From assembly GCF_001270265.1 (NCBI RefSeq), contig NZ_LGAP01000002.1:618001-682000 (forward strand): a DNA stretch of 64,000 bases, in the 5' to 3' direction. Positions 1 through 64,000 of this stretch are shown here, one piece after another (within the stretch, counting starts at the first letter, position 1; every line of letters begins with the position of its first letter). The position numbers were made by a program, and so were the translations under genes. The notes below the pieces were generated by a model. That model was not told the origin of the DNA. It was given only the letters and a program-made list of their open reading frames with translations, and did not search any database. This stretch comes from Ensifer adhaerens (lineage in GTDB: Bacteria > Pseudomonadota > Alphaproteobacteria > Rhizobiales > Rhizobiaceae).

Positions 1-1095
1 CCCAACCGGGTCAACCGTCGCTTCATCATCATGACGCCGGATCAGGCGGAACTGCCGGTCGTGCATACGAGCTTTTCCAACACGGCGGCGTTGATGCACG
101 AGTTCTTCAACGCCAACAGTCGCGCGATCAACGCGGTGACGATCAAGGATGCGCTCTACGGCGAGATCGAGGATTCGGTCTCCATCGTCGACGACATCGA
201 CGATCTGCTGTCGATCAACGAGGTGCGCTTTCGGGTGCTCTCGGCCGAGGATATGCTCGGCAAGGCGGCCGAACTGCGAGGCCTCGTCGACCGGCTGAAG
301 AAGGTGCCGACAGCCTGGGCGGACGACGACATGCTGAACCGCATGGTCGAGCTGGCGAAGGTGACCGGCGACATCCGCCAGAACGCGCTGGTGCCCGATC
401 AGCTGGTTTTCCGCCACGATGCCTTCTGGGCCAATCATTTCGGCGGTGTCTATGTCTTCCTCGACGAAAAGACGACGACGGTTATCTGCGATCCGTCGGT
501 CCCCGGTTTTCGCCGGTCACGGCCCTGGCAGGTCAGCTATATCGCGATCGACGATCACGCTCGCATCTACGACTTTCTGGCCTCGACGAAGCGGCTGCAA
601 CTGCCGCAGACGTCCTGGGTCGAGGATTCCGGACTTTACCAGCATCGTGCCGACATGGTGGTGCGCGGCTTGATCAATGACGCCGATCCGACCACGGATC
701 TTGCCCGGGCCGACCGCATCTGGCTGCAGACCTGGATGCACCGCAATGCCGCCCTCGTCGCGAGCGACGGGGCCTATCCCTTCCTGCAGGAAATGCTGCG
801 CACCGTGCAGACAACCGGCAGCATCAGGATGCAGGATGTCGCGCCGGCAAACCGCTTCATGCTGGTCAGGGCCTCCCCGACGCATCCCGACCAGTGGCTG
901 GTCAACCGATTGATCGCCCAGCTCGTTCCTCGCGATTTCGTTTCCCGCTTCGTCTTCGACAAGCAGGGATTTTATGACGCCTATGAGCGTTACAGCGAAA
1001 AGTTCAGGGAATATGTTGTGGCGACACTGACCGGCACATATCTCAAGGACAAGGCGGCCTTCCGCCACAAGCTTTACGGCCTCAGAGAGGAATAG
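1..1095 (+). CDS. DUF6638-type hypothetical protein (5' end outside window)
   Basis: The reading frame is open from base 1, so the first in-window ATG at 31 is probably internal and the true start lies upstream. About 364 residues are visible. The protein looks soluble, with no signal peptide or membrane segment in the visible part. It resembles the DUF6638 proteins that lie next to DUF2333 genes in rhizobia; that family name is recalled and not computed. The stop is 3 bases before the DUF2333 gene, so the two are probably co-transcribed. Function is unknown. Confidence 0.7.
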   Translation, partial: PNRVNRRFIIMTPDQAELPVVHTSFSNTAALMHEFFNANSRAINAVTIKDALYGEIEDSVSIVDDIDDLLSINEVRFRVLSAEDMLGKAAELRGLVDRLKKVPTAWADDDMLNRMVELAKVTGDIRQNALVPDQLVFRHDAFWANHFGGVYVFLDEKTTTVICDPSVPGFRRSRPWQVSYIAIDDHARIYDFLASTKRLQLPQTSWVEDSGLYQHRADMVVRGLINDADPTTDLARADRIWLQTWMHRNAALVASDGAYPFLQEMLRTVQTTGSIRMQDVAPANRFMLVRASPTHPDQWLVNRLIAQLVPRDFVSRFVFDKQGFYDAYERYSEKFREYVVATLTGTYLKDKAAFRHKLYGLREE

Positions 1096-1098
1096 GAC

Positions 1099-2325
1099 AT
1101 GTTTGATCCGATCGTCGCGTTTTTCCAGCGTGTCTTTACCGCGATCGGTCGCGGCATCGGCCTGGCCGTTGCCTGGCTGCTGTGGCCGTTCGTTGCGCTT
1201 GGAAACTGGTATCGCGCGCGCAGCTGGATCATCAAGGGGCCGATCGGCATCATCCTGCTCGGCCTGATCTTCTTCTACGGATACTTCATCTGGCAGACAC
1301 AGGCCTGGACGAATTTCGATCCTGACTATGTCGATCGCTACAAGCTTGCCGAGCGCAAGGTGCCGGCCGGATCTCCGGTGAGCGGGCCGGGTGCGACGAC
1401 GGGACAAACGACGACCGGCGCGCCGGCAACGAATCAGGCGGCGGCTGCCGCTGCTGCGCCGGCCGAAGCCACGCCCGAGGCTCTGGCCGCCGTGCAATTG
1501 CCCGCCGGAACCCAATGCCAGACCTCGGCGATCGTCGATGCCGCAGCCGACCTCATCGATTTCAACGTCAACGAGAACGCCTGGATTTCGTCGATGCTGC
1601 TCTACAAGGTCGGCTTCTTCGGTCTCGATTGGGACGACACGCCCTGGCTCGACAACAAGGCATCGTTCCAGCGCGGCATCAACCAGGCGGTTCGCCGTAC
1701 CTCGGTGGAGCTGGTCGATTCGCTCGGTCGCGTTCGCGGAACGTCGGGCATCAACAACGATCTGCAGCGCGCGCGCGGCAACATCCAGTTTGACGAGGAA
1801 ACCTGGTACTTCGGCCTCAATCCCTTTGGCCCGAAGACCCCGACGCCGAGCTTCTATCGCGCGGCGATGAGGGACATGCGCACCTTCAACACCTCGCTTG
1901 CCAAGTGCGAGGCCATCTTTGACGGTCGCGCCGACAACCTGGTCGAATTCCTCGACCGCATCGCCAACGATCTCGGCAACACCTCGGCGATCATTCGGGA
2001 GAGGTCGGAAAATCACAATGGCGGCTGGTTCGACACGCGTGCCGACGACCGTTTCTGGTTCGCCTACGGCCAGCTCTACGGCTATTACGGCATCCTCTCG
2101 GCCGCCGGCGCCGACTTCGAGAACATCGTCGCCCAGCGTGGCCTGACGCCGATCTGGACGGAGACGATCAAGCAACTGCGCTCGGCACTTCGCATCCAGC
2201 CGCTGATCATCTCCAACGGCGAGGAGGCCGGCTGGATCATGCCGACGCATCTGGCGACCATGGGCTTCTATATCCTGCGGGTGCGCTCCAACATCGTCGA
2301 GATGCGCGACATCCTCGCACGATAG
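1099..2325 (+). CDS. DUF2333 family membrane-anchored protein
   Basis: This 408-residue protein has an N-terminal hydrophobic region (about residues 10-35), then a clear transmembrane segment near 47-65 (IIKGPIGIILLGLIFFYGYF). A low-complexity Ala/Thr/Pro/Gly linker follows at about 90-130, and then a large, probably periplasmic domain. This layout and the sequence match DUF2333 (PF10095), whose function is not established. GAGGAATAGGAC stands just before the ATG. It follows the DUF6638-like gene by 3 bases, which points to one operon. A strong hairpin follows the stop. Confidence 0.85.
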   Translation: MFDPIVAFFQRVFTAIGRGIGLAVAWLLWPFVALGNWYRARSWIIKGPIGIILLGLIFFYGYFIWQTQAWTNFDPDYVDRYKLAERKVPAGSPVSGPGATTGQTTTGAPATNQAAAAAAAPAEATPEALAAVQLPAGTQCQTSAIVDAAADLIDFNVNENAWISSMLLYKVGFFGLDWDDTPWLDNKASFQRGINQAVRRTSVELVDSLGRVRGTSGINNDLQRARGNIQFDEETWYFGLNPFGPKTPTPSFYRAAMRDMRTFNTSLAKCEAIFDGRADNLVEFLDRIANDLGNTSAIIRERSENHNGGWFDTRADDRFWFAYGQLYGYYGILSAAGADFENIVAQRGLTPIWTETIKQLRSALRIQPLIISNGEEAGWIMPTHLATMGFYILRVRSNIVEMRDILAR

Positions 2326-2339
2326 AAATTTACGCCTGA

Positions 2340-2372
2340 CGGCATGCGACTCCAGCTTGGAGCCGCATGCCG
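2340..2372 (+). terminator. hairpin after the DUF2333 gene
   Basis: CGGCATGCG (2340-2348) pairs with CGCATGCCG (2364-2372), and CTCCA (2350-2354) pairs with TGGAG (2358-2362) inside it. The position 15 bases after the stop suggests a transcription end. No T-run follows, so intrinsic termination is uncertain; it could also be part of the fhs leader. Confidence 0.4.
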
Positions 2373-2447
2373 CAGCGATGCTGACAGCAAGCTTCATCCC
2401 ATAAGGGGTGGGGTAAAAAATGTGAGCTTGGGGGGAGGGGAAAACCC

Positions 2448-4127
2448 ATGGCGGAGGTCAAGTCCGATATCGAAATCGCGCGCGCCGCGAAGAAGAAGCC
2501 GATCCTGGAGATCGGTGCAAAGCTCGGCATTCCGCCGGAGCATCTGCTGCCCTACGGTCACGACAAGGCAAAGATCGGTGCGGAATTCATCGCCGCCCAG
2601 AAGGACCGCAAGAACGGCCATCTGATCCTGGTGACGGCGATCAATCCAACACCTGCCGGCGAAGGCAAGACGACGACGACGGTCGGTCTCGGCGACGGGC
2701 TCAACCGTATCGGCAAGAAGGCGATCGTCTGCATCCGCGAGGCGTCGCTCGGCCCCTGCTTCGGCATCAAGGGTGGGGCCGCCGGCGGTGGCTACGCACA
2801 GGTGGTGCCGATGGAGGACATGAACCTCCATTTCACCGGCGATTTCCACGCGGTTACTTCGGCGCACAATCTGCTCGCGGCGCTGCTCGACAACCATATC
2901 TACTGGGGCAACGAGCAGAACGTAGACATCCGCCGCATCGCCTGGCGCCGGGTGATGGACATGAACGACCGGGCACTGCGCAGCATCGTCGGGCCGCTCG
3001 GTGGTGTCGCGAATGGTTATCCGCGCGAAACCGGTTTCGATATCACGGTTGCCTCGGAAGTCATGGCCATCCTCTGCCTGGCAACCGACCTCAAGGATCT
3101 CGAAAAGCGCCTCGGCAACATCATCATCGGTTACCGGCGCGACAAGAGCCCGGTCTTTGCCCGCGACATCAAGGCGGATGGCGCCATGACCGTGCTTTTG
3201 AAGGATGCGATGCAGCCGAACCTGGTGCAGACGCTGGAGAACAATCCGGCCTTCGTGCATGGCGGTCCGTTTGCCAACATCGCCCATGGCTGCAACTCGG
3301 TCATCGCGACGACGACGGCGCTGAAACTTGCGGATTACGTGGTGACCGAAGCCGGTTTCGGCGCCGACCTCGGTGCGGAAAAGTTCTTCGACATCAAGTG
3401 CCGGAAGGCAGGGCTCAAACCCGATGCCGCCGTCATCGTCGCAACCGTGCGCGCCATCAAGATGAATGGCGGGGTGAAGAAGGACGATCTCGGCAAGGAG
3501 AACCTGGCGGCGCTGCACAAGGGCTGCGCCAACCTCGGCCGCCACGTCCAGAACGTCAAAAAATTCGGCGTGCCCGCGATCGTCGCCATCAATCACTTCA
3601 CCTCCGACACCGAGGCCGAGGTGCAGGCAATCAAGGACTATGTTGCAACGCTCGGTGCCGAAGCCGTGCTCTGCCGCCACTGGGCCGAAGGTTCGGCCGG
3701 CATCGAGGAACTGGCGCGAAAGGTAGCCGAGCTTGCCGAAGGCGGCCACTCGCAGTTTTCGCCACTTTACCCCGACGAGATGTCGCTGTTCCACAAGATC
3801 GAGACGATCGCCAAGGACATCTACCACGCCAGCGAGGTGATCGCCGACAAGTCGGTGCGCGATCAACTGCGGACCTGGGAGGATCAGGGCTATGGCCACC
3901 TGCCGATCTGCATGGCCAAGACGCAGTATTCGTTTTCGACCGATCCGAACCTGCGTGGCGCGCCGACCGACCACACGGTGCCGGTCCGCGAAGTGCGGCT
4001 TGCCGCCGGCGCCGGCTTCATCGTCGTCATTACCGGCGAGATCATGACGATGCCGGGCCTACCGAAGGCGCCATCGTCGGAGAAGATTTATCTCAACCAG
4101 CAGGGTTATATCGAAGGTCTGTTCTAG
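2448..4127 (+). CDS. fhs: formate--tetrahydrofolate ligase
   Basis: This cytoplasmic enzyme of one-carbon metabolism joins formate to tetrahydrofolate using ATP, giving 10-formyl-THF. The 559 residues match the usual family length. The nucleotide-binding loop [10 protein letters not shown] is at about residues 68-77, and the [25 protein letters not shown] region follows in expected order. A G-rich ribosome site (GGGGGAGGGGAAAACCC) precedes the ATG. The gene stands alone between two hairpins. In rhizobia such ligases can support assimilation of formate from methyl or glycine-betaine breakdown, but nothing nearby shows that here. Confidence 0.97.
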
Positions 4128-4141
4128 CCGTCGACGGTTAT

Positions 4142-4181
4142 CCACAACGCCTCAAAACGGAATCGATTTGAGGCGTTGTGG
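4142..4181. repeat. 15-bp perfect inverted repeat after fhs
   Basis: CCACAACGCCTCAAA (4142-4156) and its exact complement (4167-4181) flank a 10-base loop. It begins 14 bases after the fhs stop and may end the transcript, though no T-run follows. Its centre closely matches a smaller hairpin at 42482-42503, so it may belong to a dispersed repeat family. Confidence 0.75.
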
Positions 4182-4223
4182 ACTGACCTTAAAGCTCTAC
4201 CGCGTCCTGTTTCATACGCAGCC

Positions 4224-4730
4224 TCAGCTGAGGCTGATGAAGTCCGCCTTGCCGACCGGAACGCCCTTGTGGCGGAGAATGTCGTAGGCGGTGGTCAGAT
4301 GGAAGTAGAAGTTCGGCAACACGAACTTCAGCAGATAATCCTCGCCGCTCAGCGTCATCTTCAGCTTGGTGAAGTTCAATGTGACTTCGCGGGTTTCGCT
4401 GCCCTCGAGATCCGACGGCCGAACCGTTTCCAGGAAGGCGACGGTCTTGCCGATGCGCTCACGCAGCTCACCGAACGTTTTCTCCTCATCGGGAAAGCTG
4501 GGCACCTGAAGCGCGGTCAGCCGAGCGATGGTGCCCTTTGACGTGTCGCTGGCGCGCTGCACCTGGCCTGAGAGCGGCAGCATATCCGCGACCAGCCGGG
4601 CGTTGACCAGTTCATCGAGCGAAAGGCCCGTTTCGCCGGCATGGGCCTCTGCCTTGTCGAGCAGCTTGCCGAGGACATTGAAGCCATGAACGAAAGTGGG
4701 GACGGAGAGCCTGTACATTGTGAGCGTCAT
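4224..4730 (-). CDS. DUF1993 domain-containing protein
   Basis: The 168-residue soluble protein starts MTLTMYRLSVP and ends with a region rich in hydrophobic and aromatic residues (NFYFHLTTAYDILRHKGVP). This matches the DUF1993 family, a DinB-like four-helix fold of unknown function. An upstream in-frame ATG at 4817 would add 29 unconserved-looking residues. GAGG lies 8 bases before the chosen ATG, which decides the start. It is convergent with fhs and divergent from the thioesterase gene. Confidence 0.85.
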   Translation of the reverse strand: MTLTMYRLSVPTFVHGFNVLGKLLDKAEAHAGETGLSLDELVNARLVADMLPLSGQVQRASDTSKGTIARLTALQVPSFPDEEKTFGELRERIGKTVAFLETVRPSDLEGSETREVTLNFTKLKMTLSGEDYLLKFVLPNFYFHLTTAYDILRHKGVPVGKADFISLS

Positions 4731-4961
4731 GGAGGTTTCCTCGGGCTTGGGGGACGGTGATATTCCTGGACTGCTATCTGGGAAACGGAACCTGATCCTG
4801 CAAGGCGTCGGCGCCATCTTTGATGCCGTGCGAGCCTTGCGGATTGTTCGCGGGCTGGCGATGAAAGGTGGTGGGTATTGTCTGCATCGCCGTCTCTATG
4901 TTCATGTTGTGATGGCCCGCTGACGAACGCGTCTTAAGCTCGAAATGGATATGTGTCTCCC

Positions 4962-5414
4962 ATGACTCCACTGGACCTTGAAGCCTATCTTCACAACCAT
5001 ATCCCGCTTTCCGCAGCGATGCAGGTTCATGTCGACGAGGCGACGGAGGAGCATGTGCGGCTTTCTGCGCCGCTCGCTCCCAACATCAATCACCGTGAAA
5101 CCGTGTTCGGCGGCAGCGCCTCGGCGCTGTCGATCCTTTCCGCCTGGTCGCTGCTGCACGTGCGCTTGAGCCGCGCCGGCGTTACGGCCCGCCTTGTGAT
5201 CCAGAGCAACCGGATGGAGTATCTGAAGCCGGTTGCCGGTGCATTCTCCGCCCGGTCAACCCTGGCAGACACGGGGCAATGGCCGGGCTTCCTGCGGCTG
5301 TTTCACCGTCGGGGCAAGGCACGCATCGTCGTCGTCGCAGATCTGCTCGATGGCGGCGACCTTGCCGGGCGTTTCGAAGGCGAGTTCGTCGCCCTGGGTC
5401 ATAGTGTGGACTAG
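4962..5414 (+). CDS. YiiD C-terminal-type hotdog thioesterase
   Basis: About 150 residues with the hotdog-fold signature NHRETVFGGSASALSILSAW near the middle, matching the YiiD C-terminal thioesterase domain. Such proteins probably hydrolyse acyl-CoA or acyl-ACP, but the substrate here is unknown. A GTG at 4953 could also start it, but the ATG at 4962 has a better-spaced GGAT. Its stop overlaps the stop of the convergent extensin-like gene: CTAG at 5411-5414 supplies both TAG codons. Confidence 0.8.
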   Translation: MTPLDLEAYLHNHIPLSAAMQVHVDEATEEHVRLSAPLAPNINHRETVFGGSASALSILSAWSLLHVRLSRAGVTARLVIQSNRMEYLKPVAGAFSARSTLADTGQWPGFLRLFHRRGKARIVVVADLLDGGDLAGRFEGEFVALGHSVD

Positions 5415-6343
5415 CGGCAATAGCGATATTCGTTCCTGCGCTCGATCACGTCGAGATGCAGGTGCGTCTCATGCGCTGCGTCGCTGCCCGGATCGAGCAC
5501 GGTCTTGAAATAGAGGCAGGCGGAAGCGGTGATTGCGCGCTGGAAGGCGCCGGTCATAGTGCCATCCTCGTCGCGAGGCTGGATCTCGATGGTCTTGCCG
5601 TCGCTGAGCGTGAGCGAAGCGATGTCGACGGCGTTGCCATGCGCATGCTCTGAGATCTTGCCCGTCGCGCCATTGTTGCGCAGGCGACAGACATAGGTGG
5701 AGGCCTGGTTCAACGTTTTCACCGTCGTACCCTTGGCAAACGCCACGTCGGCCGCCGGCAGCACTGCTTCTTTCGTCCAGCGCGCCAATGCCAGTGCGGC
5801 CTCGCAGCGCATCAATCCCTTCGGCGCCAGCTTGACGTCGGGCAACACGCTGGTGACATCGAGCGGCTTGTCGATGCCGCAGCCCTTGCCATCGTCGATC
5901 CGCTTGGCTTCGGTGAAGACGGTGCCAAATGTTTTCAGCTCCGACAGACACTTGGCGTAATCGGCTGGATTTTCGATTTCGACAGGCGGGTAGGTGACAG
6001 GGACCTCGTCCGCCTTGTCGTCCTTGCTCTTTTCCTCTCCGGCGGCGTCGCCCTTCTTCCCGTCGGCTCCCTTGTCGTCGACCTTCCCGTTTTCCGTGCC
6101 TTCCGTCGGCTTCGGTTCAGGCGTCGGCGCTTGGCTGCCCTGTTCTCCGTCTGGCGGCGGCTGGCTCTTATTTCCGTCCTCTTCCTTCACCGGCGTCTCC
6201 GGCTTCTTTTCCGGAGCGGGTATCGGTGCCTCGGCTTGTGCGTCGGTCGGTGGTTTGTTGGAGGGAAGGGGGCCGGTTTTGGGAAGGCTTGCGCCCGTGA
6301 GCAGCAATGACGACAAGAAAATCAGGGGGATATGGCAACGCAT
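5411..6343 (-). CDS. extensin-like C-terminal domain secreted protein
   Basis: A 310-residue exported protein. Residues 1-20 (MRCHIPLIFLSSLLLTGASL) form a signal peptide. A Pro/Glu/Lys/Asp-rich low-complexity linker covers about 21-105. The C-terminal half carries the extensin-like domain (PF06904), including VCRLRNNGATGKISEHAHGNAVDIAS and the terminal AHETHLHLD. The His and Asp positions resemble metal-dependent peptidoglycan peptidases of the VanY/LAS type, so a cell-wall role is plausible (inference). The start at 6343 has GGAAAC just upstream; the longer frame to 6550 runs into a palindrome and is rejected. Confidence 0.85.
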   Translation of the reverse strand: MRCHIPLIFLSSLLLTGASLPKTGPLPSNKPPTDAQAEAPIPAPEKKPETPVKEEDGNKSQPPPDGEQGSQAPTPEPKPTEGTENGKVDDKGADGKKGDAAGEEKSKDDKADEVPVTYPPVEIENPADYAKCLSELKTFGTVFTEAKRIDDGKGCGIDKPLDVTSVLPDVKLAPKGLMRCEAALALARWTKEAVLPAADVAFAKGTTVKTLNQASTYVCRLRNNGATGKISEHAHGNAVDIASLTLSDGKTIEIQPRDEDGTMTGAFQRAITASACLYFKTVLDPGSDAAHETHLHLDVIERRNEYRYCR

Positions 6344-6428
6344 GCGTTTCCTTTCACATGTCCGCGGGGCAGGCCCCGAGGGAGAGGAACGCATGGAAGG
6401 GCATCTGGTTTCATCGGCTTGATGGCTA

Positions 6429-6588
6429 ATACCAAGGCTCGACGATAGAAACCTATAGGATGGTCCATGGTTGGTCTCTGGCGTCGTTGCGATGCTTGCT
6501 CGATGCGTCAGCATCGCCCTGCGCACCGCGCCTAGCCAGAGACCAGCCATGGGCCATCCTATAGGTTTCTATCGTCGAGACTTGGTAT
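6429..6588. mobile_element. 160-bp MITE-like palindromic element
   Basis: Arms of 54 bases (6429-6482 and 6535-6588) are inverted copies of each other with three mismatches. The 52-base centre contains a smaller hairpin (GCGATGC...GCATCGC). It encodes nothing convincing. The outer ends read TACCAAG...CTTGGTA, so each end carries TA, as expected for IS630/Tc1-type insertions. That assignment is inference, because no transposase is present. It lies between the divergent extensin-like and haem-receptor genes. Confidence 0.6.
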
Positions 6589-6658
6589 GAGAGCGTTGCA
6601 GTTCGGCAACGCCCCGAACTGGGACGATCCCATAAATTGTGGGGGATGCGTTTCTATG

Positions 6659-6687
6659 TTGACAATAATACTCATGTTTTTTATGCG
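6659..6687 (+). promoter_or_regulatory. probable promoter of the haem receptor gene
   Basis: TTGACA (6659-6664) is followed after 17 bases by TATGCG (6682-6687), a fair sigma-70 pair about 110 bases before the chosen ATG. It lies in an AT-rich stretch and overlaps an iron-responsive operator. Confidence 0.5.
6660..6674 (+). promoter_or_regulatory. iron-responsive operator (RirA-box-like TGA-N9-TCA)
   Basis: TGACAATAATACTCA matches the rhizobial IRO pattern TGA-N9-TCA, the reported binding motif of the iron repressor RirA. It overlaps the -35 hexamer, a position suited to repression when iron is sufficient. Iron control fits the downstream haem receptor. Confidence 0.6.
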
Positions 6688-6797
6688 GCATAAATGAGGC
6701 GACGCAATGTCGCAACACATTCGAACCCACGCCCAGCCAGCCCCTTGAGTTCGCCGCTCAACAGCAAGCCCGGCCCATGATTTCAAAGGATTGGTCC

Positions 6798-8900
6798 ATG
6801 CTTAACCGGCACCGTCGCCTGGCTCTTCTGGCTTGCACGACTACACTTGCTCTTTCCGCTGCCACTGGTGCTTTCGCGCAGACCGCGACGAACGAGCCAA
6901 AGGCAAACGAGCAGAAGGCCGAGGCCACCAAAAAGGGCGAGACCTTCCTTTCGCCGATCGTCGTCAAGGGCGCGCGCACGGGCGATCCCTATGCCAAGGC
7001 CGGCCCCGTCAGTGTGGTGACGACCGACCAGATCGACCTCCAGTCCGGGCTTGAAACCGACGATCTGCTGCGCGGCGTGCCCGGTACTTCGACGGCGAAC
7101 AATCCGCAGAATCCGGGCGTGGCCGTCAACATTCGCGGCTTCGAAGGTTCCGGCCGCGTCAACATGATGATCGACGGCGTGCGCCAGAACTTCCGCTTCA
7201 CCGGTCACGAAGCGCAAGGTCTTGCCTACTTCGATCCGGCGTTCCTGTCTGAGATCGACGTGACCCGCGGTGCCGTCAACGGCGTCGGCGGCGGCGCGCT
7301 GGCCGGTTCGGTCAACTTTAGGACTTATGACGTCGAAGACCTGATCCAGGACGGCAAGAATTATGGCGGCATCGCCTCTGCCACCTACGGCAGCAACGAG
7401 GCCGGCTGGTCGGAATCGCTGATCGGCGCCTACCGCTTCAACGACGTCTTCTCGGTGCTGGGTGGCATTAGCAAGGCGGACCCCGGCAACTATGACAATG
7501 GCGATGGCCGTCAGGTTCCCTTCACCGAGGAAGACCTGCTGTCGGGCATGTTGAAGTTCGAGGTGACGCCGGACGAGGACCATACCTTCAAGTTCAGCGG
7601 TATCACCTACGACAACGACTTCTTCGCCAACTCCTACTTCCAGAACGTGAAGAACCAGACGCTGGCTGCAAGCTACTCCTATACGCCGGATAACGAGCTT
7701 ATCGATTTCCGCGCCAACGCCTACTGGAACCGGCTGAGGATGAAGTACGACGCGAACATCACCGGTGGTGGCTCTGCTGCCGGTCGCCGCATCACCGACA
7801 CGGGCAAGGGTTTCGACATCTCCAACACCTCGCTGTTCGATCTCGGTGACGTCGCGGTCAAGGCCAACTATGGCGTCGAATATTTCCGTGACGACTACGA
7901 TGTCATCAACAGCGCGGCGCGGCCGGCCGGTGGCGTCAACGGCAGCGGCACCAATGCCACGACCGGCGTCTTCAGCAACACGACCTTCACCTATGGCATC
8001 GCCGACCTGACGGCTGGCCTGCGATGGGACCACTACAGCCTCGATGGCTCCGGCGCCGTCTCTGCCGGCAATCCAATCGGCCTTCCGGCCGGCCCCTACA
8101 CGGTCGACAAGTCCGACGGTCGTCTCAACCCGAGCGTCACGCTCGCACTCAACCCGACGGACTGGTTCCAGCCCTATGTGACCTATGCCGAGACCTCGCG
8201 CTCGCCGACGGTCAACGAGACCTTTGCCGGCGGCTCCCACCCGGGCGGCTTCCAGATGTTCTTCCCCAATCCGTTCCTCGAGCCTGAAATCTCGAAGGGC
8301 TGGGAAATCGGTGCGAATTTCACCTTCGACGGCCTGCTCGACTCCAGTGACAGCCTGCGCCTGAAGGCCAACTACTTCCACAACCGCATCGATAATTACA
8401 TCACGGCTGCTTTGCGCAACGGTGGTAGCCAGGTCTTCTTCATCAACAATCCTGGCAAGTCGACCGTCCAGGGCTTCGAGCTGCAGGCGGCCTATGATGC
8501 CGGTTACGTCTTCGGCGACCTTGCCTATACGTATACCGATAGCAAGCTGCCGTCACAGATCAACGGTTTCGGTGTGCAGAGCTTTCTGCCGGACAATATC
8601 GTCAGCGCCACGCTCGGTGCCCGCTTCCTCGAAGACCAGCGCCTAACTGTCGGCACACGTTTCTACGCCGTATCGAATGCCGACGTCGGTGCGATCAACC
8701 GCACACCGCCGACCGTTCCAGGTTACGGCCTGGTCGATATGTTCGCGAACTACAAGTTCGAGAACGGCTTCGAAGTGACGGCGACGGTGACGAACCTGTT
8801 CGACAAGACCTACACTCCGTCGTCGAGCACCATTGCCGGCAGCACGATCGACACCGGCCGCGGCCGAACCTTCCTCGTCACGGCGAAGGCCAAGTTCTGA
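6798..8900 (+). CDS. shmR: TonB-dependent haem/haemoglobin receptor (ShmR/HmuR type)
   Basis: This outer-membrane receptor is expected to import haem with energy from TonB. Residues 1-28 (MLNRHRRLALLACTTTLALS...) are a signal peptide. FLSPIVVKGARTGDPYAKAG looks like the TonB-box region, followed by a plug (DDLLRGVPGTSTANNPQNPG, NIRGFEGSGRVNMMIDG) and a beta-barrel ending in a Phe (...VTAKAKF). At 700 residues it is typical. AAGGA 7 bases before 6798 favours this ATG over 6777. The adjacent trpE(G) matches the recalled S. meliloti shmR neighbourhood. The IRO upstream suggests iron repression. Confidence 0.88.
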   Translation: MLNRHRRLALLACTTTLALSAATGAFAQTATNEPKANEQKAEATKKGETFLSPIVVKGARTGDPYAKAGPVSVVTTDQIDLQSGLETDDLLRGVPGTSTANNPQNPGVAVNIRGFEGSGRVNMMIDGVRQNFRFTGHEAQGLAYFDPAFLSEIDVTRGAVNGVGGGALAGSVNFRTYDVEDLIQDGKNYGGIASATYGSNEAGWSESLIGAYRFNDVFSVLGGISKADPGNYDNGDGRQVPFTEEDLLSGMLKFEVTPDEDHTFKFSGITYDNDFFANSYFQNVKNQTLAASYSYTPDNELIDFRANAYWNRLRMKYDANITGGGSAAGRRITDTGKGFDISNTSLFDLGDVAVKANYGVEYFRDDYDVINSAARPAGGVNGSGTNATTGVFSNTTFTYGIADLTAGLRWDHYSLDGSGAVSAGNPIGLPAGPYTVDKSDGRLNPSVTLALNPTDWFQPYVTYAETSRSPTVNETFAGGSHPGGFQMFFPNPFLEPEISKGWEIGANFTFDGLLDSSDSLRLKANYFHNRIDNYITAALRNGGSQVFFINNPGKSTVQGFELQAAYDAGYVFGDLAYTYTDSKLPSQINGFGVQSFLPDNIVSATLGARFLEDQRLTVGTRFYAVSNADVGAINRTPPTVPGYGLVDMFANYKFENGFEVTATVTNLFDKTYTPSSSTIAGSTIDTGRGRTFLVTAKAKF

Positions 8901-8924
8901 GCGATTGCAGACGCGCTCCAGTCG

Positions 8925-8957
8925 AAAAGGCGGTCCTTGTGGCCGCCTTTTCTTTTG
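8925..8957 (+). terminator. terminator of the haem receptor gene
   Basis: AAAAGGCGG (8925-8933) pairs with CCGCCTTTT (8943-8951), followed by a T-rich run. It lies 25 bases after the stop. Confidence 0.8.
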
Positions 8958-8982
8958 CCTCTGCGACGTCGCTTTTTCCCGC

Positions 8983-9011
8983 TTGCGCAGGGGCGCAACC
9001 CGCGCTAACAC
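8983..9011 (+). promoter_or_regulatory. trp leader promoter
   Basis: TTGCGC (8983-8988), a 17-base spacer and TAACAC (9006-9011) put the transcript start close to 9018-9020, at the leader ATG itself. This agrees with the leaderless start known for the S. meliloti trpL transcript. Confidence 0.6.
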
Positions 9012-9019
9012 TTTCGCCC

Positions 9020-9064
9020 ATGACAAATGCACGCAACATTTCGATCTGGTGGTGGGCTCGCTGA
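9020..9064 (+). CDS. trpL: trp leader peptide (14 residues)
   Basis: The frame encodes [14 protein letters not shown] and then TGA. The three consecutive Trp codons (TGGTGGTGG, 9049-9057) are the sensing element of ribosome-mediated attenuation. The S. meliloti peptide is remembered as [14 protein letters not shown], so only two or three residues differ. In that species the released peptide (peTrpL) also has reported trans roles. No ribosome site precedes it, consistent with leaderless translation. Confidence 0.93.
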   Translation: [14 protein letters not shown]

Positions 9065-9100
9065 GGCGGCCTTGACCAGTCATGCGTGATTGAGACATGA

Positions 9101-9130
9101 AGCCGCCCGGAGATTTCGAGGCGGCTTTTT
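9101..9130 (+). terminator. trp attenuator terminator
   Basis: AGCCGCC (9101-9107) pairs with GGCGGCT (9120-9126), followed by T residues. It sits between trpL and trpE(G). Confidence 0.85.
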
Positions 9131-9177
9131 CGTATTCTGGCCGCGTGGGAAAACCGGGCTTTTACGGAGCGAGACGA

Positions 9178-11367
9178 ATGGCAACGGCAATTCTCGAAGA
9201 CGGCGCGGAAAGCTATACCACCAAGGGCGGCATCGTCGTCATCCGCCGGCGGCGCGAAGCCTCCTATGCGGATGCGATTTCAAGCTATGTCGACAGGCTG
9301 GACGAGCGCCGCGGCGCGGTGTTTTCGTCCAACTACGAATATCCGGGCCGCTACACCCGCTGGGACACCGCCGTCGTCGATCCGCCGCTCGGCATCTCCT
9401 CCTTCGGCCGCTCGCTCTGGATCGAAGCTTATAACGGCCGCGGCGAAGTGCTGCTGTCGATCATCGCAGGGCATCTGAAAACCGTTGCCGACATTACACT
9501 CGTCGCCTCGACGGCGACCCGTCTCGACCTGACGATCAACGCGCCCGACCGCGTCTTCACCGAGGAAGAGCGTTCGAAGATGCCGACGGTCTTCACCGTG
9601 CTTCGGGCCGTCACCAATCTCTTCCATTCGGCCGAGGATGCGAGCCTCGGCCTCTACGGCGCCTTCGGTTACGATCTCGCCTTCCAGTTCGACGCCATCG
9701 ACCTGAAGCTGAAGCGCCCGGACGACCAGCGCGACATGGTGCTGTTCCTGCCGGACGAGATTCTCGTCGTCGACCACTATGCCGCCAAAGCCTGGATCGA
9801 CCGCTATGATTTCGCCAAGGACGGGCTTTCGACCGAAGGCAAGGCGGAAGAGATCGCCAGCGAACCCTTCCAGACCGTCGACAGCATTCCGCCGCATGGC
9901 GACCATCGTCCCGGCGAATATGCCGAACTCGTCGTCAAGGCGAAGGAGAGCTTCCGCCGCGGCGACCTCTTCGAAGTCGTTCCCGGCCAAAAATTCTTCG
10001 AGCGCTGCGACAGCAAGCCGTCGGAGATCTCCAACCGGTTGAAGGCGATCAACCCGTCGCCCTATTCCTTCTTCATCAACCTCGGAAACCAGGAATATCT
10101 GGTCGGCGCCTCGCCGGAAATGTTCGTGCGCGTATCCGGCCGCCGCATCGAGACCTGCCCGATTTCGGGCACGATCAAGCGCGGCGACGACCCGATCGCC
10201 GACAGCGAGCAGATCCTCAAGCTCTTGAACTCCAAGAAGGACGAATCCGAGCTGACCATGTGCTCGGACGTCGACCGCAACGACAAGAGCCGCGTCTGCG
10301 TGCCAGGCTCGGTCAAGGTCATCGGCCGCCGTCAGATCGAGATGTATTCGCGGCTGATCCACACGGTCGACCACATCGAGGGCCGCCTGCGCGACGACAT
10401 GGATGCCTTCGACGGCTTCCTCAGCCATGCCTGGGCCGTGACCGTGACCGGTGCGCCGAAACTCTGGGCGATGCGCTTCATCGAAAGCCACGAGAAGAGC
10501 CCGCGCGCATGGTATGGTGGCGCCATCGGCATGGTCGGCTTCAACGGCGACATGAACACCGGCCTGACGCTCCGCACCATCCGCATCAAGGATGGCATTG
10601 CCGAGGTGAGGGCGGGCGCGACGCTGCTCTACGATTCAAACCCGGAAGAAGAAGAAGCCGAAACCGAACTGAAGGCCTCTGCCATGATCGCAGCCATTCG
10701 CGACGCGAAATCCGCCAACAGCGGCAAGGCCAGCCGCGACGTCGCTGCCGTCGGCGCGGGTGTCAACATCCTGCTCGTCGACCACGAGGACAGCTTCGTG
10801 CACACGCTGGCGAATTACTTCCGCCAGACGGGGGCGACGGTGACGACGGTGCGCACGCCGGTGGCCGAGGAGATCTTCGATCGGGTGAAGCCGGATCTCG
10901 TCGTGCTTTCGCCGGGACCCGGCAATCCGAAGGATTTCGACTGCAAGGCGACGATCAAGAAGGCGCGCGCCCGCGATCTGCCGATCTTCGGCGTCTGCCT
11001 CGGGCTGCAGGCACTTGCCGAAGCCTATGGCGGCGACCTCAGGCAATTGGCGATCCCGATGCACGGCAAGCCGTCGCGCATCCGCGTGCTGGAGCCCGGC
11101 ATCGTGTTTTCCGGCCTCGGCAAGGAAGTGACCGTCGGTCGCTACCACTCGATCTTTGCCGATCCATCCAGCCTGCCGCGCGATTTCATGATCACCGCCG
11201 AAAGCGAAGACGGCACGATCATGGGCATCGAGCACACCAAGGAGCCGGTGGCCGCCGTGCAGTTCCATCCGGAATCGATCATGACGCTCGGTGGTGATGC
11301 CGGCATGCGCATGATCGAAAACGTGGTCGCGCATCTCGCCAAGCGGGCGAAGGTCAAGGCCGCTTAA
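9178..11367 (+). CDS. trpE(G): anthranilate synthase, fused TrpE-TrpG
   Basis: This 729-residue enzyme makes anthranilate from chorismate and glutamine, the first step to tryptophan. The N-terminal two thirds are the chorismate-binding component (for example [18 protein letters not shown] and [18 protein letters not shown]). A short linker at about residue 520 leads to a class I glutamine amidotransferase with FGVCLGLQA (catalytic Cys) and VQFHPES (His). The fusion is typical of rhizobia. GGAG at 9166-9169 supports the ATG at 9178; the longer frame from 9097 would overlap the attenuator hairpin. Control by attenuation is visible upstream. Confidence 0.97.
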
Positions 11368-11388
11368 GGAGCATTGGCAGACAGTCAG

Positions 11389-11420
11389 GCGCCGCCTCCG
11401 TAACAAGGGGCGGCGCTTTT
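11389..11420 (+). terminator. trpE(G) terminator
   Basis: GCGCCGCC (11389-11396) pairs with GGCGGCGC (11409-11416), followed by TTTT. Confidence 0.85.
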
Positions 11421-11443
11421 CGTTGTTGGGTTTTCAGGCGTCT

Positions 11444-12367
11444 TCATGGGACGAGGGGCGCAGCAGGAATTTCGCAGCGATCGGCAAACAGCCGCTCGCT
11501 CAGATAATCGACGAAGACGCGGACCTTCGGCGAGAGATGCCGGTTCGACGGCCAGAGAAGATGAAACTGGCCAGGGACGTCGAGATGGGCGTCGAGCACC
11601 GTTCGAAGCGTGCCATCGGCAAGCGGTCCGCGCGCCAGAAAATCCGGCATGCAGCCTATGCCGAGACCGCTGATCACGGCGCCCCGCAATGCCTCCATGT
11701 TGTTGCAGGTCAAAACCGTTTGCATCAGCGGCATGGTGCCCGGGCCTGACATGACAATCGGCCAATCCTGTAGTTTGCGACTGTTGGGAAACCGAAAGCG
11801 AACCGCGCGGTGACCGTCGAGATCCCGTGGGCATTCGGGAGCGCCGTGATCGGCCAGGTAGGTCGGGGCGGCGCAAAGCAGAAGCCGAAACGGCCTGAGG
11901 GCTCGCGACATCAAACGGGAATCCGGCAGGTCGCCGCTGCGAATGGCGACATCAACCTCCTCGTCGATCAGGTCGACGATGCGATCGTTGAAATCGAGAT
12001 CGAGTTCGACCTCGGGGTAGCGTTCGATGAAGTCCGGCAGCACCGGCAACAGCAGGTGATAGCTGACGATCGGCACGCTGACGCGCAGGCGCCCGCGTGG
12101 CGCCGCGACCGCCCGGGCGAGCGAGGCCTCAGCATCGTCGAGATCGTCGAGCACACGGCGGCAGCGCTCGTGAAACAGCCGCCCTTCCTCCGTCAGCCGG
12201 AGGCTGCGTGTCGAGCGTTGAAAGAGACGGACGCCAAGCTGCTTCTCGAGGTTTGTCACCGCCTTGCCGACGGCCGAAGCGGATAAGCCAAGCACCCGTC
12301 CAGCGGCGACAAAGCTGCCGAGATCGGCGGTTCGCACAAAGGCCGTCAGCCCGCTCAAGCGATCCAT
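11444..12367 (-). CDS. LysR-family transcriptional regulator
   Basis: The 307 residues hold an N-terminal winged helix-turn-helix (LTAFVRTADLGSFVAAGRVL, ASAVGKAVTNLEKQLGVRLF) and a C-terminal inducer-binding domain beginning near residue 90. It is of the AaeR/DsdC-like subgroup common in rhizobia. It is divergent from an MFS transporter gene and probably controls it. A 30-bp dyad lies just upstream of its start and is a candidate binding site. The ligand is unknown. Confidence 0.92.
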   Translation of the reverse strand: MDRLSGLTAFVRTADLGSFVAAGRVLGLSASAVGKAVTNLEKQLGVRLFQRSTRSLRLTEEGRLFHERCRRVLDDLDDAEASLARAVAAPRGRLRVSVPIVSYHLLLPVLPDFIERYPEVELDLDFNDRIVDLIDEEVDVAIRSGDLPDSRLMSRALRPFRLLLCAAPTYLADHGAPECPRDLDGHRAVRFRFPNSRKLQDWPIVMSGPGTMPLMQTVLTCNNMEALRGAVISGLGIGCMPDFLARGPLADGTLRTVLDAHLDVPGQFHLLWPSNRHLSPKVRVFVDYLSERLFADRCEIPAAPLVP

Positions 12368-12390
12368 GTCCTCTCCTATTCGAGCGTTTT

Positions 12391-12420
12391 ATTCCGCCAT
12401 GACCGGAGTGATGGCGGTAT
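12391..12420. promoter_or_regulatory. candidate LysR operator dyad
   Basis: ATTCCGCCAT and ATGGCGGTAT form an inverted repeat (9 of 10 pairs) around a 10-base spacer, 24 bases upstream of the regulator start and between the divergent genes. Position and symmetry suit autoregulation; the protein that binds it is inferred. Confidence 0.45.
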
Positions 12421-12549
12421 TTTCCGCCCATTGTGTCCAATCTATCCTGCTCACGTCAATCGGTACCCACTGACACGGATCATTCGGCCGGCCATCTTGC
12501 GTCCGCCCGGCGGGTTTTCATTTGCTCGAACACAGCGGAATCACAAGAC

Positions 12550-14100
12550 ATGAGAGAGAAGATCAGGAGTGGGGGCAACGCCGGACGGGTGTTCGTTCTT
12601 GTCGCCGTTTGCTGCGCCGCCGCGGCGATGCCGCTGACTTTCACCGGACCGGCCGTGGCACTGCCTTCGATCGGTCGCACGCTGGGCGGAAGCCCGCTGG
12701 CGCTCAATTGGGTCACCAACGCCTTCATGCTGACCTTCGGCAGCACCTTGATGGCGGCTGGCGCGCTTGCCGATACCTATGGCCGCAAGCGCATGTTCCT
12801 TGGCGGGCTGGCAGCCTTCGGCCTGTTCTCGCTCGGTCTTGCTTTCGCCAGCGACATTGTCTGGTTCGACATTCTCAGAGCCCTGCAGGGTGTCGGAGCG
12901 GCCGCTGCGTTTTCCGGCGCCATGGCGTCATTGGCGCAGGAGTTTGAAGAGGGGGAACGGCTGCGGGCGTTCAGCGTGGTCGGCGCGAGTTTTGGCGTGG
13001 GCCTTGCCTTCGGCCCGATCGCCTCAGGCCTCGTGGTCGAGGCGTTTGGCTGGCCGGCAATCTTTCTGCTCGTTGTTGCGCTTGCGGCCCTTGCCCTCGT
13101 GCTCGGCGCAGTCTTTCTCCGGGAAACGCGCGATCCGAATGCCGCGGGTCTTGACTGGAAAGGGGCGGCGACCTTCACGCTGGCGCTGGCATTTCTGACA
13201 TACGGCATCCTGCAGATGCCCGACGTTGGCTGGACCGATCCTTTCGTCCTCGCTGTACTGGTGGCCGCCGTTGTCTTCTTCTTTGCCTTCTACCGGATCG
13301 AGCGTTCCGTGGCGCGGCCGATGCTGGACCTGTCGCTGTTCAGATATCCGCGGTTCGTCGGCGTGCAACTGCTCGCCGCGGCGCCGGCCTACGGTTTCGT
13401 TGTCCTGCTCATTCTTCTGCCGGTGCGCTTCATCGGCATCGAAGGCATGAGCGAAATTGCCGGAGGGCGGATGATGATTGCGCTCTCCGCTCCGCTTCTC
13501 GTCTTGCCGATCGCCGCCGGTCTGTTGACGCGCTGGTTTGCGCCGGCGGTCATCTGCGGGACGGGGCTGCTGCTGTCGGCCGCCGGACTTGCCTGGCTCA
13601 GCCAGTTTCCCGTGGGCTCGCAGCCGGAGCTACTGGTCTGGCCATTGTTGCTTGTCGGCATCGGCATCAGCCTGCCCTGGGGATTGATGGATGGTCTTGC
13701 GGTCAGCGTGGTGCCGAAGGAGCGGGCAGGAATGGCGACGGGGATCTTCAGCACCACCCGTGTTGCAGGCGAAGGTGTCGCGCTTGCGGTGGTGACGGCA
13801 CTTCTCTCTGCCTTCACGCAGATGAATCTGGGCCCGGCGGCGGGCGAACATGCCGCTGGTGCCGCCCAGCGGCTTGGCACCGGTAACGTCGCGGCGGCGG
13901 GCAGCATGGTGCCGTCGATGGCGCGGGCCGCTATGCTTCAGGCCTATAATGATGCGTTCAGCGCACTGCTCTGGCTTTTGTCCGCCATTACTGCGGCAAC
14001 GGCCGTGGTCGTCTTTCTGTATCTTGGGAAGAGCGCCGACGTGATCGACGGCGCAGCCGGTGAACCCGGCCCGCTGCGGACCACAGTTATGGACCCGTGA
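12550..14100 (+). CDS. MFS drug-resistance transporter (EmrB/QacA, DHA2 type)
   Basis: About 516 residues with roughly 14 hydrophobic segments, beginning at VFVLVAVCCAAAAMPLTFTG. GALADTYGRKRMFLGG is the conserved MFS loop between helices 2 and 3, and the first segment ends in the family-typical GPAVALPSIGRTLG. It is an inner-membrane proton antiporter, probably exporting drugs or metabolites. The ATG at 12550 has GGA about 10 bases upstream; the longer frame from 12433 adds a polar, unlikely extension. The divergent LysR gene is the likely regulator. Confidence 0.88.
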   Translation: MREKIRSGGNAGRVFVLVAVCCAAAAMPLTFTGPAVALPSIGRTLGGSPLALNWVTNAFMLTFGSTLMAAGALADTYGRKRMFLGGLAAFGLFSLGLAFASDIVWFDILRALQGVGAAAAFSGAMASLAQEFEEGERLRAFSVVGASFGVGLAFGPIASGLVVEAFGWPAIFLLVVALAALALVLGAVFLRETRDPNAAGLDWKGAATFTLALAFLTYGILQMPDVGWTDPFVLAVLVAAVVFFFAFYRIERSVARPMLDLSLFRYPRFVGVQLLAAAPAYGFVVLLILLPVRFIGIEGMSEIAGGRMMIALSAPLLVLPIAAGLLTRWFAPAVICGTGLLLSAAGLAWLSQFPVGSQPELLVWPLLLVGIGISLPWGLMDGLAVSVVPKERAGMATGIFSTTRVAGEGVALAVVTALLSAFTQMNLGPAAGEHAAGAAQRLGTGNVAAAGSMVPSMARAAMLQAYNDAFSALLWLLSAITAATAVVVFLYLGKSADVIDGAAGEPGPLRTTVMDP

Positions 14101-14165
14101 AAGCGGGAGTGAGCCGATCAACCCTTTGACAAGCCGGCATCATTGGCACATATGTTTTCCAGTAA

Positions 14166-14196
14166 CCGCCTGCGCGAAATTCGCGCGGGCGGTTTT
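14166..14196 (+). terminator. terminator between the MFS and CDF genes
   Basis: CCGCC/GGCGG (14166-14170, 14188-14192) and GCGCG/CGCGC (14172-14176, 14182-14186) form one stem, followed by TTTT. Confidence 0.8.
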
Positions 14197-14253
14197 GCGT
14201 TTCAATGGGCTTGCGTTTGCAACTCGTTTGCATCTGCATGAGGAATGAAGAAG

Positions 14254-15174
14254 ATGTCTGGATCCGAAAACCGAACCGTCCTGCGGCTTGCCTTCTGGGG
14301 CATTCCGCTTTCTCTGGCCGTCTTGGGGCTGAAGCTTCTCGCCTGGTGGGTAACGGGCTCGGTGGCCCTTCTGTCCGATGGCCTCGAGTCCACGGTCAAT
14401 GTGATCGTGGCGGTGATCGCCTATCTGATGATCGGTTATGCGGCGAAACCGGCGGATGCCGGCCATCCCTTCGGGCATCACAAGGCGGAGTATTTTTCCG
14501 CCGTCATCGAGGGCGTGCTGATCGTGGTTGCCGCTCTGCTGATCGTCTGGGAAGCCGTGCCGGCGATGATGGCGCCGGTGGTGCTGGAGGCCCCGGCGCT
14601 GGGTTTGGCGATCAACTTCGCAGCGGGTGTCGTCAACGCCATCTGGGCCTATGTGCTGATCCGCGCCGGCCGGAAGCATCGCTCGCCGGCATTGAGCGCC
14701 GACGGCCATCATATTCTCTCCGACGTCGTGACCTCGATCGGCGTCTTGATCGGCCTTGTTCTTGCCATTGCCACCGGTTACGCGATCCTCGATCCCTTGC
14801 TCGCCGTGATCGTCGCCTGCAACATCCTCTTCCAGGGCTGGATGGTGATATCGCGCTCGATCGACGGGTTGATGGACCGGGCTGTGCCAGCCGACGAGGA
14901 GGAGGCGATCAAGATTGCGATTGCCGCCAATGCCAAGGGTTCGCTCGGGGTGCATGACCTCAAGAGCCGCCAGGCAGGCCCGGTGATCTTTGTGGATTTC
15001 CACATGGTCGTGCCCGAAATGATGCCGGTGGGCGAGGCGCATGATATCTGCGATCGGATCGAGGACGCGATCCGCGCCGTTCATCCCGGCGCCAAGATCG
15101 CGATCCATGTCGAGCCGGAAGGTGAAAAGGCGCACGGCGTGCGCGTAAAAGTGAGTGGAGCACCACGGAAATGA
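14254..15174 (+). CDS. cation diffusion facilitator transporter
   Basis: This inner-membrane efflux pump for a divalent metal has about six membrane segments, then a cytoplasmic domain ending at [16 protein letters not shown]. Metal-site motifs are LLSDGLEST in helix 2 and [13 protein letters not shown] in helix 5 (HxxxD); [13 protein letters not shown] joins helices 2 and 3. The metal (Zn, Mn, Fe or Co) cannot be told by eye. GAGGAA sits 9 bases before the ATG at 14254, making it a better start than 14245. Its stop overlaps the queF start (ATGA). Confidence 0.9.
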
Positions 15175-15635
15175 GCAAGACTGACGTATCCGGCCTGTCG
15201 CAATTGGGCGCGAAGGTCGACCTGCCACAGAGCCCCGACGAAGCGGTGCTTGAGCGCGTGCCGAGCGGCAACCAGGGCGCGGACTTCCTGGTGCGGTTCA
15301 CCGCGCCGGAATTCACTTCGCTCTGCCCGATGACCGGCCAGCCTGACTTCGCCCATATCGTCATCGACTACGTGCCGGATGAATGGCTGGTGGAATCGAA
15401 GTCGCTGAAGCTGTTCCTGCATTCCTTCCGCAATCACGGCGCCTTTCACGAGGATTGCACCATCGACATTGCCAAGCGGCTGGTGACGCTCTTGTCGCCA
15501 CGATGGCTGCGCATCGGCGCCTACTGGTATCCGCGCGGCGGCATTCCGATCGATGTCTTCTGGCAGACCGGCAAGCCGCCGGAAGGGCTCTGGTTGCCCG
15601 ACCAGGGCGTTCCCACCTATCGCGGTCGCGGATAG
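15171..15635 (+). CDS. queF: NADPH-dependent 7-cyano-7-deazaguanine reductase
   Basis: It reduces preQ0 to preQ1 in queuosine synthesis. The 154-residue length marks the short, unimodular T-fold type. [16 protein letters not shown] carries the catalytic Cys and Asp; [21 protein letters not shown] is the QueF substrate and cofactor motif. It overlaps the cation transporter gene by 4 bases (ATGA), so translation is probably coupled. A strong terminator starts immediately after the stop. Confidence 0.95.
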
Positions 15636-15665
15636 AAAATGGCGGGCCTGGCCCGCCATTTTCGT
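15636..15665. terminator. queF terminator, possibly bidirectional
   Basis: AAAATGGCGGGC (15636-15647) and GCCCGCCATTTT (15651-15662) form a 12-bp stem. It lies between convergent queF and hupE and carries A and T tails on both sides, so it could end both transcripts. Confidence 0.88.
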
Positions 15666-15685
15666 TTTGCGCCTTGTTACGACCG

Positions 15686-16264
15686 TCAGCCGAAGATCAA
15701 GGTTGCGCCCGCGAGAGCCGTGATGCCGCCGAGAACGCGCGCCAGCGCGCCGCCGCCCGAGAGGCGACCGAGCATCATCCCAAGACCGATGCCGGCTGCG
15801 TGAAGGGCGGTAGTGGCAATCAGGAAGCCGACCGAGAAGGCAAGCGCGCCGGCACTGCCGAGCTCGCCGCCATGCGCATGACCGTGGAAGAGCGCGAAGA
15901 GGCCGACGATCGCTGCCGACGCTGATGTATCGAGGCGTACGGCCATGGCCACCAGCAACCCCAGTGCGACGACCGAGGCGAGGATCGCGGGCTCGACAAA
16001 GGGAAGACCGATGCCGGCGGTTGCCAGCGTGAAGCCGACGGCCATCATCGAAACGAAGGCCGTCGGCACGATCCATAGCGCCCGACCGCCGATCTGCGCC
16101 GCCCAGAGACCGACGGCGATCATGACCAGGATATGGTCGAGGCCGAAGAGCGGATGCGAGAAGCCGGCCGCAAACGAGCCGTGCTCGTCCGGGCTGAGGT
16201 GTGCGAAGGCGGGTGCTGTGGATGCCATCAGCGCCGCCGCCGCAATCAGGATGCGTCTGTTCAT
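15686..16264 (-). CDS. hupE: HupE/UreJ family metal transporter
   Basis: A 192-residue inner-membrane protein with a cleavable-looking N-terminus (RRILIAAAALMASTAPAFA) and about six membrane segments. HPLFGLDHILVMIAVGLWAAQ is the family signature (HPxxGxDH), and LFHGHAHGGEL adds His residues typical of Ni/Co permeases. HupE/UreJ proteins supply nickel or cobalt. GGGGACAG is well placed before the ATG at 16264, making the 16276 start less likely. No hydrogenase or urease genes are nearby, so the metal and its use remain open. Confidence 0.88.
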   Translation of the reverse strand: MNRRILIAAAALMASTAPAFAHLSPDEHGSFAAGFSHPLFGLDHILVMIAVGLWAAQIGGRALWIVPTAFVSMMAVGFTLATAGIGLPFVEPAILASVVALGLLVAMAVRLDTSASAAIVGLFALFHGHAHGGELGSAGALAFSVGFLIATTALHAAGIGLGMMLGRLSGGGALARVLGGITALAGATLIFG

Positions 16265-16504
16265 GTCTGTCCCCATGGATCGACAGGGCCTGGGAGGAAG
16301 CCCCGTCTTTGCTGCTTTTTGACGGGATCGATCTTATTGGGCTTTGGGTCTCTGTCCATACGGCATTTGGCGGTGGCAGCGTTTACCATAGGCACAGTCC
16401 GGTTTGCCGCTTTGTCGCCCCTCCGGTTTGTTGCATTGTCTTCGCGGTCGAGTCGCATTATCTGACTTTGACAGAGAAATTCATGAGACGCCGGAGAAAC
16501 ACGG

Positions 16505-17089
16505 ATGAACGACAACGACGAGGAAGACAAGAAGACCGAATTGCCCTTGGGCAAGGAAACGGAGGCGAACCTTTTCAAGTCGCGCTCGATTTTCATTTAC
16601 GGCACGATCACGCAGGAACTGGCGCAGAAGGTGTGCTCGCAGCTCGTGGCGCTTGCGTCTGCCAGCGATGACGACATTCGCCTCTTCGTCAGCTCGCCCG
16701 GCGGCCACGTCGAATCCGGCGACAGCATTCACGACATGATCAAGTTCGTGAAGCCGAAGGTCTGGACGATCGGCACAGGCTGGGTCGCATCGGCCGGCGC
16801 GCTGATCTATGTCGGCGTGCCCAAGGAGCGTCGCGTTTGCCTGCCGAACACCCGCTTCCTGCTTCACCAACCGTCGGGCGGCACCCGCGGCATGGCTTCC
16901 GATATCGAGATCCAGGCACGCGAAATCATCAAGATGAACGAGCGCCTGAACAGGATCTTTTCCGAAGCGACCGGCCAGACGGTCGAAAAGATCGCCAAGG
17001 ACACGGAACGCGATTATTGGCTGTCGGCTGAAGAGGCCAAGAATTACGGTCTCGTCTCGCGCATCATCACCTCGGTTTCGGATATCTGA
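16505..17089 (+). CDS. clpP: ClpP-like ATP-dependent protease subunit
   Basis: The 194-residue serine protease fold has [13 protein letters not shown] (nucleophile Ser96), [10 protein letters not shown] (His121) and [18 protein letters not shown] (likely Asp169), so the triad appears intact. [17 protein letters not shown] is the oxyanion and substrate-binding region. The acidic N-terminus (NDNDEEDKK) and changes around the Ser differ from the main housekeeping ClpP. It resembles an extra rhizobial paralogue (ClpP3 type), which may form mixed barrels. No clpX or clpA is adjacent. A hairpin terminator follows. Confidence 0.88.
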
Positions 17090-17124
17090 GGACGGCATTC
17101 CGTCGGCAACGGCGTTGAGATCGC

Positions 17125-17157
17125 AAAGGGCATCGGCGGAAGCGCCGGTGCCCTTTT
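17125..17157 (+). terminator. terminator after the clpP-like gene
   Basis: AAAGGGCA (17125-17132) pairs with TGCCCTTT (17149-17156); an inner CGGCG/CGCCG pair extends the stem and a short T-run follows. Confidence 0.75.
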
Positions 17158-17250
17158 GCTTTGCCGAGCATCGCGCGAGGGGCGGCCCTCGTCATGTTTC
17201 AGCTCCGCGGAGCCTTGCTCCGTTTCGGCAAGCCGTGTATAGGCTTTGGC

Positions 17251-17376
17251 ATGACCAAGGCTAACGCATATCAGATCGCTACGATCTCTGCCGCACACGA
17301 TGACAATCGTGCGCCGCTGCGCGCCTTCGCCTCGCTTCTTCTTCTCGGCCTTACTCGCGGTTGCCGGGTTCGCTGA
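17251..17376 (+). CDS. putative leucine leader peptide of leuA (41 residues)
   Basis: The frame from ATG 17251 to TGA 17376 encodes a peptide whose end reads ASLLLLGLTRGCRVR. Four consecutive Leu codons (CTT CTT CTT CTC, 17335-17346) and a fifth after one Gly are what a leucine-sensing attenuator needs. Two hairpins lie between it and leuA. The peptide start is uncertain, since an earlier in-frame ATG exists at 17161. No protein evidence is available. Confidence 0.6.
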   Translation: MTKANAYQIATISAAHDDNRAPLRAFASLLLLGLTRGCRVR

Positions 17377-17505
17377 GGAGCGCCCGGCGGCCGAAAAGCC
17401 ATGCCGGCAGATGCTCCTCGAATCCCATAGAGTTTTAGGACAAACGCGCCCGCCGCGGCATTTGCCATCGCAATCCGATCCCCGATCGGTTATGGCAAAG
17501 CGGCC
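17375..17505 (+). promoter_or_regulatory. leuA leader hairpins (attenuator candidate)
   Basis: GAGGAGC (17375-17381), overlapping the leader stop codon, can pair with GCTCCTC (17413-17419). Downstream, TTTGCCAT (17461-17468) pairs with ATGGCAAA (17492-17499), CCGATC (17475-17480) with GATCGG (17484-17489), and GCCGC (17453-17457) with GCGGC (17500-17504). The second structure ends about 30 bases before the leuA ATG. No T-run follows, so control may act by another route than intrinsic termination. Confidence 0.55.
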
Positions 17506-17534
17506 AGAGCGCTCAGTGATGAAGAGAAGCTGCA

Positions 17535-19244
17535 ATGATCCAGAAATCCCATTCCATCAAGAACGGCATGCCGGAAGCGGCGGTAAAGTATCAGCCTTAC
17601 CCGCAGATTGCGCTTGCCGAACGTACCTGGCCGTCGAAGACGATCACAAAGGCGCCGATCTGGTGCTCGGTCGACCTGCGTGACGGCAACCAGTCGCTCG
17701 TCGACCCGATGGGCCATGACCGTAAGGCGCGCATGTTCCAGCTGCTGCTGGACATGGGCTTCAAGGAAATCGAGATCGGCTTTCCCTCGGCCTCGCAGAC
17801 GGACTTCGACTTCGCCCGCTGGTGCATCGAAGAGGGCAACGTCGCTGAAGACGTGTCGCTGCAGGTGCTGGTGCAGTGCCGGCCGGAGCTGATCACCCGG
17901 ACCTTCGAAGCGCTGCAGGGCGCCCACAAGCCGATCGTGCATTTCTACAATTCCACGAGTGAACTGCAGCGCAGGGTGGTGTTTGCCAAGGACGTTGCCG
18001 GCATCAAGCAGATCGCAACCGACGCGGCCAAGATGATCACCGACATGGCGGCCAAGGCCGGCGGCGGCTATCGCTTCGAGTATTCGCCGGAGAGCTTCAC
18101 CGGCACCGAGCTGGAAGTGGCACTGGAGATCTGCAACGCGGTCACCGAGATCATCAGGCCGACCCCGGACAACAAGCTGATCCTCAACCTGCCGTCGACC
18201 GTCGAGATGGCGACGCCGAACATATATGCCGACCAGATCGAATGGATGTGCCGCAACCTCGACAATCGCGAGAGCCTGATCATTTCGCTGCATCCACACA
18301 ACGACCGCGGCACGGGCATCGCGGCGACCGAGCTCGGCCTGATGGCCGGTGCCGACCGCGTCGAAGGTACGCTGTTCGGCAATGGCGAGCGCACGGGCAA
18401 TGTCGACGTTGTGACGCTGGCGTTGAACATGTTCACCCAGGGCGTGGATCCGAAGCTGGACTGCTCCGATATCGAGCGGATCAAGGAAGTCTACGAGTAT
18501 TCCAACCAGATGGTCATTCCGGAGCGCCACCCCTACGTCGGCGAGCTGGTCTATACGGCGTTCTCCGGCTCGCACCAGGATGCGATCAACAAGGGCATGA
18601 AGGCGATCAAGACCGCCAACAAGCCGTTGTGGGAAGTGCCGTACCTGCCGATCGATCCGCGTGACGTCGGCCGCTCCTACGAGGCGATCATCCGCATCAA
18701 TTCGCAGTCGGGCAAGGGCGGCATCGCCTATATCCTGCAGGAAGACTACGGCATCAACCTGCCGCGCAACCTGCAGGTGGAGTTCCGCGAAGACATCCAG
18801 CGCATCACCGACGAGGAAGGCAAGGAGCTACCCTCCAAGCGCATCCACGAGCGTTTCATCGAGCGTTATGTCGAGCAGCCGGGCGCGCGCATCAAGTTCG
18901 TCGATCACCACACCTATCCGGTGGGTGAACACAAGGGTGTGCGCGTGGTTTCGGCCGAGATCGCCGACAACGGCGAGATCAAGCGCATCGAGGGCAAGGG
19001 CACCGGTCCGATCGACGGCTTCATCAACGCGCTGTCGATCTATCTCGGCGTCGATCTCTCGGTCGCCGACTATTCCGAGCATTCGCTGCAGCACGGCTCG
19101 AACGCCGCCGCCATTGCTTACGTCGAGATGGAGCATCCCGGCGGCAAGCTGTTCGGCGCCGGCATCAACACCAACATCGTGGCGGCCTCGTTGGAAGCGA
19201 TCGTCTCGGCTGCCAACCGCGTGTTGGAGATGAAAAACGCCTGA
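17535..19244 (+). CDS. leuA: 2-isopropylmalate synthase
   Basis: It condenses 3-methyl-2-oxobutanoate with acetyl-CoA, the committed step of leucine synthesis. The 569 residues fit the long proteobacterial LeuA type. SVDLRDGNQSLVDPM opens the TIM barrel with the DRDG-like metal and base motif. SLHPHNDRGTGIAATELGLMAGADRVEGTLFGNGERTGN holds the HxH metal ligands and the signature. The C-terminal third is the regulatory domain that binds leucine. GAAGAGAAGC precedes the ATG. A leucine-rich leader upstream suggests leucine-dependent expression. Confidence 0.97.
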   Translation: MIQKSHSIKNGMPEAAVKYQPYPQIALAERTWPSKTITKAPIWCSVDLRDGNQSLVDPMGHDRKARMFQLLLDMGFKEIEIGFPSASQTDFDFARWCIEEGNVAEDVSLQVLVQCRPELITRTFEALQGAHKPIVHFYNSTSELQRRVVFAKDVAGIKQIATDAAKMITDMAAKAGGGYRFEYSPESFTGTELEVALEICNAVTEIIRPTPDNKLILNLPSTVEMATPNIYADQIEWMCRNLDNRESLIISLHPHNDRGTGIAATELGLMAGADRVEGTLFGNGERTGNVDVVTLALNMFTQGVDPKLDCSDIERIKEVYEYSNQMVIPERHPYVGELVYTAFSGSHQDAINKGMKAIKTANKPLWEVPYLPIDPRDVGRSYEAIIRINSQSGKGGIAYILQEDYGINLPRNLQVEFREDIQRITDEEGKELPSKRIHERFIERYVEQPGARIKFVDHHTYPVGEHKGVRVVSAEIADNGEIKRIEGKGTGPIDGFINALSIYLGVDLSVADYSEHSLQHGSNAAAIAYVEMEHPGGKLFGAGINTNIVAASLEAIVSAANRVLEMKNA

Positions 19245-19253
19245 TCAGCAAAA

Positions 19254-19285
19254 CGCCGCGCGTCGAGATCGACGCGCGGCGCTTT
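19254..19285 (+). terminator. leuA terminator
   Basis: CGCCGCGCGTCG (19254-19265) pairs with CGACGCGCGGCG (19270-19281), followed by CTTTC. Confidence 0.8.
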
Positions 19286-19360
19286 CATTCGGAATCTAAT
19301 TCACTGAAAGGCGGTCTTCCGGCAAGGCCGGCGATGATGGCTTTGGGCCATTCTAGGCGT

Positions 19361-19741
19361 TCAGCCCTGTCGCGCCTTGCGGTTGGCGTAGCGCCGGTCG
19401 CGCTCTGCCTTGCGGGCCGCTTCGTCCTCGATCACGCGTGAGATGCGGCTCTTGTCGGCGGCTTCGCGCGCTTCGGCCTCGGCTCTCGCGGCAGCGGTGA
19501 TTGCCGCTTCGCGTTCTGCCGCCTCGGCTTGCAGACGCTCGCGCTCCTCGATCTTTACGCGTTCGCGGTTGATACGCCGCTCCTCGCGGGCGGCAGCGAC
19601 GGCCTGACGCTGAGCCTGACGGGCGAGTTCGGTCGGTTCTGCGGCCTCTTTTGCGGCGCGATAGGCTTGAAGAAGCGCTTTCTTCGCATCGGCAGCGGCG
19701 CTGCGACGGTCGGTGAGTTCACTGTTTCTGATGTTTCTCAA
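19361..19741 (-). CDS. DUF6481-type charged coiled-coil protein
   Basis: The 126 residues are almost wholly Ala, Arg, Glu and Lys, in a pattern that predicts one long helix or coiled coil (for example REERRINRERVKIEERERLQ). No signal or membrane segment is seen. It resembles the DUF6481 family of rhizobia (recalled). It follows a 74-residue charged protein gene and cspA on the same strand, so it may belong to a cold-shock or RNA-related group; that role is inferred. Confidence 0.7.
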   Translation of the reverse strand: MRNIRNSELTDRRSAAADAKKALLQAYRAAKEAAEPTELARQAQRQAVAAAREERRINRERVKIEERERLQAEAAEREAAITAAARAEAEAREAADKSRISRVIEDEAARKAERDRRYANRKARQG

Positions 19742-19778
19742 GTCTCTATTCCAGTTGAGGTGTCACCCTGACTGAAAG

Positions 19779-20003
19779 TCAGGCCTTTCTGACACGTTTC
19801 GAAACGGGGGCGGCGGCGGCCGCCAGGCGATCTTGCAACTCCTTTGCCAGACGAGCTTCGCGCAGGCGCAGGGTCTTTTCTTCGCGAGCCTGGACGATGG
19901 CGTCGAGCTCTTCGACCGCGCTGTCACGGGCAAAGAACTGCGATTGCTCCTTGGCAAAGGCAATCTCAGCCCGCTGGCGCGATTTGTTATGGGTCTCTGT
20001 CAT
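19779..20003 (-). CDS. small charged hypothetical protein (74 residues)
   Basis: The frame from ATG 20003 starts MTETHNKSRQRAEIAFAKEQ and stays helical and highly charged, ending in VSKRVRKA. I do not recognise a family. The longer frame to 20162 has an unlikely composition and is rejected. The composition matches that of the DUF6481-type protein 37 bases downstream, and cspA lies about 190 bases upstream on the same strand. The ribosome site is weak. Confidence 0.6.
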   Translation of the reverse strand: MTETHNKSRQRAEIAFAKEQSQFFARDSAVEELDAIVQAREEKTLRLREARLAKELQDRLAAAAAPVSKRVRKA

Positions 20004-20190
20004 TGGGGATCCCGATCTTTCAGGCGCGCCTACGTTTTCTGGCATCATTCCCGATGCGCAATGCAGTCGCGGTGGGCGTGCATTCGGTGCACGAAAACGA
20101 AAAAAGGCCAGGCATTTTGCCTGACCTTGATGGGTATCATGCTCTCGACAGTGCCAGTACATCCGTGGTCAAGGGAGAGCCGATACCGAT

Positions 20191-20400
20191 TTAAGCTGCC
20201 TGAAGGTTGCAGGCAGACATCTTGCCCGACTTGTTGTCGCGCTCCATGTCGTAGGAGACCTTCTGGCCTTCGACGATTTCGCGCATGCCAGCGCGCTCGA
20301 CGGCGGAGATGTGGACGAATGCGTCCGGGCCGCCGTTGTCAGGCTGAATGAAGCCGAAGCCCTTGGTGGAATTAAACCATTTAACTGTGCCGGTGGTCAT
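20191..20400 (-). CDS. cspA: cold-shock protein (CspA family)
   Basis: A 69-residue single cold-shock domain that binds single-stranded RNA or DNA. VKWFNSTKGFGFIQPDNGG has RNP1 (KGFGFI), and DAFVHISAVE has RNP2. GAGAGGG lies 7-8 bases before the ATG. The 5' untranslated region predicted from the upstream promoter is about 140 bases, as usual for cold-inducible csp genes. The ORF could be extended five codons upstream, but the SD favours MTTGTVKW. Confidence 0.95.
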   Translation of the reverse strand: MTTGTVKWFNSTKGFGFIQPDNGGPDAFVHISAVERAGMREIVEGQKVSYDMERDNKSGKMSACNLQAA

Positions 20401-20545
20401 GATGAACCCTCTCATAGCATATTGAACGACCGCGACGCGGAAGCGTTGCGGATGGTGATAGCGATTTTTGAAAGGAAGGTTCGTTCAGGGCGCGGTTGCT
20501 AAATGCGCGGTAACCAAAGCTCAGCAAGCAAATATCGATTTGCCA

Positions 20546-20574
20546 GAGATAGAGACAAAGTATTGAAATGTCAA
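20546..20574 (-). promoter_or_regulatory. cspA promoter
   Basis: On the minus strand, TTGACA (20574-20569), a 17-base spacer and TATCTC (20551-20546) form a good sigma-70 promoter. The start would be near 20539, giving a leader of about 140 bases. Confidence 0.65.
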
Positions 20575-20879
20575 CCGTTGGTTTTTTCTTGCCGGATTTT
20601 ACGAGTTTTTCGGTGGCTGTGGCAACCCAATTCGAACTCAATATTTGGCCGTTGCGGCATATGTATTTTGCGGCGTGGTCGCGGGCGTAACCGTTTGGTT
20701 GCCTACACAAATTTCTGCTTAATCCAAATACGGTCGCACGAATTATGCTTTCTGCCCTGCGGTGGCCGATGTCATGATTTTCATGACATCGAAATCCGCC
20801 TTCGGAACAGGCGCTGCCGTGGATCGGTTCCCGAATTTTGGCGGAGGTTGCGGCTCAACCAGGCTGAGAAGGCGTTGGC
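20575..20879. other. AT-richer intergenic region with a perfect dyad
   Basis: No gene is supported. The region lies between the anti-sigma stop and the cspA promoter. It contains GATGTCATGA/TCATGACATC (20768-20777 and 20781-20790), a perfect 10-bp dyad with a 3-base loop. The dyad could end the sigma/anti-sigma transcript or bind a regulator. Confidence 0.5.
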
Positions 20880-21707
20880 TCAGATCGTCGTTGCGACCGC
20901 TTCGGCGAGCTCGTGCAGGCCGACGCTGGACGACGGACCGACGACGACGAAAGACGCGCCGCCACGCTGCCAGGAAACCATGCCGAGATCGTCGCGGATG
21001 CTTTCGGAGAACTTGTCGGATTGCGGGCTGTTGCTGTCCTTGAGGAAACAGATCGCAAACACATCGCCATCGGCATTGCGATAGATGAGCTGTCCGACGG
21101 GTTTGCTGTTGGCGACAAGCAGGCGCGCACCTTCGAAGTTCAGGCCCTTGCCGGTCAGATTGGGGATGGTGAACGGGACACCGACGCTGGAGGCGAGCCA
21201 TGTCTCGATCTTCGGCGCGTCGGAGGCCGGAACCTCGACGAGGCGTTCCTTCTGGCGCGAATAGATGCGGTGGTAATCGGCGATGTCGTCAAGCCAGGTG
21301 CGAGCCGACGCCAGCTTCGTCGGCTCGGCGACGTTGTTGGCCGTGCCGATGATAAAGCCGGTGGCGCCACCGACCAACACCAGCGCCACGGATGCCGCCA
21401 CCACGCGCGGCCAGATGCGTGCACTGCGCACATTGGCGGCCGCGATCGTTACGCGTTCCGCCTTGGGGTTAATGCCGGAGCCCTGCTTGATCTGGCGCAC
21501 CAGAGCCAGCGGAACGGGATCGTGCAAGAAATCTTCGAAAGCCGTGTTGCCGAAGGCGCTGCCCGCCTTCAGCTTTTCGTACAACGCCTTGGCGTCCTCG
21601 TCGCGAGCGAGAAGTGTCTCGAGTTCAGTCTTCTCTGCCTCGCCGAGTTCGCCGTCTATGTAGGCGCACAACCGGATTTCGAGCGCGTGACCTTTCGTCT
21701 GCTGCAA
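20880..21707 (-). CDS. membrane-anchored anti-sigma factor
   Basis: The 275 residues begin with a helical cytoplasmic domain (RLCAYIDGELGEAEKTELETLL), typical of anti-sigma factors though without the full zinc HxxxCxxC. One membrane segment follows at about residues 101-121 (VVAASVALVLVGGATGFIIG), then a periplasmic sensor domain. It lies directly after the ECF sigma gene. The start must be TTG at 21707, because an in-frame TGA two codons upstream (the sigma stop) blocks any earlier start. It probably holds the sigma factor at the membrane until a signal arrives. Confidence 0.85.
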   Translation of the reverse strand: MQQTKGHALEIRLCAYIDGELGEAEKTELETLLARDEDAKALYEKLKAGSAFGNTAFEDFLHDPVPLALVRQIKQGSGINPKAERVTIAAANVRSARIWPRVVAASVALVLVGGATGFIIGTANNVAEPTKLASARTWLDDIADYHRIYSRQKERLVEVPASDAPKIETWLASSVGVPFTIPNLTGKGLNFEGARLLVANSKPVGQLIYRNADGDVFAICFLKDSNSPQSDKFSESIRDDLGMVSWQRGGASFVVVGPSSSVGLHELAEAVATTI

Positions 21708-21710
21708 CGG

Positions 21711-22229
21711 TCAAGCCCTCCTTTCGGTGTTCTCGGAAATCATCGCCGCGAGCCTCAGGCGCGCCGTCGACAGCCTGCTCATCACCGTGCCGATGGGGAT
21801 GCCGAGGATATCGGCGGTCTCGCGGTAGCTGTGGCCTTCGACATTGACCAGAAGGAAGGTGCTTGCCAGGCCTTCGGGCATAGAGAGGATCATCTTCTGC
21901 AATTGGTTGGCGTAGACCGCTTTCTCGGCCGAGGCCTCGACGCTCAGTTCATCCTGGTCGGACACATCGATCGTGCCGCTGCCGGTGCGGACCTTCCGCT
22001 TGCGGATTTCGTCGACCCAAAGATTGCGCGTCATTGCGTAGATCCAGCTTTCGAGGCGGCCTTCTCCGTTCCAGAGGTGACTGCGCGTAATCGCTCTTTC
22101 GCAAGCTTCCTGGACAAGGTCATCGGCATCATGTGCATTGCGCGTCAATGTCATCGCGAAACGGCGCAATTTGGGCAGCAGGCTGACCAAGTCGCGTCTG
22201 AAGTCCTTCGTTTCTGCCGCTGGGCGCAT
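21711..22229 (-). CDS. ECF (sigma-70 family) RNA polymerase sigma factor
   Basis: About 172 residues. Region 2 includes NAHDADDLVQEACERAITRS and the DNA-melting stretch RLESWIYAMTRNLWVDEIRK. Region 4 has the helix-turn-helix GHSYRETADILGIPIGTVMSRL. GGAAG 5 bases before the ATG at 22229 supports this start over 22322. The anti-sigma gene starts 3 bases after its stop, giving a classic coupled pair. The stimulus and regulon are unknown. The group resembles short alphaproteobacterial ECFs, but I do not assign a subgroup. Confidence 0.92.
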   Translation of the reverse strand: MRPAAETKDFRRDLVSLLPKLRRFAMTLTRNAHDADDLVQEACERAITRSHLWNGEGRLESWIYAMTRNLWVDEIRKRKVRTGSGTIDVSDQDELSVEASAEKAVYANQLQKMILSMPEGLASTFLLVNVEGHSYRETADILGIPIGTVMSRLSTARLRLAAMISENTERRA

Positions 22230-22518
22230 TGCTCTTCCAAATGAAACGTGCGGGATCGTGTCTTTATTCGCCAAGTAATATCCACGGCGAATGATATGAA
22301 ACATTTGGTCCTTAGTCTGCAAGGGAAGTCACGGATCGGAAAGCGAAATCTGTTCTTTCGCGCGCCATTATCCCAAAAACCTTCGCTCGTCCGCACCCGC
22401 GCTGCCGGGTAGTCGTTACGGTAAACTGCAAGGCCCGGCCGGCATTGCGTCAAAGTTCGGCCCGAATCTGATCGGCACTCATCCGCACAACTGCAGGTCG
22501 TTGCCGGGGGAAGTGTGA

Positions 22519-23418
22519 ATGAACAAACAAGAATGCGGTAGTGCAGGCCTTGACGGTCGGCGATCCACGGGGCGATCGCGTCCTGATCGGTTGCGGCCAG
22601 CACTGGCCTGCATCCGGATCACGGGGCTCACCGCGTTGCTGGCAGGCCTTGCCGCCTGCCAGAGCGCGTCTCTCAGCGAAACCGGTTCGCTGTCGTCCTA
22701 CAAGGATTTCGTCGCCAGCGATGGCATGGTGACCAAGACGAAGTATCGGGTGGATTCAGGTTCGACCAAGAACGTCAAGACCGTGCATCTGATTCCGACA
22801 ACCTTTGCCTCCAATGCCGATGTCGGCAAGCTCGGCGATCCGCAGAAGAAACTGGTGGCAACGGCCATCGACCGGTCGCTATGCGAGGCGTTGAGCGCAC
22901 ATTTCGATGTCGTGCCGGTATCGAAGCCGGCGGATATGGCCGTGCGCTCCGTGGTCAGCAAGGTCAAGGCGACGAATGCCGTCGTCGCCGGCGTGTCGAC
23001 CGTGACCTCGGCGGTCGCCCCTGTGCCGGTACCGCGCATTCCGATCGGCCTTGGCAGTCTCGCCGTCGAGGCGGAGGCCTTCGATGCGAAGGGCAAGCAG
23101 ATCGCCGGGCTGACATGGGCGCGCGGAGCCAACATCCTGACCAATGGTTCGCGCGCGTCGACCGCCGCCGACGCGTTCGAACTGGCCGGCGATTTTTCCG
23201 ACGATTTCAGCGCGTTGCTGGCAAAATCGAACGACCCGATGAAGTCCGGCTTCGAGCTGCCGTCGATGAAGAACGTCTCGAACAGCGTCTCCTATGCCGT
23301 CACCGGCAAGTCGACCGATCCCGATTGCGCCATTTTCGGGCGTGGCTCGGGCGTGACGGGCATCGTCGGCGGCGCGCTGGGCCTGCCGCCGGAATGGACC
23401 GAGGAGAAGCGCAGCTGA
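22519..23418 (+). CDS. DUF3313-type lipoprotein
   Basis: The 299 residues carry a late signal peptide with lipobox LAGLAAC (Cys47), so it is likely exported and lipidated. The body resembles the DUF3313 family (SYKDFVASDGMVTKTKYRVD, then alternating beta and Ala/Val-rich stretches); this match is moderate. GGGGGAAG precedes the ATG. It is divergent from the ECF sigma gene, and such lipoproteins are often envelope-stress targets, so it could be a regulon member (inference). Confidence 0.7.
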   Translation: MNKQECGSAGLDGRRSTGRSRPDRLRPALACIRITGLTALLAGLAACQSASLSETGSLSSYKDFVASDGMVTKTKYRVDSGSTKNVKTVHLIPTTFASNADVGKLGDPQKKLVATAIDRSLCEALSAHFDVVPVSKPADMAVRSVVSKVKATNAVVAGVSTVTSAVAPVPVPRIPIGLGSLAVEAEAFDAKGKQIAGLTWARGANILTNGSRASTAADAFELAGDFSDDFSALLAKSNDPMKSGFELPSMKNVSNSVSYAVTGKSTDPDCAIFGRGSGVTGIVGGALGLPPEWTEEKRS

Positions 23419-23482
23419 GGAAAGGCTTCTTGGGTCGATGCCGCGGCTGCCTTCCCATGTTGGGGAAGGCAGAGGGCATGCA

Positions 23483-24034
23483 TCAATATTGTCTGACGCC
23501 GCCGAGCGACTGCAGCAGCGAGCGATAGGCCCAGCTATCCTCGCCGCCGCGATCGCGGATCTCGACCAGCTGCACCCGGGCATCCTCGATCTGACCCTGC
23601 TCGATCAGGGCCTGGCCCATGTAGGAGCGGGCGAGGACATAGTTCTCGTCGGCCTGAAGCGCGCGCTTGTAATACTGCATGCCGAGTTCCATGCGGCCGG
23701 CCTTGCGGTTGGCATAACCGAGATAGTTCAGGACGCGGGCGCTCTTTTGATCCTTGACGGCGCCGAGAACCTTGATGGAGTTCTCATACTGGCCGGCATA
23801 GGCAAGCTCGCGGGCGGCCTCGAAAAGGATGTCGTCGCCGAGGTCGCTCTTCTTGGCGTTGACGCAAGCGTTCTTCTTGGCATCCCAGATCTTGCCGTTG
23901 GTGCATTCGCTGCTCGTCTTGGTTTTCTTCGGCGGCTCGCTGGTGTCCTCGCCGGCGGCCATGGCCGTCTGGCCTGCAAAGGCAGCTGTGCTGGCCATAA
24001 ACAGGGCACATAGAATGGTCTTGCGGTACATCAT
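23483..24034 (-). CDS. exported tetratricopeptide-repeat protein
   Basis: A 183-residue protein with a signal peptide (TILCALFMASTAAFAGQTAMA), a Lys-rich linker with two Cys (SSECTNGKIWDAKKNACVN), and TPR helices at about residues 75-150 (ARVLNYLGYANRKAGRMELGMQYYKRALQ, NYVLARSYMGQALIEQG). It is probably periplasmic and used for protein contacts. ATG at 24034 or 24031 could start it; GGGAGATAG precedes both. It is convergent with the DUF3313 lipoprotein gene. Confidence 0.85.
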   Translation of the reverse strand: MMYRKTILCALFMASTAAFAGQTAMAAGEDTSEPPKKTKTSSECTNGKIWDAKKNACVNAKKSDLGDDILFEAARELAYAGQYENSIKVLGAVKDQKSARVLNYLGYANRKAGRMELGMQYYKRALQADENYVLARSYMGQALIEQGQIEDARVQLVEIRDRGGEDSWAYRSLLQSLGGVRQY

Positions 24035-24236
24035 GCCTATCTCCCATCATCTGCAACGGCGCCGAGCACGCCATTTCCGGCACAGAGAATAGATCGCTCT
24101 GCCGGTTGTGGGAACCCGAACGGGAGTGTGACGCATGACGATGCGCAATTATTCGCCCGGCGACGAGATTCCGGCAAAGTCCGGCCCGGCCGCTCGCTCA
24201 ACCGCCTTGCACGAGAGCGAATGCACACAGCATGTG

Positions 24237-25139
24237 TTAGAACCGGGTGGTTTCGACCAACGTCGCGCCGGTCGCATCGGCGTTGAGCGCGTAGCGCTCG
24301 CGGGTGAGGTGCCAGTTGCCGGCCTCGCCGGCAATCGTGAACAGGTTGTAGGCGGCCTGCGGCTTGTGGCCGCCCGGGCCCTGCGACGCGGAGGAGATGC
24401 CGACGACCGGCACGGGGCCGTTCGGGCCCTTCAGCGTATAGACGGTGTTCAGGTGCGTGTGGCCGTGGATCACCAGTTCGGCGCCGCCCGACGAGATCGT
24501 CGCTGCAAACCGGCGGATGCCGAGCATGCGCTTGTGCAGCGAGGTGGCGCCGCGGATCGGCGGATGGTGGATCATCACCACGCGGAAGAGCCCGGCATCG
24601 CCCGCCTGGCGCAGCAGGTTGACGGTGGCGCGCGCCTGCCTCTGGCCGAAATACCCGCTGGCGGCAAAGGGCGGTGTCGCCACTGCGGTCGAGCAGCCGA
24701 TCAGCGCCACCGGGCCGCGCACCCGCATATAGGGGAAACAACGGTGGCCCTCGTGCCAATTGGTCGGGGCGCCATCGGCCCGCATATAGGGATACCAGGC
24801 GCGCGTCGTCTTCTCGTAGGCGCCGGGTACATAGGCATCGTGATTGCCCGGGACGATCGAGATGTTGGCGGGATCGCCGGCGTCTTCGAGCCACTCGGTG
24901 ACCGCCGTGATCTCCCGCGACGAGGCGAGGTTCACCAGGTCTCCGGTGATCGCCATGTGGTCGGGATCGTGCTTCTCGATATCGGCCATCAGGCAGTCGA
25001 GCGTGCCCGTGAACAAGTGCCTTCTACGGTTCCGGTGCCAGTTGACGAAGCCGGTGATGCGCTTGGAGGCAAGCTCCCTCAAGGAGAGGTCGGGCAGAGG
25101 GCCGAGATGGACATCGGAGATATGGGCGAGTTTGAACAT
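24237..25139 (-). CDS. calcineurin-like metallophosphoesterase
   Basis: A 300-residue cytoplasmic phosphoesterase with the full dinuclear metal set in order: ISDVHLG (D9, H11), ITGDLVN, VPGNHDAY, MIHHPP and VIHGHTHLN. It resembles Icc/CpdA-like phosphodiesterases, though the substrate (cAMP, UDP-sugar or other) cannot be told. The divergent NUDIX gene starts 68 bases away, so the two share a short promoter region. Confidence 0.93.
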   Translation of the reverse strand: MFKLAHISDVHLGPLPDLSLRELASKRITGFVNWHRNRRRHLFTGTLDCLMADIEKHDPDHMAITGDLVNLASSREITAVTEWLEDAGDPANISIVPGNHDAYVPGAYEKTTRAWYPYMRADGAPTNWHEGHRCFPYMRVRGPVALIGCSTAVATPPFAASGYFGQRQARATVNLLRQAGDAGLFRVVMIHHPPIRGATSLHKRMLGIRRFAATISSGGAELVIHGHTHLNTVYTLKGPNGPVPVVGISSASQGPGGHKPQAAYNLFTIAGEAGNWHLTRERYALNADATGATLVETTRF

Positions 25140-25207
25140 CGTCCCCGTCTAGCGCATATTCCGGTTGAGGGGAATCATGTCGCCGGATTAATCCGGTCTG
25201 GCAGTAA

Positions 25208-25717
25208 ATGCGGGAGGAATGGCATCTGGAACAGCAGCGGCCACCGGAGATGCGGCGCTGGTATCTTCGCGTCCTGATGCGTCTGGCCCATGGCTATTAC
25301 GCGTTGTCGCGCGGCATGACGATCGGCGTGCGCGCCGCCTGTTTTGACGGCGAGGGACGCGTGTTCCTGGTGCGGCATTCCTATCTTCCCGGCTGGCACC
25401 TGCCGGGCGGAGGGCTGGACCGGAACGAGACCGCGCTCGAAGGCCTGCTGCGCGAACTGCGCGAGGAGGGCAATCTGGAGACGACGGTCCCGCCGACGCT
25501 GGTGCAGGTCTATTACAACAGGCGCACGAGCCGTCGTGATCACGTGGTCTTCTACCGCTGCGACGGCGTGCGCCAGACAAGGGTGAAGGTGCCGGATCTC
25601 GAGATCGCCGCAAGCGGCTTCTTCGCGCTGGGCGATCTGCCTGACGATGCCACTCCGGCCACCCGCCGCCGGCTTGCCGAGCTGGCGGGCAGCGCTGCTT
25701 TCGACACTTACTGGTAG
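25208..25717 (+). CDS. NUDIX hydrolase with a variant Nudix box
   Basis: A 169-residue protein with the Nudix box in GGGLDRNETALEGLLRELREE followed by GNL. The catalytic REUxEE glutamates are present, but the later conserved Gly is shifted (REEGNL, where EExGU is expected). WHLPGGG before it is typical. It probably hydrolyses a nucleoside diphosphate derivative; the substrate is unknown. The start at 25208 has no strong ribosome site, so the N-terminus is uncertain. Confidence 0.88.
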   Translation: MREEWHLEQQRPPEMRRWYLRVLMRLAHGYYALSRGMTIGVRAACFDGEGRVFLVRHSYLPGWHLPGGGLDRNETALEGLLRELREEGNLETTVPPTLVQVYYNRRTSRRDHVVFYRCDGVRQTRVKVPDLEIAASGFFALGDLPDDATPATRRRLAELAGSAAFDTYW

Positions 25718-25771
25718 GGTGCAAAGCGCCGCCGTGCGCCCTGAACGCGCGACGGCGCCCTAAGCTGCCGC

Positions 25772-26749
25772 CTAGATGGTTTCCCGCCCACGCGGCGCGG
25801 TCAGATCCAGGATCGGGCCAACGGGCACGACGCCGGTCGGGTTGATCATCGTGTGACTGCGGTAATAGTGGTCCTTGATGTGATGCATGTTGACCGTCTC
25901 GGCCACACCCGGCACCTGGTAGAGGTCGCACAGGTAGCCGTGCAGGTTCTTGTAGTCGGCGATCCGGCGGATGTTGCACTTGAAGTGGCCGACATAGACA
26001 GGGTCGAAGCGCACCAGCGTCGTGAACAGCCGCCAGTCGGCTTCGGTGAGCTTGCTGCCGGTCAGGTAGCGTCGGGTTGAGAGCCGTTCTTCGAGTTCGT
26101 CGAGCATGTCGAACAGTGGGGTGACGCCTTGCTCGTAGGCCTCCTGGCTCGTGGCAAAGCCTGCCTTGTAGACGCCGTTGTTGACTGCGCCATAGATGCG
26201 GCCGTTCAACTCGTCGACTTCGGTGCGCAGGTCCTCCGGATAGAAATCGTCCTTCGAGCCTGTCAGTCCGTTGAAGGCGGAGTTGAACATGCGGATGATT
26301 TCGGCGGATTCATTCGAGACGATGGTGTTTTTCTGCTTGTCCCACAGCACTGGTACGGTTACCCGGCCGGAATAGCTGGGATCGGCACGGACATAGACCT
26401 GCCAGAGGGCGTCGAAGCCGAAGAGGTGATCGACCGTGCCGCCGTCCTTGCCCTTGAACTCCCAGCCCTTCGACAGCATCAGTGGATCGACGATCGAGAC
26501 CGAGATGAGGTCTGCGAGTTTCTTCAGCTTGCGGAAGATCAGCGTGCGATGCGCCCAGGGGCAGGCAAGCGAGACGTAGAGGTGATAACGCCCGGCCTCG
26601 GCCTTGAAGCCGCCTTCGCCGGATGGGCCTGGCGAACCATCTGATGTGATCCAGTTGCGGAACTGCGATTCGCTGCGCTTGAAATGGCCTTTCGTCGCCG
26701 CCGTGTCATACCAGACGTCCTGCCAGACGCCGTCTACAAGCCTGCCCAT
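25772..26749 (-). CDS. glutathionyl-hydroquinone reductase (YqjG/ECM4-type GST)
   Basis: The 325-residue xi-class glutathione transferase has the catalytic Cys in SLACPWAHR (C63), then a long N-domain and an all-helical C-domain (DWRLFTTLVRFDPVYVGHFKCN, the family marker). It uses glutathione to reduce glutathionyl-hydroquinones. A GNAT acetyltransferase gene diverges from it. The length and both motifs fit the family. Confidence 0.93.
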   Translation of the reverse strand: MGRLVDGVWQDVWYDTAATKGHFKRSESQFRNWITSDGSPGPSGEGGFKAEAGRYHLYVSLACPWAHRTLIFRKLKKLADLISVSIVDPLMLSKGWEFKGKDGGTVDHLFGFDALWQVYVRADPSYSGRVTVPVLWDKQKNTIVSNESAEIIRMFNSAFNGLTGSKDDFYPEDLRTEVDELNGRIYGAVNNGVYKAGFATSQEAYEQGVTPLFDMLDELEERLSTRRYLTGSKLTEADWRLFTTLVRFDPVYVGHFKCNIRRIADYKNLHGYLCDLYQVPGVAETVNMHHIKDHYYRSHTMINPTGVVPVGPILDLTAPRGRETI

Positions 26750-26838
26750 GGGCGATCTCCTTCGGGTTTTCGTTTTTCATAGATAACGGCTTTATCGGCC
26801 TGCGGTAGGTATCGATTTCTGAACAGTGCGTTTTGGGC

Positions 26839-26867
26839 TTTGACATCGGGCAATTTTCTGGTATCGG
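26839..26867 (+). promoter_or_regulatory. possible promoter for the GNAT gene at 27007
   Basis: TTGACA (26839-26844), a 17-base spacer and TATCGG (26862-26867) fit a sigma-70 promoter about 140 bases upstream of the ATG. The region is AT-richer than its surroundings. Confidence 0.4.
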
Positions 26868-27006
26868 CGATTTCAGAAAATTTCTCTGTGTCCGGAACGA
26901 ACCGTACTCATGACCTTCTTGGGAAACCTGCGACGACGCTGATGCTGCCAACGCCCCTTCGGCGAAGCCATCCCCATGTCCGTTCGTATGCCTGGTTCCT
27001 GATCCC

Positions 27007-27567
27007 ATGAAAAAGCACGACCTCGTCTATCTGACCGAAGACGCGTCCCATGACGCAGCCATCGAAATCATCAACGAAGAAGCCTTTGGCCCCGGCCGGT
27101 TTGCACGGGCGGCTGCGCGTATCCGCGAACAGGGTCCGCATGATCGGTCGCTGTCTTTTATTTGCACCGACAATGGCGAGACGATTGCCTCGGTCCGGAT
27201 GACGCCCGTGATGGCCGGTTCGATCAAGGGTCACCTGCTTGGGCCGCTTGCGGTGCGGCCGTCGCACAAGAACATGGGCATCGGCCGGGAACTCGTGCGC
27301 ATCGCCGTCGAGGCCGCCCGGCGGAAGGGATCACACGCCGTCATCCTCGTCGGCGACCCACCCTATTATCAGCCGCTCGGTTTTGAGAAGGTCCGTTACG
27401 CGGCGCTGGAATTTCCAGGCCCGGTCGATCCGGCACGGGTGCTGGTGGTGCCGATGGCAGACGGTGTGCATGCCGGCCTTTCCGGTGTCATCGGCTGGCG
27501 GGATGATGCGGCGGCCCACGGTGCAACTGCATCGGAGGCTGATATCGAACTGGCGCTTGCCGTCTGA
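27007..27567 (+). CDS. GNAT N-acetyltransferase (YhbS-like)
   Basis: A 186-residue acetyltransferase. LGPLAVRPSHKNMGIGRELVRIAVEAAR is the acetyl-CoA-binding motif A (xxGxG), and DPPYYQPLGFEKV is motif B. The order fits YhbS-like proteins, which acetylate unknown amines or proteins. It stands alone between the divergent GST gene and a convergent broken acetyltransferase gene. Confidence 0.9.
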   Translation: MKKHDLVYLTEDASHDAAIEIINEEAFGPGRFARAAARIREQGPHDRSLSFICTDNGETIASVRMTPVMAGSIKGHLLGPLAVRPSHKNMGIGRELVRIAVEAARRKGSHAVILVGDPPYYQPLGFEKVRYAALEFPGPVDPARVLVVPMADGVHAGLSGVIGWRDDAAAHGATASEADIELALAV

Positions 27568-27588
27568 TAACGCCGCCGCCGCTAACCA

Positions 27589-28106
27589 CTAAGCCAGCCG
27601 TTTCTTCAGGAAGACCCGGCTGCGGCCCGGCGGGAAGTCGGGCAGCTCGCCGAAGGCCTCGTAGCCCTGGCGTTCATAGGCGCGCCGGGCTTGCGGGTTG
27701 AACGTGTCGATCCAAGCGCCGTGGCAGCCGCGGCGAACGGCCTCTTCTTCGGCCGCCGCCAGCAGTTTGCCCGCCAGGCCCTGTCCGCGCAGGTCTTCCG
27801 GTAGCCACAGCCATTGCACGAACAGCCAGCCCCAGGCGGTGTAGCCGCTGAGCCCTCCGCGTTTTCCCTCGAGGTCGGGACCGCCGACGAGCACCGCCAG
27901 CGCCCGCCGCTCGGATGGCCCGACATCGGAGGCGTTGAAGGCCGTCAGCCCGTTGCTGATGGCCTACAGCGCCGCGCGTCTTATCAGACGCGCAAAGGTC
28001 GCTGTAGCACTTTGAACTGCTGCATGTTTTTACCCTTAAATCGGATACGATTTAAGGAAACATGCAGTAGTGCTGCGGCCGGCGGTGCGTCGGTGATCTC
28101 GAACAT
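27589..28106 (-). pseudogene. GNAT acetyltransferase gene split by a RIME1-like repeat
   Basis: The 5' piece begins at ATG 28106 with AGGAG 5 bases before it and encodes MFEITDAPPAAAL. It then enters the repeat at 27964-28067 and stops at 27984. The 3' piece (from 27963) continues AISNGLTAFNASDVGPSERR and reaches the GNAT motif LRGQGLAGKLLAAAEEEAVRRG. Removing exactly 104 bases joins the pieces in one frame of 137 codons. The 3' piece alone could start at GTG 27894. The ATG lies 9 bases after the GH5 stop, so it was probably the second gene of that operon. Confidence 0.8.
27964..28067. repeat. RIME1-like element, copy A
   Basis: Two palindromes lie side by side. The first is CTACAGCG...CGCTGTAG, enclosing GCGCGTCT/AGACGCGC. 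The second is CTGCATGTTT...ACATGCAG with an inner CTTAAATCG/CGATTTAAG (28017-28067). The length and two-palindrome plan match RIME1, the Rhizobium-specific intergenic mosaic element; the name is from memory of that family. A second copy lies at 56694-56798. This copy lies inside an acetyltransferase gene. Confidence 0.85.
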
Positions 28107-28114
28107 GGGTACTC

Positions 28115-29308
28115 CTACTTTGCCAGCCGCTTGGCTATCGGCTCGAACTCCGGCGTTGCCGTGCGCTTGACCGGATCCGGTGTGCCGGCGTCGATCGCGT
28201 CCCAGTATTTCCAGTGGACCTTCTTCGATCCAAGTTCGTAGTCCATGCCGTCCCAGCTGTCTTCGCGGAAGCTGTAGAAGGCCCAGTGCAGGCTGTCCTT
28301 GTCGAGCGTCGTCAGAACGTCCTCGAGATAGGCCTTGCAGCCGGTCCACCGGCGCATGCAGCCGAACTCGCCGGCAACGACGCGGTTGAGCGGAATGCCC
28401 TTGGCTTTCGCCCATTGCACCGGCCGGTCGAGGTAGGATGCAACCCGCGCCTTGTCCCAGTTTTCCTCGCCTTCGCCGAAGGGCACCTTGCCGGGATAGG
28501 CGTAGGGCTTTTCGCGCTTCATGTTGGGCGCTCTGGTGGCCGCGTAGGGCTCGTACATGTGGAAGCTGTAGAGCACCTTCTGGTCGCCGAGGCCGGACGG
28601 CCAATAGTTGAAACCGTCGGCTGCCGCATACCAGCCGGCGTCGGCCATGATCGGGGTGGCCGGATCGACTTCGCGGATCGCGGCAATCACCGTTTCGTAG
28701 AAGGCGACGAGGTCGGAGGCGCCGCCCTTCTTGCCCGCATACCAGTCAAGCATTGCCTTGCTGTCTGCATGTTCTGCAAGGCCATTCTGCTTTTCAGGCG
28801 CCGGTTCGTTGATGATGTTGTAGGCGGCAACACCAGGATGGTCCTTGAGCTCGCGGGCAAGATCGCGCCAGAAGCTGGCGGCTTGAGCCCACCAGGCCTT
28901 GTCCTGCCAGATGCGGCCGTCGAACTTGTTACCGTTGTTCTGCGACCAGCGCATGCCGGGCAGCGACAAGGGGGTGATGACGACCTTCAAGCCGGCCTTG
29001 TCGGCGCGGTCGAGGGTTTCTTTCAGCGTCGTAAGGTCGGCGGCCGGAATGCCCTCATATTTGTCGGCGTCGCCAATCAGATAGTCGCGCTTGGCCGGAT
29101 TCCACTTGTCGTAGGACAGGCGAACCCAGGTGGCGCCGTAGTCGGACAACGCCTTGAAATAGGCCTCGTCCGGTGGCAGCCGGTTGAAGCTGTTGCCGCC
29201 ATGCTGCGGCTTGTCCCAGAAGCCGATCAGATCGGCAGCGTGGGCCGGCCCGGTGACAGCTGAACCAGTTAAGGCGAGGGCGAGGAGGGAGGAGGCTATC
29301 AAACGCAT
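28115..29308 (-). CDS. secreted glycoside hydrolase family 5 (cellulase-like)
   Basis: A 397-residue protein with a signal peptide (MRLIASSLLALALTGSAVTG, cleaved near AHA-A). The GH5 core shows YNIINEPAP with the acid/base Glu168, and VVAGEFGCMRR with the nucleophile Glu314. The secreted enzyme probably cuts beta-linked glucans, either plant cell wall or self-made polymer. GGAG 8 bases upstream supports ATG 29308; the longer frame to 29548 is rejected. It runs in the same direction as the split acetyltransferase gene that follows. Confidence 0.88.
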   Translation of the reverse strand: MRLIASSLLALALTGSAVTGPAHAADLIGFWDKPQHGGNSFNRLPPDEAYFKALSDYGATWVRLSYDKWNPAKRDYLIGDADKYEGIPAADLTTLKETLDRADKAGLKVVITPLSLPGMRWSQNNGNKFDGRIWQDKAWWAQAASFWRDLARELKDHPGVAAYNIINEPAPEKQNGLAEHADSKAMLDWYAGKKGGASDLVAFYETVIAAIREVDPATPIMADAGWYAAADGFNYWPSGLGDQKVLYSFHMYEPYAATRAPNMKREKPYAYPGKVPFGEGEENWDKARVASYLDRPVQWAKAKGIPLNRVVAGEFGCMRRWTGCKAYLEDVLTTLDKDSLHWAFYSFREDSWDGMDYELGSKKVHWKYWDAIDAGTPDPVKRTATPEFEPIAKRLAK

Positions 29309-29360
29309 GTACAGGGCTCCAAAATTGTCCCTGCGATGTCGACAGTCATTATGGCCTAAA

Positions 29361-29834
29361 TCAGGAACGGCGCATGCTGAAGACGTCAAGCCGGCTTTCA
29401 CCCACATCCTTTTCATCGAGCTGCCAGCCGCCGCGTTGGTAGAACGCGCGCTTCTGTGGCAAGGCGCAGAGATAAACGCTCTCGACGCCGGTGGCCAAAG
29501 CCGCTTGCGCCGCATGGCGAACGATGCTTGCCCCGATGCCCAGCCCACGAAAGGTAGGCTCTACCCAGACCGCCGCGACCCAGGGGCCAAGCGCCGGCCT
29601 CTCGTCCAGATCGGATTCGATCACCGATGCGGTACCGATGAAGGTCGCGCCGCGATGGGCGACGATGGCAAAAGGAATGTGATCGTCGCCAAGGCTGCCG
29701 GCAACCAGCTCGGCGATATGGCCGCGCGGAAAGCCGCGCGGCTCCCACCAGGCCCGCCAGACGCGGTCGGCGATATCATCCGCAAAATACGGCACATCGC
29801 GCAGGTTGCTGATGGCGAGGCTCGGATCGGTCAT
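29361..29834 (-). CDS. GNAT N-acetyltransferase
   Basis: A 157-residue acetyltransferase. WVAAVWVEPTFRGLGIGASIVRHAAQAA is motif A for acetyl-CoA, and ALPQKRAFYQRGGW is motif B. It overlaps the upstream 689-residue protein gene by 4 bases (ATGA), so it is the last gene of the MoxR operon and likely coupled in translation. The substrate is unknown, and it may not share function with the operon. Confidence 0.9.
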   Translation of the reverse strand: MTDPSLAISNLRDVPYFADDIADRVWRAWWEPRGFPRGHIAELVAGSLGDDHIPFAIVAHRGATFIGTASVIESDLDERPALGPWVAAVWVEPTFRGLGIGASIVRHAAQAALATGVESVYLCALPQKRAFYQRGGWQLDEKDVGESRLDVFSMRRS

Positions 29835-31900
29835 CGGCCCTCGCGGTACCAGGTCGCCGATATCAGGAACAACAGGGCGGCAAGGCCGAAGAGACCGGTA
29901 AACAGCGACAGCGAGTTGATGCCCCTAAGCACCGTCTCGTCGGTCATGCGCAGCGACAGCCGCTGGTCGTCGGCGACACGGATCGCGCCGCGCACCGGCA
30001 GGATCGACGGCAGGTCGATGGCGCCGTCGGCGCTTGCCAGTCGGCGCACCAGCCCCTTGGTCTTTTCAGCCCAGGGGCGCAGCTTGTCCTCGGTCGAGAT
30101 TGCCGCCTTGAACTCCGGCGCGTCGACATTGCCGACGTGAACAAGCGTCGTCAGCTCGTCATTGGCGACTTCGAACAGGCCGGTCTCCGTGGTCTTGACT
30201 TCGGCGCGGTAAAGGCCGGGCTCGCGTTGGGTCAGCGTCAGTTCCTCGGTCTTTCCCGAGGGGTAGGTGAGGGTGGCGGGGCCGGGGTCGCCTTCGATGG
30301 TCTGGCGGGTGATCTCCAGCGTGCGGCCGGCGGCGCGCGCCGTCAGAGCTTCTTCTTCCAGCGCCGGTTCCTGCATCAGCCAGTGGGCAGTGCGGCGATA
30401 GAGCGAGACGTGCGGGCCGCCGCCCTCGAAGCCGCGAGCCCAGAGCCAACCCTGGTCGGACAGGAGCATGGCGACGCGTCCCTTGCCGACGCGGTTCAGC
30501 ACCAGTAGCGGCTTGCCATCGGCCGCTTCCATCACGGTCTGGCCGAGCGGCCGGTCGACGTCGACGGTGCGGAACCAGCGGCCCCATTGCGGCGGCTCGC
30601 TTGCCGCACCTTCGAGGCCGCGGGTGACGGGGTGTTTCTTGCCCTCGTCCGAGAGGCGCGGGTAGAAGCCCTTTTCGTTCATGACGCCCGTGGGGTTCGC
30701 CGGCAGCACGGCCGACAGGGGCGTTGCGGCGATGGAGTCGTTGCCGGCATGCTCGGGCCCGGCGGCGATCAGAAGCGCGCCGCCGTTCTGCACATATTGC
30801 GCGATGTTGTCGTAGTAGAGGATCGGCAGGACGCCGCGGTGCTGGTAGCGGTCGAAGATGATCAGGTCGAACTCGCTGATCTTGTCGACAAACAGTTCAC
30901 GCGTCGGAAACGCGATCAGCGACAATTCGTTGATCGGGGTTCCGTCCTGCTTTTCCGGCGGCCGCAGAATGGTGAAGTGCACGAGGTCGACGGCGGCATC
31001 GGACTTCAAAAGATTGCGCCAGGCGCGCTCGCCCGCATGCGGCTCGCCCGAGACGAGCAGGACGCGCAGGTTCTCGCGGATGCCGTCGAGCACATGGACG
31101 GCGCGATTGTTGGTTTCGGTGACTTCGCCGGGGACGCCGTTCACCGCGAATTCGAGAATGTTGTTGCCGCCGCGCGGCACGGTGAAGCTGAAAGGCACGT
31201 CGGTGCCGGGTTCGGCGACCTCGGTGGCAATCTCGTTGCCGTTGAGGCGGATGGTCACCTCGGCGGTTCCGCCCGGTGCCGCGCCGTCATCGACGACGCG
31301 GAAGGACAGCTTCTGCTGTTCGCCGACGATACCGAAACGCGGTGCGCTGACAATCTCGATTCGGCGATCGAACTCGTCCGGTCTGCCGCTGATCAGCCCA
31401 TGGATCGGCGCGTCGAAGCCGAGCTTCTGATTGATGTCGGGGACGTCGTGGATCTGGCCGTCGGTGATGAAGATCGCGCCGCCGACCCGCGCCGGCGGGA
31501 CATCGGCAAGCAAGGAAGTCAATGCGGAGAAGAGCCGCGTCGATGGTGCTTCGCTGTCCTCGCTGTCGGCAGCCTCGACAATGCGGGTCTCGATCTGCGG
31601 GAAGCGGGCGAGCCGGTCCTTGAGGTCGGCAAGCGCCTTGTCGGTCTGCTCGCGCCGGCTCGCATAGTCCTGGCTCTGGCTGCGGTCGACGACGACCGCA
31701 ACGATGGTCGACAGTGGCTCGCGTTCCTCCTGAAACAGGATCGGATTGGCAAGTGCCAGGCAGAAAGCCGCAAGGGCTGCGGCACGAACCCAGGCGCCGC
31801 GCACGCCACGCCAGATGCCGAGTGCGGCGAGAACCGCGGCTGCAATGGCAAGCACTGCAAGATAGGGCCAGGGGATGAAAGGTGAGAAATCGGCGGTCAT
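29831..31900 (-). CDS. large membrane protein with VWA-like and GATase-like regions
   Basis: The 689 residues have two N-terminal membrane segments (about 11-27 and 36-52), a long extracytoplasmic part, and one C-terminal segment (SLFTGLFGLAALLFLISATW). VAVVVDRSQSQDYASRR, followed later by GAIFITDGQIHD, resembles a von Willebrand A fold with a degenerate metal site. A central region (LIIFDRYQHRGVLPILYYDN) resembles the amidotransferase-like domain seen in such proteins. It lies in the MoxR/DUF58/DUF4159 operon. Function is unknown; an envelope or chaperone role is inferred from neighbours. Confidence 0.75.
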   Translation of the reverse strand: MTADFSPFIPWPYLAVLAIAAAVLAALGIWRGVRGAWVRAAALAAFCLALANPILFQEEREPLSTIVAVVVDRSQSQDYASRREQTDKALADLKDRLARFPQIETRIVEAADSEDSEAPSTRLFSALTSLLADVPPARVGGAIFITDGQIHDVPDINQKLGFDAPIHGLISGRPDEFDRRIEIVSAPRFGIVGEQQKLSFRVVDDGAAPGGTAEVTIRLNGNEIATEVAEPGTDVPFSFTVPRGGNNILEFAVNGVPGEVTETNNRAVHVLDGIRENLRVLLVSGEPHAGERAWRNLLKSDAAVDLVHFTILRPPEKQDGTPINELSLIAFPTRELFVDKISEFDLIIFDRYQHRGVLPILYYDNIAQYVQNGGALLIAAGPEHAGNDSIAATPLSAVLPANPTGVMNEKGFYPRLSDEGKKHPVTRGLEGAASEPPQWGRWFRTVDVDRPLGQTVMEAADGKPLLVLNRVGKGRVAMLLSDQGWLWARGFEGGGPHVSLYRRTAHWLMQEPALEEEALTARAAGRTLEITRQTIEGDPGPATLTYPSGKTEELTLTQREPGLYRAEVKTTETGLFEVANDELTTLVHVGNVDAPEFKAAISTEDKLRPWAEKTKGLVRRLASADGAIDLPSILPVRGAIRVADDQRLSLRMTDETVLRGINSLSLFTGLFGLAALLFLISATWYREGR

Positions 31901-31910
31901 CGATCGGCCC

Positions 31911-34718
31911 TCACTGTCCGAGCCGTTCGAGCAGGGCCGGCACGTGCACCTGGTCGGCCTTGTAGTTGCCGGTCAGCATATACATCATGATGTTGACCCC
32001 GGAGCGGAAGGCGTATTCGCGCTGCATCTCGTCCGGCGGCACCGTCGGCAAGAGCGCGATGCCATTGGCGTCCACCGCCCAGGCGCCGGCAAAGTCGTTG
32101 CCGGTAATCATTATCGGCGTCACGCCGTCGCCCGAGCGGGCTGGGCGATTGCTTGCCTCTTCGCGATTGTCGAGCTGCGCCTCGATCCAGAGCGGACTAC
32201 CGGTGTAACGCCCCGGGAAGTTCGACAGGAGGTAGAAGGCCTTGGTCAGCACATGATCGGTCGGCACCGGCTCCAGCGGCGGGATGTCGAGGTTGGCGAG
32301 GATCGCTTGCAGCCTCTCGGTGTTCGGACTGGTGCCGCCGGACGCTGCGCCGAGCGAGGAGAACTGGTCTCGCGTGTCGAACAGCACGGTGCCGCCGGCG
32401 CGCATATAGGCATCGATGCGGCTGACGGCCTGTGGGCTCGGCATCGGCGCCGATGCGGAAACCGGCCAGTAGATGATTGGATAGAAGGAGAGTTCGTCCT
32501 TGGCGATGTCGAGGCCGACGGGTGTGCCGGGCTCCAGCGTCGTGCGATAGGTGAGGAAGTCGGTGAGCCCCATCAGGCCCCGGTCGGAAAGGCGGTCGAC
32601 TTCGCTTTCACCGGTCACGACATAGGCCAGATGCGTCGTGTCGAGGCGTTCGAGAATGGCCGCGTCTTCCGGTCGGCTGTCGTCGGCCAGAACATCCGGC
32701 GGCGAAACGAGGAAGGCGCTTGCTGCCAGCAGCAGGGCTGCGGTCATTGCCTTTGCTGCGCGCGGCCGCGAGAAGGCGCCGCCCAGGAACAGCACGATCA
32801 GCGCGTCGACAAGCAGCAGTAGCAGCGCCAGTGTGAACAATGCCGGCTTCAGCGACCAGCTCTCGGAGCCGGCCAATTGCTGCACGGTGTGAGCGCCGGC
32901 GGCTGTCATGTCGATCGGCTGCAATTCGGCGTTGCGGGGCAGCAGGTTGAGCGCGGTGAACCCGTCTTCCGAGCCATAGAGGCCCGGCGGGTTTTCCGCC
33001 GTAGCAACCGGCGCCTTGCCGGGGATGACGTCAAGCGGCCGGGCATTTCCGGTCTCGGCCACGAGCACGCCGTCGGCATTGAGCAGCCGGTAAGGCGCGA
33101 GTGTCTGCTGCTGCGCCTTGCCCTCGTTGGCAACGCCGCCGCCGCGCGAAAGCTGGACGCTGCGGCGAAGCATCTCGACGAAGTCGCCTGAGATCGGCAG
33201 GTTCGACCAGGTGGCCTCGGCGCTGACATGGAAGAGGATGATGCGACCGGCGCCGCGGGCCGAGGTCGTTACCAGCGGCGTGCCGTCGGCAAGGCTTGCC
33301 CAGGTGCGCTCGGCAAGATCCGCGGTCGGCTCGGCCAGCACCTGCCGTTTGACGAGAATGTCGTTCGGGCGTGCCATGCCGGCAAACGGGCTGTTGGCCG
33401 GGTAGTCGGCCAGCGGCTGCGGTTCGGACCAGGAAAGCGCGCCGCCGAGGGCGCGTTCGCCCTGGCGCAGCGTCACCGGCACCAGCGGATCGTCGGCGGG
33501 AGCAGCGGCAAGCCGTGGGCCGGCGAAGCGGATGAGCATGCCGCCATTGTCGATCCACTTCGACAGCTTCGGGTAGATCTCCTCCGGCAGCCGGCCGATA
33601 TCGGCCATGATCAGCACGGATGGCTTCTGTTCCAGCAATTCCGGAATGGCGACGGCGAGATCCGTCTCGTGCGGTTGTACGAGATCGGCATAGGGTGCAA
33701 GAGCGCGATTGATGTAGTAGAGCGGCGACAGAAGCGGTTGCGACAGGTCGCGGGCTTCGCCGCTCAACAGGGCGACGCGGCGACGGCGGAAGCCATCGTC
33801 GAGCAGGTGCACGCTGCCGGCGGTCGCCGCATTCTCGATGCCGATGCGGGCAAAGTCGTTGCGCAGTTCGAAGGGCGCTTCGATGCTGCCTTTCGCAACG
33901 CCATCGCCGGCGGCAAAGGCGACCTGTCCGTCGGCGATGGCGCGGCCGCGCGTATCATAGGCGACGATCGGCAGGGTCAGCGCACCGTCCTTGCGCAGGC
34001 GCGTTGCCGTCACCGACATGCCGGTCGAACCGTTACTGGTATCGGTCAGCGCCACGGTGCGGCTGCCATCGGCCTCGATCAGCCGCAATTCGGCAGCACC
34101 AACCTCAGCAAGCGCTGCCATCGTCTTCTGGTCCGTTGCCTCGATGCCGTCGCTGACGAAGGCGAGCGTACCGGGTTTCGTGCCCTCAAATGCGGTTTTC
34201 AGCGCGGCTATCGCCTGGCCGCGGTCGACGGCAAGCGGGATGGGGGCGGCAGCGGCAAGCCTGTTGCGCGCAGTCGCGGCCGAGCCTGGCGTGGCATCGT
34301 GCTGGCGATCGCCGGTGAAGGCGATCGAGACAGCAAGGTCGCGCGCTTCCGCATCATCGATCAGCGTGCTTACGGCGTCGACGCGCTGTTCCCAATCGGT
34401 GGCAGTGGCCCAGCTGTTGTCGACGACGATCGCGAGTGGGCCGCCGGTCGCAAGCGTATTCTGACGTGGGTTCACGACGGGATCGGCGATCGCGAGAATG
34501 ACCGCGGCCGCCATCAGCATGCGCAGCAGGGTCAGCCACCATGGGCTTTTCGACGGCGTCTCCTCGCGCTTGAGCACCGAGGCGAGAATGCGCAACGGCG
34601 GAAACACCTCGGCCGCCGGCTTCGGCGGGGTCATGCGCAACAGCCACCAGATCACCGGCAGGGCGATCAGCGCCGCCAAGAGCGCGGGATTGGCGAAGAG
34701 GAACGGAAGGCCGGTCAT
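31911..34718 (-). CDS. BatA-N/DUF4159 domain membrane protein
   Basis: The 935-residue protein opens with the BatA (aerotolerance) N-terminal region (FANPALLAALIALPVIWWLL) and a second segment near 64-82. A VWA-like part holds AIVVDNSWATATDWEQR. Two more segments flank residue 660. The C-terminal DUF4159 domain includes ELSFYPIIYWPVSASAPMP and GGTVLFDTRDQFSS. The start overlaps the DUF58 stop (ATGA). Such proteins accompany MoxR ATPases across alphaproteobacteria; their activity is not established. Confidence 0.88.
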   Translation of the reverse strand: MTGLPFLFANPALLAALIALPVIWWLLRMTPPKPAAEVFPPLRILASVLKREETPSKSPWWLTLLRMLMAAAVILAIADPVVNPRQNTLATGGPLAIVVDNSWATATDWEQRVDAVSTLIDDAEARDLAVSIAFTGDRQHDATPGSAATARNRLAAAAPIPLAVDRGQAIAALKTAFEGTKPGTLAFVSDGIEATDQKTMAALAEVGAAELRLIEADGSRTVALTDTSNGSTGMSVTATRLRKDGALTLPIVAYDTRGRAIADGQVAFAAGDGVAKGSIEAPFELRNDFARIGIENAATAGSVHLLDDGFRRRRVALLSGEARDLSQPLLSPLYYINRALAPYADLVQPHETDLAVAIPELLEQKPSVLIMADIGRLPEEIYPKLSKWIDNGGMLIRFAGPRLAAAPADDPLVPVTLRQGERALGGALSWSEPQPLADYPANSPFAGMARPNDILVKRQVLAEPTADLAERTWASLADGTPLVTTSARGAGRIILFHVSAEATWSNLPISGDFVEMLRRSVQLSRGGGVANEGKAQQQTLAPYRLLNADGVLVAETGNARPLDVIPGKAPVATAENPPGLYGSEDGFTALNLLPRNAELQPIDMTAAGAHTVQQLAGSESWSLKPALFTLALLLLLVDALIVLFLGGAFSRPRAAKAMTAALLLAASAFLVSPPDVLADDSRPEDAAILERLDTTHLAYVVTGESEVDRLSDRGLMGLTDFLTYRTTLEPGTPVGLDIAKDELSFYPIIYWPVSASAPMPSPQAVSRIDAYMRAGGTVLFDTRDQFSSLGAASGGTSPNTERLQAILANLDIPPLEPVPTDHVLTKAFYLLSNFPGRYTGSPLWIEAQLDNREEASNRPARSGDGVTPIMITGNDFAGAWAVDANGIALLPTVPPDEMQREYAFRSGVNIMMYMLTGNYKADQVHVPALLERLGQ

Positions 34719-35635
34719 AGCTGGCCTCCATGGGGGGCGCGACCCGGCATGCCGGAGAGATACATGTGGACGGCAACCAGCGCCTCGGAGGCGGGCCGGT
34801 CGGTTCTATGCGGCGTAAAGGTCCAGCCGAGATGGCGCAGCGTCACGCCAAGGCTCTCGCGGCGGGCGAGATAGGCGCGCTGGTAGTCCTCGCGCAGGAT
34901 CTCGGCGCGGCCAGCCGTCAGCTTCTGGCCGGTTTCTGGATCGCTGAATTCGGTCCGCCCGGCATAGGGGAAAACTTCCTCTGCCGGATCGGCAATCTCG
35001 ACGACGTGGCCGCGCAGGCCGCGGCGGGCGAGCGGACCCAGCCGCTCCATGATCCTGTCGGTCGGATCGAGAAAGTCGCCGATCAGCACGAGATCGCTGG
35101 CGCTGCGGATCATGCCCGTTTCGGGAAGTCCTTCGGCAAGCGGGCTCAGCATGATCGCGGTTGCCAGCCGCTCGGCGGCGTTGCGGGCGGAGATCGGCTC
35201 CATCACCCCGGGGCATCCGATGCGTTCGCCGGAGCGCGCGAGGATCTCGGCGAGCGCCAGCATCAGCACCAGCGCCCGGCTTTCCTTCGACACCGAACCG
35301 AGCGTCGACTTGTACATCATCGACGGTGACAGGTCGGCCCAGAGCCAGATCGTGTGGGCCGCCTCCCACTCGCGGTCGCGCACATAGGTATGATCGTCGC
35401 GGGCGGAGCGGCGCCAGTCGATGCGTGACAGGCTTTCGCCGTCGCTATAGGGCCGGAACTGCCAGAAATTCTCGCCGATCCCGCGCTTGCGTCGGCCGTG
35501 CCAGCCGGAAATCACCGTATTGGCGATCCGGCGCGCTTCTACCAGGCAGTCAGGAACGAGCATCGCGCGCTGCTGCGCACGGGAAAGAACCTCACCAGCG
35601 GGGGTACGCGCAACAATGTGCCCGATGGAGGCCAT
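34715..35635 (-). CDS. DUF58 domain-containing protein
   Basis: A 306-residue protein carrying the DUF58 signature FRPYSDGESLSRIDWRRSAR and downstream DREWEAAHTIWLWADLSPSM (VWA-like). It lacks membrane segments. DUF58 proteins pair with MoxR ATPases, here 3 bases upstream, and are thought to help insert metals or assemble complexes. It overlaps the DUF4159 gene by 4 bases. The operon order moxR-DUF58-DUF4159 is standard. Confidence 0.92.
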   Translation of the reverse strand: MASIGHIVARTPAGEVLSRAQQRAMLVPDCLVEARRIANTVISGWHGRRKRGIGENFWQFRPYSDGESLSRIDWRRSARDDHTYVRDREWEAAHTIWLWADLSPSMMYKSTLGSVSKESRALVLMLALAEILARSGERIGCPGVMEPISARNAAERLATAIMLSPLAEGLPETGMIRSASDLVLIGDFLDPTDRIMERLGPLARRGLRGHVVEIADPAEEVFPYAGRTEFSDPETGQKLTAGRAEILREDYQRAYLARRESLGVTLRHLGWTFTPHRTDRPASEALVAVHMYLSGMPGRAPHGGQL

Positions 35636-35638
35636 TCT

Positions 35639-36652
35639 TTATCCCTTGGCTTGTTTCACCAGCCCGGCGATCACGTCGCGCACGGTCATGCCTTCGGCAC
35701 GGGCGGCGAAGGTCAGCGCCATGCGGTGCTGGAGAACGGGCTCGGCGAGCGCCAGAATATCGTCGATCGACGGCGCGAGACGTCCGTCATAGAGCGCGCG
35801 GGCGCGGGCGCAGAGCATCAGTGCCTGCCCTGCGCGCGGCCCGGGCCCCCAGGCGACGTTCTTGTCGGTGGCGGCATTGCCGTTGCCGGGGCGGGCGGAG
35901 CGCACCAGCGCCAGGATGGCGTCGACCACCTTCTCGCCGACCGGCATCTGGCGGATAAGGGTCTGGATCTGCTGCAGGCGGGCGGCGTCGATCACCGGCC
36001 GGGCAAAACTCTCGCCGACGCCGGTGGTTTCCAAGAGGATCTGCCGCTCGGCCGCAAGCTCGGGATAACCGACATCGACCTGCATCAGGAAGCGGTCGAG
36101 CTGGGCTTCCGGCAGGGGATAGGTGCCTTCCTGCTCCAACGGGTTCTGGGTAGCAAGCACGTGGAACGGCTGCGGCAGGTCCTTGCGCGCGCCGGCAACG
36201 GTAATGTGGTACTCCTGCATCGCCTGCAGCAGCGCGGACTGCGTGCGCGGCGAGGCGCGGTTGATTTCGTCGGCCATCAACAGCTGCGTGAAGATCGGGC
36301 CGGGGATAAAGCGGAAGGAGCGATGACCGGCGGCATCCTGGTCCATGACTTCGGAGCCGAGAATATCCGATGGCATCAGGTCGGGCGTGAACTGCACGCG
36401 GTTGGAATCGAGCCCGAGAACAGTGCCGAGCGTCGCCACCAGCTTGGTCTTGGCAAGTCCGGGAACGCCGACGAGCAGGGCGTGACCGCCGGAGAGCACC
36501 GCAAGCAGGGTCTGCTCGACCACGTTCTCCTGACCGAAGATGACCTTGCCGACTTCGGCGCGCACAAGCGCGATCTCCGCGAGTGCGTTTTCCGCCGCGG
36601 CAACGATCGCCTTTTCGTCGGTCGCGTCCGTGGCGCCCTTCATCACACTCAT
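35639..36652 (-). CDS. MoxR-family AAA+ ATPase
   Basis: The 337 residues have the Walker A motif GVPGLAKT (about 62-69), Walker B LLMADEINRASPRTQSALL, and a sensor region ending in VLATQNPLEQEGTYPLPEAQ, which is the MoxR fingerprint. It is a cytoplasmic chaperone-like ATPase, first gene of a five-gene operon with DUF58, DUF4159, a large membrane protein and a GNAT. The client complex is unknown. It diverges from the DUF1285 gene. Confidence 0.95.
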   Translation of the reverse strand: MSVMKGATDATDEKAIVAAAENALAEIALVRAEVGKVIFGQENVVEQTLLAVLSGGHALLVGVPGLAKTKLVATLGTVLGLDSNRVQFTPDLMPSDILGSEVMDQDAAGHRSFRFIPGPIFTQLLMADEINRASPRTQSALLQAMQEYHITVAGARKDLPQPFHVLATQNPLEQEGTYPLPEAQLDRFLMQVDVGYPELAAERQILLETTGVGESFARPVIDAARLQQIQTLIRQMPVGEKVVDAILALVRSARPGNGNAATDKNVAWGPGPRAGQALMLCARARALYDGRLAPSIDDILALAEPVLQHRMALTFAARAEGMTVRDVIAGLVKQAKG

Positions 36653-36847
36653 GGTCGTACTCCCCGGTCGCCCGTTGTTGAACCGAATCGCCCCGCCGGG
36701 GATTTTCAGTTGCCTTATTCCAATTTAGACCCTGGCTGACGGCTGACAAGTCGCCGCAGACGCACTATCTCGTGACATCATACACGCCGCATCGCGCGGC
36801 GGCATACACGCTTCCGGTGCAAAATCGGGGCCAATCGGGACGGAACG

Positions 36848-37471
36848 ATGGCAAAAGCCGAAATTCAGCGAACCGGGGACGCGGCCGGACTGGCGGCGTT
36901 GATCTCGCGCGCGGCCGGCCAAACGGGTGACGGCAAGCGCGGCCTGCCGCCCGTGGAGCGCTGGAATCCGCCGTTCTGCGGCGATATCGACATGGAAATC
37001 CGCGCCGACGGCACCTGGTTCTATCTCGGCACGCCGATCGGCCGGCAGCCGCTGGTGCGGCTGTTCTCCACAGTTTTGCGCAAGGACGAGGACGGCGTAA
37101 CTTATCTGGTGACGCCTGTGGAAAAGGTGGCGATCCGCATCGTCGATGCGCCCTTCGTTGCCGTCGAAATGAGCGTGACGCAGACGGATGGCGTGCAAGT
37201 GCTGACCTTTCGCACCAATGTCGGCGACGTTGTCGAGGCTGGACCGGAACATGGCTTGCGTTTCGTCATCCACGGCGAGAACCGCGAGCTGAAGCCTTAC
37301 CTGCATGTGCGTGGCCGGCTTGAAGCGCTGGTTTCCCGGCCGGTCATGTACGATATTGTCGAACTCGGCGAGACCGTGGTCGTCGACGGCATCGAGATGT
37401 TCTGCGTGCGCTCAGGCGGCTCCGTCTTCCCGATCATGCCGGCCGCTGAACTGGAAGCGCTGTCGCGATGA
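36848..37471 (+). CDS. DUF1285 domain-containing protein
   Basis: A 207-residue soluble protein. GLPPVERWNPPFCGDIDMEIRADGTWFYLGTPIGR is the DUF1285 core. No catalytic motif is evident and the family function is unknown. It is the first gene of an operon in which each gene overlaps the next by 4 bases: DUF1285, NUDIX, CCA-adding enzyme. Confidence 0.92.
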   Translation: MAKAEIQRTGDAAGLAALISRAAGQTGDGKRGLPPVERWNPPFCGDIDMEIRADGTWFYLGTPIGRQPLVRLFSTVLRKDEDGVTYLVTPVEKVAIRIVDAPFVAVEMSVTQTDGVQVLTFRTNVGDVVEAGPEHGLRFVIHGENRELKPYLHVRGRLEALVSRPVMYDIVELGETVVVDGIEMFCVRSGGSVFPIMPAAELEALSR

Positions 37472-38100
37472 ACAGGCATCCCTATTCCGCCGACGAGTTT
37501 CGCCGCAGGGCGCTGACCCAGATGGGCGGGCCGGTGGAAAGCGCGTGGCGCGAGCACGGCGATTTTCTGCTCAATCCTGGTATCGTGCCGCATCTTGAGA
37601 CCCTGCATCTGAAGGATGCGGCCGTGCTGGTCCCGGTGGTCGACGACGGCGAGGATGCGCATGTCATCTTCACCCAGCGGACAGCGAGCTTGCGCAAGCA
37701 TTCCGGCCAGGTGGCGTTCCCCGGCGGTGCCGTCGACCCGGAGGACCGCTCGATCGAGCTTGCCGCCCTTCGCGAGGCGCAGGAGGAGATCGGTCTCGAT
37801 CCACGTTTCGTCGAAACCATCGGACGGCTGCCGCATTACATGGCGCTGTCCGGCTTCAAGATCACGCCGGTTCTGGCGGTGGTGCAGCCCGGCTTCGAGC
37901 TGGTGCCCAACCCCGACGAGGTCGAAAGCGTCTTCGAAGTGCCGTTGTCCTTCCTGATGAACCCTGGAAACCATGGGCGTGGAAGTGGCCACTGGCAGGG
38001 AGAAGACCGGCATTTCTATCGCATGCCCTATGGCGACAGGAATATCTGGGGTATCACCGCCGGCATCGTCCGAATGCTCTATGAAAGGCTTTATGCATGA
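37468..38100 (+). CDS. CoA-type NUDIX pyrophosphatase
   Basis: A 210-residue NUDIX enzyme with the CoA pyrophosphatase signature LRKHSGQVAFPGG directly before the Nudix box, which then reads GAVDPEDRSIELAALREAQE EIGL. It probably cuts coenzyme A or its oxidised forms into 4'-phosphopantetheine and 3',5'-ADP. It overlaps both neighbours by 4 bases, which suggests coupled translation with DUF1285 and cca. Confidence 0.92.
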   Translation: MNRHPYSADEFRRRALTQMGGPVESAWREHGDFLLNPGIVPHLETLHLKDAAVLVPVVDDGEDAHVIFTQRTASLRKHSGQVAFPGGAVDPEDRSIELAALREAQEEIGLDPRFVETIGRLPHYMALSGFKITPVLAVVQPGFELVPNPDEVESVFEVPLSFLMNPGNHGRGSGHWQGEDRHFYRMPYGDRNIWGITAGIVRMLYERLYA

Positions 38101-39356
38101 CCTCGGTTGCCGGTGAGAGCTGGTTTTCGGCTCCATCCCTTCGCCGCGTCTTCGATCTCCTGAACGCCGAGGGCGGGGAGGTGCGCGTCGTCGGCGGCGC
38201 CGTACGCAACAGCCTGATGGGCGTGCCGGCCGGCGATGTCGACATGGCCACCACCTGGCATCCGGAAGAAGTTTCCGCTCGTGCGAAGGCCGCGGGCATC
38301 AAGGTGGTGCCGACCGGCATCGACCATGGAACAGTGACGCTCGTCATCGACGGCACGCCCTATGAGGTGACGACGCTGCGCCGCGATGTCGCGACCGACG
38401 GGCGCCGCGCCGAAGTCGCCTTCGGCACCGACTGGAAGGTGGATGCCGAGCGGCGCGACTTCACCATCAACGCACTCTATGCCGACCATAGGGGCGAGGT
38501 CGTGGACGATGTCGGCGGCCTTGCCGACATCGAGAGCCGCACCCTGCGCTTCATCGGCAGCGCGGCCGAGCGGGTGGCCGAGGATTATCTTCGGATCCTG
38601 CGCTTCTTCCGCTTCTTCGCCCATTACGGCAACGGTCGTCCCGACGCCGACGGCTTGAGGGCCTGCGCCCAGGCGCGCTCGAAGCTGTCGACGCTTTCGG
38701 CGGAACGGGTCTGGGCCGAGACGAAGAAGCTTCTTTCGGCCGAGGATCCCGGCCGTGCGCTGCTCTGGATGCGCCAGGCCGGCGTGTTGACCGAAATCCT
38801 GCCCGAGACCGAGAAATGGGGCATCGACGCCATTCCGGAACTGGTTGCCGCCGAGCGGGCATTCTCGTGGGCGCCGGATCCGCTGCTGCGCCTTGCCGCG
38901 ATCGTGCCACCGGACGAAGAGCGGCTCGAAGCCATGGCCGTACGGCTGCGCATGTCCAAGGCGGAGGCGGCCTTCTTCGCGCGCTGGGCGAGTGCGCCGG
39001 TGATACCGGCCAAGACCGTGGATGCGGCGCTTGACCGGCTGCTCTATCGCCACGGTGCAGAGGGGATATCCGCTCGTCTGCGGCTGGCGCTCGCCTCTGC
39101 CAGACGCAAATCCGAGAACGATCCGGCGTTGCTGGCCGAGACGGCTGCGTTCCAACGCCTGCTGAAACGCACCGAGGCATGGAAGCGCCCAAGCTTCCCG
39201 CTGACGGGCGCCGATGTGCTGAAGGCCGGTATTCCGGCCGGGCCGCGCGTCGGAGAGGTCTTAAGCGAGCTGGAGACCCTGTGGGTTGAGCGCAACTTCA
39301 GCGTCGACCGGGCGAACCTCGTCGCCCGGCTCGAAGCCATGGTGCCGCGCGCGTAA
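38097..39356 (+). CDS. cca: CCA-adding tRNA nucleotidyltransferase (class II)
   Basis: It adds or repairs the 3' CCA of tRNA. The 419 residues include VRVVGGAVRNSLMGVPAGDVDMAT (catalytic DxD after GG), then RRDFTINALYADHRGEV and ERVAEDYLRILRFFRFFAHY, the class II motifs in order. The C-terminal helical region binds the tRNA. It closes the DUF1285-NUDIX-cca operon. Confidence 0.95.
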   Translation: MTSVAGESWFSAPSLRRVFDLLNAEGGEVRVVGGAVRNSLMGVPAGDVDMATTWHPEEVSARAKAAGIKVVPTGIDHGTVTLVIDGTPYEVTTLRRDVATDGRRAEVAFGTDWKVDAERRDFTINALYADHRGEVVDDVGGLADIESRTLRFIGSAAERVAEDYLRILRFFRFFAHYGNGRPDADGLRACAQARSKLSTLSAERVWAETKKLLSAEDPGRALLWMRQAGVLTEILPETEKWGIDAIPELVAAERAFSWAPDPLLRLAAIVPPDEERLEAMAVRLRMSKAEAAFFARWASAPVIPAKTVDAALDRLLYRHGAEGISARLRLALASARRKSENDPALLAETAAFQRLLKRTEAWKRPSFPLTGADVLKAGIPAGPRVGEVLSELETLWVERNFSVDRANLVARLEAMVPRA

Positions 39357-39430
39357 AGCGCTCGACGTGAGACCATGTCAAAGTTCGAAGGCGCGGTTCT
39401 TACGCGGGGCAGTGGGCTGCTAGCTAGCCG

Positions 39431-39736
39431 TTACTTGGTCGGCTTCACCAACGAGACAACCCGCGGCTTGGATGGCGCGTCTAGCCATTCGATCCACTTG
39501 TCCCGTTCCTCGATTGTGTCGAAGAACCGCCAGAGCTTGTATTCTTCGTCGGTGGTCTGCAACATCTCCCCGATGGATACGAGCTCCAGAGGCAGTGTCA
39601 CCTCGTTGCCGTCGAAGCGAATGAAATAGATCCCTTCGGCAGCGAGACGAATAACTTGACCAGTGCCGTAACTTCCATCGGGATCGTCGACCGTGAAGTA
39701 CATGCCGGTCAGAGTTTCAAAAACTTTGTCATTCAT
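39431..39736 (-). CDS. hypothetical protein (101 residues)
   Basis: The frame from ATG 39736 encodes a soluble, acidic protein (MNDKVFETLTGMYFTVDDPDG, then IYFIRFDGNEVTLPLELVS). Codon use is normal, but I recognise no family. It is convergent with cca and has only a weak ribosome site. It may be a real lineage-specific gene; the strength of the call comes from length and composition only. Confidence 0.5.
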   Translation of the reverse strand: MNDKVFETLTGMYFTVDDPDGSYGTGQVIRLAAEGIYFIRFDGNEVTLPLELVSIGEMLQTTDEEYKLWRFFDTIEERDKWIEWLDAPSKPRVVSLVKPTK

Positions 39737-40128
39737 AGGTTTCGAGTGCCAGTTCAAAAAAATGCAGGGCATGGGAAATTCGCGCAGGCTGCCGGCAAAC
39801 GCAAGAGGTCACGATGGCAAGTAACGCGATAGTCCACGTGCTGATCGCGAGGCTATAGAGCGTGAATACCGTGCAGGTCAAATCTCCCTTCGCGCCGTTG
39901 CCATTGCGCATGGTGTCGCCGAAGACGAGGCTGTGTACGGCATTTCCATGACCGCATCACGCAATCGGTAAACTCGTTCTGAAACCCCAGAACGGGCGGT
40001 TCCGCCGATTGCTTCGGTCCGCACCGGTTCGATGCCACGCACCCTCACTGGGCGTCAGCGCAAAGGCACGCGGCGCGGGTTCGTCGTTGTTTCGAAACCC
40101 GCGCGCGTTCGGGATAGATGTATTTTCC
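39737..40128. other. intergenic region without a supported gene
   Basis: About 390 bases between the 101-residue hypothetical gene and the DUF1059 gene. A 60-codon minus-strand frame (39729-39911) has one hydrophobic stretch but no ribosome site. I see no repeat or RNA gene here. Confidence 0.4.
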
Positions 40129-40314
40129 TCAGGCGGCCTGGGTCTCTTCGACGATGCGGGCCTTGATGTTGTCGATCATGTTTTCGCGGATCATCGTTTC
40201 GCCGTGGGCCTGGCGCATGTGTTCCACCACGCGGCGAACGATTTCGGCATCGTTATCGGCGCGGGTGTGCCATTCGCAACCCGGGACAAGAGAACCGCAT
40301 TCAAACAGGCGCAT
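40129..40314 (-). CDS. DUF1059 domain-containing small protein
   Basis: A 61-residue protein with MRLFECGSLVPGCEWHTRAD (the CxxxxxxC and W/H pattern), VVEHMRQAHGE and a helical end. This is the complete DUF1059 domain; Cys and His suggest a metal site. AAGGAGG lies 6 bases before the ATG, a very strong site. Function is unknown. Confidence 0.9.
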   Translation of the reverse strand: MRLFECGSLVPGCEWHTRADNDAEIVRRVVEHMRQAHGETMIRENMIDNIKARIVEETQAA

Positions 40315-40517
40315 GATGTTCCTCCTTCCGATGTGAGCTCAAAACGAAGCAGGCGGCACGCACATCTCCTCCGCGTGCCATAGGCCCCAGCGTAGCATCA
40401 ACCCCCGGAGCGGCCAAATTGTTCCAGCCTCCCGTGCGGCAAGAAACCGTTATAGACATGCGGGTCGATGGTGTTATGGGTTTGCGGTAACAAGAGACAC
40501 AAAGGCCTTCTTTGCCC

Positions 40518-41063
40518 ATGACCACCACCGTTCAATCGGAACTGATCGCCGCCATCCGCAACATTCCGGATTATCCGAAGCCGGGCGTCATGTTCCGCGA
40601 CATCACCACCCTGCTTGGAAATCCACGTGCGTTCCGCCGTGCGATCGACGAGTTGGTGCATCCCTATGCCGGTACCAAGATCGACAAGATCGCCGGCATC
40701 GAGGCGCGCGGTTTCATTCTCGGCGGCGCGATCGCGCACCAGCTTTCCTCAGGCTTCGTGCCGATCCGCAAGAAGGGCAAGCTGCCGCACGACACGGTGC
40801 GCATCGCCTATAGCCTCGAATACGGCGTCGATGAGATGGAGATGCACAAGGATGCGATCCGTCCGGGCGACAAGGTCATCTTGGTCGACGACCTGATTGC
40901 AACCGGCGGCACGGCCGAAGCGGCCACCAAGCTGTTGAAGCAGATGGGCGCAGATATCGTTGCGGCCTGCTTCGTGATCGACCTGCCGGAACTCGGCGGC
41001 CGCAAGAAGCTCGAAGCGCTCGGCGTCAATGTCCGCACGCTGATCGAATTCGAAGGTCACTGA
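40518..41063 (+). CDS. apt: adenine phosphoribosyltransferase
   Basis: It converts adenine and PRPP to AMP in purine salvage. The 181 residues include [11 protein letters not shown] at the N-terminus and the PRPP-binding motif [21 protein letters not shown] at 40512 could add two residues, but the ATG at 40518 (MTTTVQSEL) is the normal start. It is transcribed alone. Confidence 0.96.
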
Positions 41064-41069
41064 CCGCGC

Positions 41070-41282
41070 TCAGGCGCGGTTGATCGTCGGCAGCATCAGT
41101 TGTACTTCGCGCTGCGTTGCCGGCGAAAGCGTTTCCACCTCTTTCCGCCAGAAAGCGTCGGCTTCCGGCGGCTCGCTTTCCCAGCTTCTGATCGAGGTTT
41201 CGTTATCGTCGATCGCCACCCGGCGATGGCCGCCGAGGCGAAGATACTCATCCGCCAGTTCGCGAACATGGGTCTTTTCCAT
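41070..41282 (-). CDS. small hypothetical protein (70 residues)
   Basis: It starts MEKTHVRELADEYLRLGG and continues as a helical, charged protein (PPEADAFWRKEVETLSPATQ). GGAGG 7 bases before the ATG makes it a convincing gene. No known family is recognised. It is convergent with apt, whose stop is 6 bases away. Confidence 0.75.
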   Translation of the reverse strand: MEKTHVRELADEYLRLGGHRRVAIDDNETSIRSWESEPPEADAFWRKEVETLSPATQREVQLMLPTINRA

Positions 41283-41464
41283 CGATAGTCCTCCGGTTCC
41301 TCCTGTCGAAGCTCCCGTGCGCCTTGGCCTGCCGGCCACTCGCGTGGAGCTTTAAAAGTCCGAACGGATTTTACGCCCAAATGGTTCCTGACTTAAGGAA
41401 TAACGGTGCTGGGCATCATTTGGGAGGAGCGACGGTCGTTCACGATCTAGCTCCATTTTTTTAC

Positions 41465-41508
41465 GCATTTCCGTACGGAAAACCGCTGCGCACTTTTCCT
41501 GGAAATGC
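41465..41508. repeat. nested-palindrome intergenic repeat
   Basis: GCATTTCC (41465-41472) pairs with GGAAATGC (41501-41508), and GGAAAA (41477-41482) pairs with TTTTCC (41494-41499) inside. This hairpin type recurs in rhizobial intergenic DNA, from memory. It touches the MaoC-like gene stop. Confidence 0.65.
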
Positions 41509-41509
41509 T

Positions 41510-41980
41510 CTAAACGAATTCGATCACCTTGCTTTCGAAACGGATCACCGCTTCGCCGTGCTGGTTTTCGCCTTCGCAGAGGATGCTGTTGATCCGCCAG
41601 CCCGGCCGCGACGTAAGGGTGCGGCTTTCGAGGAACGTCACGGCATAGGTCACGGTGTCGCCGGCATAGACCGGCTTCAGCCATCTGAGATCGCGGAACC
41701 CAGGCGAAGGGCCGAGCCTTGGTGCCTGCAGGCCTTCCGCTGCAAGCCGCCGTTGCTCATCCTTCCAGAACCGGACGAAACACTGCATCCATCCAGCGGA
41801 GGTATGCCAGCCGGACGCGCACAGGCCGCCAAAGAGCGAATGCCGGGCTTCCTCGGCGTCAAGATGGAAGGGCTGCGGATCGAAGTCGCGGGCGAAACGG
41901 ACGATATCCTCGGCCGTGAACGTCAGGCTGCCGATGACGGTCCTGCGGCCGGTCGCGTAAAACTCCTCCATCGTCATCAT
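41510..41980 (-). CDS. MaoC-like hotdog dehydratase domain protein
   Basis: A protein of about 156 residues with VRFARDFDPQPFHLDAEEAR (the hotdog Asp/His hydratase motif) and LRWLKPVYAGDTVTYAVTF. These proteins hydrate enoyl-CoA-like substrates; the true substrate is unknown. Its ATG at 41980 overlaps the stop of a paralogous gene (TGATG), so the two are coupled and probably form a heteromer. Termination occurs next to a palindromic repeat. Confidence 0.88.
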   Translation of the reverse strand: MMTMEEFYATGRRTVIGSLTFTAEDIVRFARDFDPQPFHLDAEEARHSLFGGLCASGWHTSAGWMQCFVRFWKDEQRRLAAEGLQAPRLGPSPGFRDLRWLKPVYAGDTVTYAVTFLESRTLTSRPGWRINSILCEGENQHGEAVIRFESKVIEFV

Positions 41981-42432
41981 CAGTTTTGACCCTTGTCGCG
42001 GCAACGGAAGAGCACGGAGCATTCGGAAACCGCCACCGGCTCACCGGCCTGGTTGACGATTTCGTTGCGGAACTTGACGATGCCGAGGCTCGGCTTGGAC
42101 TTCGAGCGGCGGGCTTCGAGCACCTGGCTGAAGCCGCTCAGCACGTCGCCGGAGATCACCGGTTTCTTCCAGGCCATGAAGTCGATGCCGGGCGCGCCTT
42201 GAGACGAGGACTGGCCCATGAAGGCGTCGAGCATCATGCGCATGCCGACGGCGCTGGTGTGCCAGCCCGAAGCCGAGAGACCGCCGAGGATGCTGCGCCT
42301 GCCGGCTTCCTCGTCGAGATGCATCGGCTGCGGGTCGAATTCGTGGGCAAAGGCAATCATGTCCGCGGGCTTCATTTCGACCGGTTTGTAGTCGAAGCGC
42401 CGTCCTTCAGAAAAATCCTCGAAATACAGCAT
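41980..42432 (-). CDS. MaoC-like hotdog dehydratase domain protein (paralogue)
   Basis: About 150 residues with IAFAHEFDPQPMHLDEEAGR and GGLSASGWHTSAVGMRMM, the same motif set as the downstream paralogue. The start at MLYFEDFSEG (42432) is preferred over the longer frame to 42486. Two overlapping MaoC genes are typical in rhizobia; they may act on one substrate as a pair. Confidence 0.87.
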   Translation of the reverse strand: MLYFEDFSEGRRFDYKPVEMKPADMIAFAHEFDPQPMHLDEEAGRRSILGGLSASGWHTSAVGMRMMLDAFMGQSSSQGAPGIDFMAWKKPVISGDVLSGFSQVLEARRSKSKPSLGIVKFRNEIVNQAGEPVAVSECSVLFRCRDKGQN

Positions 42433-42481
42433 GCTGAGTTGTCCCGTCTGATTTGCTGCCGCTTTACGTACTGCATAATTT

Positions 42482-42503
42482 CTCAAATCGGAATCGCTTT
42501 GAG
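42482..42503. repeat. short hairpin related to the fhs downstream repeat
   Basis: CTCAAA and TTTGAG flank TCGGAATCGC. The 22 bases match the centre of the 4142-4181 repeat at 20 positions. It is probably part of the same dispersed family. Confidence 0.5.
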
Positions 42504-42630
42504 CGAGGTTTGAAGCGTGGGGCTCTCATGCCAAATGATCGGCCGCAGCAAGGAATTTGCAGGTTGCGCATGCCGCATGTTCATGCAACCACCTGTTTTA
42601 CGGATGTATCGATCCGCTTTTGATTGAGGA

Positions 42631-43743
42631 ATGCTCGTGACTGAACTGAACAGGGCGCTCGCAGGAGCTGCCGAAAAAGGGATCATCTCTGCCCGCCAGG
42701 TCGGCGATCTCGAAGCCTATCTCGCTGACCGCGGCATCAGCTTCGGGCCGGCGTCACCGGATGCCGCCGTGGACCGGGACGATGCCGCTCTCGATGCCCG
42801 CGCGGCCGAAGACAGCGAGCAGCCGCGGTTCGTCCGGGGATTTCACGATATCCTGATCACGATCGGCGTCGTTGTTGTCCTGATCGGCCTGTGGGGGCTG
42901 GGTGGGCCGTTCGCGACGCTGCCGGTTATTCTCGTGCTTGCCGAAATTCTGGTGCGGCGCCAGCGGCTGGCGCTGCCGTCGGTGGCGCTGACACTGGCTC
43001 TCGTGCATTGGGTTGCTATGGCGACGTACGCCGTGTTGAGCGAACATCAGGATAACTGGCACCCGCTGACCTATACCCTGGTCTATCTCGCGGCTTTTCC
43101 GATACCCCTGGCGTTGTTTTACTGGCGCTACCGCGTTCCGCTGGCCCTGGCCGGCCTGGTGCTGTCGATCACATCTATCGCGGTGATGTGTGTCGTATTC
43201 GCGCTCGACAAACTCTTGGGCATCAATGTTGCTAGCGACGACTATATCGTGCTCTTCCCGCTGATCCTGCTCGTCGGAGCGGTAGGGATCTTTGCGGTCG
43301 CCATGCGCTACGACGTCTCCGATCCAAAGCGCGTGACGTCGCGCTCCGACACGGCTTTCTGGCTGCATCTCGCAGCAGCGCCGGCGTTGCTCTACTCGTT
43401 GATGGGTCTCGTCTTCACTTCAAATGGTAGCGGTACATGGTGGGATGGGCAGGCCAGCCTTGGCCAGGCGATGGCCGCCATTCTTATCGTGGCTCTGTTC
43501 ATGCTGGTCGGGCTGGTGATCGATCGCCGCGCCTTCGTCACATCGGGGCTGCTGTCGCTGGGCGGCGCGGTCTGGACGATGCTCAGCAAGAGCGGTGCGT
43601 CGCTCGACAGCTACGTCTTCGTCGCCTTCGCAGTGGTCGGCGTTACCGTGCTGTTCATCGGCATTTTCTGGCAGAGGCTGCGCCGCGCGGTGATGGACCT
43701 GCTGCCGGAAACGATCACGGCGCGGTTGCATGCCGCGCCGTGA
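42631..43743 (+). CDS. DUF2157-like multi-pass membrane protein
   Basis: The 370 residues have a short cytoplasmic N-terminus (ISARQVGDLEAYLADRG) similar to DUF2157, then about ten hydrophobic segments. GAGGA touches the ATG at 42631, while a GTG at 42637 lies 7 bases after it and may be the real start. Function is unknown. The family link is moderate. Confidence 0.72.
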   Translation: MLVTELNRALAGAAEKGIISARQVGDLEAYLADRGISFGPASPDAAVDRDDAALDARAAEDSEQPRFVRGFHDILITIGVVVVLIGLWGLGGPFATLPVILVLAEILVRRQRLALPSVALTLALVHWVAMATYAVLSEHQDNWHPLTYTLVYLAAFPIPLALFYWRYRVPLALAGLVLSITSIAVMCVVFALDKLLGINVASDDYIVLFPLILLVGAVGIFAVAMRYDVSDPKRVTSRSDTAFWLHLAAAPALLYSLMGLVFTSNGSGTWWDGQASLGQAMAAILIVALFMLVGLVIDRRAFVTSGLLSLGGAVWTMLSKSGASLDSYVFVAFAVVGVTVLFIGIFWQRLRRAVMDLLPETITARLHAAP

Positions 43744-43842
43744 TATCGGGTCGTCCTATTGGCTGCGCGCTTGAAGCGCGCCTCAGCTCTTTGAGCCCGC
43801 GCCTGTCGCGCAGGATCGCTGTGCCCTTTCGGGCCACTTGTC

Positions 43843-44946
43843 TTACGTATTGAAGCGGAAGTGGATGACGTCGCCGTCCTGGACGACGTATTCCTTGCCT
43901 TCGTCGCGGGCCTTGCCGGCTTCCTTGGCACCGACTTCGCCGCCAAGCGCGATGTAGTCGTCAAAGGCGATGGTGTTGGCGCGGATGAAGCCGCGTTCGA
44001 AGTCGGTGTGGATGACGCCGGCGGCCTGTGGTGCCTTGGTGCCGCGCTGGATCGTCCAGGCGCGCGTTTCCTTCGGGCCGACGGTGAAGTAGGTGATGAG
44101 GTCGAGCAGCTTGTAGCCGGCGCGGATCAGGCGGTCGAGACCGGCTTCTTCCAGGCCAAGCGCGCTCAGGAACTCCTTGGCTTCCTCTTCCGGCAGCTGT
44201 GCCACTTCGGATTCGATCGCCGCCGAGATCACGACGCTTTCGGCGCCTTGCGCCTTTGCCATTTCGGCAACCGCGCGGGTGTGTTCATTGCCGTCGACGG
44301 CATCGCTTTCGGCGACGTTGCAGACATAGAGCACGGGATGGGCGGTCAGGAGGTTGAGGCCCTGCAGAATGCGCAGCTCTTCGGCATCGAGCTTGGCAAG
44401 CAGCGTGCGCACCGGCTTGCCGTCCTGCAGCAGCTTCAGCGAGGCTTCCATGATCGGCAACTGCGCCACGGAGTCCTTGTCCTTGCCGCCGGCGCGCTTG
44501 CGGGTCTGCTCGGTGCGGCGCTCGAGGCTGTCGAGGTCGGCGAGCATCAGCTCGGTCTCGATCGTCTCGGCATCGGCGACCGGGTGGATGCGGCCTTCGA
44601 CGTGGGTGATGTCGTCATCCTCGAAGCAGCGCAGCACGTGCACCACCGCATCCACTTCGCGGATGTTGGCGAGGAACTGGTTGCCGAGGCCTTCGCCCTT
44701 CGACGCGCCGCGCACGAGGCCGGCGATGTCGACGAAGGAGATGCGCGTCGGGATGATTTCCTTCGACTTGGCGATATCGGCCAGCTTGCGCATGCGCGGA
44801 TCGGGAACCGCGACTTCGCCGGTGTTCGGCTCGATCGTGCAGAACGGATAGTTGGCAGCCTGAGCTGCCGCCGTCTTGGTGAGCGCGTTGAAGAGAGTGG
44901 ACTTGCCGACGTTCGGCAGCCCGACAATACCGCATTTAAAGCCCAT
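43843..44946 (-). CDS. ychF: redox-regulated ATPase YchF
   Basis: A 367-residue Obg-like P-loop protein that prefers ATP over GTP. GLPNVGKSTLFNALTK is G1, DIAGLVRGASKGEGLGN is G3, and the last 85 residues form a TGS domain (TYFTVGPKETRAWTI). Length and order are typical. It sits near pth and rplY, as in many bacteria. Confidence 0.96.
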   Translation of the reverse strand: MGFKCGIVGLPNVGKSTLFNALTKTAAAQAANYPFCTIEPNTGEVAVPDPRMRKLADIAKSKEIIPTRISFVDIAGLVRGASKGEGLGNQFLANIREVDAVVHVLRCFEDDDITHVEGRIHPVADAETIETELMLADLDSLERRTEQTRKRAGGKDKDSVAQLPIMEASLKLLQDGKPVRTLLAKLDAEELRILQGLNLLTAHPVLYVCNVAESDAVDGNEHTRAVAEMAKAQGAESVVISAAIESEVAQLPEEEAKEFLSALGLEEAGLDRLIRAGYKLLDLITYFTVGPKETRAWTIQRGTKAPQAAGVIHTDFERGFIRANTIAFDDYIALGGEVGAKEAGKARDEGKEYVVQDGDVIHFRFNT

Positions 44947-45048
44947 GGCTAAAACCTGTCGTTCTCGAATTCGTTGGGCGTGGCTATGGGATAAAGGAGC
45001 CGGACGGTCAAGCCTTCGCGCGTTTCGGTGCGGCGAAGAAGCCGGCTT

Positions 45049-45078
45049 TTGCTTGATTGCCCGTGGCTGGCGTACAAT
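45049..45078 (+). promoter_or_regulatory. possible clpS promoter
   Basis: TTGCTT (45049-45054), an 18-base spacer and TACAAT (45073-45078) give a plausible sigma-70 promoter 74 bases before the clpS ATG. Confidence 0.45.
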
Positions 45079-45151
45079 ATTAAGTGCCAGCGCCCTGGGG
45101 TCGAATGGCCGACCGCGATCGCTTTTCCTGTCATCAACGGGTGGATTTCCG

Positions 45152-45463
45152 ATGAGTGACGACGATCTTGCCGCAAAACCGAAGCTGAAGCCGAAACCGA
45201 AGCTGGAGCGGCCGAAACTCTACAAGGTCATTCTCGTCAACGACGACTACACGCCGCGCGACTTCGTCGTCATGGTGCTGAAGGCCGTGTTCCACATGAG
45301 CGAGGAGGCGGGCTACCGGGTGATGATGACGGCGCACAAGCTCGGGGTTTCCGTCGTCGTCGTCTGCGTGCGCGATATCGCCGAGACCAAGGCCAAGGAG
45401 GCGACCGATCTCGCCAAGGATGCCGGCTTCCCGCTGATGTTCATGACCGAGCCGGAGGAATGA
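45152..45463 (+). CDS. clpS: ClpS2-type N-degron adaptor
   Basis: The 103-residue adaptor delivers N-degron proteins to ClpA. VNDDYTPRDFVVMVLKAVFHMS holds the peptide-pocket Asn30, Asp31, Asp32 and Thr34; MMTAHKLG holds His62. At position 36 the usual Met gate is Arg, as in ClpS2 paralogues such as that of Agrobacterium, which have stricter specificity. The usual GVY after the His is VVVVCV here. The start at 45152 is chosen over the 92 codons of upstream open frame. A separate ClpP-like gene lies at 16505. Confidence 0.92.
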   Translation: MSDDDLAAKPKLKPKPKLERPKLYKVILVNDDYTPRDFVVMVLKAVFHMSEEAGYRVMMTAHKLGVSVVVVCVRDIAETKAKEATDLAKDAGFPLMFMTEPEE

Positions 45464-45466
45464 CGG

Positions 45467-45919
45467 TCAGGGACGCCGGATCTGGTAGCCTGTTTTGTCC
45501 TGCCGGAAGCCGCAGTTCTCATAAAAGCGCAGCGTCGCGGGATCCTTCGAGCCCGTCAGCAGCATCACCTTGTAGCAGCCGGCGGCCCAGGCTTCCCCGA
45601 TGGCATGGCTGATCAGTGCGCCGGCAAAGCCCCGTCGGCGAAAGGCGGCTGACGTGACGACGTTTTCGATGAGGGCATAGGGTGCGCCGCCCCGCGTCAG
45701 GTTCGGCACGACGACTGATGTGACCGATGCAGCCGCGATGTCGCCGGCAAGGCCAATGAAAATCGTCATGCCGGGCTGGGCAAGGATCGTCGCAAAGCGA
45801 TCGGCGGCCAGTGCGGCGTCGAGCGCCGGGTCGTCCGGGTTCAGTTCGCCATAAAGCGCAAGAAGTCCGGGCAGGTCGCCTGCCGATGCGGCACGGATGG
45901 CGAAGGGCAAGGCCGACAC
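45467..45919 (-). CDS. GNAT N-acetyltransferase
   Basis: A 150-residue acetyltransferase with NVVTSAAFRRRGFAGALISHAIGEAWAAG (motif A) and DPATLRFYENCGFRQDKTGY (motif B). The substrate is unknown. It is convergent with clpS (3 bases apart) and ends the pth-linked group, with pth stopping 3 bases upstream of its start. Confidence 0.9.
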   Translation of the reverse strand: MSALPFAIRAASAGDLPGLLALYGELNPDDPALDAALAADRFATILAQPGMTIFIGLAGDIAAASVTSVVVPNLTRGGAPYALIENVVTSAAFRRRGFAGALISHAIGEAWAAGCYKVMLLTGSKDPATLRFYENCGFRQDKTGYQIRRP

Positions 45920-45922
45920 TCC

Positions 45923-46642
45923 TCAGTCGCCCTTCGGGCCGAACAGTTTCTTTAGCATATCGGCCATCGGGCCGCTTGTCGGCAGCTTCTTCGGTTGGGC
46001 CGAATTGCGCGCCTGGTGGATATGGGATTGAGCGCCCTGCTTCTTTTGCGCCTGCGGCTTGTCCTCATCCGGCTTGCCGCCGGTCGCAAGCGCGATCTTG
46101 TTGAGGATCTGCGAATCCTCGCCGCGCACCAGCATGTCGGCATTGTCGGCGATGGCGTCGAGCAGCGGCACCAGCCAGGCCTGGTCGGCCTTGGCGAAAT
46201 CGCCGAGCACATGGGCGTGGACGAGGTCCTTGACGCCCGGGTGGCCGATGCCGAGCCGCATGCGCCGATACTCCTTGCCGCAATGGGCATCGATCGACTT
46301 GATGCCGTTGTGCCCGCCGTGGCCGCCGCCGACCTTGATGCGCGCCTTTGCCGCCGGCAGGTCCAGCTCGTCATAGATGACGGTGATGTCCTTTGGGTGC
46401 AGCTTGTAGAAGCGCATGGCTTCGCCGAGCGCCTCGCCGGAGAGGTTCATGAAGGTCTGCGGCTTCATCAGGAGAACGCGCTCACCGCCGATTTCGCCTT
46501 CGGCGATCTCGGACTTGAACTTCTTCGACCAGGCGGAAAAGCCGTGGCGGCGATGGATGACGTCGACAGCCATGAAACCGATATTGTGGCGGTTTGAGGC
46601 ATATTTCGAACCTGGATTGCCAAGTCCTGCGATGATCAGCAT
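45923..46642 (-). CDS. pth: peptidyl-tRNA hydrolase
   Basis: It recycles tRNA from stalled peptidyl-tRNA. Motifs are [18 protein letters not shown] (catalytic His19), [11 protein letters not shown] and [12 protein letters not shown]. The 239 residues include an Ala/Lys/Gln-rich C-terminal tail (about 190-239), longer than in E. coli but usual in rhizobia. In many genomes rplY directly precedes pth; here two genes lie between them. Confidence 0.96.
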
Positions 46643-46704
46643 GTCGTTACGCTCCGTCGGGCTTTCCCCGCTTCACGAGCGCGAAACGCCAGCGGAGTCA
46701 ATCC

Positions 46705-47439
46705 TTATTTCGTCGCCTGTACGCTTCCGCTCGGCCGGAGGCCGTAGCGACCGAAGATTGCATCCTGGGTGCCGGTGCCGATCAGGCGGTCGAGTTGGCG
46801 CTGCATCTTCTCGACCGTTTCCCTGTCCATGTCGCGGTGGCAGGCGATGCCGTAATACTTTCCTTCCAGCATCAGTGCCGCCTCGACGGGCTTGCCCTCG
46901 GCCCGCATGCTTTCGAACGTCTTCTCCGACGTCATCATCAGATCGATGCGGCCGGCGATCAGTTTCTTCACCGTCGAATCGAGGTTGGTCGCGTAGTCGA
47001 TCTTCTGAAAGCCGTGTTCCACGAGGTAGGTGGCCGAAAAATCTTCCCGTTGCGTACCGATGGTGAACTGCTTCGCAGCATTGATCGAACTCGGGGCAAT
47101 GTCCGATCCCTTGCGGCGGACCATGATCATGTGGTCGACGAGCAGCGGCTGCACCCATTGGAACAGCTTGTCGCGCTCGGCGTTGCGGCCGGTGGTGAAG
47201 ACGCAATAGGACGCATCGGTTTCGGCCAGCATGTAGGCCCGCGCCCAGGGCAGGACCTCGATCGTATAGGGAAGCTTGAGCCCTTCCATGATCGCCGTTA
47301 CCTGGTCGACTGAGGAACCGCTCGCACCGCTCGGGGTCGAGAAGTTGTAGGGCGGATAATCCTCGGTCACGAATTTGATCGTGTGCGCTTCGGCGGCTGT
47401 GGAAAGACCGAGGAAGAATGCCAGGATCAGCTCTTTCAC
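46705..47439 (-). CDS. periplasmic solute-binding protein (family 3 type)
   Basis: A 244-residue exported protein: signal peptide MKELILAFFLGLSTAAEA, then TIKFVTEDYPPYNFSTPSG, the usual opening of amino-acid-type binding domains. No ABC permease genes are adjacent. It lies 31 bases downstream of the GGDEF/EAL gene on the same strand, so it may act as a periplasmic sensor partner. This link is inferred from position. Confidence 0.85.
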   Translation of the reverse strand: MKELILAFFLGLSTAAEAHTIKFVTEDYPPYNFSTPSGASGSSVDQVTAIMEGLKLPYTIEVLPWARAYMLAETDASYCVFTTGRNAERDKLFQWVQPLLVDHMIMVRRKGSDIAPSSINAAKQFTIGTQREDFSATYLVEHGFQKIDYATNLDSTVKKLIAGRIDLMMTSEKTFESMRAEGKPVEAALMLEGKYYGIACHRDMDRETVEKMQRQLDRLIGTGTQDAIFGRYGLRPSGSVQATK

Positions 47440-47469
47440 GCCTTGCTCCTTCGCGCCAGCATCTGGCCG

Positions 47470-49851
47470 TTACCCGTGAGTGTTTGCCTTGACTTCGGAG
47501 TCGCTCTCCAGCATGGCCAGCATCTTGCCGATCGGCATGGGGCGGCTGAAAAGATAGCCTTGCCCACAATCCACACCAAGCTTGCGCAGGAGTTGCCATT
47601 GCTCCTTCGTCTCGATGCCCTCGGCGACCACGGTGCAGCCCATCTGGTGCGAGATCGTGCGGATGCCCTTGATCAGCATCCGGCTCTTGCGGCGGATGTC
47701 GGCGGTGCCGGAGCTGAGCGAACGGGTGAAGGACTGGTCGACCTTGACGATGTCGACCGGGAAACGGTTGAGGTAGCTCAGCGACGAGTAGCCGGTTCCG
47801 AAATCGTCGAGCGCGATCCGGCAGCCGAATTCGTTGAGTTGCTTCAGTACCCCATGCACTTCCGGATTGTCGAGCATCAGCACCGCTTCGGTGATTTCGA
47901 TGACGATCCGGTTCGGCGAAATATGGTGCTTGAGGAGCAGTGCTGCGAGCTTGTGCGGCAGCGTCAGCTCGAACTGCAGCGGCGAGAAATTCACCGCGAG
48001 ATAGGTGTTGTGCGTGCCGTCGAGGGCGGAGATCGCCGCCAGATGCCGGATCGCCTTTTCGAGAATGCAATCGCCGATGCGGGTGATGGTTCCCGTTTCC
48101 TCGGCAATGCCGATGATCTTGCCGGGCGGCATCACGCCCTTTTCCGGATGGTTGAGGCGCATCAGCGCCTCGAAGCCGGCGATCTGGCCGTCGCTGAGGC
48201 TGACGATCGGCTGCAGCCAGGCGTCGAAGTGATCGTCCTTGAGGGCTGCCTCGATGCACTGTTCGATCTCGTGGCGCTCACGGGCGGTATCGAGCATGCT
48301 GGCGTCGAACACCTGCAGGCCGTTCTTGCCGTCGCGCTTGCGGGCATACATCGCCATATCGGCCTTGAGCAGCAGGTCAGACGCGTTTTCGGCGTGCTCG
48401 GGATAGACCGAGATGCCGACGCTGGCGCTGACGAAAAGCTCGTTGCCGGCAATGTGCATGGGCTCGCGCAGGGCATTGACGATGCGCTCGCCGATTTCGG
48501 AGGCAAGGGTCGCGACATCCATGTCCGAAACCAGGATCGCGAACTCGTCGCCGCCGAGACGGGACATGACATCGTCGGGACGCAGGGTTGCGCGGATCAG
48601 CTCGACCGTGCGGCGCAGAACCTCGTCGCCGGCGGCATGGCCGAAGTTGTCGTTGATCCACTTGAAGCGGTCGAGGTCGATGAACAGGCAGCCCACCTGG
48701 ATGCCGCAGGCATCGGCGGTCACCATCGCCTCGTCGAGAGCCGCCCCGAAGCCCTGGCGGTTCAGAAGCCCGGTCAGATGATCGGTGATCGCCTGGGCAT
48801 GGTTGCGGCTTTCGGCCTGCTTCAGTGCAGTGACGTCGGTCATGACGGACAGTGACAGGTCGCCGTCCCCCGTCGTTTCCGTCTCGAGGATCAGCACGGT
48901 CATGAACTCGCCGTCCGCCTTGCGGAAGGGGACGGTAACCTCGCAGATATTGTGGTCGCCGACCGCAATTGCCTTGGCGTGGCTGCGGTAGGTCTCGTGC
49001 CAGTGCGGATCGATGAAGTCGGTGAAGTTCTCGCCGATCACCTGTTCGCGGGCATAGCCGGTTGCCTGCAGCCAGTAATCGCTGACGGCGCAGAGGCGGT
49101 TGTCGGTATCGAGCGAAAACAGCATCGCCGGGGTCAGGTTGTAGATGTCGGTGGCGCGCTCATGTGCGCTCTTCAGTTCCATCGACTCGCGTTCGAGCCG
49201 GTCCTGCATCTCGTTGAAATTGGCGGCCAGCGCGCCCATTTCGTCGTCGGCTGTCCAGTCGACGCGGTGGCGCGAGCCTAAGCGCCGCGTCGCCTCGATG
49301 GCGGCCGTCAGGCGCATCAGCGGGCGGATGACGGTGAAGCGGTTGCCGATGAGCGCGGCGGCAAAGACGGTGGCGACGGCGATCAGCAGGATGGCGAGGA
49401 TCGCGAGCTCGTCCTTGCTGAACTGCGACAGCAGGCCGCGTGTCGGCGCGCGCACTTCGAGGCTGCCGATTTCCTTGATGCCGTCGATCGAGTCGAAGGA
49501 AATGGGCGTTTTCAGGATACGGCTGTCGCTGTCAACGCCGAGGCCGCCGGAGGGCATCTGTGCGAGGATCGAGCCGGAGGTGTCGCGGATCGTGACGGCG
49601 AGAATATCGGTGTCGTTCATCAGCGAGCGGGCGATGCGCTTGATGCCGTCGCTGTCGAAATCCCAGATCGGCTTGCCCAGCGCTTCAGCGCTGGCGCCCA
49701 TCAGAAGCTCGATGTTGTGCAGGCGCTCGCGTGCGATGCGTTCGCTGGAAATGCTGAGGAAGAGCACGAAGAGAGGGGCAACGAAAACCAGCATTGCACC
49801 GCAGACAATCGCAATAAATCGGTTCTCGACGGAATGCATCATTGGACGCAT
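47470..49851 (-). CDS. membrane GGDEF-EAL c-di-GMP enzyme with PAS and HAMP
   Basis: The 793 residues run in order: membrane helix (about 11-33), periplasmic sensor region (35-147), second helix (150-170), HAMP-like stretch, PAS (about 232-345), GGDEF (355-520) and EAL (525-785). SRLGGDEF is intact with an RxxD inhibitory site five residues before it (R424-D427). The EAL part has FEALMRLNH and DDFGTGYSS, so phosphodiesterase activity seems possible too. It makes and/or degrades c-di-GMP. It and a periplasmic binding-protein gene lie between rplY and pth. Confidence 0.93.
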   Translation of the reverse strand: MRPMMHSVENRFIAIVCGAMLVFVAPLFVLFLSISSERIARERLHNIELLMGASAEALGKPIWDFDSDGIKRIARSLMNDTDILAVTIRDTSGSILAQMPSGGLGVDSDSRILKTPISFDSIDGIKEIGSLEVRAPTRGLLSQFSKDELAILAILLIAVATVFAAALIGNRFTVIRPLMRLTAAIEATRRLGSRHRVDWTADDEMGALAANFNEMQDRLERESMELKSAHERATDIYNLTPAMLFSLDTDNRLCAVSDYWLQATGYAREQVIGENFTDFIDPHWHETYRSHAKAIAVGDHNICEVTVPFRKADGEFMTVLILETETTGDGDLSLSVMTDVTALKQAESRNHAQAITDHLTGLLNRQGFGAALDEAMVTADACGIQVGCLFIDLDRFKWINDNFGHAAGDEVLRRTVELIRATLRPDDVMSRLGGDEFAILVSDMDVATLASEIGERIVNALREPMHIAGNELFVSASVGISVYPEHAENASDLLLKADMAMYARKRDGKNGLQVFDASMLDTARERHEIEQCIEAALKDDHFDAWLQPIVSLSDGQIAGFEALMRLNHPEKGVMPPGKIIGIAEETGTITRIGDCILEKAIRHLAAISALDGTHNTYLAVNFSPLQFELTLPHKLAALLLKHHISPNRIVIEITEAVLMLDNPEVHGVLKQLNEFGCRIALDDFGTGYSSLSYLNRFPVDIVKVDQSFTRSLSSGTADIRRKSRMLIKGIRTISHQMGCTVVAEGIETKEQWQLLRKLGVDCGQGYLFSRPMPIGKMLAMLESDSEVKANTHG

Positions 49852-50032
49852 CCCCCAGGCGTTGCCACTCTTGTCATTTCGGATTCTCTTATGACGCTTG
49901 CTTACAATTTCCCCGCTGCAAGAACATCATCAAAACCTTAAATGTTGCTGAAATTGCTACATGACAATTCGTGAGTGGGGCGGCTCGATCGAAGGCGTGA
50001 GACCAGCGCGACAACCCCGTGCGTTCAACGCA

Positions 50033-50065
50033 AAAGGCCCGCCCCGTTTGACGGGGCGGGCCTTT
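50033..50065 (-). terminator. rplY terminator
   Basis: A 15-bp perfect stem (50033-50047 with 50051-50065) with a 3-base loop and A/T tails at both ends lies 58 bases after the rplY stop, between it and the GGDEF/EAL gene. Confidence 0.85.
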
Positions 50066-50123
50066 CAATGGGTATTGCAGGGTATCCGGCGGCTGCCGGA
50101 TTGCCGCTTCACCTTAAGGTGAA

Positions 50124-50738
50124 TCAGGCTTCTGCTTCGCCTTCGCCTTCGACTTCTTCCTTCAGACCGCCAGCCGGAGCAGCGATCGTCGCAATCGTGA
50201 AATCGCGGTCGGTGATAACCGGGGTCGCGCCCTTCGGCAGCTTGATGTCGGAGATGTGGATCGCGTCGCCGACCTTGTGACCGGACAGGTCAACAGTCAG
50301 GAATTCCGGGATGTCGTCGGCAGCAACGGCCAGTTCGACATCGTGGCGAACGATGTTGAGAACGCCGCCAGCCTTGAGGCCCGGGGACTTCTCTTCGTTG
50401 ACGAAGTGAACCGGAACCTGAACGGTGACCTTGCTGTCCTTGGAGACGCGCAGGAAGTCGACGTGCATGGTGAAGTCGCGGACCGGATCCAGCTGGTAGT
50501 CCTTCGGCAGGACGCGGATCTTTTCGCCGTTGACGTCGATGATCGCGACGGTGGTCATGAAACCGCCGGCGTGGATCTTCATCGTCACGTCCTTGGTGGA
50601 CAGCGCGATCGAAATGGGGGCCTGCTTGTCACCGTAGATGACAGCCGGGATAAGACCGTTGCGACGAAGTTCACGGGAGGACCCCTTACCAACCCGTTCG
50701 CGCGTCTCGGCCTTGAGCTCATAAGATGCGTGGCTCAT
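50124..50738 (-). CDS. rplY: 50S ribosomal protein L25/general stress protein Ctc
   Basis: The 204-residue Ctc form has an N-terminal L25 domain ([30 protein letters not shown]) that binds 5S rRNA, and a C-terminal beta domain ([24 protein letters not shown]) with an acidic tail ([11 protein letters not shown]). A strong terminator follows. Codon use is typical of a highly expressed gene. Confidence 0.96.
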
Positions 50739-50898
50739 GGGTAGACCTTTCTATGTCTAATTCTGGAGAGTTCATCCGCAATGGCAGAAGAACCGAAGCC
50801 GCATGGGCTTCATCCGCGTTGCCTCCAAGGGTGTCTACGCGGACGGGCGGTGCATAGACGAGATCGCCCGCAAATGCAAGCTTTGCCGCGGTTTTAAA

Positions 50899-50973
50899 GC
50901 ATGTCGCGCAAAAGTGCACTGCGGTTTTGCGATAACGACATGCGCGAAATCAAAGAGCGAAAGCGCGTCGCGG
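50899..50973. repeat. nested hairpin repeat, copy 1
   Basis: GCATGTCG (50899-50906) pairs with CGACATGC (50936-50943), and CGCAAAA (50907-50913) pairs with TTTTGCG (50925-50931). A conserved tail to about 50973 follows. It aligns over about 75 bases with 56805-56876, the copy beside the second RIME1-like element. The repeat type is common in rhizobial intergenic DNA (from memory). Confidence 0.75.
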
Positions 50974-50984
50974 CCGCGGCGCGC

Positions 50985-52166
50985 TTAGGCCTTTTTGCGT
51001 GTGAAGCGCGCAAGCGCCAGCATCAGGCCGCCGGCGATCAGGCCCCAGAAGGCGCCGGAGACCCCGCCGAAGCTGACGCCGGAGGCGGTGACCAGAAAGG
51101 TGATCGCAGCTGCCTCGCGCGTCCTGGCGTCGGTGAAGGCTGCCATGGCGGAACCGGCAAAGGCGCCGACAAGGGCGAGGCCGGCGACCGCCTCTATCAG
51201 CACCGACGGCGCGAGACTGACGAAGGTGGTGACGGCGCCGGCGAGCAGGCCGAAGATGACATAGAAGATGCCGGCATTGATCGTCGACCAATAGCGTCGC
51301 GCCGGATCCGGATGACTGTCGGCGCCGGCGCCCATGGCCGCGGTGATGGCAGCAAGGTTGACGGCATGGCCGCCGAAGGGCGCGCTCAGCATCGAAAACA
51401 GGCCGGTCGTCGCAAACAGCGGGCCGGGGGTGGGGTTATAGTCGTTGACCTTCATCACGGCGATGCCGGGAATGTTCTGCGACGCCATGGTGACGATGAA
51501 CAGCGGCAGCGCGATGCTGATCATCGCCGGGGTCGTGAAGGACGGCATCACGAACTCCGGCCGCGGCACCAGCGCCGAAGACAGTTCGCCCAAGGCATCG
51601 GCCGGCATGTCGACACCGAAGGCAATGACGAGCACGAAGGCGAGCAAGGCCGCCGGCACCGCATAGAGCTTGTTGACGCTGCCGACGATCGCCCAGGCCA
51701 AGAGGATCGGCAGGCCGAACAGCGGATTGAAGCCGATCGCCTTGACCGGGGCAAAGCAGAGACTGAGCAGGACGCCGGCCAGCATGGCATTGGCGAGTGC
51801 GGCCGGAATGGAGGAGACCATGCGGCCAAGCGGCTTCCAGAGGCCGGCGACGACGATGAGCAGGCCGCAGACAAGGAAGGCGCCGACGGCTGCGTTGAAG
51901 CCGCCCTCGACCACACCGGAACTGGCGAGAAGGGCGGCGCCGGGTGTCGACCAGGCGATGCTGACCGGCAGCCGCGTGACGGCGCTGAGGATGACGGCGC
52001 AGACGCCCATCGAGATCGACAGCGCCATCAGCCCGGATGCGGCCTGTGCTTCCGTCGCGCCGACGCCGCCAAGCCCGTGAAGGACGACGGCGAAGGAACT
52101 GGCGAAGCCGACAAAGGCGATCAAGAGGCCCATGAACAGGCTCTGGAGCGAGAAGTCACGAAGCAT
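50985..52166 (-). CDS. benE: BenE-family benzoate:proton symporter
   Basis: The inner-membrane transporter has about 12 helices in 393 residues. Family motifs seen are AWSTPGAALL, MASQNIPGIAVMKVNDYNP, and APFGGHAVNLAAITAA. It likely imports benzoate or a related aromatic acid with protons. MLRDFSLQSLF at 52166 is chosen over 52223, since other members start alike. No benzoate dioxygenase genes are nearby. It diverges from the GAF-Fis regulator. Confidence 0.9.
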   Translation of the reverse strand: MLRDFSLQSLFMGLLIAFVGFASSFAVVLHGLGGVGATEAQAASGLMALSISMGVCAVILSAVTRLPVSIAWSTPGAALLASSGVVEGGFNAAVGAFLVCGLLIVVAGLWKPLGRMVSSIPAALANAMLAGVLLSLCFAPVKAIGFNPLFGLPILLAWAIVGSVNKLYAVPAALLAFVLVIAFGVDMPADALGELSSALVPRPEFVMPSFTTPAMISIALPLFIVTMASQNIPGIAVMKVNDYNPTPGPLFATTGLFSMLSAPFGGHAVNLAAITAAMGAGADSHPDPARRYWSTINAGIFYVIFGLLAGAVTTFVSLAPSVLIEAVAGLALVGAFAGSAMAAFTDARTREAAAITFLVTASGVSFGGVSGAFWGLIAGGLMLALARFTRKKA

Positions 52167-52413
52167 GGCTGGCAACCGGTTGTTGTGATGGGGCGTCGGA
52201 TGATGCTCGAACTCGCCTATCATATTCCGCCGGCCTGTCGATACCGCCGGCGTGATGAACGCATCAAACGCGCTGATACGCGCTTGGACGTGGACCTTCG
52301 TCTTGCTGGACCTCTTCCGTAAACGATGCCTATAGTGCGGCCAAAGCAGGCCGCCGTTTGGGAGAGCGGTCGTGACCTGCGGTTGCCGGACGTCGCTTGC
52401 AGGGAGGAAACCG

Positions 52414-53370
52414 ATGCCTGCCGTCAGGGATCACACGGAATATGTCTATCAGGTGGCGCACCAGTCGTCGGCGGCGGCCAGTTCGCCCGTTGCTGCTTCC
52501 TGGCGTCGCTGCATGACGCTCCATGGCCTGGCGCCTGAGGACAGGCGCACGCCGTTTCGACTTCCCGAAAGCGAGTTCCGATTGGCCCGCCAGAGATCGG
52601 CAGAGCTGATCGCAGAAGCGGGCGGCGAACTCGACCGGCTGTTCGCGACCGTCGGCAAGGCTGGCTGCTGCCTGCTTCTGACCGACGACAAGGGCGTGGC
52701 GCTTGAGCGGCGTGGTGCTGTCGGTGACGATGCGGATTTCCGAGGCGTCGGCCTCTGGTCCGGAACGGTGTGGAGCGAGGCGAGCGTCGGCACCAACGGC
52801 ATCGGCACGGCGATCGCCGACGAGCGCGCCGTCATCATCCAGCGCGACCAGCATTTTCTCAGCAGCAATATTGGGCTCAGCTGCACGACGGCACCGATCC
52901 GCGATCATCTCGGCCGGCTGGCGGCCGCGATCGATATTTCCACCTGCCGTGACGACGCGTCGGAAATCACCATCTCGCTGCTGTCGCAAGCAGTGCGCGA
53001 TGCCGCCGCGCGCATCGAGGCGGGGCTCTTTCGCCGGGCCTTTGCCGGATCGCGCATCGTGCTCGTGCCGGTCGACCGGGCAGGGCCGGCGCTGCTGGCG
53101 GTCGATCGGGACGATCTCGTGCTGGGCGCGACGCGGGCGGCGCGCCAGTGGCTCGGTCTCGACGACAAACGCATCGCGTCGGGCATTCCGGCATCCGATC
53201 TTCTCAAGGAAGGCACATCCGACGACGGCGCGGAACTTCCAGACGCCGAGCGTGCGGCCCTTCGGCGCGTGCTGTCGCGCGCCAACGGTAATGTGTCGAT
53301 GGCGGCGGAACTTCTCGGCATCAGCCGCGCCACGCTCTATCGCAAGATGAAGCGGCTTTCGGTCAACTGA
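52414..53370 (+). CDS. GAF plus Fis-type HTH regulator (AcoR-like, no AAA+ domain)
   Basis: A 318-residue regulator with an N-terminal AcoR-like part (SSPVAASWRRCMTLHGLAPE), a GAF domain (WSEASVGTNGIGTAIADERAV) and a C-terminal Fis helix-turn-helix (VLSRANGNVSMAAELLGISRATLYRKMKRL). The sigma-54 AAA+ module of full AcoR proteins is absent, so it cannot activate sigma-54 promoters alone. AGGGAGG supports the ATG at 52414. It probably controls the downstream aldehyde dehydrogenase/DUF779 pair. Confidence 0.9.
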   Translation: MPAVRDHTEYVYQVAHQSSAAASSPVAASWRRCMTLHGLAPEDRRTPFRLPESEFRLARQRSAELIAEAGGELDRLFATVGKAGCCLLLTDDKGVALERRGAVGDDADFRGVGLWSGTVWSEASVGTNGIGTAIADERAVIIQRDQHFLSSNIGLSCTTAPIRDHLGRLAAAIDISTCRDDASEITISLLSQAVRDAAARIEAGLFRRAFAGSRIVLVPVDRAGPALLAVDRDDLVLGATRAARQWLGLDDKRIASGIPASDLLKEGTSDDGAELPDAERAALRRVLSRANGNVSMAAELLGISRATLYRKMKRLSVN

Positions 53371-53393
53371 TCTTTCTACGTCATCTGAAGGCT

Positions 53394-53544
53394 GCCCCTC
53401 ACCCTAACCCTCTCCCCGCAAGCGGGGAGAGGGGACGTGCCAGCCGTTGAGCCGCGAGTCGGAGCCTGACGATGGGGCGGGATAGCGCCGCGACCGCCTT
53501 CTCCCCGCTTGCGGGGAGAATGCGCCGGCAGGCGGATGAGGGGC
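53394..53544. repeat. 151-bp compound palindromic intergenic repeat
   Basis: GCCCCTCA (53394-53401) and TGAGGGGC (53537-53544) mark inverted ends. Inside are two GC-rich hairpins, CTCTCCCCGC...GCGGGGAGAG (53410-53431) and TTCTCCCCGC...GCGGGGAGAA (53499-53520). Similar CTCCCCGC palindromes are widespread in rhizobial intergenic DNA. It separates the regulator from the aldehyde dehydrogenase gene. A related fragment lies at about 55263-55280. Confidence 0.7.
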
Positions 53545-53621
53545 GAGCGCCACCGAAACCGATTATGGAGTTCCCTGTCCTTGTCGCTTGTTGCACTGCA
53601 GCACGGTGACCTGGGTCCAGC

Positions 53622-53639
53622 TGTCTCACATCTGCGACA
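53622..53639. promoter_or_regulatory. candidate operator for the GAF-Fis regulator
   Basis: TGTCTCA-CATC-TGCGACA is an 18-bp dyad with one mismatched pair, about 100 bases before the aldehyde dehydrogenase ATG. A further TGTCGCA lies at 53668-53674. Such TGT...ACA dyads suit AcoR-type regulators, but binding is inferred. Confidence 0.45.
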
Positions 53640-53738
53640 AAGGGCGCGTCCATCGTGTTTCGGTCACTGTCGCATCGCAGGCTTTGCGATCACCTTCCTC
53701 CTACAGCTTTGGTTGCTGGTTCACAGGGAGGAATGAGC

Positions 53739-55247
<1,509 letters not shown>

Positions 55248-55383
55248 GCTTCGGCATCGTTCCCTCTCCCCGAGCGGGAGAGGGCCTCCCAGGTGCGGCC
55301 GAGGGCCCTCCTCCAGCTCTCGCCCTCGGTCCACCCTGACTTTGAAACAGCGAGGCGCAGCGCTTGCGCAAGGAGAGTTCGAC

Positions 55384-55770
55384 ATGACCGCCACCGAACC
55401 GCGAGTGCTTGCGACCGATGCCGCGCTCGAGTTCATCGCCGAGATCAGGCGCGACCATCCGGACATTCTGTTTCATCAATCGGGTGGCTGCTGCGACGGC
55501 TCGTCGCCGATGTGCTATCCCGCCGACGACTACATCGTCGGCGACAATGATGTGAAGCTCGGCGAGATCGGCGGTGTTCCGGTCTATATCAGCGCCAGCC
55601 AGTTCGAAGTCTGGAAGCACACGCAGCTCATCATCGACGTCGTACCGGGCAGGGGCGGGATGTTCTCGCTTGATAATGGCCGGGAGAGGCGGTTCCTGAC
55701 GCGGTCGCGCCTATTTGACGGCGCCGAGGCCTGCCCGCTGGTGGTCACAGCGACAAGCGACGGCGCATAA
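55384..55770 (+). CDS. DUF779 domain-containing protein
   Basis: The 128-residue protein has the Cys-rich DUF779 core FHQSGGCCDGSSPMCYP. The family nearly always follows acetaldehyde-type dehydrogenases, as here, and has no proven activity; the Cys cluster suggests metal or redox work. AAGGAGAG lies 5-10 bases before the ATG. The 137-base gap after the dehydrogenase contains short GC-rich repeats. Confidence 0.9.
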   Translation: MTATEPRVLATDAALEFIAEIRRDHPDILFHQSGGCCDGSSPMCYPADDYIVGDNDVKLGEIGGVPVYISASQFEVWKHTQLIIDVVPGRGGMFSLDNGRERRFLTRSRLFDGAEACPLVVTATSDGA

Positions 55771-55855
55771 CCGCTGCTTCCGTCAGCGTGACCTGACAGC
55801 CGTGACCTCAGTCGCGCGGCATTCGCGACCGTTTTTCGTCCGATCCGCGCGTGTT

Positions 55856-56209
55856 CTACTGCAGACTACCGTCGCCGCCGCGGTCGGCCGCCTTGAAATC
55901 GGCCATCACACTGTTCAGGAACTCGCTCTGGGTGATCTTGCCGTCGCGGTTGACGTTGATGGCGGCAAACTGTTGCGCGTTAAGGACAGGCGCTGCCTCG
56001 GCGGCGCTCAGGGTACCGTCCTTGTTCTTGTCCAGACTTGTGAAAGCCGTTGTCATGAAGCCCTGATACTCGGGCCGGCTGATCGCGCCGTCTCCGTCGC
56101 GGTCGAGCCGATCCATTTGCCCCTGATACATCGCCGCAGGCTTATCCTGTGCGGCGACCGGAGCGAGCTGGCAAAGCACGGCTGCCATAAGCAGAGCTAC
56201 TTTTCGCAT
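55856..56209 (-). CDS. exported EF-hand calcium-binding protein
   Basis: A 117-residue protein with a signal peptide (KVALLMAAVLCQLAPVAAQ). Three EF-hand loops are visible: DRDGDGAISRPE, DKNKDGTLSAAE and NVNRDGKITQSE (first ligand Asn, so weaker). A fourth loop begins (DRGGDGSLQ) but ends at the stop. It is probably a periplasmic calcium sensor. AAGG 7 bases upstream supports ATG 56209. It is convergent with DUF779. Confidence 0.88.
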   Translation of the reverse strand: MRKVALLMAAVLCQLAPVAAQDKPAAMYQGQMDRLDRDGDGAISRPEYQGFMTTAFTSLDKNKDGTLSAAEAAPVLNAQQFAAINVNRDGKITQSEFLNSVMADFKAADRGGDGSLQ

Positions 56210-56226
56210 TTCGTAGCCTTTCGTAA

Positions 56227-56466
56227 TCAGCGGCAAGTCAAGGCACTACCGGCCGCACTGCCAAGCACGGCGCCGCCGCCGACAGCCCAGAGCTGACCGC
56301 TGCCTGCGCCGATGGCCGAGCCGGCGAACCCGCCAAGGATTGCGCCGCTGACGGTTCCGGCAAGGCAGCCGAAATCGCCGGTGCTCGTCTGGGAAGTTGT
56401 AGCAGATTGGCAGCCAGACAAGGCGAGGCCGCCTGCAAGAATGAGGATTAGCGTACGGTTACTCAT
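56227..56466 (-). CDS. glycine-zipper lipoprotein
   Basis: A 79-residue lipoprotein with a lipobox LALSGC (Cys19) followed by a glycine-zipper segment (GTVSGAILGGFAGSAIGAGSG). These are small outer-membrane or periplasmic proteins. GGAGGAAAAG precedes ATG 56466. The EF-hand gene lies 17 bases downstream on the same strand. Confidence 0.86.
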   Translation of the reverse strand: MSNRTLILILAGGLALSGCQSATTSQTSTGDFGCLAGTVSGAILGGFAGSAIGAGSGQLWAVGGGAVLGSAAGSALTCR

Positions 56467-56693
56467 CTTTTCCTCCAAATTATCCGTGCGTGATCGGGAT
56501 AGATCGGTGGAGCCGCCACCTAAGTGGCGTTGCATGGAAGTAACGTTCCGAATATGTCCGTCAAAGTATCAAAAGGGCTGCTGTTCGATCAGAAGCACCT
56601 CATCGACGCACAGCCGTCTGCAGCGAAAGACGCTAGCTGCAACGGGCAAATGTTACCCCTACAGATGGAAGATGACAACTCTCGGGGCCGGTG
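56467..56693. other. intergenic region before the repeat cluster
   Basis: No gene is supported. It should hold the promoter of the glycine-zipper/EF-hand pair on the minus strand. CGCCAC/GTGGCG at about 56514-56529 is a small hairpin. The rest shows no clear structure. Confidence 0.4.
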
Positions 56694-56798
56694 CTGCAGC
56701 GCCGCGCGTCTAACTAGACGCGCAAAGATCGCTGTAGCACTTTGATTTACTGCACAATTTCATCCTTAATCAATTTCGATTTAAGGATGAAATTGTGC
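56694..56798. repeat. RIME1-like element, copy B
   Basis: Like copy A it has two palindromes. The first is CTGCAGCG...CGCTGTAG, enclosing GCGCGTCT/AGACGCGC. The second is a long stem (56751-56769 with 56781-56798). The first half is nearly identical to copy A, while the second differs in sequence but keeps its pairing. It is intergenic and directly followed by the nested hairpin repeat. Confidence 0.85.
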
Positions 56799-56804
56799 GG
56801 GAAG

Positions 56805-56876
56805 ACACGTCGCACAAAAGTGCGCAGCCGTTTTGCGACAACGACATGCGTGAAATCAAGCAGTTGAAGCGCGTTG
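56805..56876. repeat. nested hairpin repeat, copy 2
   Basis: It aligns with 50899-50973 at about four of five positions. ACACGTCG is opposite CGACATGC, and GCACAAAA opposite TTTTGCG, so the stems are less perfect here. It lies 7 bases after RIME1-like copy B, forming a mosaic. Confidence 0.7.
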
Positions 56877-56979
56877 CATTAGGCTGCTTGAACGCAACGC
56901 GCTGGTCAGGAACGACAGAAAATGAACGCCCAATCCCGCTTGGCGAAGAGGGACACGTTTGCGGGCGGCCGAGCCTATC

Positions 56980-57912
56980 TCAATCGAAGAGGCTCGAAAC
57001 CGATTCTTCCTGGCTGGTGCGGTTGATCGCTTCGCCGAGCAGGGTCGCCGTCGTGATGACGCGAATGTTGTGCGCGGACTGGACCGCCGTCGTCGGCTGG
57101 ATCGAGTCGGTGATCACCAGCTCCTTCAGCATCGACGAGGTAACGCGGGCAACCGCGCCGCCGGAAAGCACGCCGTGGGTGATGTAGGCGGTGACGCTGG
57201 TTGCGCCGTTCTTCAGCAGCGCTTCGGCGGCGTTGCAGAGCGTGCCGCCGGAATCGACGATGTCGTCGATCAGCAGGCAGTCCTTGCCCTTCACGTCGCC
57301 GATGACGTTCATGACTTCGGATTCACCCGGGCGGTCACGGCGCTTGTCAACGATCGCCAGCAGACAGTCGAGACGCTTGGCCAGCGCACGGGCGCGCACC
57401 ACGCCGCCGACGTCGGGCGAAACGACCATGACGTTCTTCAGGTCGTAGTTTTCCTTGACGTCGCGAGCGAGGATCGGGATCGCATAGAGGTTGTCGGTCG
57501 GGATGTCGAAGAAGCCCTGGATCTGTCCGGCGTGAAGATCAAGGGTCAGCACGCGGTCGGCGCCGGCTTCGGTGATCAGGTTGGAGACGAGTTTGGCCGA
57601 GATCGGCGTGCGCGGACCGGGCTTACGGTCCTGGCGGGCATAGCCGAAATAGGGGAGTACCGCGGTGATGCGGCGGGCCGAGGAACGGCGCACCGCGTCG
57701 ATCATGATGAGCAGTTCCATCAGGTGATCGTTGGTGGGGAACGAGGTCGACTGGATGATGAAGACATCCTCGCCGCGCACGTTTTCGCCGATCTCGACGA
57801 AAATCTCCTGGTCGGCAAACCGCCTTACGGTCGCTTTTCCAAGAGGCAGGTTGAGATAGTTGCAGATCGCTTCGGCCAGCAGCCGGTTCGAATTGCCTGC
57901 GAAAACCTTCAT
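56980..57912 (-). CDS. prs: ribose-phosphate pyrophosphokinase
   Basis: It makes PRPP from ribose 5-phosphate and ATP, feeding purine, pyrimidine, His, Trp and NAD synthesis. The 310 residues include [40 protein letters not shown] (ATP loop) and [19 protein letters not shown] (PRPP motif). It is a typical class I enzyme. It starts at ATG 57912 with a GGCGGTCCG-type leader. Confidence 0.97.
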
Positions 57913-58120
57913 TGACGGACCGCCTTGAGCTGGCGCGGCTACCGTCCGGGTTCATTTCCGGGAGCGGCATTTTCCGCGCAGATTCCGAGAGCCATTCCAA
58001 TCGCGGTCATTCTTTGCGGATGGCCGCCGTTCAGAGCTGATCGGCCGCTTTTTAGCGACACTGAACTTGAATGCAAGGGGAATGCTGCGCCGCGAAGCGC
58101 ATTATCCTAAAAACTTTGTA

Positions 58121-58933
58121 TTAACCGGGCCTGGATTGCCGCCATTCAAGATAGGCGTTGATGGTTTTGGTGGCGATTGCCTGCATGGTTTCGGCCGGAA
58201 CGCCCTCCCAGAGATCGGCGCCGACTGTAGCAACCGCGTCCTGTCCCTGAATGCGGTGCAGTCGGTTGCCGCTGCCGTCGAGCACGTCCCAGACATAGAC
58301 GATCGTGGTCTTGCCGTTGTCCTTCAGTGCCGAGAAGTAGCCCTTGAGAATGTGTTCGCTGCTGGCATCGGCCGAACCCTTGATCGTCAGGCCATGGCTG
58401 CGCGCCTCAGCGCCGAGCTGTTTCGAAAGCGGTGTGACGGCGGCCACAGGCGCACCGATGATCGGCAGGAAGCGGATCGTGCCGCTTGTTGCCGTGCTTG
58501 CGGAAGGCACGGAGGCGACGGCCGGCTGCTGCTGAACCTCTTCAGCGGCCGGTTCGGACGTTTCTACGGGCGCCGGCTCGGCGAGCGTCGTCGTGTTCCG
58601 GACCGGTTCAACGCCGGCGGCGAGCCGGCTTGCCTGCGCCTCAAGCGAGCCGGGGGGATCGGTGTAGGTGCTGTCGCCGGTCGCATATTCCGTCGGCATG
58701 CTGGCGGGCGCCGGTTGCGAGGCGAAGGCCTGGGTCCGTTGCACCGGCGAGCTTTGCACAGGAACGACGGCCGTCTGCGTCGACATCGACTCGAGGTCAG
58801 ATTGCGTCACCGGTGGCGAGCGGAACGTGCCGCCGCCGACGTCGACCTGCGGTATCAGCGCGTCCGTGCTGTTGCAGCTTGCCAAGGCGGCAACAAGGCC
58901 AAGGCTTGCGATGGGCGTGATAAGCTTTCGCAT
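58121..58933 (-). CDS. exported lipoprotein (270 residues)
   Basis: The start MRKLITPIASLGLVAALASC shows a lipobox with Cys20. A disordered Ser/Thr/Pro/Glu-rich region covers about 30-140, then a folded C-terminal domain (IRFLPIIGAPVAAVTPLSKQ to the end). I recognise no named family with certainty; it resembles conserved rhizobial lipoproteins. It shares orientation with prs but is 208 bases away. Confidence 0.8.
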   Translation of the reverse strand: MRKLITPIASLGLVAALASCNSTDALIPQVDVGGGTFRSPPVTQSDLESMSTQTAVVPVQSSPVQRTQAFASQPAPASMPTEYATGDSTYTDPPGSLEAQASRLAAGVEPVRNTTTLAEPAPVETSEPAAEEVQQQPAVASVPSASTATSGTIRFLPIIGAPVAAVTPLSKQLGAEARSHGLTIKGSADASSEHILKGYFSALKDNGKTTIVYVWDVLDGSGNRLHRIQGQDAVATVGADLWEGVPAETMQAIATKTINAYLEWRQSRPG

Positions 58934-59022
58934 CGTTCAAACCGTCCGTCTCTCTTTCGCGGCAGTTCTGTGAAGTCAGCTCCTGTTGTCTGCCATTTCA
59001 GCGTGAGTGTAGGCGGATTTCC

Positions 59023-60174
59023 CTAAGCAGAAATGAAGTCCAGCCCATAACGGGATAGGGCACGCGGCGTATCAGTGGTTGTGATGTAGGTCTGGCCGAG
59101 CGTCATGGCGGTGCCGCTGTCAGAATCCATGATGATCATGTGCACGAACAGCGACATGTCGGGCTCGATTTCCTGCGGGTTGCCGGCGTGGAACATCTGG
59201 TGCTCCATCCAGGAAGGTGAGAAGCGCGCGCCGAGCGAATAGCCGCAGGCGTTCAGCCGATGCCGGGCAAGGCCGCGCTCGTCCATGATCTTGGCATGCA
59301 CGTCGAAGACCGTGCCGAAGGTGTTGCCGGGGCGCAGAACCATCTCGATCGCCTGGATGGTTTCGCGGCAGGCGCTGTAAAGCTCGCGGTGGCGGTTGGT
59401 CGGTTCGCCGATGACGACGGTGCGCATCATGGCGGCGTGATAATGTGCGCTGACGCCTGCCCATTCGAGCGTCAGTTGATCCTGGCTGTCGAGCAGCCGA
59501 CGGCCGGCCTTGTAACGGCAGAGCAGCGCGTCGGAGCCGGAGCCGATGATGAACTCGTTGGCGGGGTAGTCGCCGCCGCCGGCAAGGATCGCTCCCTGCA
59601 TTGCGGCAAGGATATCGGCTTCGTTGCCGCCGGGGCCGATGAGCGGTAGTGCTGCGTCGAGTGCGTCGTCGGCAAGGCTTGCGGCCTTTTCCACATGGGC
59701 GATTTCCGCCGGGCTCTTGATCAGGCGCAGGCGGCTGACGAGCAGCGAGGCATCGACAAGCTCGCCGAAGGTCGAAAGCTGGTGGTCGACGAGGCGTGCG
59801 GTACGGCCGGTCATGCCATGGGTGTCGTATTCGACGCCGATGCGGTTGCCGAGCAGGTCCATTTCGCTCAAGAGGTTCTTCAGATCCATCGTCGGGTCGG
59901 CGTTGACGCGGTCGACCCAGATCTCGATGCGCTCGATATTGGAGGTGTGACGGGCCTGGCGCAGATCGGCCGAGCGCGTCAAGAGCACCATCGAGCCGTC
60001 CTTTTTGACCACCAGCGTCTGGAAGAAGCAGTAGCCGAAGGTATCGTAGCCCGTCAGCCAGTACATGCTTTCCTGCGCAAACAGCAGAACCGCGTCGAGC
60101 TTGTCGTCACGCATCTTCGCGGTCAGCCGCTCAAGGCGGGCGGCATATTCCTCCTGGGCAAATTGCAGCGCCAT
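59023..60174 (-). CDS. M24-fold protein lacking canonical metal ligands (ectoine hydrolase-like)
   Basis: The 383 residues have a creatinase N-terminal domain and an M24 pita-bread domain. Ligands expected for Xaa-Pro dipeptidases are replaced: LEWAGVSAHYHAAMMRT where DxG...D is usual, ACGYSLG for GHGIG, and FVHMII and ITTTDT where Glu ligands sit. This resembles ectoine hydrolase (DoeA/EutD) proteins. GGGAG 7 bases upstream supports ATG 60174. It starts 1 base after the pgeF stop. The exact reaction is inferred. Confidence 0.82.
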   Translation of the reverse strand: MALQFAQEEYAARLERLTAKMRDDKLDAVLLFAQESMYWLTGYDTFGYCFFQTLVVKKDGSMVLLTRSADLRQARHTSNIERIEIWVDRVNADPTMDLKNLLSEMDLLGNRIGVEYDTHGMTGRTARLVDHQLSTFGELVDASLLVSRLRLIKSPAEIAHVEKAASLADDALDAALPLIGPGGNEADILAAMQGAILAGGGDYPANEFIIGSGSDALLCRYKAGRRLLDSQDQLTLEWAGVSAHYHAAMMRTVVIGEPTNRHRELYSACRETIQAIEMVLRPGNTFGTVFDVHAKIMDERGLARHRLNACGYSLGARFSPSWMEHQMFHAGNPQEIEPDMSLFVHMIIMDSDSGTAMTLGQTYITTTDTPRALSRYGLDFISA

Positions 60175-60175
60175 G

Positions 60176-60970
60176 TCAGGTCTCCCGTATGCAAATTGCG
60201 GATATCTGCCGGCCGTAGTCCGGTTCCTGCCGATGCGTGGTGCGGCGGTAGGAAAAGAAGCGGTCCTCGTCGGCATAGGTGCAGATGTCGAGGTTTTCGG
60301 CGGCGACGCCGGCTGCGGTCAGGCGCGCGATGGTCAGGCCCGGCAGGTCGAACATGGCGTGGTCGTCGCGTTCGGATGGGTTGAAGAATTGCGCATAGCT
60401 GCCATCGGTCGCGAGGAACCGGTCGACGAACTCGGCGCCGACTTCGTAGTTGCGTCGGCTGATCGACGGGCCGAGGCAGGCAACGATGCGCTCGCGCCGG
60501 GCGCCGAGCGTCAACATCGTCTCGATGGTGCTTTCGAGCACCCCGCCAAGCGCGCCCTTCCAACCGGCATGGGCAGCGCCGATGACGCCGGCATCCGCAT
60601 CGGCAAACAGGATCGGCCCGCAATCGGCCGAAAGCACCCCGAGCACGATGCCCGGCGTTGCCGTGACCAGCGCGTCGGCATCTGGCCGGCTGCCGTTGTA
60701 GCTGCCGTCGACGACGACCGCATCGGGAGAATGGACCTGGTGGACGGTGGCAAGCTGCTCCGGGTCGGCACCGAACCACCGGCTGACGCGGGCACGGTTC
60801 TCACCGACCCGCTCCTTGTCGTCGTTCGAGCCAAGGCCGACATTCAGCCCGCGATAGATGCCTTCAGAAACGCCGCCTTGGCGGGTGAAATAACCATGTG
60901 CGATCGCCGGACCGGCCTTGTCGCTGAAGAGCGAGCTTTGCACGGGGGAAAGCGCGGCATCGTGCTGCAT
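60176..60970 (-). CDS. pgeF: peptidoglycan editing factor / multicopper-like laccase-domain protein
   Basis: The 264-residue protein carries the zinc triad of the family: TVHQVHSPD (His80), LSADCGPILFAD (Cys117) and AAHAGWKGALGG (His134). PgeF removes wrongly added L-Ser-containing peptidoglycan precursors; other members act on purine nucleosides. ATG 60970 is chosen; the longer frame to 61153 has poor N-terminal sequence. The gene order MidA-pgeF-M24 protein is tight. Confidence 0.92.
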   Translation of the reverse strand: MQHDAALSPVQSSLFSDKAGPAIAHGYFTRQGGVSEGIYRGLNVGLGSNDDKERVGENRARVSRWFGADPEQLATVHQVHSPDAVVVDGSYNGSRPDADALVTATPGIVLGVLSADCGPILFADADAGVIGAAHAGWKGALGGVLESTIETMLTLGARRERIVACLGPSISRRNYEVGAEFVDRFLATDGSYAQFFNPSERDDHAMFDLPGLTIARLTAAGVAAENLDICTYADEDRFFSYRRTTHRQEPDYGRQISAICIRET

Positions 60971-61191
60971 CGGTGTTTTCGCCCTTTGCTTTGACGTGAG
61001 TTTCAATGGGGTTGGGGGCACGTGCGGCCCGGTGGCTGGCGGCTGATTTGCCAGCGCGATGTTGACCCGCGACGGCGGGGCTGTCAATTGCCGAACGACA
61101 GGGGGGCCGTCCGGCGGTGGCTCTCGACCTATGGAGCGAGGCGCCAAAGGCAACGTTCAAAGGGCGCTGCAGCCGGCTACCGTCGAAGCAA

Positions 61192-62295
61192 TCATGCCTT
61201 GGATTTGCGGAACGGCGGAAGCGCGATCGGCGGGCTGCTGACGGCGAGCACCTTGAAGAGTTCGCCCATCTTGCCTTCGCCGGATCCGGCAAGCCTCTCG
61301 ACATCCTCGCGGATGCCTTCCTGGGTCGCGGCATCCTTCTCGCGGCCGAGTGCTGCGGCTCGCTCCAGAAGGCCAAGGCCGATCAGGAAATCGCCCTGGT
61401 GGGCAAGGCCGTTGATCTGCAGGCCATCGTTCTTTGCGCGTCGGGCGAGTTGCTCGAAGTCGACATGGCTGGTGAGGTCAGCCCGGCCGGGATTGGCAAG
61501 CGGCGGGTCGTATTGATGGTCGAGCAGTGCCTGCAGCGTATCGCCGAAATTGGTCGCCAGGTGCCCGTAGTCGATGATGACGGCGGTGCCACCGCCGATC
61601 TTCAGCCGCTCGCAAAGGGCGGCCATGACGGCGTCGCGGGCAGGGGCGATCTCGAAGATCGTGCCTTCTGGAACCACCTGTGCAGGCGTCGGCAGCAGCG
61701 TCGGGTCAATGCCGGCGACCCCCGCGGCAAATGTCAGCTCGTCGTCAGCGTCGAGGCCGACCATGCGTTCGCGAAACCCTTGCGGCGTTCGGACGAACTG
61801 GCGGATCGGTATGGCATCGAAGAGCTCGTTGGCGGCCAGGAGCAGGAAGCCCTCCGGCAGCGTTTCGAAACTGGTGTGCCATTGCACTTTCTCGCCATGC
61901 GCGACCAGCGTTTCCGCCTGGACCTTGCGCAGGCGCTCGCTCGTTTCGACCAGATGGACGCTGGCGGCGGCATAGAGTTCGGGGGAAAGGCGCCTGACGA
62001 CCCGCAGGACATCCGACATCATCGTACCACGGCCGGGGCCGATCTCGACGATCACGGTTTGCTTCGGCGTGCCATGTTGCTGCCAGGCATGAACGAGGAA
62101 GATGCCGATCATCTCGCCGAAAAGCTGGCTGATTTCCGGGGCAGTGGTGAAGTCGCCCGCTTTGCCGAAGGGTTCGCGCACGCGGTAATATCCGTATTCC
62201 GGATCCGCGAGGCAGAGCGAGAAATAGTCGGTGACGCTGATCGGTCCGTTGGTCCTGATCAGCGTCTTTATCTTGTCCGCGAGTGGTGTCGTCAT
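61192..62295 (-). CDS. SAM-dependent methyltransferase (MidA/NDUFAF7 family)
   Basis: The 367-residue protein has ISVTDYFSLCLADPEYGYY at the N-terminus and the SAM-binding motif VIVEIGPGRGTMMSD. Its mitochondrial relative NDUFAF7 methylates an Arg of a complex I subunit, so a respiratory-complex role is plausible. It lies 12 bases after lgt and before pgeF in the same direction. Confidence 0.92.
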   Translation of the reverse strand: MTTPLADKIKTLIRTNGPISVTDYFSLCLADPEYGYYRVREPFGKAGDFTTAPEISQLFGEMIGIFLVHAWQQHGTPKQTVIVEIGPGRGTMMSDVLRVVRRLSPELYAAASVHLVETSERLRKVQAETLVAHGEKVQWHTSFETLPEGFLLLAANELFDAIPIRQFVRTPQGFRERMVGLDADDELTFAAGVAGIDPTLLPTPAQVVPEGTIFEIAPARDAVMAALCERLKIGGGTAVIIDYGHLATNFGDTLQALLDHQYDPPLANPGRADLTSHVDFEQLARRAKNDGLQINGLAHQGDFLIGLGLLERAAALGREKDAATQEGIREDVERLAGSGEGKMGELFKVLAVSSPPIALPPFRKSKA

Positions 62296-62307
62296 GCGTC
62301 CGTCCAG

Positions 62308-63153
62308 TTATGCGGCGGCGACAGCGGCCCGGCGCGCCCGGGTGATGGCCCAGATGCCGGCAAGCGCCATCGGCAGCGAAAGCAGCATGCCCATCGTCAG
62401 CCAACCGCCGGCGAGATAGCCGATCTGCGCGTCCGGTTCGCGGAAGAATTCGACGAAAATGCGGCTTGCGGCATAACCGAGCACGAAGATGCCGGTGACA
62501 AGGCCCGGCGATTTCAGCGCATGGCGGCGAAAGATGAACCAGGCGATGACCGCAAGCAGCACGAGGCCTTCGAGTGCCGCCTCGTAGAGCTGGCTCGGGT
62601 GGCGGGCAAAGGGGCCACCGGTCGGAAACACCATTGCCCAGGGCATCGACGACAGCCGGCCCCAGAGTTCGCCATTGATGAAGTTGGCGATGCGGCCGAA
62701 GAAAAGACCGATCGGCACCACGGCTGCGACGATATCGAGCATGCTCCAGATGGCAATGCCGTGCTTGCGCGCGAAGATCAAGATGGCGATGGTCGTGCCG
62801 AGCAACCCGCCATGGAACGACATGCCGCCGTTCCAGATCTCGATCGCTCGGATCGGGTTCTCGAGAACGGAGCCGAGATCATAGAAGAGGATATAGCCGA
62901 TGCGGCCGCCGAGAACGATGCCGCCGGCGGCCCAGAGCAGGAAGTCGTCGAGCTGCGCCAGCGTGGCCGCCGGTTCGCCGTTGCGCCAGAGCGAAGTGTT
63001 CTGCACGAGGCGGCGGGCGTAGTACCAGCCGATCAGGATGCCGGCGACATAGGCGAGGCCATACCAATGAACGGCAAGCGGCCCGATCTGGAAGATCACG
63101 GGATCGATTTGGGGAAAGGGGAGAATGGCGAGGCGGGTCGCGATGGTTTCCAA
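62308..63153 (-). CDS. lgt: prolipoprotein diacylglyceryl transferase
   Basis: It moves diacylglycerol from phosphatidylglycerol to the lipobox Cys of prolipoproteins. The 281 residues have about seven membrane helices, [11 protein letters not shown] (His114) and the signature [14 protein letters not shown] (Arg154). Lipoproteins such as those at 22519, 56227 and 58121 would be its substrates. Confidence 0.96.
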
Positions 63154-63343
63154 AATGGCTTCTCGTTCCGGACCGGTTGTTTTGCCGGAACATGGCGATC
63201 GAATCCGGCGTGGTCAAGGCCACTTGCAGTCGTCGGCTGGCCACATTTTATTGATTTTTCTTGCATCCGTTCGCGCCTGACCCTACCTGAAAATCAGGAC
63301 CGCATCGCAATGCGAAGCGGCGGCTGAAATGGAGATCAGGACG

Positions 63344-63604
63344 ATGAGCACAGGCGCCAACCGCATTATGGACGATTTTGCCAAGCTGATGACCGATGCC
63401 GCTGGGGCGGCCCAGGGTGTGCGTCGCGAGGTCGAGACCGCTTTTCGCGCCCAGGCCGAGCGCGCGATGAATTCGCTTGATGTCGTCAAGCGTGAGGAGT
63501 TCGAAGCCGTGAAGGAAATGGCGGTCAAGGCGCGCGAAGAAAACGATGCGCTTCTGGCGCGTATCGAGGCCTTAGAAGCGCGTCTCGCTGAAAGCGGCAA
63601 GTAA
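63344..63604 (+). CDS. ubiK: UbiK accessory factor (BMFP family)
   Basis: The 86-residue protein is a long helix and coiled coil: MDDFAKLMTDAAGAAQGVRR, then VVKREEFEAVKEMAVKAREEN and LLARIEALEARLAESGK. UbiK assists aerobic ubiquinone synthesis. GGAGATCAGG precedes ATG 63344. It diverges from lgt. Confidence 0.92.
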   Translation: MSTGANRIMDDFAKLMTDAAGAAQGVRREVETAFRAQAERAMNSLDVVKREEFEAVKEMAVKAREENDALLARIEALEARLAESGK

Positions 63605-63644
63605 CGCGATTCCTGCCAAATAACGGCTTTTCAACGTTTCTACT

Positions 63645-63673
63645 TCGCCCGCGGATCGATTCTGCGGGCGTTT
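63645..63673 (+). terminator. ubiK terminator
   Basis: CGCCCGC (63645-63651) pairs with GCGGGCG (63663-63669), followed by TTTT. Confidence 0.8.
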
Positions 63674-64000
63674 TGCTGTCGCTATTCCTTGGCGGGATGA
63701 AACACCGCCCGTGGTGGTTAATAAAACCTGAAAAGTTTTCCACCTGTGGACACTGGCAAAAAACCCTTATGCCAGAGTCGTTTAAGCACCCGCGCTGAAT
63801 GGAAATGGCAACGCCGAGCTGGTTGTACCCGGCTATTTTTCGGCCGGGGGGCTGGCAGCCTGACTCCGCCATTATACACTGATTTTAAATGATGATTCGA
63901 AACGGACCACGCAAGCTCCAGGCAGGGTAAGTCAGCCAGGATGGATGTGAGTTCAGCAATCATAGTGTGTTTTTGTTCAGTGCCAGGTTTGCAGAGTTGC
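63674..64000. other. AT-richer end region without a supported gene
   Basis: About 330 bases hold no convincing gene on either strand. An 81-codon minus-strand frame (63718-63963) has poor composition. Base content shifts to AT near 63870-64000, as expected upstream of a gene beyond the window. Confidence 0.4.

Follow-up and report, generated by a model that had tools for sequence, protein, structure and literature searches.

What split the acetyltransferase (GNAT) gene at positions 27589–28106 of the window, a 64,000-nucleotide stretch of a 7.46-Mb Ensifer adhaerens genome (99 contigs), and how did the intervening sequence get there? The start codon, an ATG at 28104–28106 on the minus strand, and 13 codons (5′ piece, 28068–28106, minus strand) lie on one side of a RIME1-like two-hairpin element (27964–28070, plus strand), with which the 5′ piece shares the element's last three bases. 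The remainder of the protein lies on the other side (3′ piece, 27589–27963, minus strand, 124 codons without an internal stop), an arrangement already described in an earlier note on this DNA and confirmed here. We regard the insertion as real: a repeat of a known kind has broken the gene and, from the sequence comparisons below, probably did so recently. The reading we favor, with a probability of about two in three, is that a RIME1-like copy broke the GNAT gene, that it did so by an exchange rule at Y-NN-R targets, and that a putative recombinase acting in trans moved it. The element family is known, and the interesting part is the target rule and the mover.

Alignment of 20 copies with their flanks showed conservation from 27964 to 28070, which lengthens the element from the 104 bp given earlier to 107 bp (CTACAGCG...CATGCAGTAG; evidence from nhmmer and copy count). 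A 107-position model built from 20 copies, the window's own included, matched this copy over positions 1–107 with an E-value of 3.5e-38. The fold of 27964–28067 has an energy of −53.7 kcal/mol, compared with −23.3 for shuffled sequences (z −10.3), and contains hairpin 1 (27964–28007, plus strand) and hairpin 2 (28020–28067, plus strand), the pairs of which are kept in most of 133 distinct copies; only pairs 18–23 and 64–97 change on both sides in numbers. A TA stands close to both ends of the element and is constant in the end logo and in the filled/empty pairs described below (27965–27966 and 28068–28069, plus strand). The element begins with CTAC or TTAC in 110 of 134 copies and ends with GTAG in 72 of 134. 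Immediately outside TACAG...CAGTA, 72 of 73 clean copies have C or T on the left and 71 have A or G on the right, and the outer bases of the window's copy, C at 27964 and G at 28070, are probably target-derived. Alignment columns 1 (the outer C/T) and 44 (an internal G/A at the foot of hairpin 1) covary (Fisher p 4.6e-8). Since column 1 is more closely tied to four other columns, this covariation probably reflects subfamily structure, and columns 1 and 44 stand alongside other RIME1 subfamily markers. A guide-like pairing of internal base 44 with the outer target base was considered and set aside, a by-eye tally against the empty sites being unconvincing.

RIME1 is reportedly the Rhizobium-specific intergenic mosaic element 1 of Osteras, Stanley and Finan (1995). 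Elements of this family measure approximately 100–110 bp, contain two large palindromes, and occur in high copy number in rhizobial hosts. The window's element, which we presume to belong here from these general features rather than by comparison with the published RIME1 sequence, is alike in size class and palindromes (a 107-bp conserved unit with two hairpins), copy number, and hosts, and differs in that the window's copy lies inside a reading frame. At least 40 near-full RIME1-like copies are present in the same genome, a figure drawn from the 40 scored candidates among 171 found at first look. Matches occur in all 16 genomes of the genus that were searched and in 442 plasmid records, 254 of them from Rhizobium and 161 from Sinorhizobium; the positions of RIME1 in G006 coincide with those in plasmid records of Ensifer canadensis. 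Rhizobial genomes are rich in hairpin repeats, and their spread becomes testable through an insertion that has broken a gene still whole in relatives, combined with 30 filled/empty pairs. In the accessible parts of PMC2573895 and PMC2245857, RIMEs are annotated as intergenic repeats, with “unknown function” in the former, and the accessible part of PMC2873474 describes some S. meliloti repeats as transcribed. The Brucella Bru-RS repeats, which were compared by description and not by sequence, are listed as palindromic and 103–105 bp long in the part of PMC2267715 that is available.

To place the insertion, the locus was compared across 16 Ensifer/Sinorhizobium genomes, that is, this genome and 15 others. 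The earlier note had proposed an insertion into a coding region and had named, as outcomes that would speak against it, the element at the same place in all relatives or a joined gene in none. The comparison gave the opposite result: the element is present at this position in 0 of the 15 other genomes, and the GNAT frame is open across the junction in 14 of them, with the flanks directly adjacent in G006, G007, G013, G004, and G015. The one remaining genome, G012, is uninformative: the 5′ part of its GNAT gene is gone, and window positions 27795–28105 have no counterpart. In G001 a stop occurs further along the gene, and in G013 a GTG stands in the place of the ATG. An element inside the GNAT gene was likewise found in none of 66 named loci from Ensifer and Sinorhizobium (L170, L175, and L176 being partial or poor matches), four of which have a RIME1-like match elsewhere within the locus.

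Deleting 27964–28067, as had been suggested, does produce an open frame of 137 codons, the sum of the window's two pieces, but this frame is not the ancestral one, as one codon was lost and six bases were replaced. The alignment with relatives showed a whole gene without the element, but of a different length: in 12 of the 15 other genomes it has 138 or 140 codons counted from the last Met, with one extra codon at the junction compared with the window's summed pieces. The 5′ piece reads MFEITDAPPAAAL here, compared with MFEITDAPPAEAL in G006. The target, which is CTCGAG in G006, GTCGAG in G007, and TTCAAG in G004, has become CTAC...GTAG. Six target bases were replaced without duplication, so the remark that no target duplication is evident holds, with the addition that six target bases were lost.

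Translation from the old start now ends at a stop within the element (27984–28106, minus strand, 40 residues). Because this start yields a peptide of at most 40 residues and the 3′ piece needs an internal start, the gene has most likely been inactivated and, judging from its sequence, not long ago. The 3′ piece still matches Pfam Acetyltransf_1 (E 5.5e-10); against NCBIfam the broken gene gave a single match far under the cut-off of the model, and PADLOC gave no match for it. No further lesions were found in the 3′ piece, and its pairwise dN/dS against eight relatives is 0.06–0.16 (0.06–0.15 among those relatives), in agreement with the recency proposed earlier. Such values are as expected from a recent break and from continued selection alike. 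That the gene remains alive, the 3′ piece being translated from GTG 27894 (the first listed restart, ORF 27589–27894) or from another internal start, is improbable. The 124 codons without an internal stop and the low dN/dS would suit this reading, but the product would be N-terminally truncated, GTG 27894 is not preceded, by eye, by a good ribosome site, and the low dN/dS is equally expected from a recent break. Three changes unique to this genome among nine compared fall, by eye, in the first 23 residues of the 3′ piece and are too few to weigh. Two further GNAT genes flank the broken one (27007–27567, plus strand, and 29361–29834, minus strand), both matching ArsN2 far under its NCBIfam cut-off, and between the GNAT genes lies a GH5-type gene (Cellulase, PF00150; 28115–29470, minus strand).

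To characterize target sites, we compared five Ensifer genomes over syntenic stretches of 0.4 to 0.8 Mb, 17 loose 3-kb RIME1 loci of G000, and two S. fredii megaplasmids over 350 kb apiece. The 165 RIME1 copies, each taken with flanks of 400 bases, gave after filtering 30 unique sites paired with an empty counterpart, 27 in Ensifer and 3 in Sinorhizobium fredii. Sites were dropped if the difference lay outside 1–8 (for example −3 and 14, or 0 and −7), if the junction offset exceeded 6, if the aligned flanks were shorter than 100 bases, or if they were repeat views of one site; among the 31 S. fredii copies, three lacked a counterpart in syntenic position and another three had junctions that were not clean. 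The earlier suggestion that such elements have moved within the genus is thereby substantiated, the element being present in one genome and missing from another at each of these 30 sites (three in S. fredii). The pairs fix the ends of the element, give its target preference, argue against RAYTs (see below), and point to strains in which movement might be detected. No account of RIME movement or target sites was found in the literature searched, in which few older journals are covered, and this is weak evidence of novelty.

The empty site holds four bases in 21 of the 30 cases, five in four, six in three (the window's included), and three in two. Four-base sites include CTCG, CTAG, CCGG (twice), CCAG, CTGG (twice), CTTG, CGAG, and CAGG, as well as TTCG, TTAG, TGGA, and TAAG; less regular ones include GAAA, GAAG, GAGG, CTAC, AGGG, and ATAA. 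Where TGGA was filled, the copy reads TTAC...GTAA, keeping the outer T and A of the target. The simplest reading is that Y-NN-R would become Y-TACAG...CAGTA-R. In a scan for direct repeats of 3–9 bp around the element, made at several boundary shifts and outside the element's own constant bases, no such repeat was found in more than 6 of 86 standard-end copies; the best 3- and 4-bp repeats lay slightly above shuffles (6 vs 1.9 and 4 vs 0.5, over 86 copies and many shifts). A preference for palindromic targets was tried as well and rejected: in 47 clean copies (79 examined), flank stems were no better than shuffled pairings (mean 2.02 vs 1.87, sd 0.14).

The constant TA at both ends raises the question of whether these footprints are disguised TA duplications. 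ERIC and Correia elements are TA-duplicating bacterial MITEs, and RIME1 resembles them, as well as a second repeat encountered here (family X, approximately 106 bp, with Y-TA...TA-R ends and, by eye, two hairpins), in its length of about 100 bp, its Y-TA...TA-R ends, and its preference for TA. The element could thus be an ordinary MITE, inserted by a TA-duplicating DDE transposase at Y-TA-R targets, whose empty sites have since been altered by the fast turnover of YTAR; we consider this possible, though rather unlikely. Both ends read Y-TA inward, and six of the 30 empty sites carry YTAR (in one case by an off-by-one reading, in another only in the second and third relatives), compared with 0.4% of random six-base contexts. 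This excess, far above chance, indicates that TA is preferred; TA is absent from the other 24 sites. In the Ensifer stretches, Y-TA-R contexts account for a mere 0.4% of six-base windows and are quickly gained and lost: only 47–61% of YTAR sites persist between the Ensifer species compared, and 78% when the two S. fredii plasmids are set side by side. Some of the changes that look like a loss of NN may therefore reflect turnover of the target. Against a control of YTAR sites matched for local identity and taken from coding and intergenic DNA alike, TA was kept in 5 of the 21 four-base sites, whereas 12.7 were expected (P 0.00045). One middle base differs in 10 of the 21 (7.2 expected), which leaves these sites a single change away from TA and suits duplication, but both differ in 6, compared with 1.1 expected (P 0.00075). 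Moreover, non-TA targets are common to three relatives each, namely CCGG in G000, G004, and G006 and CCAG in G000, G004, and G007. Because of this deficit and these shared targets, TA duplication probably does not explain all of the sites; as a general rule it appears unlikely, although it may have occurred at some sites. The three S. fredii pairs, at 94–96% identity, have CTAG, CTGG, and AGGG as their empty sites.

Family X bears on the same point. With ends of the same kind, it shows YTAR in 5 of 9 empty sites, as would suit TA duplication; these nine hold four bases in four cases, two in two, and five, six, and seven in one each, and provide a weak control. RIME1 differs from family X in YTAR (6 of 30 vs 5 of 9), a weak difference (Fisher p 0.085, or 0.032 without the off-by-one RIME1 site), and counts to that extent against TA duplication for RIME1. 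Family X may share the mover of RIME1. Unlike those of TA-duplicating MITEs, RIME1 sites in relatives are often without TA, beyond what turnover accounts for in the matched control.

A second familiar kind of mover is the RAYT. Insertion of IS200/IS605 elements is not known to remove target bases. That RIME1 is a REP-type element moved by a RAYT or another Y1 enzyme of the IS200/IS605 type is highly improbable. The two hairpins and the GTAG/CTAC ends do recall the GTAG tag of RAYT-linked REPs, but in the part of PMC3733652 available that tag is unpaired, and here it lies within or next to stems. That part distinguishes GTAG REPs from CGTC REPs, the latter mostly alphaproteobacterial and without a dedicated transposase. 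RIME1 is like the REPs and BIMEs that it describes in consisting of hairpin repeats, in forming dimers, and in having some intragenic copies; it differs in being a 107-bp unit with two large hairpins, REPs being hairpins of 20–40 bp with an unpaired tag. In contrast to REP/RAYT systems, no match to the Y1 transposase family PF01797 was found in the 16 genus genomes, whereas the same search was positive in 5 of 14 named control genomes. We take the RAYT/Y1 reading as largely refuted, unless the enzyme was lost or falls outside PF01797. A reverse relation, in which IS elements of S. meliloti enter REPs, is described in the accessible part of PMC1525189.

Genes with DDE_3 and DDE_Tnp_1 domains are present in all three genomes searched. 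At 16 DDE_3 (IS630-type) loci of 2.1–3.5 kb from these genomes, four RIME1/X models gave no match at E-values up to 10, and an IS630 parent transposon, in which a RIME1-like or X-like stretch would stand at such a locus, was set aside for these loci. In the Ensifer stretches and loci, a search for two element halves on either side of a transposase gene returned two candidate half-pairs, 0.8 and 3.9 kb apart. With no mobilizer found (PF01797 in 16 genomes; 16 DDE_3 loci), one may consider replication slippage or template switching, which would copy the element into sites with one common outer base per side. Strong hairpins, the absence of duplication, the small target loss, and one-base homology per side are all consistent with it, but the ends are sharply fixed (CTAC/TTAC at the start in 110/134 and GTAG at the end in 72/134), and the same four-base difference recurs in 21/30 sites; we give this explanation a low probability. 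Neither standard mover accounts well for the target footprint. Tentatively, and with considerable doubt, one may suppose that the element has an insertion chemistry of its own, in which TA is exchanged for the middle bases of Y-NN-R without duplication by an unrecognised non-RAYT enzyme. Its substrate would perhaps be a single strand in folded form or, by analogy with target-primed reverse transcription (a process in which small target losses occur), an RNA copy. The reverse transcriptase domain RVT_1 is found in 9 of the 16 genomes, G000, G006, and G012 among them, a distribution that speaks neither for nor against a reverse transcriptase as the mover.

Under the favored reading, insertion by the exchange rule, a non-autonomous RIME1-like copy of approximately 105 bp, with two hairpins and TA ends, would have inserted near GNAT codons 14–15 in the lineage of this genome and broken the gene. 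A putative recombinase would have moved the element in trans. The 30 filled/empty pairs suggest that Y-NN-R sites are preferred, a middle TA being favored and not required, and that the outer Y and R are kept as the element's TA...TA takes the place of the two middle bases. The old start would now yield a peptide of at most 40 residues, and the 3′ piece would need an internal start. The rule is not uniform in length: 9 of the 30 empty sites do not have four bases, and the window's site lost six.

The insertion is less exceptional than the earlier note supposed when it called a copy inside a coding region unusual. By a third-position substitution test, 3 of 35 compared sites lie in reading frames, and the window's site, which is included in the 35, makes a fourth intragenic case; the remaining 31 may lie within genes or between them. 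The test is blind at the window's site, which fails it because one side has no coding sequence. The intergenic copies may be survivors of selection.

Several further copies are worth recording. In G012:C1, from a close relative, a RIME1 copy at approximately 646.6 kb interrupts the four-base loop (CCAG when empty, as in three relatives) of a terminator-like hairpin, and at approximately 635.2–635.8 kb (L042) another lies just beyond the end of the GNAT gene without a 5′ part; near that same GNAT-end position, a RIME1-like match is seen in G010 and a copy of family X in G004. The window itself contains a second, incomplete RIME1-like copy at 56695–56787 (plus strand; model positions 2–95, E 2.9e-21), with a family X fragment at 56816–56874 (plus strand) 28 bases beyond it. 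Partial family X copies are found at 41420–41512 (minus strand) and 50895–50969 (plus strand). At gathering thresholds, Rfam gives a single match in the window, the RcsR1 sRNA (RF02552, 95.8 bits) at 9036–9131 on the plus strand.
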